Part shown: one piece after another, positions 1 through 37,850 of the stretch
Layout: each line of letters starts with the position of its first letter
How positions within the stretch are numbered: the first letter of the stretch is position 1
Origin: Dehalococcoidia bacterium
GTDB lineage: Bacteria; Chloroflexota; Dehalococcoidia; Lucifugimonadales; Lucifugimonadaceae
Length of the DNA stretch: 37,850 bases
Assembly: GCA_026421185.1 (NCBI GenBank)
Contig: JAPKCH010000015.1
Span: 1 to 37,850 of the forward strand
Reading direction: 5' to 3'
Notes under the pieces: generated by a model
What the model saw: only the letters and a program-made list of their open reading frames with translations
Databases searched by the model: none
Told to the model about the DNA's origin: nothing
Translations under genes and position numbers: made by a program

Positions 1-1
1 A

Positions 2-613
2 CCACCACCAACAGCAACCGAGACGATAGCGCTTTCACGCGCTGCCATGATCGCCCTTGATAGCTTTAATTTTCAGCTGACTCATGAATCGGGTCACACG
101 ACGCTCTCAGGTGCTCTACAGCTCACTAGGGCTGGTGGTCTAGTCGCAATAAACGGTCTTGATATTGAAGCTGAAGCCAACATTGGCCGGGCGTTCGTGA
201 AGGTCAAGGCTGTGGTCATCGGTGAGCAAACTTGGATGACCAATCCACTGACTGGTGTGTGGTCGGAAATAGCGGCGGAAGACAGTCCGTTTTCGTTCCT
301 TGACCCGGTGAAACTCGTTGCCGATATTTTAGGTGACACCCAGCAGGCAGCGTATTCATCGGATTCGAAATCGGCTTCAGCTGGTGATCTGATCGTAACC
401 GGGACGATTCGAGCGCAATCGCTTGCGGCACTTGTTGGATCGGTGGATCTGGACGCTGTCCCAAGCGTAGTTCTTACACTCGACCTAAGAAATAAACGTC
501 TGAAAAAAATTGTTATCTCAGGGCCTGTTCAACCAGAAGACGAGTCCGATACGATCAGGGTAATAACGCTTTCCGAGTTCGATGAGCCGGTTTCTCTGGA
601 ACCACCTATCTAG
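2..613 (+). CDS. LppX/LprAFG-family lipoprotein, 5' end missing
   Basis: The frame is open to the first base of the window, so the signal peptide and lipobox lie outside and only the mature part (about 203 residues) is seen. The fold signature is that of the LppX/LprA/LprF/LprG family: an amphipathic start (LSRAAMIALDSFNFQLTHES), repeated strand pairs with small residues, and a W-x-x-N-P-x-T-G-x-W stretch. In mycobacteria LprG binds triacylated lipids and works with the MFS exporter P55 to move them across the envelope. The next gene is an MFS exporter starting 3 bp after this stop, so the two are almost certainly cotranscribed and reproduce that pair. The family call is from sequence resemblance; the lipid role is inference from the pair. 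Confidence 0.72.
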   Translation, partial: PPPTATETIALSRAAMIALDSFNFQLTHESGHTTLSGALQLTRAGGLVAINGLDIEAEANIGRAFVKVKAVVIGEQTWMTNPLTGVWSEIAAEDSPFSFLDPVKLVADILGDTQQAAYSSDSKSASAGDLIVTGTIRAQSLAALVGSVDLDAVPSVVLTLDLRNKRLKKIVISGPVQPEDESDTIRVITLSEFDEPVSLEPPI

Positions 614-616
614 CCA

Positions 617-2104
617 ATGTTTACTAGGCTTCGGCAACTCGTATCGCCCTACAATCTGCTGCTTCCGTTGTGCTTCGGCGTGTTTATTGCAGCCGACGAT
701 ATGACAGTTGTCGTCACACTTCTTCCCGACATGTTGGCCGATCTCAGAGTTGGAGTCAGCGAGTTGGATAGGGCTTCCTGGTCTATCACGGGCTATCTCA
801 TTGGCTTCACAGCGGCTATGCCTTTGATGGGGCGAATATCTGATCGAACCGGATATCGCAAAGCGTTTCTTTTAGCGATGGCCGTGTTCACGCTCGGATC
901 GGCGCTTGTGGCTGTTTCGCCTGACATTCCGAGATGGCTGTACGGCGGCGCTCCTGAATACAACTGGTTGATAGGCGCTAGGGTATTTCAGGCGATTGGT
1001 GGCGGAGCTGTAATTCCGATATCGATTGCAGCCGCAGGACAATTAGTCGATGATAAACATCGGGCGATTGCGTACGGGTTGATTGGTGCGAGTGCCGAAG
1101 CTGGGGGCGTGTTTGGGCCTTTATGGGGTGGCGGTATAACGACTTGGTTCTCGTGGGAGTGGGCATTCTGGTTTAACATTCCATTGACTCTGATCGCATC
1201 CATTTGGATCATGCGAAACCCACCGGCTAAACGCAACAACGTAAAGATAGATGTACCAGCAGCTACCGTGTTTGCTGCTGCATTGACGACACTGACGATC
1301 GGACTGGTTCGTATCGGCGAGCCTGACGTTTTGATGGCGGCTTCGTTAGGAGCTACCGCTGTTTTGGGTGTTGTACTAGTGATCTTGAATAACCGGGCGC
1401 AAGATCCTTTGTTCCCTAAAAAATTGTTCAAACTTCCGTCGTTCAATTTCTCCAACCTAACTCATTTTCTCGTGGGAGCAGTTTTGATTATTGCCATGGT
1501 GACGGTTCCGTTAATGGCAGCTTCTGTATACGAAAAATCTCCGCTTGAGGGTGGATTACAGCTACTGAGAATGACGTTCGCTATTGGTGTGGGTGCAATA
1601 CTTGGCGGCTACATTACTCAACGGTTTGGCGCACGCTTGCCAGCGATGGTGGGTCTTGTGATTACGACGGCAGGGTTCCTGCTTCTATCGAGCTGGACAG
1701 TCGATATAGCAGAACCGGCACTGACGATTCATTTAGCTATCACAGGGATCGGTCTTGGCCTACTTGTGTCACCGATCGTTGAAACGGCGCTCTGGGGTGT
1801 TCAGAACGATCAGCGTGGAGCGGCTTCGGCTCTGCTGAGTGTGTCTCGGATGATTGGAATGACAGCAGGACTTGCGTCTATGACTGCGCTTGGCACAGTT
1901 CAGTTCCATGAATTGGTTACCGATGTACCGGCGTTCTCGCTTGATCCGGAGGTACAGCAGCAGATTATAGATAGTGCCACCTATGCCGGCGTTACCGTGT
2001 TCACACGCTTCTACTTGTACGGTGCTGTTCTATCGGCAATGGCTCTGATACCAGCGTGGTTTATGACTCGATCGAAGCCGGTTTTAGGTAACGAGAAGAA
2101 CTAG
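617..2104 (+). CDS. MFS exporter, DHA2-like 14-TM (P55/Rv1410-like)
   Basis: 495-residue inner-membrane transporter. It carries MFS motif A after TM2 (GRISDRTGYRKAF) and a DHA2-type motif C region (GASAEAGGVFGPLWGG), followed by the W-x-W-x-F-W-F-N-I-P signature of 14-TM drug:proton antiporters. Its length fits that group (about 490-530). It begins 3 bp after the LppX/LprG-like lipoprotein gene, the arrangement of the mycobacterial lprG-Rv1410c operon, whose exporter works with its lipoprotein in lipid export and drug tolerance. The 3' end overlaps the convergent ThyX-like gene by 4 bp: a CTAG palindrome supplies both stop codons. Substrate is not determinable; drug or lipid export are both possible. 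Confidence 0.85.
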   Translation: MFTRLRQLVSPYNLLLPLCFGVFIAADDMTVVVTLLPDMLADLRVGVSELDRASWSITGYLIGFTAAMPLMGRISDRTGYRKAFLLAMAVFTLGSALVAVSPDIPRWLYGGAPEYNWLIGARVFQAIGGGAVIPISIAAAGQLVDDKHRAIAYGLIGASAEAGGVFGPLWGGGITTWFSWEWAFWFNIPLTLIASIWIMRNPPAKRNNVKIDVPAATVFAAALTTLTIGLVRIGEPDVLMAASLGATAVLGVVLVILNNRAQDPLFPKKLFKLPSFNFSNLTHFLVGAVLIIAMVTVPLMAASVYEKSPLEGGLQLLRMTFAIGVGAILGGYITQRFGARLPAMVGLVITTAGFLLLSSWTVDIAEPALTIHLAITGIGLGLLVSPIVETALWGVQNDQRGAASALLSVSRMIGMTAGLASMTALGTVQFHELVTDVPAFSLDPEVQQQIIDSATYAGVTVFTRFYLYGAVLSAMALIPAWFMTRSKPVLGNEKN

Positions 2105-3714
2105 TCGTCTGAGGCTTCTCGGCGTTTTTCTGCACTGCGTTCAGCTTCGAGCCGTTCAAGACCGTATGAGCTGTGGTCAACGTACGTCATAGCATCTGCA
2201 AGAGCTTTGTGCCCTGCTTTATCTCGAATTAGTTTGTGCATTTTCTGACATACGCGTCGGTAGTCCGGGTGACCTTGCTGAGAGGTTCGTAGCTCCAACA
2301 TATGGAACGCTTCACGTACGTTGAACTGCATTGAGTAACGTAGCTTGAATCCGAACGGAACAACGTACTGAGCGACATCAGAGCCGTGCTCGTTAAGCAC
2401 TGTTTCGTGGAACTCGCTCATGCGTCCCATTGCTTCGCCCCAACGCTGAGTCCAGCCGACCTCTTCGATGGCTGCTGGTGTGGAATATCCGTGCTTGACG
2501 CCGAGGCGTTGCCAGTCAACGGTCATCATCCGGTGTCGTTGCAAATCGCGGAAGCTGCCGAAATCTGAGAGCACATCGAAGCGGTAGAACGAGCGTTCCA
2601 TTCCACGACCTGGCTTGTGCCGACGGTTTTGTCGATCGCCGGTGTAGGCTCGAATCACGTCTGCTTTTTCGGACTCACTCATTTCGTTGACGATTGCCTG
2701 GAGCTGAGCGTCGGAGAGATCGGTGTGGGCGTATAGAGCTGCGGCAGCGATCTTGTTTTCAGCATCGTGATCCCATTCGACGAGGCTTACTTCTTCGATA
2801 CCGTGAGGTTCAACGTCGATGCACGAAGCGATGCGTTCCATTGCTTCGTGGTTGTCCTCAAAGTATCCCGACCAAACACCGCCACGGCCTGGAAGATCGA
2901 CTCGTTTTAGGAACGATGGAATAACTTTGCGAAGTTCTTCGAGCATCATTCGGGCGTAGTCACGTGCTTCTTCGAGCGGGTGACTGTTCATGCGAATCAG
3001 CATGGATTCGAATGCCTGACCAGAGCCAAAGATTCCTACGTTGGAAGTTGTGGCTGCAGGAAGGAGTCCACGCGCTGAATCGCACGCTTTGGCCCGAATC
3101 GATGACGTATAGATAAATTTAGAGTCGCCATCTTGTTTCGGGAACTGGTTTTCAAAAAATGTTACACAGGTGTGAACTAGCTCGGAATACTCGTCGAACA
3201 GCCAATCCATGGTCTTGGTGTATTCGGCGGCGAGTGGGCCAGTTTCAATTTCAGGCGGTGCGGTGTAGCGAAAACTACCGCCAAGTTTCTGATCGTAGAA
3301 GATGTATCGGGTTGACTGTTCGAGATATGCGGTGAGGCGTCCCCATTCAAGTATTTTGGTGAGGATGTTTGATGATTGTTCACATGCGATGTGAGCGCCA
3401 CCGAGCTGCGCTACGGAGTCGTCGCCGTATTGCGAGAAGACTCGGTCGTAGAGGCCTTCAGCACGATTCAGTGAGACTAGCTGTTGGCTGTCTGAATCTT
3501 CAGAGAGTTCTTCGATCGGTATTTCTGGTTGATTGTAAAACTCATCGAGGAATAATCGTCGAAGAGATTTTGGGGAGCGGCTGTAGCGTGCGAATAGTGC
3601 ACCTTTGACGACCTCGGGGAGGTTGGTGAGGGCGAATACGGGGCCATCGATATTCGTAAAGAAACGGCTAAGTACCGCTCGTTCTTCCGTGCTGAATGTT
3701 TCCCGTACGTACAT
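2101..3714 (-). CDS. Long ThyX-like protein (tandem FAD-dependent thymidylate synthase fold)
   Basis: 537 residues, about twice a normal ThyX (220-250). Each half looks like a ThyX module. The N-terminal half has W-G-R-L-T-A-Y-L-E-Q-S-T-R-Y (residues 124-137), matching the second part of the ThyX signature (N-E-x-S-x-R-Y), and a later nucleotide-site-like stretch (SIRAKACDSARGLLP). The C-terminal half has RHRMMT (393-398), matching the RHRxxS part, and N-V-R-E-A-F-H-M-L-E-L-R. The signature is thus split between halves, and neither half has the complete RHR(x7)S motif. Such proteins are usually annotated as FAD-dependent thymidylate synthase; activity is uncertain. ATG start; a TAGGCT hexamer ends 8 nt upstream of it. 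Confidence 0.75.
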   Translation of the reverse strand: MYVRETFSTEERAVLSRFFTNIDGPVFALTNLPEVVKGALFARYSRSPKSLRRLFLDEFYNQPEIPIEELSEDSDSQQLVSLNRAEGLYDRVFSQYGDDSVAQLGGAHIACEQSSNILTKILEWGRLTAYLEQSTRYIFYDQKLGGSFRYTAPPEIETGPLAAEYTKTMDWLFDEYSELVHTCVTFFENQFPKQDGDSKFIYTSSIRAKACDSARGLLPAATTSNVGIFGSGQAFESMLIRMNSHPLEEARDYARMMLEELRKVIPSFLKRVDLPGRGGVWSGYFEDNHEAMERIASCIDVEPHGIEEVSLVEWDHDAENKIAAAALYAHTDLSDAQLQAIVNEMSESEKADVIRAYTGDRQNRRHKPGRGMERSFYRFDVLSDFGSFRDLQRHRMMTVDWQRLGVKHGYSTPAAIEEVGWTQRWGEAMGRMSEFHETVLNEHGSDVAQYVVPFGFKLRYSMQFNVREAFHMLELRTSQQGHPDYRRVCQKMHKLIRDKAGHKALADAMTYVDHSSYGLERLEAERSAEKRREASDD

Positions 3715-3735
3715 CGTCTCTGAGCCTATCGACTG

Positions 3736-3756
3736 CCCTGCGGGTTTCGTGCAGGG
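3736..3756. repeat. Inverted repeat ahead of the ThyX-like gene
   Basis: CCCTGC (3736-3741) and GCAGGG (3751-3756) form a 6-bp stem with a 9-nt loop, 22 bp upstream of the ThyX-like start. It could be an operator or a minor hairpin; there is no T-tract. Confidence 0.35.
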
Positions 3757-3771
3757 AGTTTGATCTTCGTT

Positions 3772-3805
3772 GTTCCGTGGCTCTCGGTATTGAAAACCAC
3801 GGAAC
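3772..3805. repeat. 9-bp inverted repeat between E2 and the ThyX-like gene
   Basis: GTTCCGTGG (3772-3780) and CCACGGAAC (3797-3805) are perfect complements around a 16-nt loop. On the minus strand it follows the E2 stop by about 24 nt. No U-run follows, so it is not a canonical intrinsic terminator; it may protect the 3' end or act as a weak terminator. Confidence 0.4.
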
Positions 3806-3828
3806 CTTTACAATAACTATCTAAATGC

Positions 3829-5070
3829 CTAGAGCATCAAGCGGGCTGGGTTTTCGAGGTTTTTCTGAAATTCACCCATAATAATCGCAGCCTCGGCGCC
3901 ATCGCCAACTCGGTGATCGGCAGAGATCGTGGCTTTCATTACTTTACCTACAACGATCTGTCCATCCTTGACGACTGGCACTTCTTTGACTGCTCCGACA
4001 GCGATAATTCCGGCGTTTGAAGGAACGATGATCGCAGCAAAGGTGTCGGTTCCGAACATTCCAAGGTTAGATGTGCCGAACGTGCCCTGAGTCATTTCTG
4101 ATTGAGTGAGCGAACCGCCTTCACCACGAGCACGCTTGCCCATGTCTCGAACTGCTCGTGAGATCTCGATTAGTGACATGTTCTGTATACCAATGACAGC
4201 CGGAACTATGAGACCTTCTTCGAGTGCGATGGCGACTCCGAGGTTGATGTCGGAGTGACCGATGAGCTTGTCGCCATCGAACGATGAGTTCCACTTCGGG
4301 TACTTCAGTAGAGCAGCTGTTACAGCCTTGAGCACCATGTCGTTTACAGATACGCGGTCACCATCGTCAACGATTGCCTCGTTGAGCTGCGCCCGGAATG
4401 TCATGGCAGGTCCCATGTTTACTTCGTGGGTCACGTAGTAGTGAGGAGCCTCTGTCTTCGATTTGACGGTGACTCGAGCAATTGCCTGACGCATTGAGGA
4501 CAGTGGAGTGTCGGAGCCGTCCGTAACGACTGCTGTACGTCCGCCTGAAGCTGCGAATACTGGAGAAGGAGTGAAATTATCAACGTCGGACTTCGTAATT
4601 CGTCCGCCAGGTCCAGTTCCGGGAACTGCTGAAATATCGATGCCCTTTTCTTCTGCGATCTTACGAGCGATTGGTGAAGCTTTTACACGCCCGCCCGAAG
4701 CTGGAGTTTCAACTGGTGCAGGGGCAGGGTCGGCCTGTTGTACAGGTGCAGGTGTCGGTGCTGCAGGAGCGACAGCGGCTTCAGCCTTGGGCGCTTCGCT
4801 GGCAGTTGCTGCGGCTTCTGGAATTTCATCGGCGGCGTCACCGATGAATGCGATGATGGTTCCGACTTCAACCATTGTTCCTTCTGGAACAACGATCTTA
4901 CGAAGTAGACCTTCTGCGTATGCTTCCATTTCGACGACGGTTTTGTCGGTCTCAATCTCGGCGATTTTATCCCCACGGCTAACCCCATCACCCTCTGCCT
5001 TTAGCCATTTGGCGATGGTGCCTTCGGTCATGTCGGCGCCCATCGAGGGCATAGTCACTTCACTGATCAA
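3829..5070 (-). CDS. pdhC: Dihydrolipoamide acyltransferase, E2 of a 2-oxoacid dehydrogenase (pyruvate type)
   Basis: Transfers the acyl group from E1 through lipoate to CoA and forms the core of the complex. Domain order: lipoyl domain (1-78) with lipoate lysine K43 in EIETDKTVVEM; Ala/Pro-rich linker; E3/E1-binding domain (KASPIARKIAEEKGID...GRITKSDV); catalytic CAT domain ending in the acyltransferase motif ISADHRVGDGA. 413 residues, normal for one lipoyl domain. I chose the TTG at 5070 because AGGAG lies 7 nt upstream and the lipoyl domain begins at once; an upstream in-frame TTG (5103) would add 11 unconserved residues. Its E1 partners are at 6727-8759, separated by rsgA. No E3 (lipoamide dehydrogenase) is in the window. 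It has its own candidate promoter. Confidence 0.92.
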   Translation of the reverse strand: MISEVTMPSMGADMTEGTIAKWLKAEGDGVSRGDKIAEIETDKTVVEMEAYAEGLLRKIVVPEGTMVEVGTIIAFIGDAADEIPEAAATASEAPKAEAAVAPAAPTPAPVQQADPAPAPVETPASGGRVKASPIARKIAEEKGIDISAVPGTGPGGRITKSDVDNFTPSPVFAASGGRTAVVTDGSDTPLSSMRQAIARVTVKSKTEAPHYYVTHEVNMGPAMTFRAQLNEAIVDDGDRVSVNDMVLKAVTAALLKYPKWNSSFDGDKLIGHSDINLGVAIALEEGLIVPAVIGIQNMSLIEISRAVRDMGKRARGEGGSLTQSEMTQGTFGTSNLGMFGTDTFAAIIVPSNAGIIAVGAVKEVPVVKDGQIVVGKVMKATISADHRVGDGAEAAIIMGEFQKNLENPARLML

Positions 5071-5122
5071 ATCGGCACTCCTGCGGGAACGATTAGTTCG
5101 CAAAAATCGTGGGTTCGGCTCA

Positions 5123-5158
5123 CTCTATCGACGTGTCTTTTTATACTCGTCGATAGAG
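5123..5158. repeat. Perfect 11-bp palindrome around the E2 promoter -10
   Basis: CTCTATCGACG (5123-5133) and CGTCGATAGAG (5148-5158) are exact complements with a 14-nt spacer that contains the proposed minus-strand -10 hexamer. The position fits an operator for a dimeric regulator of the E2 gene. It could also form an RNA hairpin at the 3' end of the rsgA transcript, but no U-run follows. Confidence 0.5.
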
Positions 5159-5167
5159 GTTACACAA
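5140..5167 (-). promoter_or_regulatory. Candidate sigma-70 promoter for the E2 gene
   Basis: Reading the minus strand: TTGTGT (5167-5162), a 16-bp spacer, TATAAA (5145-5140). Initiation near 5133 would give a leader of about 63 nt before the TTG start at 5070. The -10 lies inside the 11-bp palindrome. Confidence 0.45.
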
Positions 5168-5228
5168 GAATCCGGTAAAGGTGAGCAGGTTTACGTATGA
5201 ATAGCGGGATTCTATGGGGCAGATCGCA

Positions 5229-6416
5229 CTAAGATTTTTTGCGATTGCTTACTCGAGATTTCTGACGTCTACCCTTTGCAATCACTCTCATCAATCGCTC
5301 GTGTTCGGTTTTGACCGTTGGATCGTGCTTCGATTCATCGTGCTTAAGCTCACGTCCCATTTGTCGGTAAGAATCCAGCCGTGCTCGAGAAAGTTCGCCT
5401 AAAGCGATGGCTTCGACGATAACGCAGCCGGGCTCACCAGAATGCTGACAGTCGTTGAAACGGCATTTGCCCATGTACTGCTCAACTTCAGAAAATGTTT
5501 TCGCCAAAGCATCTTCACTTCCGGAAACCAGAGCGATAGAACGAATACCTGGAGTGTCTATGAGTACGCCGCCGTTTGGGAGCGGCAGAAGCTGACGGGT
5601 GACGGTTGTATGCCGACCTCGGGCATCGGATTCACGAATTTCTCCGGTATCCATCGCTTCGTGACCTATCAGGTGGTTTACCAATGTAGATTTGCCGACT
5701 CCTGAAGCTCCGATCAGCACTACTGTCGTCCCAGATTCGGTGTAGATGCGGAGTGGGTCCGTACCATCGCCGGTGATTCCGCTAACCGCGAAAACATCTA
5801 CGCCGGGAGCGGCAAGTTGGGCCTGTTCGATAACGGTTTCGGGATCGAGTTCGTCAAGGAGATCGGTTTTGGATAGGACGACCACCGGCACGGCTCCGCT
5901 GGCCCAAACCAGTGCGATTTCACGTTCGAGTCGATTGTTATTGAAATAGGTTGCAGCTTGTACAACGAATACGGTTGTGATGTTCGCGGCGAGTACTTGT
6001 TCATCGCCTTCTTCTTTTCCGCGCTGGACACGTTTTCTAGCGAGAAGGGATGTTCGCGGTAGTACAAGTTCGATTTCGTCGGGGTCTAGGTCTTCGCCCG
6101 GTCGGATCAGGACCCAATCGCCAACTGTTGGCTGGGCTGGTTCGACTTCGATTTCTTCATTTTCGTGTGCGATACGAGCGTATGTGCTTACCGCTCGATA
6201 GTCGGTTGAGTTTGCGTGAACGAAAGTCGAAATTCCGTCGACACGAGCCACTCTGCCGGGCAGGAGCTCTGGATCTTTAGTCGTGATCGCAGTGAATCGT
6301 TCTCTTACAGCGTCGGTTAGTCCGTACTGAACAAGATTCGAGAGGTTGCCACTAGGCTGAGAATTAGGTTTGATAGATTGCGGTTCTTGTTCGTGGTCTG
6401 GTGAAATGTTGTTCAA
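5229..6416 (-). CDS. rsgA: Ribosome small subunit-dependent GTPase RsgA (YjeQ)
   Basis: Circularly permuted GTPase that checks late 30S subunit maturation. Order seen: OB-fold region (about 50-125), G4-like SKTD (182-185), P-loop GASGVGKST (236-244), DTPG of G3 (about 287-290), then a C-terminal zinc site C318, C323, H325, C331 (CRFNDCQHSGEPGC). The G4-G1-G3 order is the permutation that defines the family. 395 residues, slightly longer than usual because of a polar N-terminal extension of about 30 residues. The start is TTG at 6416, with AAGGA 9-10 nt upstream. It sits between the E1 beta and E2 genes, an unusual position with no obvious functional link. Confidence 0.95.
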   Translation of the reverse strand: MNNISPDHEQEPQSIKPNSQPSGNLSNLVQYGLTDAVRERFTAITTKDPELLPGRVARVDGISTFVHANSTDYRAVSTYARIAHENEEIEVEPAQPTVGDWVLIRPGEDLDPDEIELVLPRTSLLARKRVQRGKEEGDEQVLAANITTVFVVQAATYFNNNRLEREIALVWASGAVPVVVLSKTDLLDELDPETVIEQAQLAAPGVDVFAVSGITGDGTDPLRIYTESGTTVVLIGASGVGKSTLVNHLIGHEAMDTGEIRESDARGRHTTVTRQLLPLPNGGVLIDTPGIRSIALVSGSEDALAKTFSEVEQYMGKCRFNDCQHSGEPGCVIVEAIALGELSRARLDSYRQMGRELKHDESKHDPTVKTEHERLMRVIAKGRRQKSRVSNRKKS

Positions 6417-6481
6417 CGTAGCTGTTCCTTAAAGTCACACGGAGCGATCGGGGAACCTGTCGCACGTCGTCGCATATATAC

Positions 6482-6565
6482 CTAGACGAGAGAGACGACT
6501 GATTGATCTGAGTTGGCTTTAGAGATAGGCGCGTTTGGGTAGAAATTGAGTTCAAGTACATTCAT
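6482..6565 (-). CDS. Possible 27-codon leader ORF upstream of rsgA
   Basis: An ATG at 6565 (minus strand) follows a strong GGAGG Shine-Dalgarno (6579-6575) at 9-nt spacing and opens a 27-codon frame (MNVLELNFYPNAPISKANSD...) ending at TAG 6484-6482, 65 nt before the rsgA start. No domain is recognisable. The strong ribosome site is the only positive evidence. It may be a small protein or a regulatory leader peptide for rsgA. The rest of 6566-6726 holds no gene I can see, only an imperfect 13-bp direct repeat (6635-6647 and 6664-6676, two mismatches). Confidence 0.3.
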   Translation of the reverse strand: MNVLELNFYPNAPISKANSDQSVVSLV

Positions 6566-6726
6566 TGAAACGTTCCTCCCTAGGCTCAGTCGCCAAACTG
6601 CGGAAACTGACCTAGTAGTTGTAAAGTTGACTCTAATTGAACAGATCTTACAGCGTTACCGTGAATTGTTCAGATCGACTCTCAAGAATTGGTGATTGCA
6701 CGGCCTTGGAATAAAGCTGAAGAGCT

Positions 6727-7704
6727 TTAGAGTCCGTAGCCGTCAGCGACTGCGGTGAGTACGTTGTCAGCGTCGACGAGAACTTCTCGTTCGAGTCCTC
6801 GGTTGTAAGGCCACGGTACGTCGATTGAACCGACGCGCATTACGGGGCCATCGAGCCATTCAGATGCTCGTTCTTGAAGATCGGCTGCGATCTCGGCCAT
6901 CACGCCACCTCTTCGGCGAGCGTTATCGACAACTACGACTCGGTTCGTTTTCTGAACCGAGGCGACGATAGCGTCCATGTCGACTGGACTCAGTGAACGA
7001 AGATCGAGGACTTCGGCGGATACGCCGCGTGAGGCAAGTTTATCGGCAGCGTCGTTTACGGGTCGCATGCCGTAGCCGTAGGAAACTAGAGTGATATCTG
7101 AGCCTTCACGAGTGACATCGGCTTTACCGATTTCGATCTCGTAGTACTCGTCGGGAACTTCGCCCTTGGCTCCGTAGAGCAGTGCGGGTTCCGCTACCAA
7201 AACAGGGTTATTGTCCTTGATTGCCGAACGCATAAGACCTAGCGCGTCGTATGGGTTCGAGGGGCACACGACTTTCATACCGGGTACTTCAGCAAGCCAT
7301 GTTTCGAAGCTTTGCGAATGGGTTGCACCCAACTGCACGCCGGCGCCTGTAGGTGCTCGAATGACCATTGGAACACTGATTTGACCACCCGACATGTATC
7401 GGAGGTTTGCAGCCATGTTTACGATCTGGTCGAACGCTACAAGTGTGAAAGATATCGACATGAATTCAACAATTGGTCGAAGTCCAGCAGCTGCAGCTCC
7501 GATGCCAGCACCTAAGAATGCCTGCTCGGAAATCGGTGTATCTTTGATTCGTTCTGGGCCGAATTTCTTTAGGAAGCCGTCGGTTACAGCATAAGCACCA
7601 CCGTATTCACCGATGTCTTCGCCCATCATGAATACGCGAGGGTCGCTTTCGAGTGCTTCCTCGAGTCCTCGTTTTAGTGCTTCTCTAAGAAGAATTTCTG
7701 GCAT
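6727..7704 (-). CDS. pdhB: Pyruvate dehydrogenase-type E1 component, beta subunit
   Basis: Transketolase-like subunit that completes the thiamine diphosphate site of the E1 heterotetramer. Seen: GEDIGEYGGAY (28-38); the conserved glutamate in TPISEQ (E60), which contacts the ThDP aminopyrimidine in this family; the pyrimidine-binding fold; and a C-terminal transketolase_C domain (VVVDNARRRGGV...). 325 residues is the standard length. It starts 5 bp after the E1 alpha stop, so the two are translated from one message. Acetoin dehydrogenase E1 beta is a close alternative; the substrate cannot be fixed from sequence alone. Confidence 0.92.
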   Translation of the reverse strand: MPEILLREALKRGLEEALESDPRVFMMGEDIGEYGGAYAVTDGFLKKFGPERIKDTPISEQAFLGAGIGAAAAGLRPIVEFMSISFTLVAFDQIVNMAANLRYMSGGQISVPMVIRAPTGAGVQLGATHSQSFETWLAEVPGMKVVCPSNPYDALGLMRSAIKDNNPVLVAEPALLYGAKGEVPDEYYEIEIGKADVTREGSDITLVSYGYGMRPVNDAADKLASRGVSAEVLDLRSLSPVDMDAIVASVQKTNRVVVVDNARRRGGVMAEIAADLQERASEWLDGPVMRVGSIDVPWPYNRGLEREVLVDADNVLTAVADGYGL

Positions 7705-7709
7705 AAGTG

Positions 7710-8759
7710 TTAGGCGAGTACGTCGTTATAGATTTCAGGTAGATCGGGATCAGGGCTCTGTTCGGCGAATTCGACCGCTTTGGCAACCGCTTCATTGACT
7801 TCAGTTTTGATTTCGTCGATTTGATCAGATGTCACGAGTCCGCGCTTGATCAGTTGAGCCGGGAACGTAGCAACAGGATCGCGTTCTTCCCACTCTTTCA
7901 CTTCGTCTTGCCCGCGATACTTCTGGCCATCGGCGAGTGAATGCCCGGAGAATCGGAAGGTTTTGGCTTCAATGAATTGAGGTCCTTCACCGTCTCTGAT
8001 TCGTTCGACAGCAATTTCGGTTGCTTCTTTGACCGCTAGAACGTCCATGCCATCTACTTCGGCAGCAGGGATTCCGTAAGTCGCCATTCCGGGGTAGAAG
8101 TCGATTCCACCAGCTCGGACTCGTTCGATTGACGAGCCCATTCCGTACATATTGTTTTCGAGGAAGAACAGTACTGGCAGCTTCCAAACAGCTGCCAAGT
8201 TCATAGTCTCGTGGTAGATGCCCTGGTTCGTTGAACCATCACCGAAGAAGCAGATAGTGAGGGCGTCGGTCTTGTTGTATTGCTGAGCAAGAGCGAGTCC
8301 TGCTGCGAGTGGTAGCTGTCCGGCAACGATTGCGTGACCACCCATGAAGCCTTTTGCGGCGTCGAATAGGTGCATTGACCCGCCCTTGCCTTTGGAGGTT
8401 CCGGTTGCACGTCCAAAAAGCTCAGCCATCGAACGGTTTACGTCGAGTCCGCGGGCAAGTGCGTGACCGTGGTCGCGGTAGTGACTGACGACGTAGTCAT
8501 CTTCTCGAAGAGTTGAAATAGCTCCGACACCGGTGGCTTCTTGCCCGATGTAAAGGTGAAGGAATCCGCGAATTAGTCCCTTTGAATAATTTTCTCCACA
8601 GGCTATTTCGAACTGGCGGATGAGGAACATCTGCCGGAATAGCTCTAGGTGGTCGACCTTCGAAGTTACGACACTTTCATCCAAACCAGCAGTACCGCTC
8701 TTTTTGCCGTTCTTTGACGACTTAGCGGTTTTTGAGTTGGATTTTGTGGAACTGGCCAT
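7710..8759 (-). CDS. pdhA: Pyruvate dehydrogenase-type E1 component, alpha subunit
   Basis: ThDP-dependent decarboxylase subunit that decarboxylates the 2-oxoacid and reductively acylates lipoyl-E2. The ThDP/Mg motif GDG...ENN is at 173-175 and 201-203, and the conserved histidines of SHYRDHGHAL are present. The C-terminal segment has the phosphorylation-loop-like FRFSGHSLADGQKYR. The first 25 residues are a Lys/Ser-rich, disordered tail. 349 residues, normal. First gene of a minus-strand run E1 alpha - E1 beta (5-bp gap) - rsgA - E2. ATG start; no clear Shine-Dalgarno. The 97-bp gap to folD shows a TTTAAT hexamer about 50 nt upstream. Confidence 0.92.
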   Translation of the reverse strand: MASSTKSNSKTAKSSKNGKKSGTAGLDESVVTSKVDHLELFRQMFLIRQFEIACGENYSKGLIRGFLHLYIGQEATGVGAISTLREDDYVVSHYRDHGHALARGLDVNRSMAELFGRATGTSKGKGGSMHLFDAAKGFMGGHAIVAGQLPLAAGLALAQQYNKTDALTICFFGDGSTNQGIYHETMNLAAVWKLPVLFFLENNMYGMGSSIERVRAGGIDFYPGMATYGIPAAEVDGMDVLAVKEATEIAVERIRDGEGPQFIEAKTFRFSGHSLADGQKYRGQDEVKEWEERDPVATFPAQLIKRGLVTSDQIDEIKTEVNEAVAKAVEFAEQSPDPDLPEIYNDVLA

Positions 8760-8856
8760 AAATTATCTGAAACGGGCAAACAAGCTAACGACGACAATTA
8801 AACTACACAATTGTTAGATCAGCGTACGCGGGTAAACGATCATTCTAACGGAATAA

Positions 8857-9765
8857 TTAAGATTTTCTAATGTGATGCCAGTTTGTCGCCGCTAAATTAG
8901 CTGCTTGTAGAACATTGACGAGGAGCATGGCGATTGTCATCGGACCAACGCCACCGGGAACCGGTGTTATCGCCGACGCTAATTCAGATGCACCTTCAAA
9001 TTCAACATCTCCGGTTAGGCGGTAGCCACGTTTGCGGGTGGAGTCTTCGACTCGGGATACTCCGACATCGATAACTACTGCGCCAGGCTTCACCATTTCG
9101 GGCGTTATCGCACCGGGGAAACCTGCTGCAGCGATCAATACGTCGGCACGTAGAGTTTCGGCAGCGATGTCTTTGGTTCCGGTGTGGCAAACAGTAACTG
9201 TTGCATTGGCACCGACGCCTTTTTGTAGAAGAAGAGCTGTTAGCGGCATGCCAACCAATTTACTCCGGCCGAGGATGACGACCTTTGCGCCTTTCATCTC
9301 GACGTTTTCTTCAACGAGCATTCGCTGTACGCCGAGTGGAGTAGCAGGGGCGAATCGAGTTTGCCCGAGCATTAGGAGTCCGGCGTTTTCGGGATGCAGG
9401 CCATCGACGTCTTTTAAGGGGTCGATGGCGTGGATCACTTCGTCTTCGTTGAGGTGCTTCGGTAGTGGAAGCTGAACGAGAATTCCGTTTACTTTAGGAT
9501 CGGCGCTTAGGCCTTCGATAATTTCGATCAACTCTGCTTGAGATGTTGAAGCGTCACGTCGGATGGTTTCGGTTACGATGCCGACCTTCTCGCACGCTCG
9601 TTCTTTTCCTTTTACATAGGAGTGCGATGCGGGGTCGTCGCCGATCAGAACGACGGTGAGTCCGGGAACGGTGCCGTACTTGGATTTGAATTCGGCAACA
9701 CCGGCTGCGACTTCATCATGGACCTTTGAGGCAACGGCTTTACCGTCGATAATTCGTGCTGACAC
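8857..9765 (-). CDS. folD: Bifunctional methylenetetrahydrofolate dehydrogenase/cyclohydrolase FolD
   Basis: Interconverts 5,10-methylene-THF and 10-formyl-THF in the cytoplasm. Catalytic Y50 and K54 are in the SYVKGK segment; QLPLPKH and DVDGLHPEN line the folate site; GRSKLVGMP begins the NADP-binding Rossmann part; the C-terminal TPVPGGVGPMT motif is intact. 302 residues. The start is GTG at 9765, with AGAGG about 11 nt upstream. It is divergent from acpS across a 151-bp gap. fhs at the right edge supplies formyl-THF, so this segment holds two steps of C1-folate metabolism. Confidence 0.96.
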   Translation of the reverse strand: MSARIIDGKAVASKVHDEVAAGVAEFKSKYGTVPGLTVVLIGDDPASHSYVKGKERACEKVGIVTETIRRDASTSQAELIEIIEGLSADPKVNGILVQLPLPKHLNEDEVIHAIDPLKDVDGLHPENAGLLMLGQTRFAPATPLGVQRMLVEENVEMKGAKVVILGRSKLVGMPLTALLLQKGVGANATVTVCHTGTKDIAAETLRADVLIAAAGFPGAITPEMVKPGAVVIDVGVSRVEDSTRKRGYRLTGDVEFEGASELASAITPVPGGVGPMTIAMLLVNVLQAANLAATNWHHIRKS

Positions 9766-9916
9766 TTTTGCTTGGCCTCTAGGTGGTTTGGGATAGATGA
9801 GGTTCCGAAATTAGTAATAACGTCGATAAATCGTAACCGAGAATTGCGTTAACAAGTATTATTTCGAACATCATTTGAACTCCTATCGACGAATTACACC
9901 GGGGGACACCGAGCGC

Positions 9917-10300
9917 ATGATCTACACAGGAATCGATTTAATCGAGATCCCAAGAATTGCTGGAGTGCTAGAGCGCTACCCAGAACGCTTCCTTGCGAAG
10001 GTGTTTACTGAGGGCGAGCAGCGTTACGCAAGTGGTCGCGCTCATCAGCTTGCGAGTCGGTTCGCTGCCAAAGAAGCGGTGATGAAACTGCTGGGAACTG
10101 GCGTACGTGGTGTGCCGTGGAAATCGATCGAGGTAACTCGAAAACGTGGTGGTCCTCCTGAGATCGTGTTACACGGATCGGCGAAATTACGTGCAGAGAA
10201 GATGGGTATTACTCGAATTGCGTTGAGCCTTTCGCATTCACGTGAGCTAGCTACGGCTTCGGCAGTTGGCGAAGCTAGAGATGACGCTTGGAAGCCATGA
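9917..10300 (+). CDS. acpS: Holo-[acyl-carrier-protein] synthase AcpS
   Basis: Transfers 4'-phosphopantetheine from CoA to acyl carrier protein. Mg ligands D7 (GIDLIEI) and E53 (FAAKEAVMK) are both present; 127 residues is standard. The ATG at 9917 is chosen because family members begin directly with this motif. A TTG at 9875 would add 14 unconserved residues. GGGGGA is about 10 nt upstream. The stop overlaps the nnrDE start by ATGA, indicating translational coupling. A TATTAT hexamer at 9857-9862 is a possible -10. The downstream coaX and coaBC make CoA, the donor for this enzyme. Confidence 0.94.
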   Translation: MIYTGIDLIEIPRIAGVLERYPERFLAKVFTEGEQRYASGRAHQLASRFAAKEAVMKLLGTGVRGVPWKSIEVTRKRGGPPEIVLHGSAKLRAEKMGITRIALSLSHSRELATASAVGEARDDAWKP

Positions 10301-11865
10301 AACTTGTAACAGCCGAACAAATGAGGACTATTGAGCAATCGTCAGTTGCTGCTGGTGTGTCGCTTGACGAATTGATGGAAAATGCAGGGCTGGCTGTGGC
10401 TGAAGCTGTACGAGATGAGTTTGGTGAGCACAGTGAATTGTTCGGCAAACGGATTGTGATTTTGATTGGCCCGGGTAATAACGGTGCAGATGGTTTCGTT
10501 GCTGGGCGGCATCTTTCAACGTGGGGCGCAAAAGTGACAGCGGTTTTGTGCGCTGGGCGGAAGTCGCCAGATACCAAGCGTGATTTCGCTGAAGATTTGG
10601 GTGTTGTGGTTGTAGATGGATTAGGTGATTCGGGTGGTGAGTCGCTGCGACAGTTGCTCGACAATGGTGATCTTATTGTGGATGCGATCTTGGGCACGGG
10701 CGCTTCACGTCCTATAGCCGAACCGCTTAAATCGATGCTGTTCGGGGCAGTCGAATCCGCTCTGCCTGTCGTCGCTCTCGATTTACCTACGGGATTGAAC
10801 TCCGACACTGGTGAATTTGATGTAGCTGGACTGCCTGCCGACATAACTTTGATGCTTGGATATCCCAAGTTGGGTCACGCTATTTCAGGCGATCCAACGG
10901 TTACAGGGGAAGTTGCAGTGTTGGATATCGGGATACCGGATGGGCTCGACTCTCCAGTGAAGACCAGGCTACTGACTTCGGATGTTGCAGCTTCGCTTTT
11001 ACCTGAACGCCCTGTTGATAGTCACAAAGGGACGTTTGGCTCGGTTTTGATCGTTGGTGGTTCACAGGAGTATCTCGGTGCAGTGACGATGGCGACGGAT
11101 GCGGCGACTCGTTCGGGTGTTGGGCTAACTTTTGTTGCGACGCCTGAACCTGCGTATCGGCAGGTTGGGGGCGTTATTCCTGAGGCGATGTATCGTTCGT
11201 TACCTGTTGGTGATGATGGTGCTTTGAAAGCGTCGGATGCTGCAGGAATAGTTCTTGATTTGGCGGAACGTTCGACATCAGTGGTACTGGGTCCTGGTTT
11301 GGGAACGAACTCTTCGACTTTTGAATTTCTTTCCAGCGTGCTTGCACAAATCGACTTGGCAAAGCCGTTGGTGCTCGATGCGGATGCACTGAACATCGTT
11401 TCCAGAACTTATAAATGGTGGGAACGATTTGAGAATCAGGCGGTACTGACGCCTCATCCTGGCGAGATGAGCAGATTGCTTGGTATTTCAACTCATGAAG
11501 TGCAGGCGAACCGGGTTCGAACGGCTCTCGAAGCCGCGAAGAAATTTGACAAGGTAGTAGTACTCAAAGGGGCGGCGACTGTTGTTGCTGCACCAGATGG
11601 TCGGCTCAACGTTTCACCGTGGGTGAATTCGGGTCTCGCCAAGGGCGGGAGTGGTGACGTGCTGGCGGGTTTACTTGGTGGACTACTGGCCCAGCAGCCT
11701 AATGATCTGTTCGATATGGCTTCGCTCGCTGTGTTTATTCATGGATACGCAGCTAATGTCGCACGAGATGAGTTTGGTGAAACGGGGATGCGGGCGACCG
11801 ATGTGATCGAGCGTCTTGGTTCGTTTACCAAAGACGTATTCGAGGTTGATAGATTCTCGGAATAG
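10297..11865 (+). CDS. nnrDE: Bifunctional NAD(P)H-hydrate epimerase / ADP-dependent NAD(P)H-hydrate dehydratase
   Basis: Repairs hydrated NAD(P)H. The N-terminal YjeF_N epimerase domain has GPGNNGADG at 58-66. The C-terminal ribokinase-like dehydratase domain has the glycine-rich GSVLIVGGSQEYLGA, LTPHPGEMSRLLG and the GSGD anion-hole/ADP motif at 451-454. 522 residues, as expected for the fused form. The start is set at ATG 10297, which overlaps the acpS stop (ATGA); a TTG three codons earlier is less likely. Fusion of both activities and a position next to acpS are common in bacteria. Confidence 0.95.
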   Translation: MKLVTAEQMRTIEQSSVAAGVSLDELMENAGLAVAEAVRDEFGEHSELFGKRIVILIGPGNNGADGFVAGRHLSTWGAKVTAVLCAGRKSPDTKRDFAEDLGVVVVDGLGDSGGESLRQLLDNGDLIVDAILGTGASRPIAEPLKSMLFGAVESALPVVALDLPTGLNSDTGEFDVAGLPADITLMLGYPKLGHAISGDPTVTGEVAVLDIGIPDGLDSPVKTRLLTSDVAASLLPERPVDSHKGTFGSVLIVGGSQEYLGAVTMATDAATRSGVGLTFVATPEPAYRQVGGVIPEAMYRSLPVGDDGALKASDAAGIVLDLAERSTSVVLGPGLGTNSSTFEFLSSVLAQIDLAKPLVLDADALNIVSRTYKWWERFENQAVLTPHPGEMSRLLGISTHEVQANRVRTALEAAKKFDKVVVLKGAATVVAAPDGRLNVSPWVNSGLAKGGSGDVLAGLLGGLLAQQPNDLFDMASLAVFIHGYAANVARDEFGETGMRATDVIERLGSFTKDVFEVDRFSE

Positions 11866-11930
11866 TAGAAATTGCAGCCTCTAAACACCCGTTGGCGTGT
11901 AATTGTGCGTGTTTTCTGATGCAACGCTCT

Positions 11931-11944
11931 TATACTGGGAAAAG
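11931..11944 (+). promoter_or_regulatory. Candidate leaderless promoter of coaX
   Basis: TATACT (11931-11936) is followed by 7 nt and the GTG start at 11944. Transcription would begin at or next to the start codon. No Shine-Dalgarno is present and no clear -35 is seen. Confidence 0.45.
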
Positions 11945-12729
11945 TGACTTCTTTACTCGCTGTCGATATCGGCAACACGAACATCACGATCGGCGCCTTT
12001 ACCGATCAAGAGTTGACCGCCACTTGGCGATTGGCTACCCGCGAGACTCGCACCATCGACGAACATGCGTGGGCGCTTCAGGGTGTGCTTCGTTCAAAGG
12101 GTGTTGAGCCCAGTTCATTTGATGCGGTAGTTATCTGTTCAGTGGTTCCACCACTCACCGAAGATTATGTCGAAGCACTATCTTTACTTGCAGAGGTGAA
12201 ACCTCTTGTTATCGGACCAGGTGTACGAACAGGAATTCGTATCCATTACGATCGAACACAAGACGTAGGTGCCGACCGCATTGTCGACGCTGTTGCTGCT
12301 CACCAACTTTACGGTGGGCCGATTGTTGTAGTCGACATTGGGACTGCGACCGTGTTCGATGCCATTACTGCTGAAGGCGACTACATCGGTGGAGCTATAT
12401 CACCGGGTATGGAAATAGCAGCAGATGCAATGTTCCGCAACACATCGCAATTACGGCGTGTTGAACTGGTGGCTCCAGATCGAGTGATCGGGCGAAGCAC
12501 GGTTGCTTCGATGCAATCGGGGTTCGTATTCGGATTCGCTGAGTTGATCGAAGGGATGTTGACTAGATTCAAGATGGAGCTACACCCAGACGCTCCCGAC
12601 GACGTTACAGTTGTGGCAACTGGCGGCCTCGCAAACTTGATGGCCGAGCACACAGAATCTTTTGATCACGTGAACCCTGAATTGACTCTTGTGGGTCTTC
12701 GGATGGTTCAGGAAATGAACAACGCCTAG
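11944..12729 (+). CDS. coaX: Type III pantothenate kinase CoaX
   Basis: Phosphorylates pantothenate, the first step of CoA synthesis. An ASKHA-type phosphate motif DIGNTN is at 8-13; GVRTGI, GADRIVDAVAA and VVDIGTATVFDAI follow, then a second phosphate motif near GGAISPGME. The 261-residue length is typical. GTG start with no usable ribosome site, consistent with a leaderless message. It is followed after 20 bp by coaBC, which performs the next two steps (phosphopantothenate to phosphopantetheine). Confidence 0.95.
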   Translation: MTSLLAVDIGNTNITIGAFTDQELTATWRLATRETRTIDEHAWALQGVLRSKGVEPSSFDAVVICSVVPPLTEDYVEALSLLAEVKPLVIGPGVRTGIRIHYDRTQDVGADRIVDAVAAHQLYGGPIVVVDIGTATVFDAITAEGDYIGGAISPGMEIAADAMFRNTSQLRRVELVAPDRVIGRSTVASMQSGFVFGFAELIEGMLTRFKMELHPDAPDDVTVVATGGLANLMAEHTESFDHVNPELTLVGLRMVQEMNNA

Positions 12730-12749
12730 AACTGGCAAAGGTGCCTGAC

Positions 12750-13991
12750 ATGTCGCCTGAGATTAGCCCGATTCAACCTATTTCACGTCCACCTCTAGAA
12801 GGCAAGACTATTGTTCTTGGCGTTACCGGATCGATCGCTGCGTACAAGGCTGCAGATGTAGCCAGCAAACTGATTCAGGCTGGCGCAATTGTTGAGGTAA
12901 TAATGACGACCTCAGCGATGGAGTTTGTGGGGAGATCTACGTTTGAAGCGCTTACACATCGTCCTGTGACATCGGGACTTTGGGATGCTCATTCTGAGCT
13001 CAGTATCGACCACGTTGCGCTTGCATTGCGCGCTGATTGTTTACTGGTCGCTCCAGCAACTGCCAATATTCTTGCGAAGCTTGCGCTCGGCATTGCCGAT
13101 GATCCGTTGACTGCGACTTATTTGGCTACTGATGCCCCTGTGATTGTTGCTCCTGCGATGGACGCAGACATGTTAGACAGCCCTTCGACAGTGCGAAATA
13201 TTACGACCCTGAAGAACGATGGCGTGACGATTGCAGGCCCTGCCGAGGGCAGGCTGGCATCGGGTTTGATCGGAAAAGGTCGACTTGTTAAAACAGATAT
13301 GTTGACCGGGCTTGTTCGGCAAGTCATTGGTAGGAATGGTGATTACGCGGGTCGTCACGTGATTGTGTCGGCGGGCGGAACGAAGCAGCCGATTGATCCG
13401 GTTCGATACATATCGAATCGATCGACAGGGAAGATGGGCTATGCCATCGCTGAAGCAGCCCGTGACCGTGGTGCGAAGGTAACTCTTGTTACAGCTGCCA
13501 ATATGCCAGTGCCAGCGGGCGTTAAGGTGGTGAATGCTTCAACTGTCGACGACATGCGTGATGCGATTTTGCCGATTTCATCAGACGCTGATTTGCTCGT
13601 AATGGCTGCAGCTATTTCAGATTTCACCCCGGCTCAAGTTTCTGATCGTAAGATCAAGAAACAAGGTTCGGGTGGAATTTCTATGGAGCTTGCGAAAGTC
13701 GAAGATTTCATGCCGCTTGCCCACGGGCGCAAGCTCGTGAAGGTAGCGTTTGCTGCTGAAACGAATGATCTAGAAGCGAACGCACGGGCGAAGGCTTCGC
13801 CTAAAGGTGCGGCGTTCGTCGTTGCCAATAATATAAGCGACCCGGGAAGCGGATTTGGCACCGACACGAACAAAGTTACGTTCGTCGATTCCAGAGGAAA
13901 AGCTGAACCTCAGCCGCTGATGGCAAAGCTCGATGTGGGTCATGCAATTCTCGATCGTGCTCTGCCTTTGTTGGCAAAACGCCAGTCGTAA
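12750..13991 (+). CDS. coaBC: Phosphopantothenoylcysteine decarboxylase / phosphopantothenate-cysteine ligase CoaBC
   Basis: Fused enzyme of CoA synthesis. The N-terminal FMN-dependent CoaC domain has GVTGSIAAYKA, the catalytic-histidine region SIDHVAL, and PAMDADM. Many homologues have Asn where Asp is seen in PAMxxxM, so that position is variant. The C-terminal CoaB domain has SAGGTKQPIDPVRYISNRS, then the KIKK lysine motif. 413 residues from the ATG at 12750, which has AAAGG 8 nt upstream; a GTG at 12741 overlaps that ribosome site and is less likely. Lies 20 bp after coaX, presumably one operon. Confidence 0.95.
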   Translation: MSPEISPIQPISRPPLEGKTIVLGVTGSIAAYKAADVASKLIQAGAIVEVIMTTSAMEFVGRSTFEALTHRPVTSGLWDAHSELSIDHVALALRADCLLVAPATANILAKLALGIADDPLTATYLATDAPVIVAPAMDADMLDSPSTVRNITTLKNDGVTIAGPAEGRLASGLIGKGRLVKTDMLTGLVRQVIGRNGDYAGRHVIVSAGGTKQPIDPVRYISNRSTGKMGYAIAEAARDRGAKVTLVTAANMPVPAGVKVVNASTVDDMRDAILPISSDADLLVMAAAISDFTPAQVSDRKIKKQGSGGISMELAKVEDFMPLAHGRKLVKVAFAAETNDLEANARAKASPKGAAFVVANNISDPGSGFGTDTNKVTFVDSRGKAEPQPLMAKLDVGHAILDRALPLLAKRQS

Positions 13992-14145
13992 TCATCTTTT
14001 TCCCGCTCGAATGGCCCGTTCTGCTCTATTCATTGATCGGTCTACGTGCCCACACCGTGTCGTTTGCCCTTAGAATATTCGCAAGTTTCGTGTTGTTATT
14101 TTGCTGCAAGCAATTGCTGCCCCAGATAGAAGTTGAGGTGCCCAT

Positions 14146-14418
14146 ATGAGGCTTTACTGGAAAGAGAAGAAAACAGGTATCGACCTGATCGTCGAGAACG
14201 ACGAGGGCGATACATTTTCGGTTGGTGGCGTTCGTAACACAAAACGTGGAATCGAGGCATTAGCAAAAACCACTGGATACGACCCAGGCCGTGCAGTCAA
14301 AGGTCTTGAATCTATGGAAGAAGGTCGAACGTTCGTTGAGCAGTTCGAGTCGTGGCGTGAGTTCTTCCCGGGTGATGTGCTTTCGATCGAACCCGATATC
14401 ATTCCTCTCGAACAATAA
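14146..14418 (+). CDS. Small hypothetical protein, 90 residues
   Basis: Acidic soluble protein, no signal peptide, no membrane segment, no domain I recognise (MRLYWKEKKTGIDLIVENDE...). The start is supported by GAGGTG 6 nt upstream. It precedes the RraA-like gene by 21 bp and is probably cotranscribed with it. A two-strand start (LYWKEKKTGIDLIVEN, then DTFSVGGVRNT) and helical C-terminal half suggest a compact alpha/beta fold. The 154 bp between coaBC and this gene hold no gene; a TAGAAT hexamer at 14071-14076 is a weak -10 candidate. Confidence 0.7.
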   Translation: MRLYWKEKKTGIDLIVENDEGDTFSVGGVRNTKRGIEALAKTTGYDPGRAVKGLESMEEGRTFVEQFESWREFFPGDVLSIEPDIIPLEQ

Positions 14419-14439
14419 CTAGAAAGCGGATAGTTCAAT

Positions 14440-15126
14440 ATGAAAACCGTCGATCAGTCGATTATCGCAACTTTAGCCGAGTACGATTCAGCCACAGTCC
14501 AAAACGCAGGAATTCTCGTTCGGGGCTACATTCCTGCGGACTATGACTACACGGATGCTCGTGTGCATGAATACGTTTCGCCGGGCGCTAAGCCAGCTGT
14601 TGGTTACGCTCTTACATCGACGTGGACACCACTTTCTGGTGAACAGAGTGATGGTTACGTTAGTAGGGACTATTTCGATTCGATAGCGAATGCTAACGTT
14701 CCGGTTATCGTTGTTCAGCAGGATATTGATAATCCGTCGGGACGTGGTGCGATCATCGGTGATGGAATGGCGTTTCAGATGGCGGCACTAGGTGCTGTAG
14801 GCGCGCTGGTTGAAGGAAATGCTCGGGATATTCCGGGTATTCAGCAGGCCGGGCTACCGCTTTGGGCTACCGGACGAGTTCCGGGACATGGTCCGTTCAA
14901 CATGATCGAGCACGAAGTGTCGGTGACAGTTGCGAGCTTGAACATTAACCCCGGCGACATATTGGTTTGTGACGCTGATGGCGCTACGCGCGTAGCGGTA
15001 GATGAAGCCGCTGATGTGGCAAAGATGTGTGCTGAAGTACGTGCCAAAGAGGGCGTATTGCACAAATTCTTCTCTGTTCCAGATTTCACCCCGGCTATGT
15101 GGGAAGAATGGCAATCGAAGGGCTAG
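14440..15126 (+). CDS. RraA-like / HMG-aldolase-family protein
   Basis: 228 residues of the RraA/4-hydroxy-4-methyl-2-oxoglutarate aldolase family. The family signature is present: GDGMAFQMAALGAVGALVEGN-ARD, with the R-D pair that in the aldolases binds substrate and metal, and later PGDILVCDADGATRV. Enzymes of this group cleave 2-oxo acids or decarboxylate oxaloacetate with Mg; true RraA inhibits RNase E. With metal-site residues kept, a small aldolase or decarboxylase is the better guess. GCGGA lies about 9 nt upstream of the ATG. Ends 14 bp before the bidirectional terminator. Confidence 0.8.
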   Translation: MKTVDQSIIATLAEYDSATVQNAGILVRGYIPADYDYTDARVHEYVSPGAKPAVGYALTSTWTPLSGEQSDGYVSRDYFDSIANANVPVIVVQQDIDNPSGRGAIIGDGMAFQMAALGAVGALVEGNARDIPGIQQAGLPLWATGRVPGHGPFNMIEHEVSVTVASLNINPGDILVCDADGATRVAVDEAADVAKMCAEVRAKEGVLHKFFSVPDFTPAMWEEWQSKG

Positions 15127-15140
15127 TCCTCTCGATATAT

Positions 15141-15184
15141 AAAGAAAAAGACCGGAGCAAATGATTGCTCCGGTCTTTTTCTTT
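15141..15184. terminator. Strong bidirectional intrinsic terminator
   Basis: Perfect 20-bp inverted repeat (15141-15160 and 15165-15184) with an ATGA loop. The GC core is GACCGGAGCAA and the flanks are A-rich and T-rich, giving a T-tract in both directions. It separates the convergent RraA-like gene (+) and valS (-). Confidence 0.93.
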
Positions 15185-15217
15185 AAGTTCTATTTCGGGT
15201 TTGTAGCCCTCAGACGA

Positions 15218-17878
15218 TTACTTCTTTTCAGGAGCTTCGGCAGGTTCGATCTGAGCGGCGTATCGCCAGTCGGCAGTCGGAATTCCGGGAGTGAAGCTGA
15301 TTGATTCGGCTCCACCAGCAGCTGCGACGTCGTCGAGTACTAATCGTAGATTTGACTTACCAGATTCATCTGCTTCAAGCACGAGACTCAGCAGCTCACG
15401 GTTCAGACTCACGCCGCTTTCGCTCTTAGCTTTTCGGATCGCCGAGATGGCGTCGCAAGCGGCTGGGAACGATCCGGGCTCTTCAGGTGCCGGAATCGAA
15501 TCGAATTCTTCGATAGTAGGCCAAGGGGCTTTGTGAATTGAAGGGTGCCCAGTTTCTTCGGCGAATACCCAGCTCCACACTTCGTCGGCAATGGTAGGAA
15601 CGACCGGAGCGAACAAACGAAGCACGACGTTTAAGCCGAGTCGCAATGTTGCGACAGCCGAAGCCCTACCCGTAGGGTCGTCCTCTGAACGAGATCGTCG
15701 TTTGAGTAACTCGATGTAGTTATCGGTGAACGCACCCCAGAAGAACTTTTCCGTTTCACTGAGTGCGACCGAGAATTCGAACTTCTCGAACGCCTGACCT
15801 GTCGTGCTGACAACTTCCTTCAACTCAGCAATGAATGCTCGGTCGAGTTCGTTGGTGATAGGACCTTCGTCGGCGGTTTGAGAGAGCACGAATTTACCGG
15901 CGTTGTATAGCTTCGTGACCAGCTTGCCACCGATCTTGAAGATTGACTCGTCGTGAGCGGCATCGGCGCCGAGCTTGAAAGAGGCCGACCAGTATCGAAC
16001 GGCGTCGGCACCGAATCTTTCGAGAGTATCGACTGGCGTTACGACGTTGCCTTTAGATTTCGACATCTTCTTACGGTCAGGATCAAGTACCCAGCCGGAG
16101 AGGTTGATGTTGTGCCACGGAACAGATTCTTGGTGCAACATCGCCTTTGCGATTGTGTAGAACGCCCAAGTTCGGATGATGTCGTGTCCCTGTGGGCGCA
16201 TGTCCATTGGGAAAAGTGTGTTCATCTGGTCGTCTTCGTCGCCCCAGCGTGCAACGGTTTGCGGGCTGAGTGATGAAGTGAACCATGTGTCGAAAATATC
16301 GGGTTCACCAGCGAATCCGCCAGCTACGCCACGTTGGCTTTCGTCGTAGCCGGGAGCTGCGATTGATTCGGGGTCTACTGGCAGCATGTCGGGAGTTGCG
16401 ATTATTGCCTGATTGTACTGAGGTTCGCCTTGGTCATCGAGCGGATACCAAACTGGAATGGGTACTCCGAAGTAGCGTTGGCGCGAAATACACCAGTCGA
16501 CGTTTAGATTCTCGGTCCAGTTTTCAAAACGCTTTCGCATGAATTCTGGGTGCCACGTGATTTTGCGTCCCATCTCGATCATCTTGTCGGTCTTATCGAG
16601 CATTCGTACGAACCACTGGCGAGTGGTTAGATATTCAAGTGGACTGTCACCCTTTTCGTAGTAGCGAACTGGGTGCTGAATTTGCTTAGGTTCTTCCTGA
16701 AGAGGAGCTCCGTTGCCGGTCGCCGAGTTTTCAGGATCACGCATTAGTTCAACAACGATTGTTTTTGCGGATGGCGTGCGCTTGCCAACTATCTGCTGAT
16801 AGTTCTCGTTGGCTTTCTCAGGATTTGTGCTTGTCCAGCCGTCGCCGCTTGGACCGCTGAATTCATGGTCGAGTATTCGACCGTTGCGGCCGAGTATTTG
16901 TCGAAGCTCAAGACCTTCTTCTCGCCACCATGCAACGTCGGTTTGATCACCGAACGTACATACCATCAGAATTCCGGTTCCCTTTTCAGGATCGGCTTCA
17001 GTACTTGGGAAGATTGGGACTTTGGCGAAGAAGCCAGGAGTGATCGCATGCTTACCGAAGAGTCCCTTGAATCGAGGGTCGTCGGGGTGTGCTGTTATAC
17101 CGACACAGGCAGCGAGTAGCTCTGGTCGAGTAGTCGAGATCACAAAGCTCTTGGTTGGGGCGTCTTCTTCGAGCACTCCGAATTCAATATCGTGGTACGC
17201 ACCACTCTTTTCTCGATCTTCTACTTCAGCTTGAGCAACAGCTGTTTGGAAATCGACGTCCCACATGGTTGGGGATTCGAGCTGGTAGACGTGTTTCTTC
17301 TCGTACAGATCTAGGAAGCTGCGTTGTGCGATGCGGCGACTTTTGTCGTCGATGGTTGCGTATTCATCTGCCCAGTCGATCGAGTAGCCCATACGGTCGA
17401 ACGTTTCTTTGAAGACTATTTCGTCCATCTCGGTTACGACGCGACATAGCTCAATGAAATTCTGACGGTTGATTACTAGTTGTTGTTTTTTCTTGAGTCC
17501 TTTTTCAGCTCGTGAAGCTTCAACGTCGAGGTTTTCGATGTAAGGAACACCGCGTTCGGCTCGAACCATGAAGTAGTTCTGTACACGGCGTTCAGTTGGG
17601 AGTCCGTTGTCGTCCCAGCCCATTGGGTAGGCAACGTTCCAGCCTGCCATGCGTTTGTAGCGCGCTATAAGGTCTTGGTGTGTGTAGGAGAAGATGTGGC
17701 CGATGTGAAGCGATCCACTAACAGTTGGTGGTGGTGAGTCGATTACGAACGACTTATCACGTGGTGCGGTGGGGTCGCGTTTTTCTACACCCAGTTCGCT
17801 CCAGCGTTTGCGCCAATGCAGTTCCCGTTCATTAATATCAAAGCGCTTTGGAAGATCGCCAAACTCTATCGACTTCAA
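15218..17878 (-). CDS. valS: Valyl-tRNA synthetase
   Basis: Class I aminoacyl-tRNA synthetase charging tRNA-Val. HIGH is at 58-61 and KMSKS at 604-608. The segment GWDDNGLPTERRVQ (near 88-100) replaces the more usual bacterial GTDHAGIATQ and marks the alternative ValS subtype seen in some actinobacterial, archaeal-type and other lineages. The editing (CP1) domain occupies about 200-400, and the anticodon-binding domain follows KMSKS. 886 residues. The start is TTG at 17878, with AGGA 8 nt upstream. Regulated by a T-box leader just upstream, i.e. by uncharged tRNA-Val. Confidence 0.96.
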   Translation of the reverse strand: MKSIEFGDLPKRFDINERELHWRKRWSELGVEKRDPTAPRDKSFVIDSPPPTVSGSLHIGHIFSYTHQDLIARYKRMAGWNVAYPMGWDDNGLPTERRVQNYFMVRAERGVPYIENLDVEASRAEKGLKKKQQLVINRQNFIELCRVVTEMDEIVFKETFDRMGYSIDWADEYATIDDKSRRIAQRSFLDLYEKKHVYQLESPTMWDVDFQTAVAQAEVEDREKSGAYHDIEFGVLEEDAPTKSFVISTTRPELLAACVGITAHPDDPRFKGLFGKHAITPGFFAKVPIFPSTEADPEKGTGILMVCTFGDQTDVAWWREEGLELRQILGRNGRILDHEFSGPSGDGWTSTNPEKANENYQQIVGKRTPSAKTIVVELMRDPENSATGNGAPLQEEPKQIQHPVRYYEKGDSPLEYLTTRQWFVRMLDKTDKMIEMGRKITWHPEFMRKRFENWTENLNVDWCISRQRYFGVPIPVWYPLDDQGEPQYNQAIIATPDMLPVDPESIAAPGYDESQRGVAGGFAGEPDIFDTWFTSSLSPQTVARWGDEDDQMNTLFPMDMRPQGHDIIRTWAFYTIAKAMLHQESVPWHNINLSGWVLDPDRKKMSKSKGNVVTPVDTLERFGADAVRYWSASFKLGADAAHDESIFKIGGKLVTKLYNAGKFVLSQTADEGPITNELDRAFIAELKEVVSTTGQAFEKFEFSVALSETEKFFWGAFTDNYIELLKRRSRSEDDPTGRASAVATLRLGLNVVLRLFAPVVPTIADEVWSWVFAEETGHPSIHKAPWPTIEEFDSIPAPEEPGSFPAACDAISAIRKAKSESGVSLNRELLSLVLEADESGKSNLRLVLDDVAAAGGAESISFTPGIPTADWRYAAQIEPAEAPEKK

Positions 17879-17933
17879 TTTCTTTTCCTAATTGGTCTTA
17901 TCGACCAGTACGTGCCATTCAAAAACGGGCAAT

Positions 17934-17987
17934 AAAAAACCCATCCACTTCAGAAGTTCTAAACAAAACTTCATCAAAGGACGGGTT
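17934..17987 (-). terminator. Attenuator terminator of the valS T-box
   Basis: On the minus strand AACCC-GTCC (from 17987) pairs with GGAT-GGGTT, an inner GAAGTT pairs with AACTTC, and six U residues follow (17940-17935). It is mutually exclusive with the antiterminator that contains the T-box sequence. Confidence 0.85.
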
Positions 17988-18214
17988 GACCGCGGTACCA
18001 CCTTCTTTGCTCACTGCCTTGTTCTTGGCATGTGAACCACTTGATTAGCTGTAACGGAGCTACCGGGTGAACTTATCGGTTAGTGTTCCAAATGAAACAC
18101 GAACTTTCAGTACGCCAGCTCGGAGACGACTTCACGTATTCGAGGGTTCCGGTTCACACCAACCACCGGATCTCTTAGACCCTGCAAACTCGCTACTACT
18201 TCTCGTCGAAGCTG
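17934..18214 (-). promoter_or_regulatory. T-box riboswitch controlling valS
   Basis: The minus strand carries the T-box core GGTGGTACCGCGG (about 18002-17990). Upstream is a Stem I starting near 18214: CAGCT pairs with AGCTG, GACGA with TCGTC, and an AGTA motif sits on the 5' side. Opposite it, the specifier loop region reads AATAC-GTG-A. GTG at 18135-18133 is the likely valine specifier, followed by a purine. A TGCC...GGCA hairpin (near 18030-18015) fits Stem III. The antiterminator and terminator follow. Known mechanism: uncharged tRNA-Val pairs with the specifier and the T-box bulge and allows read-through into valS. The UAC (Tyr) triplet just before GTG is an alternative reading of the loop, but valS downstream favours GTG. 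Confidence 0.92.
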
Positions 18215-18230
18215 ATTCGATATCACTTTT

Positions 18231-18259
18231 AGGCTAGTCGCAACTGGCTTCGATTGCAA
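18231..18259 (-). promoter_or_regulatory. Candidate promoter of the valS T-box transcript
   Basis: Minus strand: TTGCAA (18259-18254), 17-bp spacer, TAGCCT (18236-18231). Initiation near 18224 would begin just before Stem I. It lies in the 45-66 bp after the stop of the preceding gene. Confidence 0.45.
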
Positions 18260-18279
18260 TGCCAAGATTCACTGACTGA

Positions 18280-19083
18280 CTATGCCTTTCGAGGACGCCT
18301 TTTTCGTCTTCCCATTTGGATCTGCAGCTCGTCGGCCTGTAAGAGTTTTTTACGGCGAACGTTGTTTTGTCGCATACGTTCGAGTTTTGCGAGACCTTTA
18401 CGAGTGTCGCTGGCGATCCTTGCGGGGTCGGATTGGTCCATTCGCAGCTTGAATTGCCAGTAGGTGAAGGCGTCTTCAGAGCTGATGCTATGCTCGTCGC
18501 GATGTCGCCAGCCTTCACGGAGCTGTTTCATGTCGGTTTCTAGCTTGAAGACTTCCCACAACTGTTCACGGGTGTTGCCGTAGAGCGTTTCGTAGGCGAG
18601 TTCCAATGATTGATCACTTAATGGTCGACCCGCGCCGACACGTCGATGAGTAATCTCTTCTTCCACTGCGACTATCAGTGCTTGCTCGACTGTTATTCCG
18701 TAGAAATATGAGAGGTGTGATCGGAACTTATCGACTCCAACGAGTCGCATAAATTCGGGTTCTTCAAATCCGGCAAATAGGACGGGATCGGAGAGCCATT
18801 CCCACCATATTTCGCTTTCGATTACGGTGCCACATTCGGTCAGCAATCTTTCTGCAAGTAGCCGCCAATCGAATGCCTCGCCACCGATTAGATAGTCGAG
18901 CTGTTCACCAGCTACGTTCTCGTTTGCAAGCGGCCATTTCGCTATTGTTTCAAGAACTGAATGTTTCCACTGTTCTTCAGTAGATCCAGAGCGTTCGAGG
19001 TCGGCTTTCAGGCGTGATAGCACCTGATTCGCCTCTTTTGCTGAAGAGCCGTTTGTTGGGCTTGATTCTTGACTACTGACCAC
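18280..19083 (-). CDS. Hypothetical protein, 267 residues, coupled to the PolX gene
   Basis: No domain recognised. A Ser/Glu-rich N-terminus is followed by a mostly helical Trp- and Glu-rich body (e.g. SEIWWEWLSD, REGWRHRDEH). The C-terminal 30 residues are strongly basic (NNVRRKKLLQADEL..., GRRKRRPRKA), which would suit nucleic-acid or ribosome contact. The GTG start at 19083 overlaps the end of the PolX-like gene by 11 bp, so translation is probably coupled. No signal peptide or membrane segment. The function may relate to the PolX protein, but this is inference from position only. Confidence 0.75.
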   Translation of the reverse strand: MVSSQESSPTNGSSAKEANQVLSRLKADLERSGSTEEQWKHSVLETIAKWPLANENVAGEQLDYLIGGEAFDWRLLAERLLTECGTVIESEIWWEWLSDPVLFAGFEEPEFMRLVGVDKFRSHLSYFYGITVEQALIVAVEEEITHRRVGAGRPLSDQSLELAYETLYGNTREQLWEVFKLETDMKQLREGWRHRDEHSISSEDAFTYWQFKLRMDQSDPARIASDTRKGLAKLERMRQNNVRRKKLLQADELQIQMGRRKRRPRKA

Positions 19084-20842
19084 GGGATTCGTTGAATGCG
19101 TAACGTTCTGATTTAGGGAGCTTTAGGAATGTCATTAGCTCGACATAGTTGAGTGTGTTGATGACTCGATTGGATTCGACCCAACCGCGTATTGCAGTGC
19201 TTACGCCGAATCGCATGTTGTTGAATTGCGACGTTCGATGCGAGTCGGTGTTGATAGAGAATATTACACCCAGATCGACGGCTTTCCGTACGTGATCAGC
19301 CCTCAAATCTAGTCGGTCTGGAGATGCATTTATCTCCATGACAGTGCCCGTACGAACCGCAGCTTGGAGAACAGCGTCTATATCGATTTCTACTGGGGAT
19401 CGTTTACCCAGCAGGCGCGCTGTGAGGTGGCAGATTACGTCGACATGGGGGCTTTCCATCGCATCGATTACCCGCTGAGTCATCGTTGCGGTATCTTGGT
19501 CCATTCCGGAGTGGATTGAGGCGATTACGATGTCGAGTTCCTCGAGAAGATCGTTGCTGTAGTCGAGCGAGCCGTCGGGTTTGATGTCCATTTCAGTACC
19601 GGTGAGTAGGTTCATTCCGGCTGCTACAGCGGCGTCTCGAACGGCGGTGTTGTGGGCGCGGAGCATGTCAGGGTTGAGGCCGTTGGCGACTGTTGCACTG
19701 GGCGAGTGATCAGTGATCGCTATGTATTCGAGTCCCCGTTTTTTGGCGGCTTCGACCATGCCTTCCATTGGGTATCGACCATCGGACCAGTTGGTATGGG
19801 AATGGAGGTCGCCAAGGATATCTTCGAAGGTGATTATTTTGGCGAAATCTTGGCGGTCGGCCAGTTCGATTTCACCGGAGTTTTCTCGCATCTCTGGAGG
19901 AATGAAATTAATGCCGAGACGGAAGTAAATTTCTTGCTCAGTGGAGGCTGAATCAGGTGAGTCGTTTTTGGCGTCGAGTAGTCCGGTGGGAGTTAGCTTT
20001 AGTCCGTGGTCGGTGGCTAGCTGTTCGAGTTGGATTCCGTGTGCGATAGAACCGGTGGCGTAGACCAATGCGCCGGCGAATGCTTGAGGCGAAACGATTC
20101 GTATAGAGAATTTGAAGCCGGTTATGTCTGTATATTCTGCCGTTTTGTCGTGGTGAGAGATTACGTTTTGGACGTTGGATAGGGTTATGAAGGCATCGAT
20201 TATTTTTGCGGCGTCACTGTCGTCAGATGCGGTGCACAGAATGTTGATATTGCCGATGAGTTCGGCGGCTCGGCGGACGCTGCCGGTGACTTCGATTTGG
20301 GTAATATTCAGGCATCTCGCTTGCAGTTCATCGATGACATCTTGAGCTGCTTGTGACGCCGGTCCGATTCCTATTCGCTTTCCTTGTTCGATACGAACTT
20401 TCGTGTGGCGAAGGATTTGGGCTGCGCCCTTTTTACTTATACGAGGAAGCGATTGGAATTCGCCTGATTCGATCGAGGCAGCAAGTTGTTCGTAATTACT
20501 GATTCCAAGTTGAGATGCCGCGGTTACCGCGATTTTTGGTCCTATACCGGGGATTTGAACCAGTTCTAAAACGCCGTTTGGAAGTTCTTCCAGAAGCCGT
20601 TCTAGTAAGCCTAGCTTGCCTGTTCGGACAAGTTCTTGGGTTTTATCGACGATTGCTTCACCAAAACCGGGAATTGCACCTAATTTATCGGTGTCGTGAA
20701 CGATATCGGTAATAGGGTACGACAGGCTTTTAATTTCGTCGGAAGCCTTCGAGTGGGCACGAACTTTGAATACGTTTTCGCCCTTGGCCTGCAAGAGCAC
20801 GGCGACATCGGCAAATACCTGAGAAATCGAATTGTTGTCCAT
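19073..20842 (-). CDS. polX: PolX-family protein: degenerate DNA polymerase X domain plus intact PHP phosphoesterase
   Basis: Domain order is as in bacterial PolX: 8-kDa/HhH region (IPGFGEAIVDK, IPGIGPKIAVTAA), polymerase palm, then a C-terminal PHP domain. In the palm the G-S-x-R-R motif is kept (GSVRRAAELIG) but the metal-binding D-x-D is N-x-N (GNINIL; N198, N200 counted from ATG 20842), and the third Asp position (usually V-D-L-R) reads F-S-I-R (S246). Polymerase activity is therefore unlikely. The PHP metal ligands look complete: DLHSH, ITDHS, GTEMDI, SIHSG, ICHLT and NTDSH. ATG 20842 is preferred over TTG 20848 because TAACCT (20855-20850) lies 7 nt before it and homologues begin M-D-N. 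Confidence 0.9.
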   Translation of the reverse strand: MDNNSISQVFADVAVLLQAKGENVFKVRAHSKASDEIKSLSYPITDIVHDTDKLGAIPGFGEAIVDKTQELVRTGKLGLLERLLEELPNGVLELVQIPGIGPKIAVTAASQLGISNYEQLAASIESGEFQSLPRISKKGAAQILRHTKVRIEQGKRIGIGPASQAAQDVIDELQARCLNITQIEVTGSVRRAAELIGNINILCTASDDSDAAKIIDAFITLSNVQNVISHHDKTAEYTDITGFKFSIRIVSPQAFAGALVYATGSIAHGIQLEQLATDHGLKLTPTGLLDAKNDSPDSASTEQEIYFRLGINFIPPEMRENSGEIELADRQDFAKIITFEDILGDLHSHTNWSDGRYPMEGMVEAAKKRGLEYIAITDHSPSATVANGLNPDMLRAHNTAVRDAAVAAGMNLLTGTEMDIKPDGSLDYSNDLLEELDIVIASIHSGMDQDTATMTQRVIDAMESPHVDVICHLTARLLGKRSPVEIDIDAVLQAAVRTGTVMEINASPDRLDLRADHVRKAVDLGVIFSINTDSHRTSQFNNMRFGVSTAIRGWVESNRVINTLNYVELMTFLKLPKSERYAFNESRGQ

Positions 20843-20944
20843 GTCCAACAGGTTATCGCGCCGGGGCGTTTGACGGGCAATCCCGGAACATGAATCTACT
20901 TCAGGTTGGCGTGGACGAAAAAACTAGGTGAGCGAGTAGGCGTT

Positions 20945-23710
20945 CTACTCGTCACCGTCTTGTTTCGCTTGTTTCTTTTGGAGTCGGTCGATTTTGCGTC
21001 GTTCTGATCGTGACATCTTGCGCCCATCCGGCGTATGTGTTGGAACTTGAGCGAGGCTAGTTCCGCCCTGCTTGCCGCCACCGTGACCGGCGTTGACACT
21101 TGCCATAACTGAGTGCTGGCTTGCGAGAGCACTTGCCTTCTGCGTTGAAACATCCGCATCAGCTTTTAATGCGTTAGTTTCAGGAGCCTGAGACGGTGCT
21201 GGCTGCTGCGTGAGCGCCACTCGAAAGATCGTTCGTGCAACGGTGGAATTGATGGTGGTGTCTAACGCTGTGAACATATCGAACGCTTGTCGCTTGTAGG
21301 AGATAAGCGGGTCTCGCTGCCCTGCCGCTTCAAGCCCGATTCCCTGCCGCATGTTGTCCATCGATGTTAGGTGTTCGACCCAGTTCTCATCGATCGTACG
21401 CAACATGATGGTGCGTTCGAGTTTATGCAGTAGTTCTTCGCCGAATTCGCCTGTGCGCTTGTCGTAGATAGTGTCTATAAGGGAGACGAATACTTCTTCG
21501 ACTTCTTCAGGACGCATCTCGAAGATATCTTCTTTGTCTGGGAAGCTTTCGGGAGTTGGGAACACTGTCATCAACTCGCGGTACAAGCCATCCACATCGT
21601 AGTTTTCGTTTCCGCCGTTGATTCGATCGGCGACTATGGCTCGAATATCTTCTTCTAGGTATCCGGAAATTGTTGGGCGAAGATCTTCGCCGTCGATAAC
21701 CATGTCTCGAAGCTTGTAAATAACGTCGCGCTGGGTGTTCACTACATCGTCGTAGTCAACAAGATATTTCCGAATTTCGAAGTTCTGTGCTTCGACCTTA
21801 GTCTGCGCAGTTTCGACTGATTTCGAGACCATTTTGTTCTCAATTGGAACATCGGCTTCCCAACGGAACAGGTTCATGGCACCACGAATTCGGTCTCCAC
21901 CGAATCGTCGGACGATGTCGTCTTCAGTCGATAGGAAGAATTGTGTTTCTCCGGGGTCGCCCTGACGTCCGCATCGACCACGTAACTGGTTATCGATTCG
22001 ACGTGATTCATGGCGTTCGGTACCTAGAACGAATAGTCCGCCCTTTTGGACGATGGTGTCGTGATCGGCCTCCCATCCGGCTTCAGACGCGGTGGTCACA
22101 TCACGGTTTCCACCGAGGATGATGTCGGTACCTCGACCAGCCATGTTGGTAGCAACGGTTACGGCTCCGGCTTTACCGGCTTCTGCGACGACGCTTGCTT
22201 CACGTTCGTGCTGCTTTGCGTTGAGCACGTTGTGTGGGATGTGCTTGTTCTTCAGTAGATCGCCCAACAGCTCTGATTTATCGATACTCGTAGTACCAAC
22301 TAGCACAGGTCTGCCTTCGTGGTGAAGTTCAGAAATTCGCTCAGCGATTGCGTTCCACTTGGCCTCTTCAGTCATGTAGATGTAATCGCCAAGGTCGACA
22401 CGCTTGATAGGTCGGTTCGTTGGGATTTCGACGACTTCGAGTTTGTAGATTTTGTCGAGTTCTTCCGCTTCTGTAGTTGCAGTACCAGTCATGCCGGCTA
22501 GCTTGCTGTACATGCGGAAGTAGTTCTGGAGCGTGATTGTTGCGTAGGTGTTAGATTCACGCTGAACTCGCACGCCTTCTTTGGCTTCGAGTGCCTGGTG
22601 AAGACCATCGGAGAAGCGGCGACCTGTCATTAGTCGACCGGTAAATTCGTCAACTAGCACGACTTCTTGGCCTTGCACGACGTATTCACGGTCATTTGCG
22701 TACACGTGTTCGGCTCGAATAGCATTTTCGGTGAAGTGAGATAGGACATCGTTTTCGACACCATAGAGGTTGTCGATTTTCAGATCACGCTCGATGGCAA
22801 CGATGCCTTCCTCAGTGAGGACAATTGTTTTGCGCTTGTCCTCGATTTCGAAGTGGACGTCAGGGCTTAGGCGTTTTGCCAGAACTGCGAATTTACGGTA
22901 CTCCTGACCTTGCTCTTTTGCAGGTCCGGATATGATTAACGGTGTTCGTGCTTCGTCGATTAAGATGCTGTCGACTTCATCAACGATTGCGTACGAACGG
23001 CTACGTTGAACTCGTCTGTCGGATTCTTCGACCATGTTGTCACGAAGGTAGTCGAAGCCAAATTCGTTGTTAGTGCCGTAAGTAATATCGCAGGCGTAGG
23101 CTTCTTTTTTCGTGCCTGACTGGAAGTTATCTTCAGGGAGTCGAATTGGCGGAGCTGCGTCAGCGTTATCTTCGTCAAGCTCGGTTTCGGTGTGAACAGG
23201 AAGTGGAGCATCAGGATTGAAGACCCAAGATGAATCGTTCTGTAGACATCCCACAGTAATACCAAGTGCATGGTGAATGTTGCCCATCCAGCCAGCGTGC
23301 AACTTGGCGAGATAGTCGTTGACGGTAATAACGTGCGCACCATTACCGCTGATTGCGTTTAAGTACGCAGGCAATGTGGCGACCAGAGTTTTTCCCTCAC
23401 CAGTACGCATCTCAGCGACTCTGCCCTGGTGGAGCACAATTCCACCGATCATCTGAACATCGAACGGCCGCATTCCTACGGTGCGTCTCGAAGCTTCTCG
23501 AACCGCAGCGAACGCTTCAGGAAGAATATCGTCGAGGGTTTCACCACCGTTGTATCGAGCACGGTAGTCGGCGGTAACGCCCTTCAGTTCTTCATCGGTG
23601 AGCTTCTCGAATTGAGACTCAAGCGAGTTAATCTCGGCAACGATGGGTTGAATTAGTGTGAGGGCTTTTTCGTTGGAATCGCCAACGAGTTTGTTAAAGA
23701 ACTTGAACAT
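20945..23710 (-). CDS. secA: Preprotein translocase ATPase SecA
   Basis: Motor of the Sec export pathway. Walker A MRTGEGKT is at 101-108 and the DEVD box at 244-247 (VDEVDSILIDEART). NBD2, preprotein-binding, scaffold and wing regions follow in the normal order (GRGTDI, RGRCGRQGDPG). An acidic insertion of about 40 residues (158-200) interrupts NBD1 before EAYACDITYGTNNEFGFDYLRD. The C-terminus is lysine/arginine-rich (SRSERRKIDRLQKKQ) and lacks the usual SEC-C zinc motif (CxCxS...CH), so metal-dependent SecB binding is not expected. 921 residues. Minus-strand run with prs and the crotonase gene upstream; 57 bp from prs. Confidence 0.97.
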   Translation of the reverse strand: MFKFFNKLVGDSNEKALTLIQPIVAEINSLESQFEKLTDEELKGVTADYRARYNGGETLDDILPEAFAAVREASRRTVGMRPFDVQMIGGIVLHQGRVAEMRTGEGKTLVATLPAYLNAISGNGAHVITVNDYLAKLHAGWMGNIHHALGITVGCLQNDSSWVFNPDAPLPVHTETELDEDNADAAPPIRLPEDNFQSGTKKEAYACDITYGTNNEFGFDYLRDNMVEESDRRVQRSRSYAIVDEVDSILIDEARTPLIISGPAKEQGQEYRKFAVLAKRLSPDVHFEIEDKRKTIVLTEEGIVAIERDLKIDNLYGVENDVLSHFTENAIRAEHVYANDREYVVQGQEVVLVDEFTGRLMTGRRFSDGLHQALEAKEGVRVQRESNTYATITLQNYFRMYSKLAGMTGTATTEAEELDKIYKLEVVEIPTNRPIKRVDLGDYIYMTEEAKWNAIAERISELHHEGRPVLVGTTSIDKSELLGDLLKNKHIPHNVLNAKQHEREASVVAEAGKAGAVTVATNMAGRGTDIILGGNRDVTTASEAGWEADHDTIVQKGGLFVLGTERHESRRIDNQLRGRCGRQGDPGETQFFLSTEDDIVRRFGGDRIRGAMNLFRWEADVPIENKMVSKSVETAQTKVEAQNFEIRKYLVDYDDVVNTQRDVIYKLRDMVIDGEDLRPTISGYLEEDIRAIVADRINGGNENYDVDGLYRELMTVFPTPESFPDKEDIFEMRPEEVEEVFVSLIDTIYDKRTGEFGEELLHKLERTIMLRTIDENWVEHLTSMDNMRQGIGLEAAGQRDPLISYKRQAFDMFTALDTTINSTVARTIFRVALTQQPAPSQAPETNALKADADVSTQKASALASQHSVMASVNAGHGGGKQGGTSLAQVPTHTPDGRKMSRSERRKIDRLQKKQAKQDGDE

Positions 23711-23716
23711 ATTCGG

Positions 23717-23722
23717 ATACTA
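23717..23722 (-). promoter_or_regulatory. Candidate leaderless -10 element of secA
   Basis: TAGTAT (23722-23717, minus strand) is followed by 6 nt and the ATG of secA at 23710. No Shine-Dalgarno is visible, so a leaderless message starting at the ATG is plausible. Confidence 0.4.
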
Positions 23723-23767
23723 GCTGACCAGTAGAGGCATCAGAAAAGAGTGCAAATCATTCACCAT

Positions 23768-24730
23768 CTAATTACCGAGGGTGAACAATTCTCCCACTGA
23801 GCGGCCTTCGTGGATTCGCCTAATCGCTTCTCCAAGAAGCGGTGCGACTGAGATTACCTTGATTTTTGAGTTTACTTTGTTCTCGGACAAAGGCACTGTG
23901 TCGGTTATTACCAATTCTTTGATATGTGGGATGTCTGTGATTCGTTTTGAAGCGTCTCCAGGGAGAACGCCGTGAGTGGCAACGACATAAATTTCGCTGG
24001 CTCCTCGCGCTGTTATTGCTTCAACCGCCGATATCACCGTTCGACCAGTGCTTATTTCATCATCAAACAGGATGACGGGATGATCCCCGACATCACCTAT
24101 CACATTCATACTCTCGACTCGGTCTTCATTTCCGAGGCGGCGTTTTTCAACGATGGCTAGCGGAGCACTAATTGCATCAGCGAAGTAACGGGCTTTCTTC
24201 GATATGCCGATATCAACTGCGACAACTACTGGGTTATCAAGATTGTGCTCGATGAAATAGTCGACCAGTTTCGGCATTGCGGTGAGTTCGTCGACAGGAA
24301 CGTGGAAGAATCCCTGAACTTGCCCGGCGTGAAGATCGACCATGATGGCGCGATCGGCTCCGGCCGTTTCCAGTAGATCGGCAATAAGTCGACCAGTAAT
24401 GGGTACTCGCGGCTGGTCTTTTTTATCGGTGCGAGCGTAGCTATAGTATGGAATTACGGCAGTGATACGACCGGCTGATGCACGCTTTGCGGCATCGATC
24501 ATGATCAACATTTCCATGATGTTGTCGTTCACTGGCTCGACGTCTGACTGCACGATAAATACGTCTTTTTGTCGAACGTTTTCCAGAATCTTCACGAAAG
24601 TGTTGTCGTTGGTGAACTTGAATACTTCGACTTGACCGACATCTTGTTGCAGATAGTCGCAAATCTTTTTCACCAAATCCGGGTGTGAGTTCCCAGCGAA
24701 AATTATTGGATTTCCGTTAACCCCGTACAT
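23768..24730 (-). CDS. prs: Ribose-phosphate pyrophosphokinase (PRPP synthetase)
   Basis: Makes PRPP from ribose 5-phosphate and ATP for nucleotide, His and Trp synthesis. Seen: the catalytic/ATP segment YYSYARTDKKDQPRVPITGR (95-114), DLHAGQ (132-137), and the PRPP loop VILFDDEISTGRTV (219-232). The loop is somewhat divergent from the common VDDMIDTGGT. 320 residues fits the class I family. The ATG overlaps the stop of the upstream crotonase gene as TAATG, so translation is coupled. Function is secure from the three motifs. Confidence 0.95.
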   Translation of the reverse strand: MYGVNGNPIIFAGNSHPDLVKKICDYLQQDVGQVEVFKFTNDNTFVKILENVRQKDVFIVQSDVEPVNDNIMEMLIMIDAAKRASAGRITAVIPYYSYARTDKKDQPRVPITGRLIADLLETAGADRAIMVDLHAGQVQGFFHVPVDELTAMPKLVDYFIEHNLDNPVVVAVDIGISKKARYFADAISAPLAIVEKRRLGNEDRVESMNVIGDVGDHPVILFDDEISTGRTVISAVEAITARGASEIYVVATHGVLPGDASKRITDIPHIKELVITDTVPLSENKVNSKIKVISVAPLLGEAIRRIHEGRSVGELFTLGN

Positions 24731-25545
24731 TAGATCCCCTTGAACTCTGGACGTCGTTTTTGGCGCAGAGCGCCCATACCCTCAACATGATCTTCAGAGG
24801 ATAACGTTATTGCCTCGGCTGCGGCGGACATTTCAAGGGAAGTTTCGAGGTCCATCGACATTCCTCGCCGCATCATTGTCTTAGCTAGCCGTATTGCTAT
24901 TGGTGGTCCGGCAGCTATTTGGTGCGCCATTTTCTCGGCGGCACCTATCAGATCATCTTCTTCGACAACGCTATTTAGGAAGCCGAGAGACTTGGCTTCG
25001 TCTACTTCCATGAAGTTGCCGGTGTACATCAGTTCCGCGGCTTTTGCCGAACCTAATAGTCGAGGATATAGCCATATTCCACCATAGCCGGGGAATAGAC
25101 CTACGTGAATGTAGGCGGCCATAAAACGTGCTGATCCAGTGCCTATACGAATGTCGCAGGCACAGGCGAGATCGAAGCCAGCGCCTACCGCTGATCCGTT
25201 TATCGCGGCGATAACAGGCTTTTCCATCTCGTATATTCCGAGGATTACTTTACGGGCGAGTTTGAATCCTCGGCGCAGTGCTTCAGCACCACCGAGGCTT
25301 GGTTTATGAGGGCCCTCGCCGCCGCCGCCGGCCATTTCGTCGGTATCAGCACCAGAGCAGAATGCTCGGCCTGCGCCAGTAATGATTACGGAGCGAATGG
25401 AGTCGTCAGCTGCGACTTGTTCGAGATGCTGAGACAACGATTCAAGTAGATCGTTACTGAGCGAGTTGAGTCGATCAGGTCTGTTTAACGTGAGAGTGGC
25501 GAATCCAGATTCGCTATTCACGTCGAGTATTACGCTCGAGTTCAT
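24730..25545 (-). CDS. Crotonase-superfamily (enoyl-CoA hydratase/isomerase-like) protein
   Basis: 271 residues with the crotonase fold: LNRPDRLNSLS, oxyanion-hole segments CSGAD and NGSAVGAG, and a GYGG loop. The two glutamates that catalyse hydration in classical enoyl-CoA hydratase are not conserved: the first position is D125 (GAGFDLA instead of G-G-C-E-L) and the second is Y145 (AAYIHVG instead of Q-P-E-I-x-L-G). A Gly-rich loop GGGGEGPHKP follows the first oxyanion segment. It is therefore more likely an isomerase, hydrolase or other CoA-ester enzyme than a hydratase. It overlaps prs by one base. The exact reaction is unknown. Confidence 0.85.
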   Translation of the reverse strand: MNSSVILDVNSESGFATLTLNRPDRLNSLSNDLLESLSQHLEQVAADDSIRSVIITGAGRAFCSGADTDEMAGGGGEGPHKPSLGGAEALRRGFKLARKVILGIYEMEKPVIAAINGSAVGAGFDLACACDIRIGTGSARFMAAYIHVGLFPGYGGIWLYPRLLGSAKAAELMYTGNFMEVDEAKSLGFLNSVVEEDDLIGAAEKMAHQIAAGPPIAIRLAKTMMRRGMSMDLETSLEMSAAAEAITLSSEDHVEGMGALRQKRRPEFKGI

Positions 25546-25562
25546 TGAAGTCCCGACCAGTT

Positions 25563-25603
25563 GGATTCCAGTGGAATCCGCTAGAAATGTGCCGAAATTC
25601 TAG
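25563..25603. repeat. Two inverted repeats upstream of the crotonase gene
   Basis: GGATTCC-agt-GGAATCC (25563-25579) is a perfect 7-bp stem with a 3-nt loop. CTAGAA (25581-25586) and TTCTAG (25598-25603) form a second 6-bp repeat. Both lie 18-58 bp upstream of the minus-strand start, where an operator or 5'-leader structure would act. The remaining bases 25604-25831 hold no gene I can support; a plus-strand TTACGC-17-TATGAT (25751-25779) resembles a promoter but leads to nothing recognisable. Confidence 0.4.
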
Positions 25604-25831
25604 CACCGTCGTTGGTCGAAAATACACGAATAAATACAGGTCTCGATTTGTTTCGACACTTATGCATTCCACCAGAGAACTGAGATTTTGAAAACACGCC
25701 TCGATTGCTGTAACTCTCAATCACTATTCGGGCTGAGGACGATCAAGCAATTACGCAGCCTGTTACCAGGTTCTATGATTGGGGGATAGAAGTGTCATCC
25801 GCCGGTCAAATAGGCGTGCAGCCATTTAGGC

Positions 25832-25942
25832 CTAGATATCTTTGGAGAATCCGCATTGGGGACACTTTAGTAATGTTTCGTGGGTGGCGATATCAGAGTT
25901 GATATCGCCAGTGCATCGAGGGCAAGATTTCAAGTACAGCAT
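25832..25942 (-). CDS. 36-residue zinc-ribbon protein
   Basis: A short minus-strand frame from ATG 25942 to TAG 25834-25832 encodes two cysteine knuckles: S-C-P-R-C-T-G-D near residue 7 and K-C-P-Q-C-G-F near residue 27, separated by 16 residues. This CPxC-x16-CPxCG layout is that of small zinc-ribbon proteins, which commonly read CPRCxGD...CxQCGY. A purine-rich AAGAAGATCGAG precedes the ATG. It lies 168 bp downstream of the selenoprotein gene on the same strand, with a hairpin between them. Role unknown: nucleic-acid or protein contact is typical for such ribbons. Too short for routine gene calling. Confidence 0.6.
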   Translation of the reverse strand: MLYLKSCPRCTGDINSDIATHETLLKCPQCGFSKDI

Positions 25943-26068
25943 CTCGATCTTCTTGACTGTTATTCAGGATCGATTTCGAAGTACAAATAGAATATCCGCC
26001 ACCAATTACAGTTCAGACAGCCTATGCCATCACAAATTATGTCTCTCTGAACTCAATTCTTCGAGCCT

Positions 26069-26103
26069 GTCGTTTACTGCAGTGAGCCACTTCAGTAAAC
26101 GAC
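26069..26103. repeat. Long hairpin downstream of the selenoprotein gene
   Basis: GTCGTTTACTG (26069-26079) and CAGTAAACGAC (26093-26103) pair perfectly. Inside, AGTG pairs with CACT after one C/T mismatch, leaving a 3-nt loop. On the minus strand it begins 7 nt after the stop at 26111. No U-run follows, so it may be a 3'-stabilising or factor-dependent terminator structure. Confidence 0.6.
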
Positions 26104-26110
26104 ATTGGGA

Positions 26111-26458
26111 CTAAATAAGTTCGTCGTATGCGCCTTGTTTGTACCCGAAAACTATCTTTAAACCGTCGGTAAGAATGGGACGTCGAATTAAGCGAGGTTC
26201 TCTAATCATAAGTTCGATAAGTTCATCATCGCTGGCTTTACCGCGGAGTTCTCGATAATCCTTAGAACTTGGGCTTTTCCAGGCGAACATTTCGTCGATA
26301 GAGGTGAGCTTGCTGAGGTTGCGAATTTCATCGGCGGAGAGTTGTTCTTTGAAGAAATCTCTGAATTCGTATTCATGACTGGTTTGGTTGAGAGCCCGAC
26401 GGGCCTTCGTACAGGTACTTCAACGTGACCAGCAGTAGAACTTCAGTTCGTTAGACAC
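26111..26458 (-). CDS. Probable selenoprotein of the ArsC/Spx family (in-frame TGA = Sec13)
   Basis: Reading through one TGA (26422-26420) gives a complete 115-residue ArsC/Spx-family protein. The start is FYCWSR-U-STCTKARRAL; later come RDFFKEQLS, the SPSSKDYREL segment and the hallmark EPRLIRRPILTDG. In relatives the TGA position is the first cysteine of CxxC (CSTC), so the motif here is U-S-T-C. The GTG start at 26458 has GGAG 7 nt upstream. TGA ends acpS and the phosphoglycerate mutase gene in this window, so it is not generally reassigned. The 102 codons after TGA are intact and family-conserved, which argues against a pseudogene. Family members are thioredoxin-fold reductases or RNA-polymerase-binding regulators; a redox enzyme is the better fit for a Sec form. 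No selA, selB, selD or tRNA-Sec is in the window. Confidence 0.8.
26390..26408 (-). promoter_or_regulatory. Candidate bacterial SECIS element
   Basis: Inside the coding sequence, GAAGGCCC (26408-26401) pairs with GGGCTCTC (26397-26390) in 7 of 8 positions (one A/C mismatch, one G/U) around the loop GUC. There are 19 nt between the UGA and the loop, close to the E. coli fdhF spacing, and the loop starts with G-U as SelB-binding loops do. Confidence 0.6.
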
Positions 26459-26553
26459 TCGTGTTCTCCATTTTTTTCGACACGCGGTTTGTGGGACCAA
26501 AAGTTTTATCTTGTTGCCACCTACTAAACCTTAACACTAAAGGTATTGCCGAG

Positions 26554-26588
26554 TGATCAATTCACGATGATTCGAAAGGTATTGATCA
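26554..26588. repeat. Inverted repeat in the divergent selenoprotein/ispH intergenic region
   Basis: TGATCAAT (26554-26561) and ATTGATCA (26581-26588) are separated by 19 nt. The region 26459-26739 also holds two AAAGGTATTG copies and a TATAAT hexamer at 26654-26659 that could be the ispH -10. No RNA gene is apparent in it. Confidence 0.35.
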
Positions 26589-26739
26589 GTGAACGCGATG
26601 TTTGTTCTGAAGAGCCTTGTTCACATAGGCAAGGTTTTCATATTTTTCACCGATATAATGTTGGTTCAAATTCCGCTCTTATATTTCGTGCGTAACTCGA
26701 TTCACGAATATTCACTCATCGAACTGGACACTCCTTCTA

Positions 26740-27702
26740 ATGGATGTATTTCTCGCCAGCCCACGAGGCTTTTGTGCCGGTGTTGATTTGGCCGTCGATA
26801 TTGTTGATCTTGCGATTCAGCAGTACGGAACGCCTGTTTACGTGAAGCATCAGATTGTTCACAACCCCAAAGTTGTGGCTGATGTCGAGGCGAAAGGTGC
26901 AATCACTGTTGAAGACGTTAAGGAAGTTCCCGAGGGCGCAGTTGTGGTTTTCTCGGCACATGGATCACCACCGTCGGACTATGAGAAGGCGAAGCAGCGC
27001 GGTCTTACCGTATTAGATGCAACATGTCCTCTCGTAACTCGTGTTCACAACGAGGCGAAGAAGTACACGGCTGAAGGCAAAAAGATTGTTCTTGTGGGGC
27101 ACGTCGGTCATCAGGAAGTGATTGGCACGACGGGTCAGGCCGATATGGCGCTGGTCGATGAGCGACAGGATTGGGAGCTCCCACAGTGGGGTAAAGATGC
27201 AGAGGTTGCGGTTTTGACTCAGACCACTCTTTCAGTGGACGACACTGCCTTAGCAGTAGCGAAAATAAAGAAACATCACCCTAACGCCATTGTTCGGGAC
27301 GACATTTGTTACGCCACTACCAATCGACAGGCGGCGGCCACGGAACTTGCTGATATGACCGAGCTAGTTCTGGTGATAGGTGCGCAGAACAGTTCAAACT
27401 GCAATCGACTCAAAGATGTGGCTATAAAAAAAGGCGTGCCGGCGCATTTGATTAACGGTCCTGAGGAGCTGGACATGAAGTGGTTGGAATCTGTCGAGAA
27501 GATCGGCATTACGTCTGGCGCTTCAACTCCTGAAAAACAGGTCAAAGCAGTTATAGATGCTATCTCACCGGAAAACGTGTTCCGAGTTGGTCCGGGTGAG
27601 GAAAGTACTACATTCGCAATTCCACGAAGCCTACGATCGATGGTTGGCGACGGGACCCGTAGCAGCATTAAAGAAGAAAACATTATCGATGAAAATAACT
27701 AG
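26740..27702 (+). CDS. ispH: 4-hydroxy-3-methylbut-2-enyl diphosphate reductase IspH
   Basis: Last enzyme of the MEP isoprenoid pathway, making IPP and DMAPP. The three [4Fe-4S] cysteines are C12 (GFCAGV), C96 (DATCPL) and C190 (DDICYAT). Substrate-binding histidines are in VHNPKVV, FSAHGSPP and GHVGHQE; the TTNRQ motif is also present. 320 residues. ATG start at 26740 without an obvious ribosome site. The 3' end overlaps the start of the enolase-superfamily gene by 14 bp. Confidence 0.96.
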   Translation: MDVFLASPRGFCAGVDLAVDIVDLAIQQYGTPVYVKHQIVHNPKVVADVEAKGAITVEDVKEVPEGAVVVFSAHGSPPSDYEKAKQRGLTVLDATCPLVTRVHNEAKKYTAEGKKIVLVGHVGHQEVIGTTGQADMALVDERQDWELPQWGKDAEVAVLTQTTLSVDDTALAVAKIKKHHPNAIVRDDICYATTNRQAAATELADMTELVLVIGAQNSSNCNRLKDVAIKKGVPAHLINGPEELDMKWLESVEKIGITSGASTPEKQVKAVIDAISPENVFRVGPGEESTTFAIPRSLRSMVGDGTRSSIKEENIIDENN

Positions 27703-28810
27703 AGTCGAATGTTTGGTACTCGATGAAGAGTATCCGTATGTAATTCTTCACACTGATGAAGGATTCACAGGATTCGGCGAATGCTTTCGTCGTGCTCCAT
27801 ACGTTTCGAAAGTCGCTATCGAAACGGTGTTCACTCCGTTGATTATTGGCAAATCGCCTTTTGACTCAGATGAAATCTGGGACAACATGTTCAAAGCCGG
27901 AGCTGTTGCAGGTCCGCAAGGCGCGCTGCTTACTGCAGCTGCAGGTGTTGATCTTGCGTTGTGGGATCTTAAGGGCAAGATTCTTAACACTCCTATTTAC
28001 AATCTCATCGGTGGAAAACGTCGAGACAAGATCAAGGTTTATGCCAGTTCGTTGGCTCGTGATCTTGATCCTAAAGACGAGGCGAAACGAGTTGCCCACT
28101 TCCGAGACCAGGGCTATTCGGCATACAAGATTCACTCTGCCGTTCCTGGCAAGATCGATGATCCACGAGACCAAACTATCGAGACAGTCAAGGCCATTCG
28201 TGACGAGGTTGGTTATTCAATGGATGTGCTTGTAGATGTGAATAGCGCCTATTCAGTTCATCATGCGATCGAGATTGGACGTCAACTTCAGGATCTTGGT
28301 GTTTTTCATTTTGAAGAACCTGTCCACATTCGAAACTACGTGGGTATGGCAGAAGTTGCAGATGCTCTCGATATTCCGGTGGCGTCTGGCGAAAATTCGT
28401 TCACTCGTTGGGAGCATTTGACTCTAATTCGTGAGGGACGTCCAGATATCGTCCAGCCCGACGTTGTGAAGGTTGGCGGTATTACTGAGTTTCTACGGAT
28501 TGAAGCGGTGCTTACGTCTCATGGAGCGACGATGACGACGCACAACACGCAGCCATATGGATCGACGGCTGCTCACGCTCATTTGCTCGCACCGAGCAAT
28601 AATTTCCCATATGCGCAGGAGTACAACATCGAGGAAGTTGGAATTCGAGACAATGACTCGATTCTCGATACACCGTACGAAGTCGAAGATGGCTACATTC
28701 GCATTCCAGATAGTCCGGGACTGGGGTTAGATTACAACCTCGAAAAGATGCGTGGACGGAGCAGTGATCGCCCGTCGGAGTTATCCGACGTGTGGGGGCA
28801 CATGCAGTAG
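27689..28810 (+). CDS. Enolase-superfamily (mandelate racemase/muconate lactonizing type) dehydratase or racemase
   Basis: 373 residues: capping domain then TIM barrel. Metal ligands D183 (VDVNSAYS), E209/E210 (FEEPV) and E235 (SGENS); K147 (AYKIH) on one side and D258-H284 (VQPDVVKVGG, THNTQPYG) on the other, the usual acid/base pair of mandelate racemase-group enzymes. It abstracts the proton alpha to a carboxylate; sugar-acid dehydratase is the commonest activity, but the substrate cannot be read. The start is set at ATG 27689, which begins the conserved M-K-I-T-R-V; the upstream open frame lies inside ispH. It overlaps ispH by 14 bp, so it is probably cotranscribed. Confidence 0.9.
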   Translation: MKITRVECLVLDEEYPYVILHTDEGFTGFGECFRRAPYVSKVAIETVFTPLIIGKSPFDSDEIWDNMFKAGAVAGPQGALLTAAAGVDLALWDLKGKILNTPIYNLIGGKRRDKIKVYASSLARDLDPKDEAKRVAHFRDQGYSAYKIHSAVPGKIDDPRDQTIETVKAIRDEVGYSMDVLVDVNSAYSVHHAIEIGRQLQDLGVFHFEEPVHIRNYVGMAEVADALDIPVASGENSFTRWEHLTLIREGRPDIVQPDVVKVGGITEFLRIEAVLTSHGATMTTHNTQPYGSTAAHAHLLAPSNNFPYAQEYNIEEVGIRDNDSILDTPYEVEDGYIRIPDSPGLGLDYNLEKMRGRSSDRPSELSDVWGHMQ

Positions 28811-28864
28811 GCCTGCTGCGTTTTGTTTTACGATCGAGCAGTTTGTCAATTCGGCAGAGAGAAA

Positions 28865-30241
28865 TCAGCCGCGTTCTTCAGCGGAGAAGCCTGTGACTAG
28901 TTTTGGCCATTTCAGTGCTGACAATATTACTGTCGTTAGGCCGATGGCAGCGTAGGCGGTGATCGTTCGAGGTACGCCGTATTGTTCGATTAGCCAGCCA
29001 CCTATTACGAGGCCCATCGGTAAGCCGTACACTGCGAGCATTCGAATGCCCATTACCCGGCCGCGCATTTCGAACTTTGTAAATGTCATCAGCACTACTG
29101 ACATCGAGACCATGCAGAAGCTAATCGCTGCCCCCATAAGTGCGAGCAACGCTAGTCCCAATGCATTCGAATCGACTTGTGCAAACATGAGGATTAGTAC
29201 GTACCAAATGACCATAGTGAGCATCATGAATCGTTCCGGTCGACGCGAATTGACGATAGAAGCCATGACCATTGAACCTACCAAAGCACCGATTGCAAAT
29301 ACTGCGACCATCTGAGCTAGACCGTTCTCGTCGTGACCGTAGACGTTTCGCGCAACTACCGGCAATAGACCGTTGGTAAGCGGAAACGCCGTGGCATTCA
29401 CGAGGAAAGCGAGGAACATGAGCGGCTTGATAACTGATGAGTCGACCATGTATCGCAAGCCCTGTTTCATTTCGGTGAGAGGGTTCACATGCTTCACTGG
29501 ATTACTTGATCTGACTGTAGCGATTCCGAGTCCAAAAAATACGCTGAGTGTGTAGAACATCGTCACGCCGACGTAAGCCCAGCCGAGGCCGAGTCGGGAT
29601 AGCAGCGTTGCGCCGAGAAGTGCTCCCACAATTCGGGCTGTGTCTTGAGTTGTTCTCGCTAACCCTGATGCGTTCATAAGTAATTGTCGAGGTACCGTAT
29701 CGGCGATAAGCGATTGCCTTAGTACGTTGTCGGCGGGTCGGAGTATCCCGCTGATGCTGGCGATTAAGAATACGTGCCACGGTTGGATCAGATCGGTTGC
29801 GGCAAGGATCAGTAATGACAATGCCGACAAGCCAGCTCCGGCTCGTAGGAAGATCAGCATTAGTCGGCGGTTCATTCGATCGGCGATTACTCCCACTATA
29901 GGAGCGGTGAGTGTCCCGGAGAATCGGAGAGCCCCTAGCAGTCCGACGAGGAATGGCGAGTCGGTGGCTACGAGGATGTACCAGCCGAGAATCAGAGTTT
30001 CCATCTCTGATCCCCAAGTAGTCATTGCATCTGCTGACCACTGGAAGCGAAAGCTGCGAATGCCAAATGCAGCGAACGGAGTTACTTTTGAGTTAGGATC
30101 CTGCGTCTCTTTTGTAGGACGTTGCGCAGGGCTTGTAGCGGTATTGATCGTTACAGATGGCGTGTTTGAGGACGAATCTGATTCAGGGACACTACTATCT
30201 GGCGTTTGTTCGTTTGAACTGTCTACTCCTTCAGCTACCAT
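28865..30241 (-). CDS. MFS transporter, DHA3/EntS-like
   Basis: 458 residues. A polar, Ser/Thr-rich cytoplasmic N-terminus of about 50 residues is followed by 12 predicted membrane segments. It resembles the MFS_3/DHA3 group: FRFQWSADAMTTWGSEMETLILGWYIL, then motif A GVIADRMNRRLML and SGILRPADNVLRQSLIADTVP. Members export siderophores, macrolides or other compounds; the substrate is unknown here. Convergent with the enolase-superfamily gene and divergent from the DUF192 gene with only 6 bp between starts, so the two promoters must lie inside each other's coding regions or the messages have almost no leader. Confidence 0.87.
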   Translation of the reverse strand: MVAEGVDSSNEQTPDSSVPESDSSSNTPSVTINTATSPAQRPTKETQDPNSKVTPFAAFGIRSFRFQWSADAMTTWGSEMETLILGWYILVATDSPFLVGLLGALRFSGTLTAPIVGVIADRMNRRLMLIFLRAGAGLSALSLLILAATDLIQPWHVFLIASISGILRPADNVLRQSLIADTVPRQLLMNASGLARTTQDTARIVGALLGATLLSRLGLGWAYVGVTMFYTLSVFFGLGIATVRSSNPVKHVNPLTEMKQGLRYMVDSSVIKPLMFLAFLVNATAFPLTNGLLPVVARNVYGHDENGLAQMVAVFAIGALVGSMVMASIVNSRRPERFMMLTMVIWYVLILMFAQVDSNALGLALLALMGAAISFCMVSMSVVLMTFTKFEMRGRVMGIRMLAVYGLPMGLVIGGWLIEQYGVPRTITAYAAIGLTTVILSALKWPKLVTGFSAEERG

Positions 30242-30247
30242 CGATTT

Positions 30248-30847
30248 GTGAAATTTCCTTCGTTCAACATTCGCGTCACATTGAGTATCGCCGCAATTCT
30301 AATGACTGCAATCACTGTTATTGCGTGTTCGCCAGTTGTTCGTGATTATCCTAAATCTGAATTCATCGAATCCGAAGATTGCAAAGATCTTGAACACAAT
30401 ACGTTGCCAACAACAGACCTTACTCTGTCGGCGGACGGGCTAGACATAACGATACAAGTCGAAATCGCCGATGAATTAAGTGAACGAGCACAGGGTTTAA
30501 TGTGCCGTGAGTCGATTACTGCTGACACAGGAATGTTGTTCACTTACGATTCAGATCGATCCAACGGGTTTTGGATGAAAAACACATACGTTCCAATCGA
30601 TATTCTGCACATAGATAGCGCTGGGAATGTTGTGGATTTGATCACAATGTCACCTTGCCCACGTGATGGTCTTAATGATGGCGATTGGCAGGTTAAGTGT
30701 GCGAGCGATGCGGCGGCGTACACGCCAATTGCGCCTTGGCGGTACACGTTGGAGTTGCCTGCGGGTTGGTTGGCAGCCGAAGGAATGGCTGACCCTGTCT
30801 TTATGAACACGAATGTATATTGGTCTGACGTTTCCCACGATAATTAA
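30248..30847 (+). CDS. DUF192-family lipoprotein
   Basis: 199 residues with a lipoprotein signal peptide (hydrophobic ITVIACS; lipobox cysteine C27), so it should be anchored on the outer face of the membrane. The DUF192 domain follows: ELSERAQGLMCRESI, GMLFTYDSDRSNGFWMKNTYVPIDILHID, LITMSPC. The biochemical role of the family is unknown. GTG start at 30248; TACCAT (30236-30241) ends 6 nt before it, matching a leaderless arrangement. A C-terminal extension of about 55 residues beyond the domain is present. Confidence 0.85.
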   Translation: MKFPSFNIRVTLSIAAILMTAITVIACSPVVRDYPKSEFIESEDCKDLEHNTLPTTDLTLSADGLDITIQVEIADELSERAQGLMCRESITADTGMLFTYDSDRSNGFWMKNTYVPIDILHIDSAGNVVDLITMSPCPRDGLNDGDWQVKCASDAAAYTPIAPWRYTLELPAGWLAAEGMADPVFMNTNVYWSDVSHDN

Positions 30848-30848
30848 T

Positions 30849-30864
30849 GCGTTCGGACGAACGC
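30849..30864. terminator. Short hairpin after the DUF192 gene
   Basis: GCGTTC-GGAC-GAACGC (6-bp stem, 4-nt loop) starts 2 nt after the stop and is followed by GTGTTTATTA, a poor T-tract. A weak terminator at best. Confidence 0.35.
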
Positions 30865-30895
30865 GTGTTTATTAGTAGTTTAGAAAGCACGAGAT

Positions 30896-32875
30896 TTGGC
30901 TAACAGTAAGAAAAAAACAGTTCTGGCAGTAACCGACGGTCTTGGTTTCAGTCGTGGACGTTCGAAGGGTGTAGTTGAAGCTGTGTGGGATCAATTGGCA
31001 CCGAGCGACCGTGAATTACTTGAGTCGTCGGCAGACCGTATTGGACGGGATTCTGTTTGGGCAAAGAATCTTTTGTATCCAGTTAATGTCGAATCTCTGG
31101 AAGCCGATACTCCTACTCGTGAAGCGCTTACTTGGATCAGTGATCTTCAAACATGTCGCAGTTTTTTGTCCGCTGTTGTGATCGACCGGATCGATTCTCT
31201 CGTCGAAAGAATCGCCGATGGGCATCGGTACGTTCCATGGGCATCGAATTCACGTAATTTGTGGAAACTCCGAAACGATAATTTATCTATTCCGACGAGT
31301 GCATCAGGAATTTGGGCTGGGTTTGAAGATCTTGACCCGGTAGTGCAAGGTAACTCTGAAACTGGTCATCAACAGATCGGAAACACCCAGCTTGCACCGC
31401 AACTCTCTCTCGAAATCACCAATTCGATCAACAATGGTGACTTCTTTGAAAACCCGGCGCTGAATGCGACTATTTCAGGTGCGAAAGAGCGAGGAGCTAA
31501 AATCAATTTCTGCTTCCTACTTTCGGGTGTTAGTGGTGCTGACGGGCGTGTTCATAGTGCTTGGAATCATCTTGAGGCCTTTCTTGAATTGGTATTTGAG
31601 CGCCACGGAATTGCCCCTGAGAAGGTTCAAATGCAGGCGATTCTCGATGGGCGGGATTCAGCTCTGAACAGTTCGATTGTTGCGACGAATAACGTGGGAG
31701 ATTTTATTGGCCAGTTAAAGACACTGCTTGGCAAATACAACGCTGAGTCGTCGCTTGCTTGGATTGTCGGCCGTTCTACAGCGATGGATCGTGATTATCG
31801 AGAGGCGGCTGCAAAGATTGATTTTGATTTGATCACTGGTGTTACTGGCGAGCATGCTTCCACTTATGAGGATATTAGATCGATCATTTCTGACACACAT
31901 CATTCAGGCAAAACGGATCAGGATGTACCATCAATAGCGTTGCTACATTCTGACGGATCGGCGCCGGCGATTGCCGCTGGTGATGCGTTCGTTAATCTCA
32001 ATTTCAGGTCGGATCGTCAGCGTTCGAAAATAGCGTTTCTCGCTGGAGCACGCGAGTTCCTTGAATCTGAGGGCTTATCCCGTGGACGGGAATGGGAAGG
32101 TTCGTGGATTGATCACGGCATGGATCTTGATATCTGCGCAATCGCGGAGTATCACCCGATACTTGAGGCGGAACATGGTGTAAGTGTTGCGTTCCACACC
32201 GAACCGCACGTTGAGAATTTTTTAGCTCAGTGGCCACAAACTATTGGATCGGATGAATACACGCTGGTAGCCGAGAGCGTAAAGTCGTCTCATATGGGCT
32301 ACTTCTTCCGCGGTCGGCGTGAAGATCCAGTGCCAGGAGCAACGGAAGCACGATTCATAACACCCTCCCACGGTGATGAGGACGGCGTGACGTCGGACAC
32401 AGATTTCTATTTGTATCCAGATATGCGCGCCAAAGAAGTTACAGCGGATGTGCTGAAGGCGATTGATACTGATAGCTCGTTGCTTATTTGCTGCAATATT
32501 GCAGCCCCGGATATGATCGGGCACTTGCTGCCGGCACGTTACGAGGAAGCCAAAGCTGCTTACAGAGCTGCAGCTGATGCTCTTGTGGAAATGGCGCAAG
32601 CAGCAAAGGCTGCGAATCGATACATGGTGATCACATCTGATCACGGCAATATTGAAGAGGACACTTCGGCTCATTCAGTGAACGATGTGCTTACAACGAT
32701 CGTTCGTCCTGATGGTACTGCATCGGATGTTGCCATCCCTTTTTTCCAAGCGAGGTTATTCGACGTCGCTTCTACTGTTTTGAAGATAATGGGTGCAGAA
32801 GACCTACCGAAAGACACTGCAATGTCAGGTATACCCGATCGTTTCTTGGGCAGACCATTAGTCGCCATCGGCTGA
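30896..32875 (+). CDS. gpmI: 2,3-bisphosphoglycerate-independent phosphoglycerate mutase, long divergent form
   Basis: Interconverts 3- and 2-phosphoglycerate using two Mn ions and a phosphoserine. Metal-site VTDG (D14), catalytic serine S154 in GNSETGH, LDGRDS, GRSTAMDRDYR, NLNFRSDRQR, YFFRGRREDPVPG, DMIGHL and SDHGNIE are all recognisable. 659 residues against about 510 usually: the metal Asp and catalytic Ser are 140 residues apart rather than about 50, so there is an insertion of roughly 90 residues (22-145). SETGH replaces the usual SEVGH. The only sensible start is TTG at 30896, with a weak GAAAG site. The gene ends in TGA. Confidence 0.85.
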   Translation: MANSKKKTVLAVTDGLGFSRGRSKGVVEAVWDQLAPSDRELLESSADRIGRDSVWAKNLLYPVNVESLEADTPTREALTWISDLQTCRSFLSAVVIDRIDSLVERIADGHRYVPWASNSRNLWKLRNDNLSIPTSASGIWAGFEDLDPVVQGNSETGHQQIGNTQLAPQLSLEITNSINNGDFFENPALNATISGAKERGAKINFCFLLSGVSGADGRVHSAWNHLEAFLELVFERHGIAPEKVQMQAILDGRDSALNSSIVATNNVGDFIGQLKTLLGKYNAESSLAWIVGRSTAMDRDYREAAAKIDFDLITGVTGEHASTYEDIRSIISDTHHSGKTDQDVPSIALLHSDGSAPAIAAGDAFVNLNFRSDRQRSKIAFLAGAREFLESEGLSRGREWEGSWIDHGMDLDICAIAEYHPILEAEHGVSVAFHTEPHVENFLAQWPQTIGSDEYTLVAESVKSSHMGYFFRGRREDPVPGATEARFITPSHGDEDGVTSDTDFYLYPDMRAKEVTADVLKAIDTDSSLLICCNIAAPDMIGHLLPARYEEAKAAYRAAADALVEMAQAAKAANRYMVITSDHGNIEEDTSAHSVNDVLTTIVRPDGTASDVAIPFFQARLFDVASTVLKIMGAEDLPKDTAMSGIPDRFLGRPLVAIG

Positions 32876-32951
32876 TGATTCAAGGGGTGTATCAGTTAGA
32901 AGCCTCTCCCTAAGTTGGGTGTGGACTCGCAAGTGACGTGCTAGCCCACTC

Positions 32952-33294
32952 TTGACTGTGTGTCGGAGTGTGTTCGCTTCTGAGGGGATATCGAAACTTG
33001 ATTCTTCGACTTTCCAACCAATTTTTCTCGAACTGATCATGCCCGGTGGTTCCAGTGTCGACTTACACAAAGCAGTCGAGTTGAAGGAACTAAGAACTTC
33101 GGTTTTATTGGTTACATACGCTGGCGAAGGATACGATTCTATGATCAACGTAATCGGAATGATGGGCTATAGATATCAACTATCCACTTGGCGAAATCGT
33201 CTCATTTATCGATTTCACCCTCAACCTAGCATTCTCACCCGGGAGAAGAGATCTAAATCCATCGACCAGCGTAGTGCCTCAGATAACGAACGAT
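32952..33294 (+). pseudogene. Fragment resembling a response-regulator receiver domain
   Basis: The open frame from 32952 encodes FQPIFLELIMPGGSSVDLHK, then VLLVTYAGEG and GYRYQL, which line up with beta-3, beta-4 and beta-5 of a receiver domain (F-x-P-D-L-I-L-L-D-x-M-M-P-G-G-S-G-x-D-L). The phospho-acceptor Asp position is Glu, and the N-terminal acidic pocket is missing. No output domain follows; the frame runs into the tail of the convergent SDR gene. It is best read as a decayed fragment. The bases 32876-32951 show nothing. Confidence 0.33.
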
Positions 33295-34065
33295 CTACCA
33301 GGCGATTTCGCCGCCGTCGATTACGAGTTCGGTTCCGGTGACCCATCCGGCTTCGTCGGAAGCTAGATACAAAATGCCGTAGGCAATGTCAATTGGTAGT
33401 CCAAGTCGCCCCATTGGGGTCATCGCCAAGCGAGCATCACGAATCTCTTTTTGTGAGTGGATATCGAGAGTCATTGGCGTATCGGTAAATCCAGGATGAA
33501 CTGAGTTCACTCGGATGTTGTCGGGTGCGTACTGAACTGCGGCAGCCTTACTGAATGTGCGCGCTGCGCCTTTAGATGCGTGATAAGCGGCTCCAGCGGG
33601 TGAGCCGACGATGCCGAAGATTGACGATACGTTTACGACTGATCCGCCGCCGTTCTTCCTCATGGCTGGTATTGCGGTCTTTGTACCGAGCATGATCGCC
33701 GTTGAGTTCACAGCGAAAACGGTGTTCCAGTTTTCTACAGTCGTATTTTCGACCGTCGCCCTGCCTTTCACGCCTGACATTCCAGCGTTGTTTACGACAA
33801 TGTCGAGTCGGCCCCACTTCGCCATCATTTTGTCGGCGACTTCGATCCAACGACTTTCGTCTGTGACGTTGAACTGACGATACATAGCGACTTCTCCGTT
33901 TTGGTTTAGTTCAGCTTCAAGAGCCTTACCCTTGGCGTCGTCTATATCAGCGATAACGACTTTGGCGCCTTCTTGTACGAAGAGCCGTGAAGTTGCTTCA
34001 CCGATACCTGACGCACCACCGGTAATGATGGCGGTTTTTCCTTCGAGGCGTTTTCCAGATGGCAT
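33295..34065 (-). CDS. Short-chain dehydrogenase/reductase (classical SDR)
   Basis: 256-residue NAD-type oxidoreductase. Cofactor motif TGGASGIG (15-22), D40 at the end of beta-2 (VVIADID), favouring NAD over NADP, NNAG (94-97), catalytic S148, Y161 and K165 (YHASK), and PG/T motif HPGFTDTPM. The Shine-Dalgarno AAGGA precedes the ATG by about 9 nt. Substrate is unknown; the neighbouring broken enolase-superfamily gene and MFS carrier suggest it belongs to a sugar- or organic-acid catabolic set. Confidence 0.92.
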   Translation of the reverse strand: MPSGKRLEGKTAIITGGASGIGEATSRLFVQEGAKVVIADIDDAKGKALEAELNQNGEVAMYRQFNVTDESRWIEVADKMMAKWGRLDIVVNNAGMSGVKGRATVENTTVENWNTVFAVNSTAIMLGTKTAIPAMRKNGGGSVVNVSSIFGIVGSPAGAAYHASKGAARTFSKAAAVQYAPDNIRVNSVHPGFTDTPMTLDIHSQKEIRDARLAMTPMGRLGLPIDIAYGILYLASDEAGWVTGTELVIDGGEIAW

Positions 34066-34137
34066 TATTTTTTCCTTCCCACTTAGATGAGTTGACTAAT
34101 AAATCCATTTCCCCTGAGGAAAAGGTTACAAAGTCAG

Positions 34138-34666
34138 CTAACCAATCAAATTGTTGTTTAGAGAGTCAGGGATAATTTCTAGTCCGAGGCCGGGTCGATC
34201 GGCGAATGGCTTCCATGTGCCGTCGTCGCCGTAGGGTGGCACTTCTGTCCACCACACGTGTTGGCTGTGCTCGTCGGCACCAAAAACTTCGATCACTTTC
34301 AGATTTGGTGTCGCCATTGCACAGTGTAAGTGAACGAGTGAGACAGCGTGAGGAGCGACAGGAAGGTTGAAAGCGTCAGCCATTGCAGCCACTTTAATCC
34401 ATTCGGTGATGCAGGTGACTCGGTGAACATCGAGCTGAACAATATCCACTGATCCAGCCATTAGTAGATCCCTGAAGCCGTACTTGGTGTATTCGTGCTC
34501 GCCCGTCGCTGCGGGAGACGAACGCGTGACCTTCGATACCGATATCAGTCTGAACTCGCAGCACTCCCTGCTTAGTAGTGCCGCCAAGGTCGGCTCGTTC
34601 GTCTTGTAAACGTACGGAAGGCGTGCGTCGCTCGATTACATCGATGGTGATGTCAGTGATTTTCAT
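34138..34666 (-). pseudogene. Broken enolase-superfamily gene (internal deletion plus frameshift)
   Basis: The start ATG 34666 gives about 50 residues of a normal capping-domain N-terminus (MKITDITIDVIERRTPSVRL, then TDIGIEGHAFVSR). The sequence then jumps, in another frame, to the C-terminal barrel end (AATGEHEYTKYGFRDLL, VDIVQLDVHRV, APHAVSLVHLH, and PGLGLEI). About 200 residues of the barrel, including the catalytic Lys and two metal ligands, are missing at a junction near 34510. Intact relatives are about 370-400 residues. It cannot be a working enzyme. Confidence 0.8.
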
Positions 34667-34693
34667 TTGAGTACCGCCGGTGTTATTTCTGAC

Positions 34694-34728
34694 TCGGTCT
34701 GAAGTTAGTCGCATATAAATCAGACCGA
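34694..34728. repeat. 9-bp inverted repeat upstream of the broken enolase gene
   Basis: TCGGTCTGA (34694-34702) and TCAGACCGA (34720-34728) are perfect complements with a 17-nt spacer containing CATATAAA. On the minus strand this places a TATATG hexamer between the arms about 50 nt before the pseudogene start, the layout of an operator over a promoter. Confidence 0.45.
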
Positions 34729-34883
34729 CACATTACGCCCGTTGGTGATAAATGGGTATATCTGAGATTCGTAATTTACTTCATGACTGAGCATTTTTTG
34801 CGATGCACTAGGGCAAGAATGGTCGTAGGCTCAACGTTCTATAAATCTCGTACGTAGTAACGAAGTACATATTTAATCTGTAA

Positions 34884-36158
34884 ATGACAACCACCAACTC
34901 AGAAAACCCTAAAGGGAAAGTCGGGCGCGTGTTCTACGGCTGGTGGGTAGCTTTAGCCGGTGCTATGAACATGATCGTGAGTTCAGGCCCCACGTTTCAG
35001 GCAGCGAGCACATTGTTCCGCGCCATTGAAGACGAGTTCGGATGGTCACGCGCCGTTGTCACAGGTGTTGCCTCGTTCGGTCGATTCGGCGGAGCGATGC
35101 TTGGGCCTCTCGAGGGCTGGCTGACCGATAAATTCGGTACAGGAAAAATGGTCTTGATCGGATTCACGATCGGTGGCTTTGGGCTAATTGGGTATTCCCA
35201 ACTACAAGGACCCATTCAGTACTACGTCTTATATTTCACACTCTCCATGGGATTCTCGATTGGTGGATTTGTACCTTCGATGTCGGCGGTAAATGCATGG
35301 ATGCCCCACAAGCGTGCAACTGCAATGGCGATTGTTATAGGCGGTTCGAGTCTGGGTGGAGTTTTCGTCCCGCTAATCGTCTGGGGGATAAACAATTACG
35401 GCTGGCGTGAAACTACATTCGTAATCGGTTTGATCACCCTTTTAGCAGGACCACCGATCGCCTATGTTGCGGGTAAAAGAGCACCTGAATATGGCGAACT
35501 CATGGCTCAGGTTACCAAGACTAAATCTGATGATTCTAAACCTCTAACGCAGTACGACTTCACTGGTAAAGAGGCGTTAAGAACCCGAGCTTTTTGGTCG
35601 ATTTCTATCAGCCACACGCTCACAAATCTTTCAGTAGGTGCTATTTCCGCGCACATTTACTTCCCGCTTACAGACGAAAATGCCGTAAATCTTTCCGACG
35701 CCAGCGCAGCGACCATTCTGCCGATTATGGCATTCGCTTCGTTCAGTTTCCAAATGGTCGGCGGCTTCGTTGGTGATCGAATCAACAAACGGTCGATTTT
35801 GCCAGTCCTAATCCTGTTACAGGGATCAGCGCTGGTAGTTTTAGCACATGCTGAAAATTACCATACCGCCGTGCTATTTGCGCTAATGTGGGGCATTGGG
35901 TTCGGCGCTCGTACTCCGATGCTCCATGCCATGCGTGGCGACTATTTCGGGCGAAAGCACTTCGGAGTGATTCTCGGAATGTCGGCTTTCCCGATGGGAC
36001 TTGGAATGATGGCGGCGCCGGTGATCGTCGGTCGTGTCTACGACAACACCGGTACGTATGTAACTTCATTCCAAACGCTCGCTGCCTTCTGCGCGATCGC
36101 CGCAGTGACGATTCTGTTTGCAAGCAAGCCATCCATCCCAACGAAACGCGAGCGGTAA
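34884..36158 (+). CDS. MFS transporter, oxalate/formate antiporter or monocarboxylate-carrier like
   Basis: 424 residues, 12 predicted membrane segments. The N-terminus has the YGWWVALAG start and FGWSRA segment typical of the OFA/MCT-like MFS group, motif A-like GWLTDKFGTGKMVLIG, and a second-half GFVGDRINKRSILP. Such proteins carry small carboxylates. A soluble central loop (APEYGELMAQ to TGKEALRTRA) joins the halves. TTTAAT (34872-34877) lies 6 nt before the ATG and there is no ribosome site, so a leaderless message is possible. Placed beside an SDR and a broken enolase-superfamily gene, consistent with uptake of an organic or sugar acid. Confidence 0.87.
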   Translation: MTTTNSENPKGKVGRVFYGWWVALAGAMNMIVSSGPTFQAASTLFRAIEDEFGWSRAVVTGVASFGRFGGAMLGPLEGWLTDKFGTGKMVLIGFTIGGFGLIGYSQLQGPIQYYVLYFTLSMGFSIGGFVPSMSAVNAWMPHKRATAMAIVIGGSSLGGVFVPLIVWGINNYGWRETTFVIGLITLLAGPPIAYVAGKRAPEYGELMAQVTKTKSDDSKPLTQYDFTGKEALRTRAFWSISISHTLTNLSVGAISAHIYFPLTDENAVNLSDASAATILPIMAFASFSFQMVGGFVGDRINKRSILPVLILLQGSALVVLAHAENYHTAVLFALMWGIGFGARTPMLHAMRGDYFGRKHFGVILGMSAFPMGLGMMAAPVIVGRVYDNTGTYVTSFQTLAAFCAIAAVTILFASKPSIPTKRER

Positions 36159-36181
36159 CGCTCTAGTCGCATCTTCCTTCG

Positions 36182-36209
36182 ATCAAGTCGCATCAATCAA
36201 GTCGCATCA
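36182..36209 (+). repeat. Two perfect tandem copies of a 14-bp unit
   Basis: ATCAAGTCGCATCA is repeated head to tail (36182-36195, 36196-36209), 24 bp after the MFS stop. A partial AGTCGCATC precedes it. Purpose unknown; probably a slippage product. Confidence 0.7.
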
Positions 36210-36934
36210 AATGAATCAAGGTGCTGTAGGTGAACTCCGAGCCGTTTTTCCTTTGACAGGGCAGCACCCTTTATTTTTTGAGCCGGACTCTGGCAAACGC
36301 AAAAACAAATTCACACAAGTCATATGAGAAGTCAGGTTCTGCGGGTTAGGATTCGTATTCCTGATAATTGGTCGCAAATACAAATCGATCTAGCGAGCTG
36401 TTGACATTGGAATTATTTAATATTGCCTAGCGTACCTGTTAGTTTCATCTCCATGGACAATAACGGTGGAGGTAATAAGTTCGATAATCCGCTCGATTCG
36501 AGTTTCTCGGCGTGTCTAGATTTACGATCCAGATAGCCGCGGGTGTGGCGGGTCTTACAGGTTCAGGGCTGATGACTATTCCGGTATTAGCGGTTCTTGT
36601 TGCATTACAGGGAGTGTTCTCACCTACTGGATACAAGCCTTACGTTGTAGTCGCACTGCCCAGCAGAGTTCTTTTCTTATCGAAGTATTTTTTCGTTGGT
36701 AGCGATAGCGTAGGCATTGCTTGTATGGAAGATCATCAGTGCGGTGATAGGCGCTATCATCGCTGGTGTAACACTTGCGAAGTGGCCTGCTGGGCAATGA
36801 GCTCCTGGTAGACCGCTTACGACTAAGTAAGCCATTTCATGGTTTCACCAGTAGAATTAAGTGGTTTGAGTCATTTAAGACTCGCCGGGCTGACCTGCCA
36901 ACTAGACCCTCAATATATTCCAAAGATTTACTAA
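36210..36934. other. Gene-poor stretch with a possible membrane-protein remnant
   Basis: No convincing complete gene. A plus-strand frame at 36512-36811 begins with a hydrophobic, glycine-rich segment (IQIAAGVAGLTGSGLMTIPV) like a transporter helix, then loses membrane character (ACMEDHQCGDRRYHRWCN). A neighbouring frame near 36722-36800 carries another hydrophobic run (KIISAVIGAIIAGVTLAKW). This looks like a frameshifted, decayed membrane protein; a dicarboxylate/amino acid:cation symporter is only a guess. Small inverted repeats occur at 36815-36832 (GCTTAC/GTAAGC) and 36868-36883 (GAGTC/GACTC), and TATATT at 36915-36920 may be the fhs -10. Confidence 0.35.
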
Positions 36935-37850
36935 TGCGACCAATTGCTGATCTCGCTATTGAAATGGGCCTCGACCCTTCCGTACTTGAGCCTTACGGAC
37001 ACGATAAAGCCAAGATTCCACTCGATGCGTTCCCTGACGTTACCAACAAGGCAAAATTGATCGTTGTGACGGCTATTACTCCAACGCCTGCTGGCGAGGG
37101 TAAGTCGACTACAGCTGTTGGACTTACTCAGGGACTTGCGAAAATAGGCAAGAAGCCAGTTTTGACGATTAGGCAACCGGCGCTTGGACCTGTTTTTGGT
37201 CACAAGGGTGGGGGTACTGGCGGTGGTAAATCGACTGTTCAGCCAGCCGTTGATATTAATCTTCATTTCACTGGCGATTTTCACGCAATTGAATCGGCAC
37301 ATAATCTGCTGGCGGCTATGGTCGACAACGCTGTGTACCGGAACGCAATTTCTGATTTCGACGCAACAGGAATAACCTGGCGACGCGTTACTGACGCTGA
37401 GGACCGTGCACTTCGCACGATCATGACTGGTGCGGGTGGTAAGTTAAATGGGCCTGTTCGTGAGGCTGGATTCGACATTAATGCTGCTTCAGAGATCATG
37501 GCGATCTGCGCTTTGGCGAGTTCGTATAAGGATCTACGTGAACGCATTGGCGACATAGTAGTCGGTTGGAAAAAAGACGGTACGACGCCGGTTACAGCTC
37601 GTGAGATCAAGGGCATCGGCTCGATCATGGCCCTGCTTAGGGATGCCATCAAGCCAAACCTTGCCCAGACCGCTGAAGGTCAGCCAACCATCGTCCACAT
37701 GGGTCCGTTTGGAAACATTGCACACGGTTGTTCTTCTATCATCGCCGACAAACTTGCGGTGAACTGCGGCGAATATGTAATTACTGAAGCCGGTTTCGGT
37801 GCTGACCTTGGCTTTGAAAAGTTCATGGATATCAAGGTTCGCCAAGGTAG
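36935..37850 (+). CDS. fhs: Formate-tetrahydrofolate ligase, 3' end beyond the window
   Basis: ATP-dependent synthesis of 10-formyl-THF from formate and THF. The first 305 residues (of about 550) are present. The P-loop TPAGEGKSTT (51-60) is in the family-specific context VTAITPTPAGEGKST, followed by RQPALGPVFGHKGGGTGGG, DINLHFTGDFHAIESAHNLL and HMGPFGNIAHGCSS, all diagnostic. ATG 36935 begins at the usual point; the ribosome site is weak (AAAGA). No stop occurs before 37850. Together with folD (8857-9765) it links formate to the methylene-THF pool. Confidence 0.96.

Follow-up and report, generated by a model that had tools for sequence, protein, structure and literature searches.

A predicted selenocysteine-containing protein of the ArsC/Spx fold in SAR202 Chloroflexota

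Introduction

Sec-containing proteins of the ArsC/Spx type with a UxxC motif have been known from ocean metagenomes since 2008 (PMC2398784), and the novelty of the locus analysed here is accordingly modest. In the part of that ocean survey that describes them, they appear as 'Arsenate reductase 2' (cd03032, UxxC), represented by 42 sequences with Sec and 238 with Cys. Judged by this description, the group is like our protein in its fold family, UxxC motif, marine origin and possession of Cys homologues; the description gives the 42 sequences without a named host, whereas the host here belongs to SAR202. The original prediction of this gene was right in stating that Sec-containing ArsC-like sequences have been reported from marine metagenomes. 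A selenoprotein list of 2026 includes two further families, NF041106 (ArsC_rel_Se_1) with UxxC and TIGR00014 with UxxS (PMC13188914). The former shares the ArsC fold and the UxxC motif with our protein, but the latter's match to the model, 34.1 bits against a cut-off of 85, places it in a different subfamily.

Other relatives use Cys. Spx of Bacillus subtilis has the same fold, a CxxC site and the RRP motif, and differs from the protein described here, which has Sec in place of Cys10 and a deletion at the position of G52, and lacks the C-terminal tail. Both YffB and E. coli ArsC (R773) share the fold and the anion-binding Arg. Their motif has one redox Cys, whereas here U pairs with C.

What we did not find in the literature searched is the assignment of such a protein to SAR202 and the Chloroflexota, the displacement of its SECIS element, and the repeated replacement of Sec by Cys. 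The search, which had most subscription papers outside its range, returned no paper on selenoproteins in SAR202 and none that combined selenoprotein, ArsC, Spx and selenocysteine. Selenoprotein synthesis in SAR202, a widespread group of ocean bacteria, is indicated by this locus, which also gives a selenoprotein type from ocean surveys a host lineage in which a cultured strain is available for testing.

An intact frame with a single in-frame TGA

The window, a stretch of 37,850 nucleotides (contig C73), comes from a draft genome of 2.13 Mb in 117 contigs that is 96.6% complete and belongs to the same genus as the SAR202 strain Candidatus Lucifugimonas marina JH1073. SAR202 strains have been cultured, and the paper on their cultivation makes no mention of selenium (PMC10444878). 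The gene lies on the minus strand and spans 116 codons (26458-26111), from a GTG start (26458-26456), with a GGAG ribosome-binding site 7 nt 5' of it (26466-26469), to a TAG stop (26113-26111). Its read-through product has 115 residues and begins VSNELKFYCWSRUSTCTKARRAL... The only internal stop is the TGA of codon 13 (26420-26422), the predicted Sec codon. It occupies the first position of the motif U-S-T-C, whose last residue, Cys16 (26411-26413), is the presumed resolving Cys and is invariant in the alignment. A standard gene caller would break up or miss genes of this type.

The original prediction had described an otherwise intact 116-codon frame with GTG start, GGAG site and one TGA at the first CxxC position, and had noted that TGA serves as an ordinary stop elsewhere. 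All of this can be read directly from the sequence or from the alignment of homologues, in which the TGA always falls in the same column. TGA ends two of the 25 main open reading frames of the window, as well as several orthologues. We also counted 66 TGA codons in the window that lie between distant stops, and because there are so many of them a single TGA in a long frame proves little alone.

Family membership, fold and predicted function

The read-through protein matches PF03960, the ArsC family, with 55.3 bits against a cut-off of 24 (E 8.5e-15). It narrowly misses the Spx/MgsR model TIGR01617, with 74.7 against 75.05. An AlphaFold2 model computed with 19 sequences as input has a pLDDT of 89.8, and among solved structures it is closest in fold to Spx (Z 16.6), YffB (16.4) and ArsC-like proteins. 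Seven positions are invariant in a diverse set of homologues: Tyr8, Sec/Cys13, Cys16, Arg33, Arg92, Arg93 and Pro94. Arg93 (codon at 26180-26182, minus strand) is part of RRP and aligns with the anion-binding Arg92 of Spx.

A UxxC motif in a thioredoxin fold points to a selenol/thiol oxidoreductase. Taken as a whole, the reading of this gene as encoding a selenoprotein of the ArsC/Spx fold, most likely a small selenol/thiol oxidoreductase, is very probable on the sequence evidence. The predicted role as an oxidoreductase, which follows from the UxxC motif, is the less secure part and is favoured rather than firmly assigned. On this reading, SelB and tRNA-Sec would decode UGA codon 13 as Sec, guided by a downstream hairpin within the coding sequence. 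The selenolate of Sec13 would then attack an oxidised substrate, which may be a disulfide, a peroxide or an oxyanion, near Arg93; Cys16 would resolve the adduct as an Se-S bond, and a reductant of the thioredoxin or glutaredoxin type would reset the protein.

The protein might instead be a Sec-containing regulator of the Spx kind, in which the Sec-Cys pair would sense oxidation and the protein would bind the alpha subunit of RNA polymerase and change transcription. The best sequence and fold neighbours do include Spx with its CxxC, TIGR01617 is only just missed, and the counterpart of Spx R92 is still an Arg. However, each of the five family members that we aligned with B. subtilis Spx has a two-residue deletion where Spx has G52, a residue absolutely required for the interaction with the alpha-CTD (PMC2801614). 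The gap at G52 recurs against the Spx sequences of the PDB. The C-terminal tail of Spx is missing from the selenoprotein family, which, moreover, has Lys, Arg or Asn where Spx has R60. Because the G52 position is deleted and the tail is absent, we prefer the oxidoreductase to the regulator, which we consider unlikely. The initial naming of the gene as ArsC/Spx therefore stands for the fold and the layout of the CxxC site, but does not extend to the residue with which Spx binds RNA polymerase. That a Sec-based redox switch controls transcription in SAR202 and other Chloroflexota through a contact with RNA polymerase unlike that of Spx G52 seems more doubtful still.

About as improbable is a Sec-containing arsenate reductase that would reduce arsenate with glutaredoxin. 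Membership of PF03960, the structural similarity to E. coli ArsC (Z 13.4) and the retained arginine of the RP motif are what one would expect of it. However, the score against TIGR00014, the model of the glutaredoxin-dependent arsC, is 33.6 against a cut-off of 106, the motif is UxxC rather than the single-Cys active site of ArsC, and a search of ten neighbouring proteins found no arsenic-resistance gene.

Conservation of the TGA codon

Homologues were found in 43 of 60 genomes, the source genome included. Within the genus, 17 of the 18 relatives have the TGA form, and the remaining one is truncated by a contig end and does not cover the region. A sample of the class (393 genomes) gave homologues in 61 genomes, 53 of them with TGA; among the eight scored as non-TGA, one (G166) has a broken frame whose N-terminal piece does contain the TGA. 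In a sample of 400 genomes from the phylum, TGA is present in 43 of the 49 that have a homologue. The cultured Candidatus Lucifugimonas marina, whose genome is complete (CP046147.1), has it too.

The homologues extracted from SAR202 and other Dehalococcoidia have TGA (79 sequences) or Cys (seven sequences) at the first motif position, and nothing else. The fixed position of the codon in 79 homologues is convincing where one TGA alone is not, and its retention in dozens of relatives is why we regard the gene as real. Downstream of the TGA, the pattern of substitutions shows purifying selection on the frame. Within the genus, pN/pS is 0.16 before the TGA and 0.21 after it, and of the variable columns after it 64 lie at first, 49 at second and 97 at third codon positions. 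The start codon of the genus members is GTG, ATG or TTG, always at one fixed place. The checks proposed with the original prediction thus turned out in its favour on both counts that concern relatives: residue 13 is exclusively Cys or TGA, and random stops elsewhere in the frame were not found.

The Cys forms are scattered among the Sec forms in the protein tree, with four changes of label; the tree was built on 117 columns and many of its forks are weak. The simplest reading of these sequences is that an old Sec form was replaced by Cys several times. Four homologues from another genus of the same SAR202 family (g11; L050, L076, L077 and L079) have Cys for Sec, yet their genomes keep selA. 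The family is a small natural example of lineages in which Cys takes the place of Sec while selA is retained.

Selenocysteine machinery of the host

The source genome encodes selA (518 bits), selB (313 bits) and selD (370 bits), all above cut-off. Its tRNA-Sec gene is partial because the end of contig C35 cuts it: bases 3302-3356 of 3356 hold a 55-nt 5' part that includes the anticodon. We found it by a DNA search with the tRNA-Sec of a relative, and it is 100% identical to the first 55 bases of the query. Complete genes for true tRNA-Sec(TCA) are present in relatives. With selA, selB, selD and this part of selC, the suggestion that the host makes selenocysteine is well supported. Across the class sample, selA was detected in 50 of the 53 genomes with the TGA form against 205 of the 340 others (Fisher p 1.3e-7, a value to be read with the caution that related genomes are not independent), and the three TGA-form genomes without a selA hit are all draft assemblies.

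A few further observations concern the same genes. The only hit of the source genome above the threshold of RF01852, on contig C32, was rejected as tRNA-Sec since it is a tRNA-Ser(GCT). The selD gene of the source genome (contig C83) has an in-frame TGA close to the start (LATCAGUAGKLS) and is itself a predicted selenoprotein gene. Besides contig C35, two contigs of another genome (G012; L135 and L138) have tRNA-Sec at their ends. Either assemblies break on a repeat at tRNA-Sec, or the two G012 contigs overlap at their ends and share a single copy of the gene.

A SECIS-type hairpin within the coding sequence

A hairpin of the bSECIS type, GAAGGCCC-GUC-GGGCUCUC (26390-26408, minus strand), begins 11 nt downstream of the UGA, within the coding sequence, and its apical loop GUC (26400-26398) lies 19 nt after the UGA. 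The bSECIS rule asks for a loop of 3-9 nt with G in the first two positions, an upper stem of 4-16 bp, a spacing of 16-37 nt and an MFE of at most -7.5 (PMC13188914). The hairpin conforms to it with -8.7 kcal/mol in a 27-nt context; the bare 19-nt stem has -7.2. A SECIS element downstream of the TGA was among the features that had been proposed for verification, and one that fits the rule is indeed there. In most of the class outside the genus, the hairpin is GCGAGGGA-GUU-UCUCUCGC or a variant of it, located 4 nt further downstream (L043-L131, as compared with L025-L042), with the loop 23 nt after the UGA. Both registers agree with the rule in loop and spacing, and the element has thus shifted by 4 nt inside one gene family.

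We compared the pairing with controls in which synonymous codons were shuffled, which keeps the protein sequence. At least seven of the eight pairs form in 17 of the 18 genus members (94%) against 6% after shuffling, and in 85% of the rest of the class against 9%. Outside the genus, the mean covariation is 0.32, as against -0.20 (SD 0.03) in the controls. The two best covarying pairs, obtained with no structure supplied, are columns 20/34 and 22/32, with changes such as G-C to A-U. Pairing is mostly missing or poor in the Cys homologues. We call this support comparative because a 60-nt piece of the window, folded by itself, does not favour the hairpin (z +0.44). An RNAalifold run on the full set of 79 sequences predicted no structure, probably as a result of mixing the two hairpin registers. 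One sequence from a neighbouring genus (L048) has the 19-nt register of the focal genus, and the hairpin therefore probably moved before the genus arose.

Together with the conserved codon and the host's machinery, the hairpin makes the insertion of Sec at UGA codon 13 almost certain, as far as comparison of sequences can establish it. A single in-frame TGA is also compatible with a changed code, or with leaky read-through, that would place Trp or another standard residue at this codon, but TGA terminates other genes of the window and several orthologues, the aligned residue in relatives is only ever Cys, and both Sec machinery and hairpin are present, which leaves this reading very improbable. 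A sequencing error at the TGA, or decay of the gene into a pseudogene, as a draft assembly might lead one to suspect, can practically be dismissed, since the codon is common to 79 homologues from many assemblies, including one complete genome of a cultured strain, and is followed by a frame under purifying selection with no other stops.

Gene neighbourhood

In the genus, the selenoprotein gene keeps ispH, enoyl-CoA hydratase, prs and secA as neighbours, which give no pointer to its substrate. Comparison of neighbours places a gene for an enoyl-CoA hydratase/isomerase downstream, in conserved synteny (24730-25545, minus strand), followed by the ribose-phosphate diphosphokinase gene prs (23768-24730, minus strand), a neighbour in many members of the family. 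On the other side lies the divergently transcribed ispH/lytB (26740-27702, plus strand). A scan of viral contigs found no relative of the selenoprotein.

Two other features of the window deserve mention. A 36-aa open reading frame, MLYLKSCPRCTGDINSDIATHETLLKCPQCGFSKDI (25832-25942, minus strand), has two CxxC pairs, is likely a zinc ribbon and, in several members of the genus, is conserved downstream of the selenoprotein gene. A T-box leader (17974-18218, minus strand; 115.6 bits) precedes a valine--tRNA ligase gene (15218-17878) of the alt_ValS type (NF000540).
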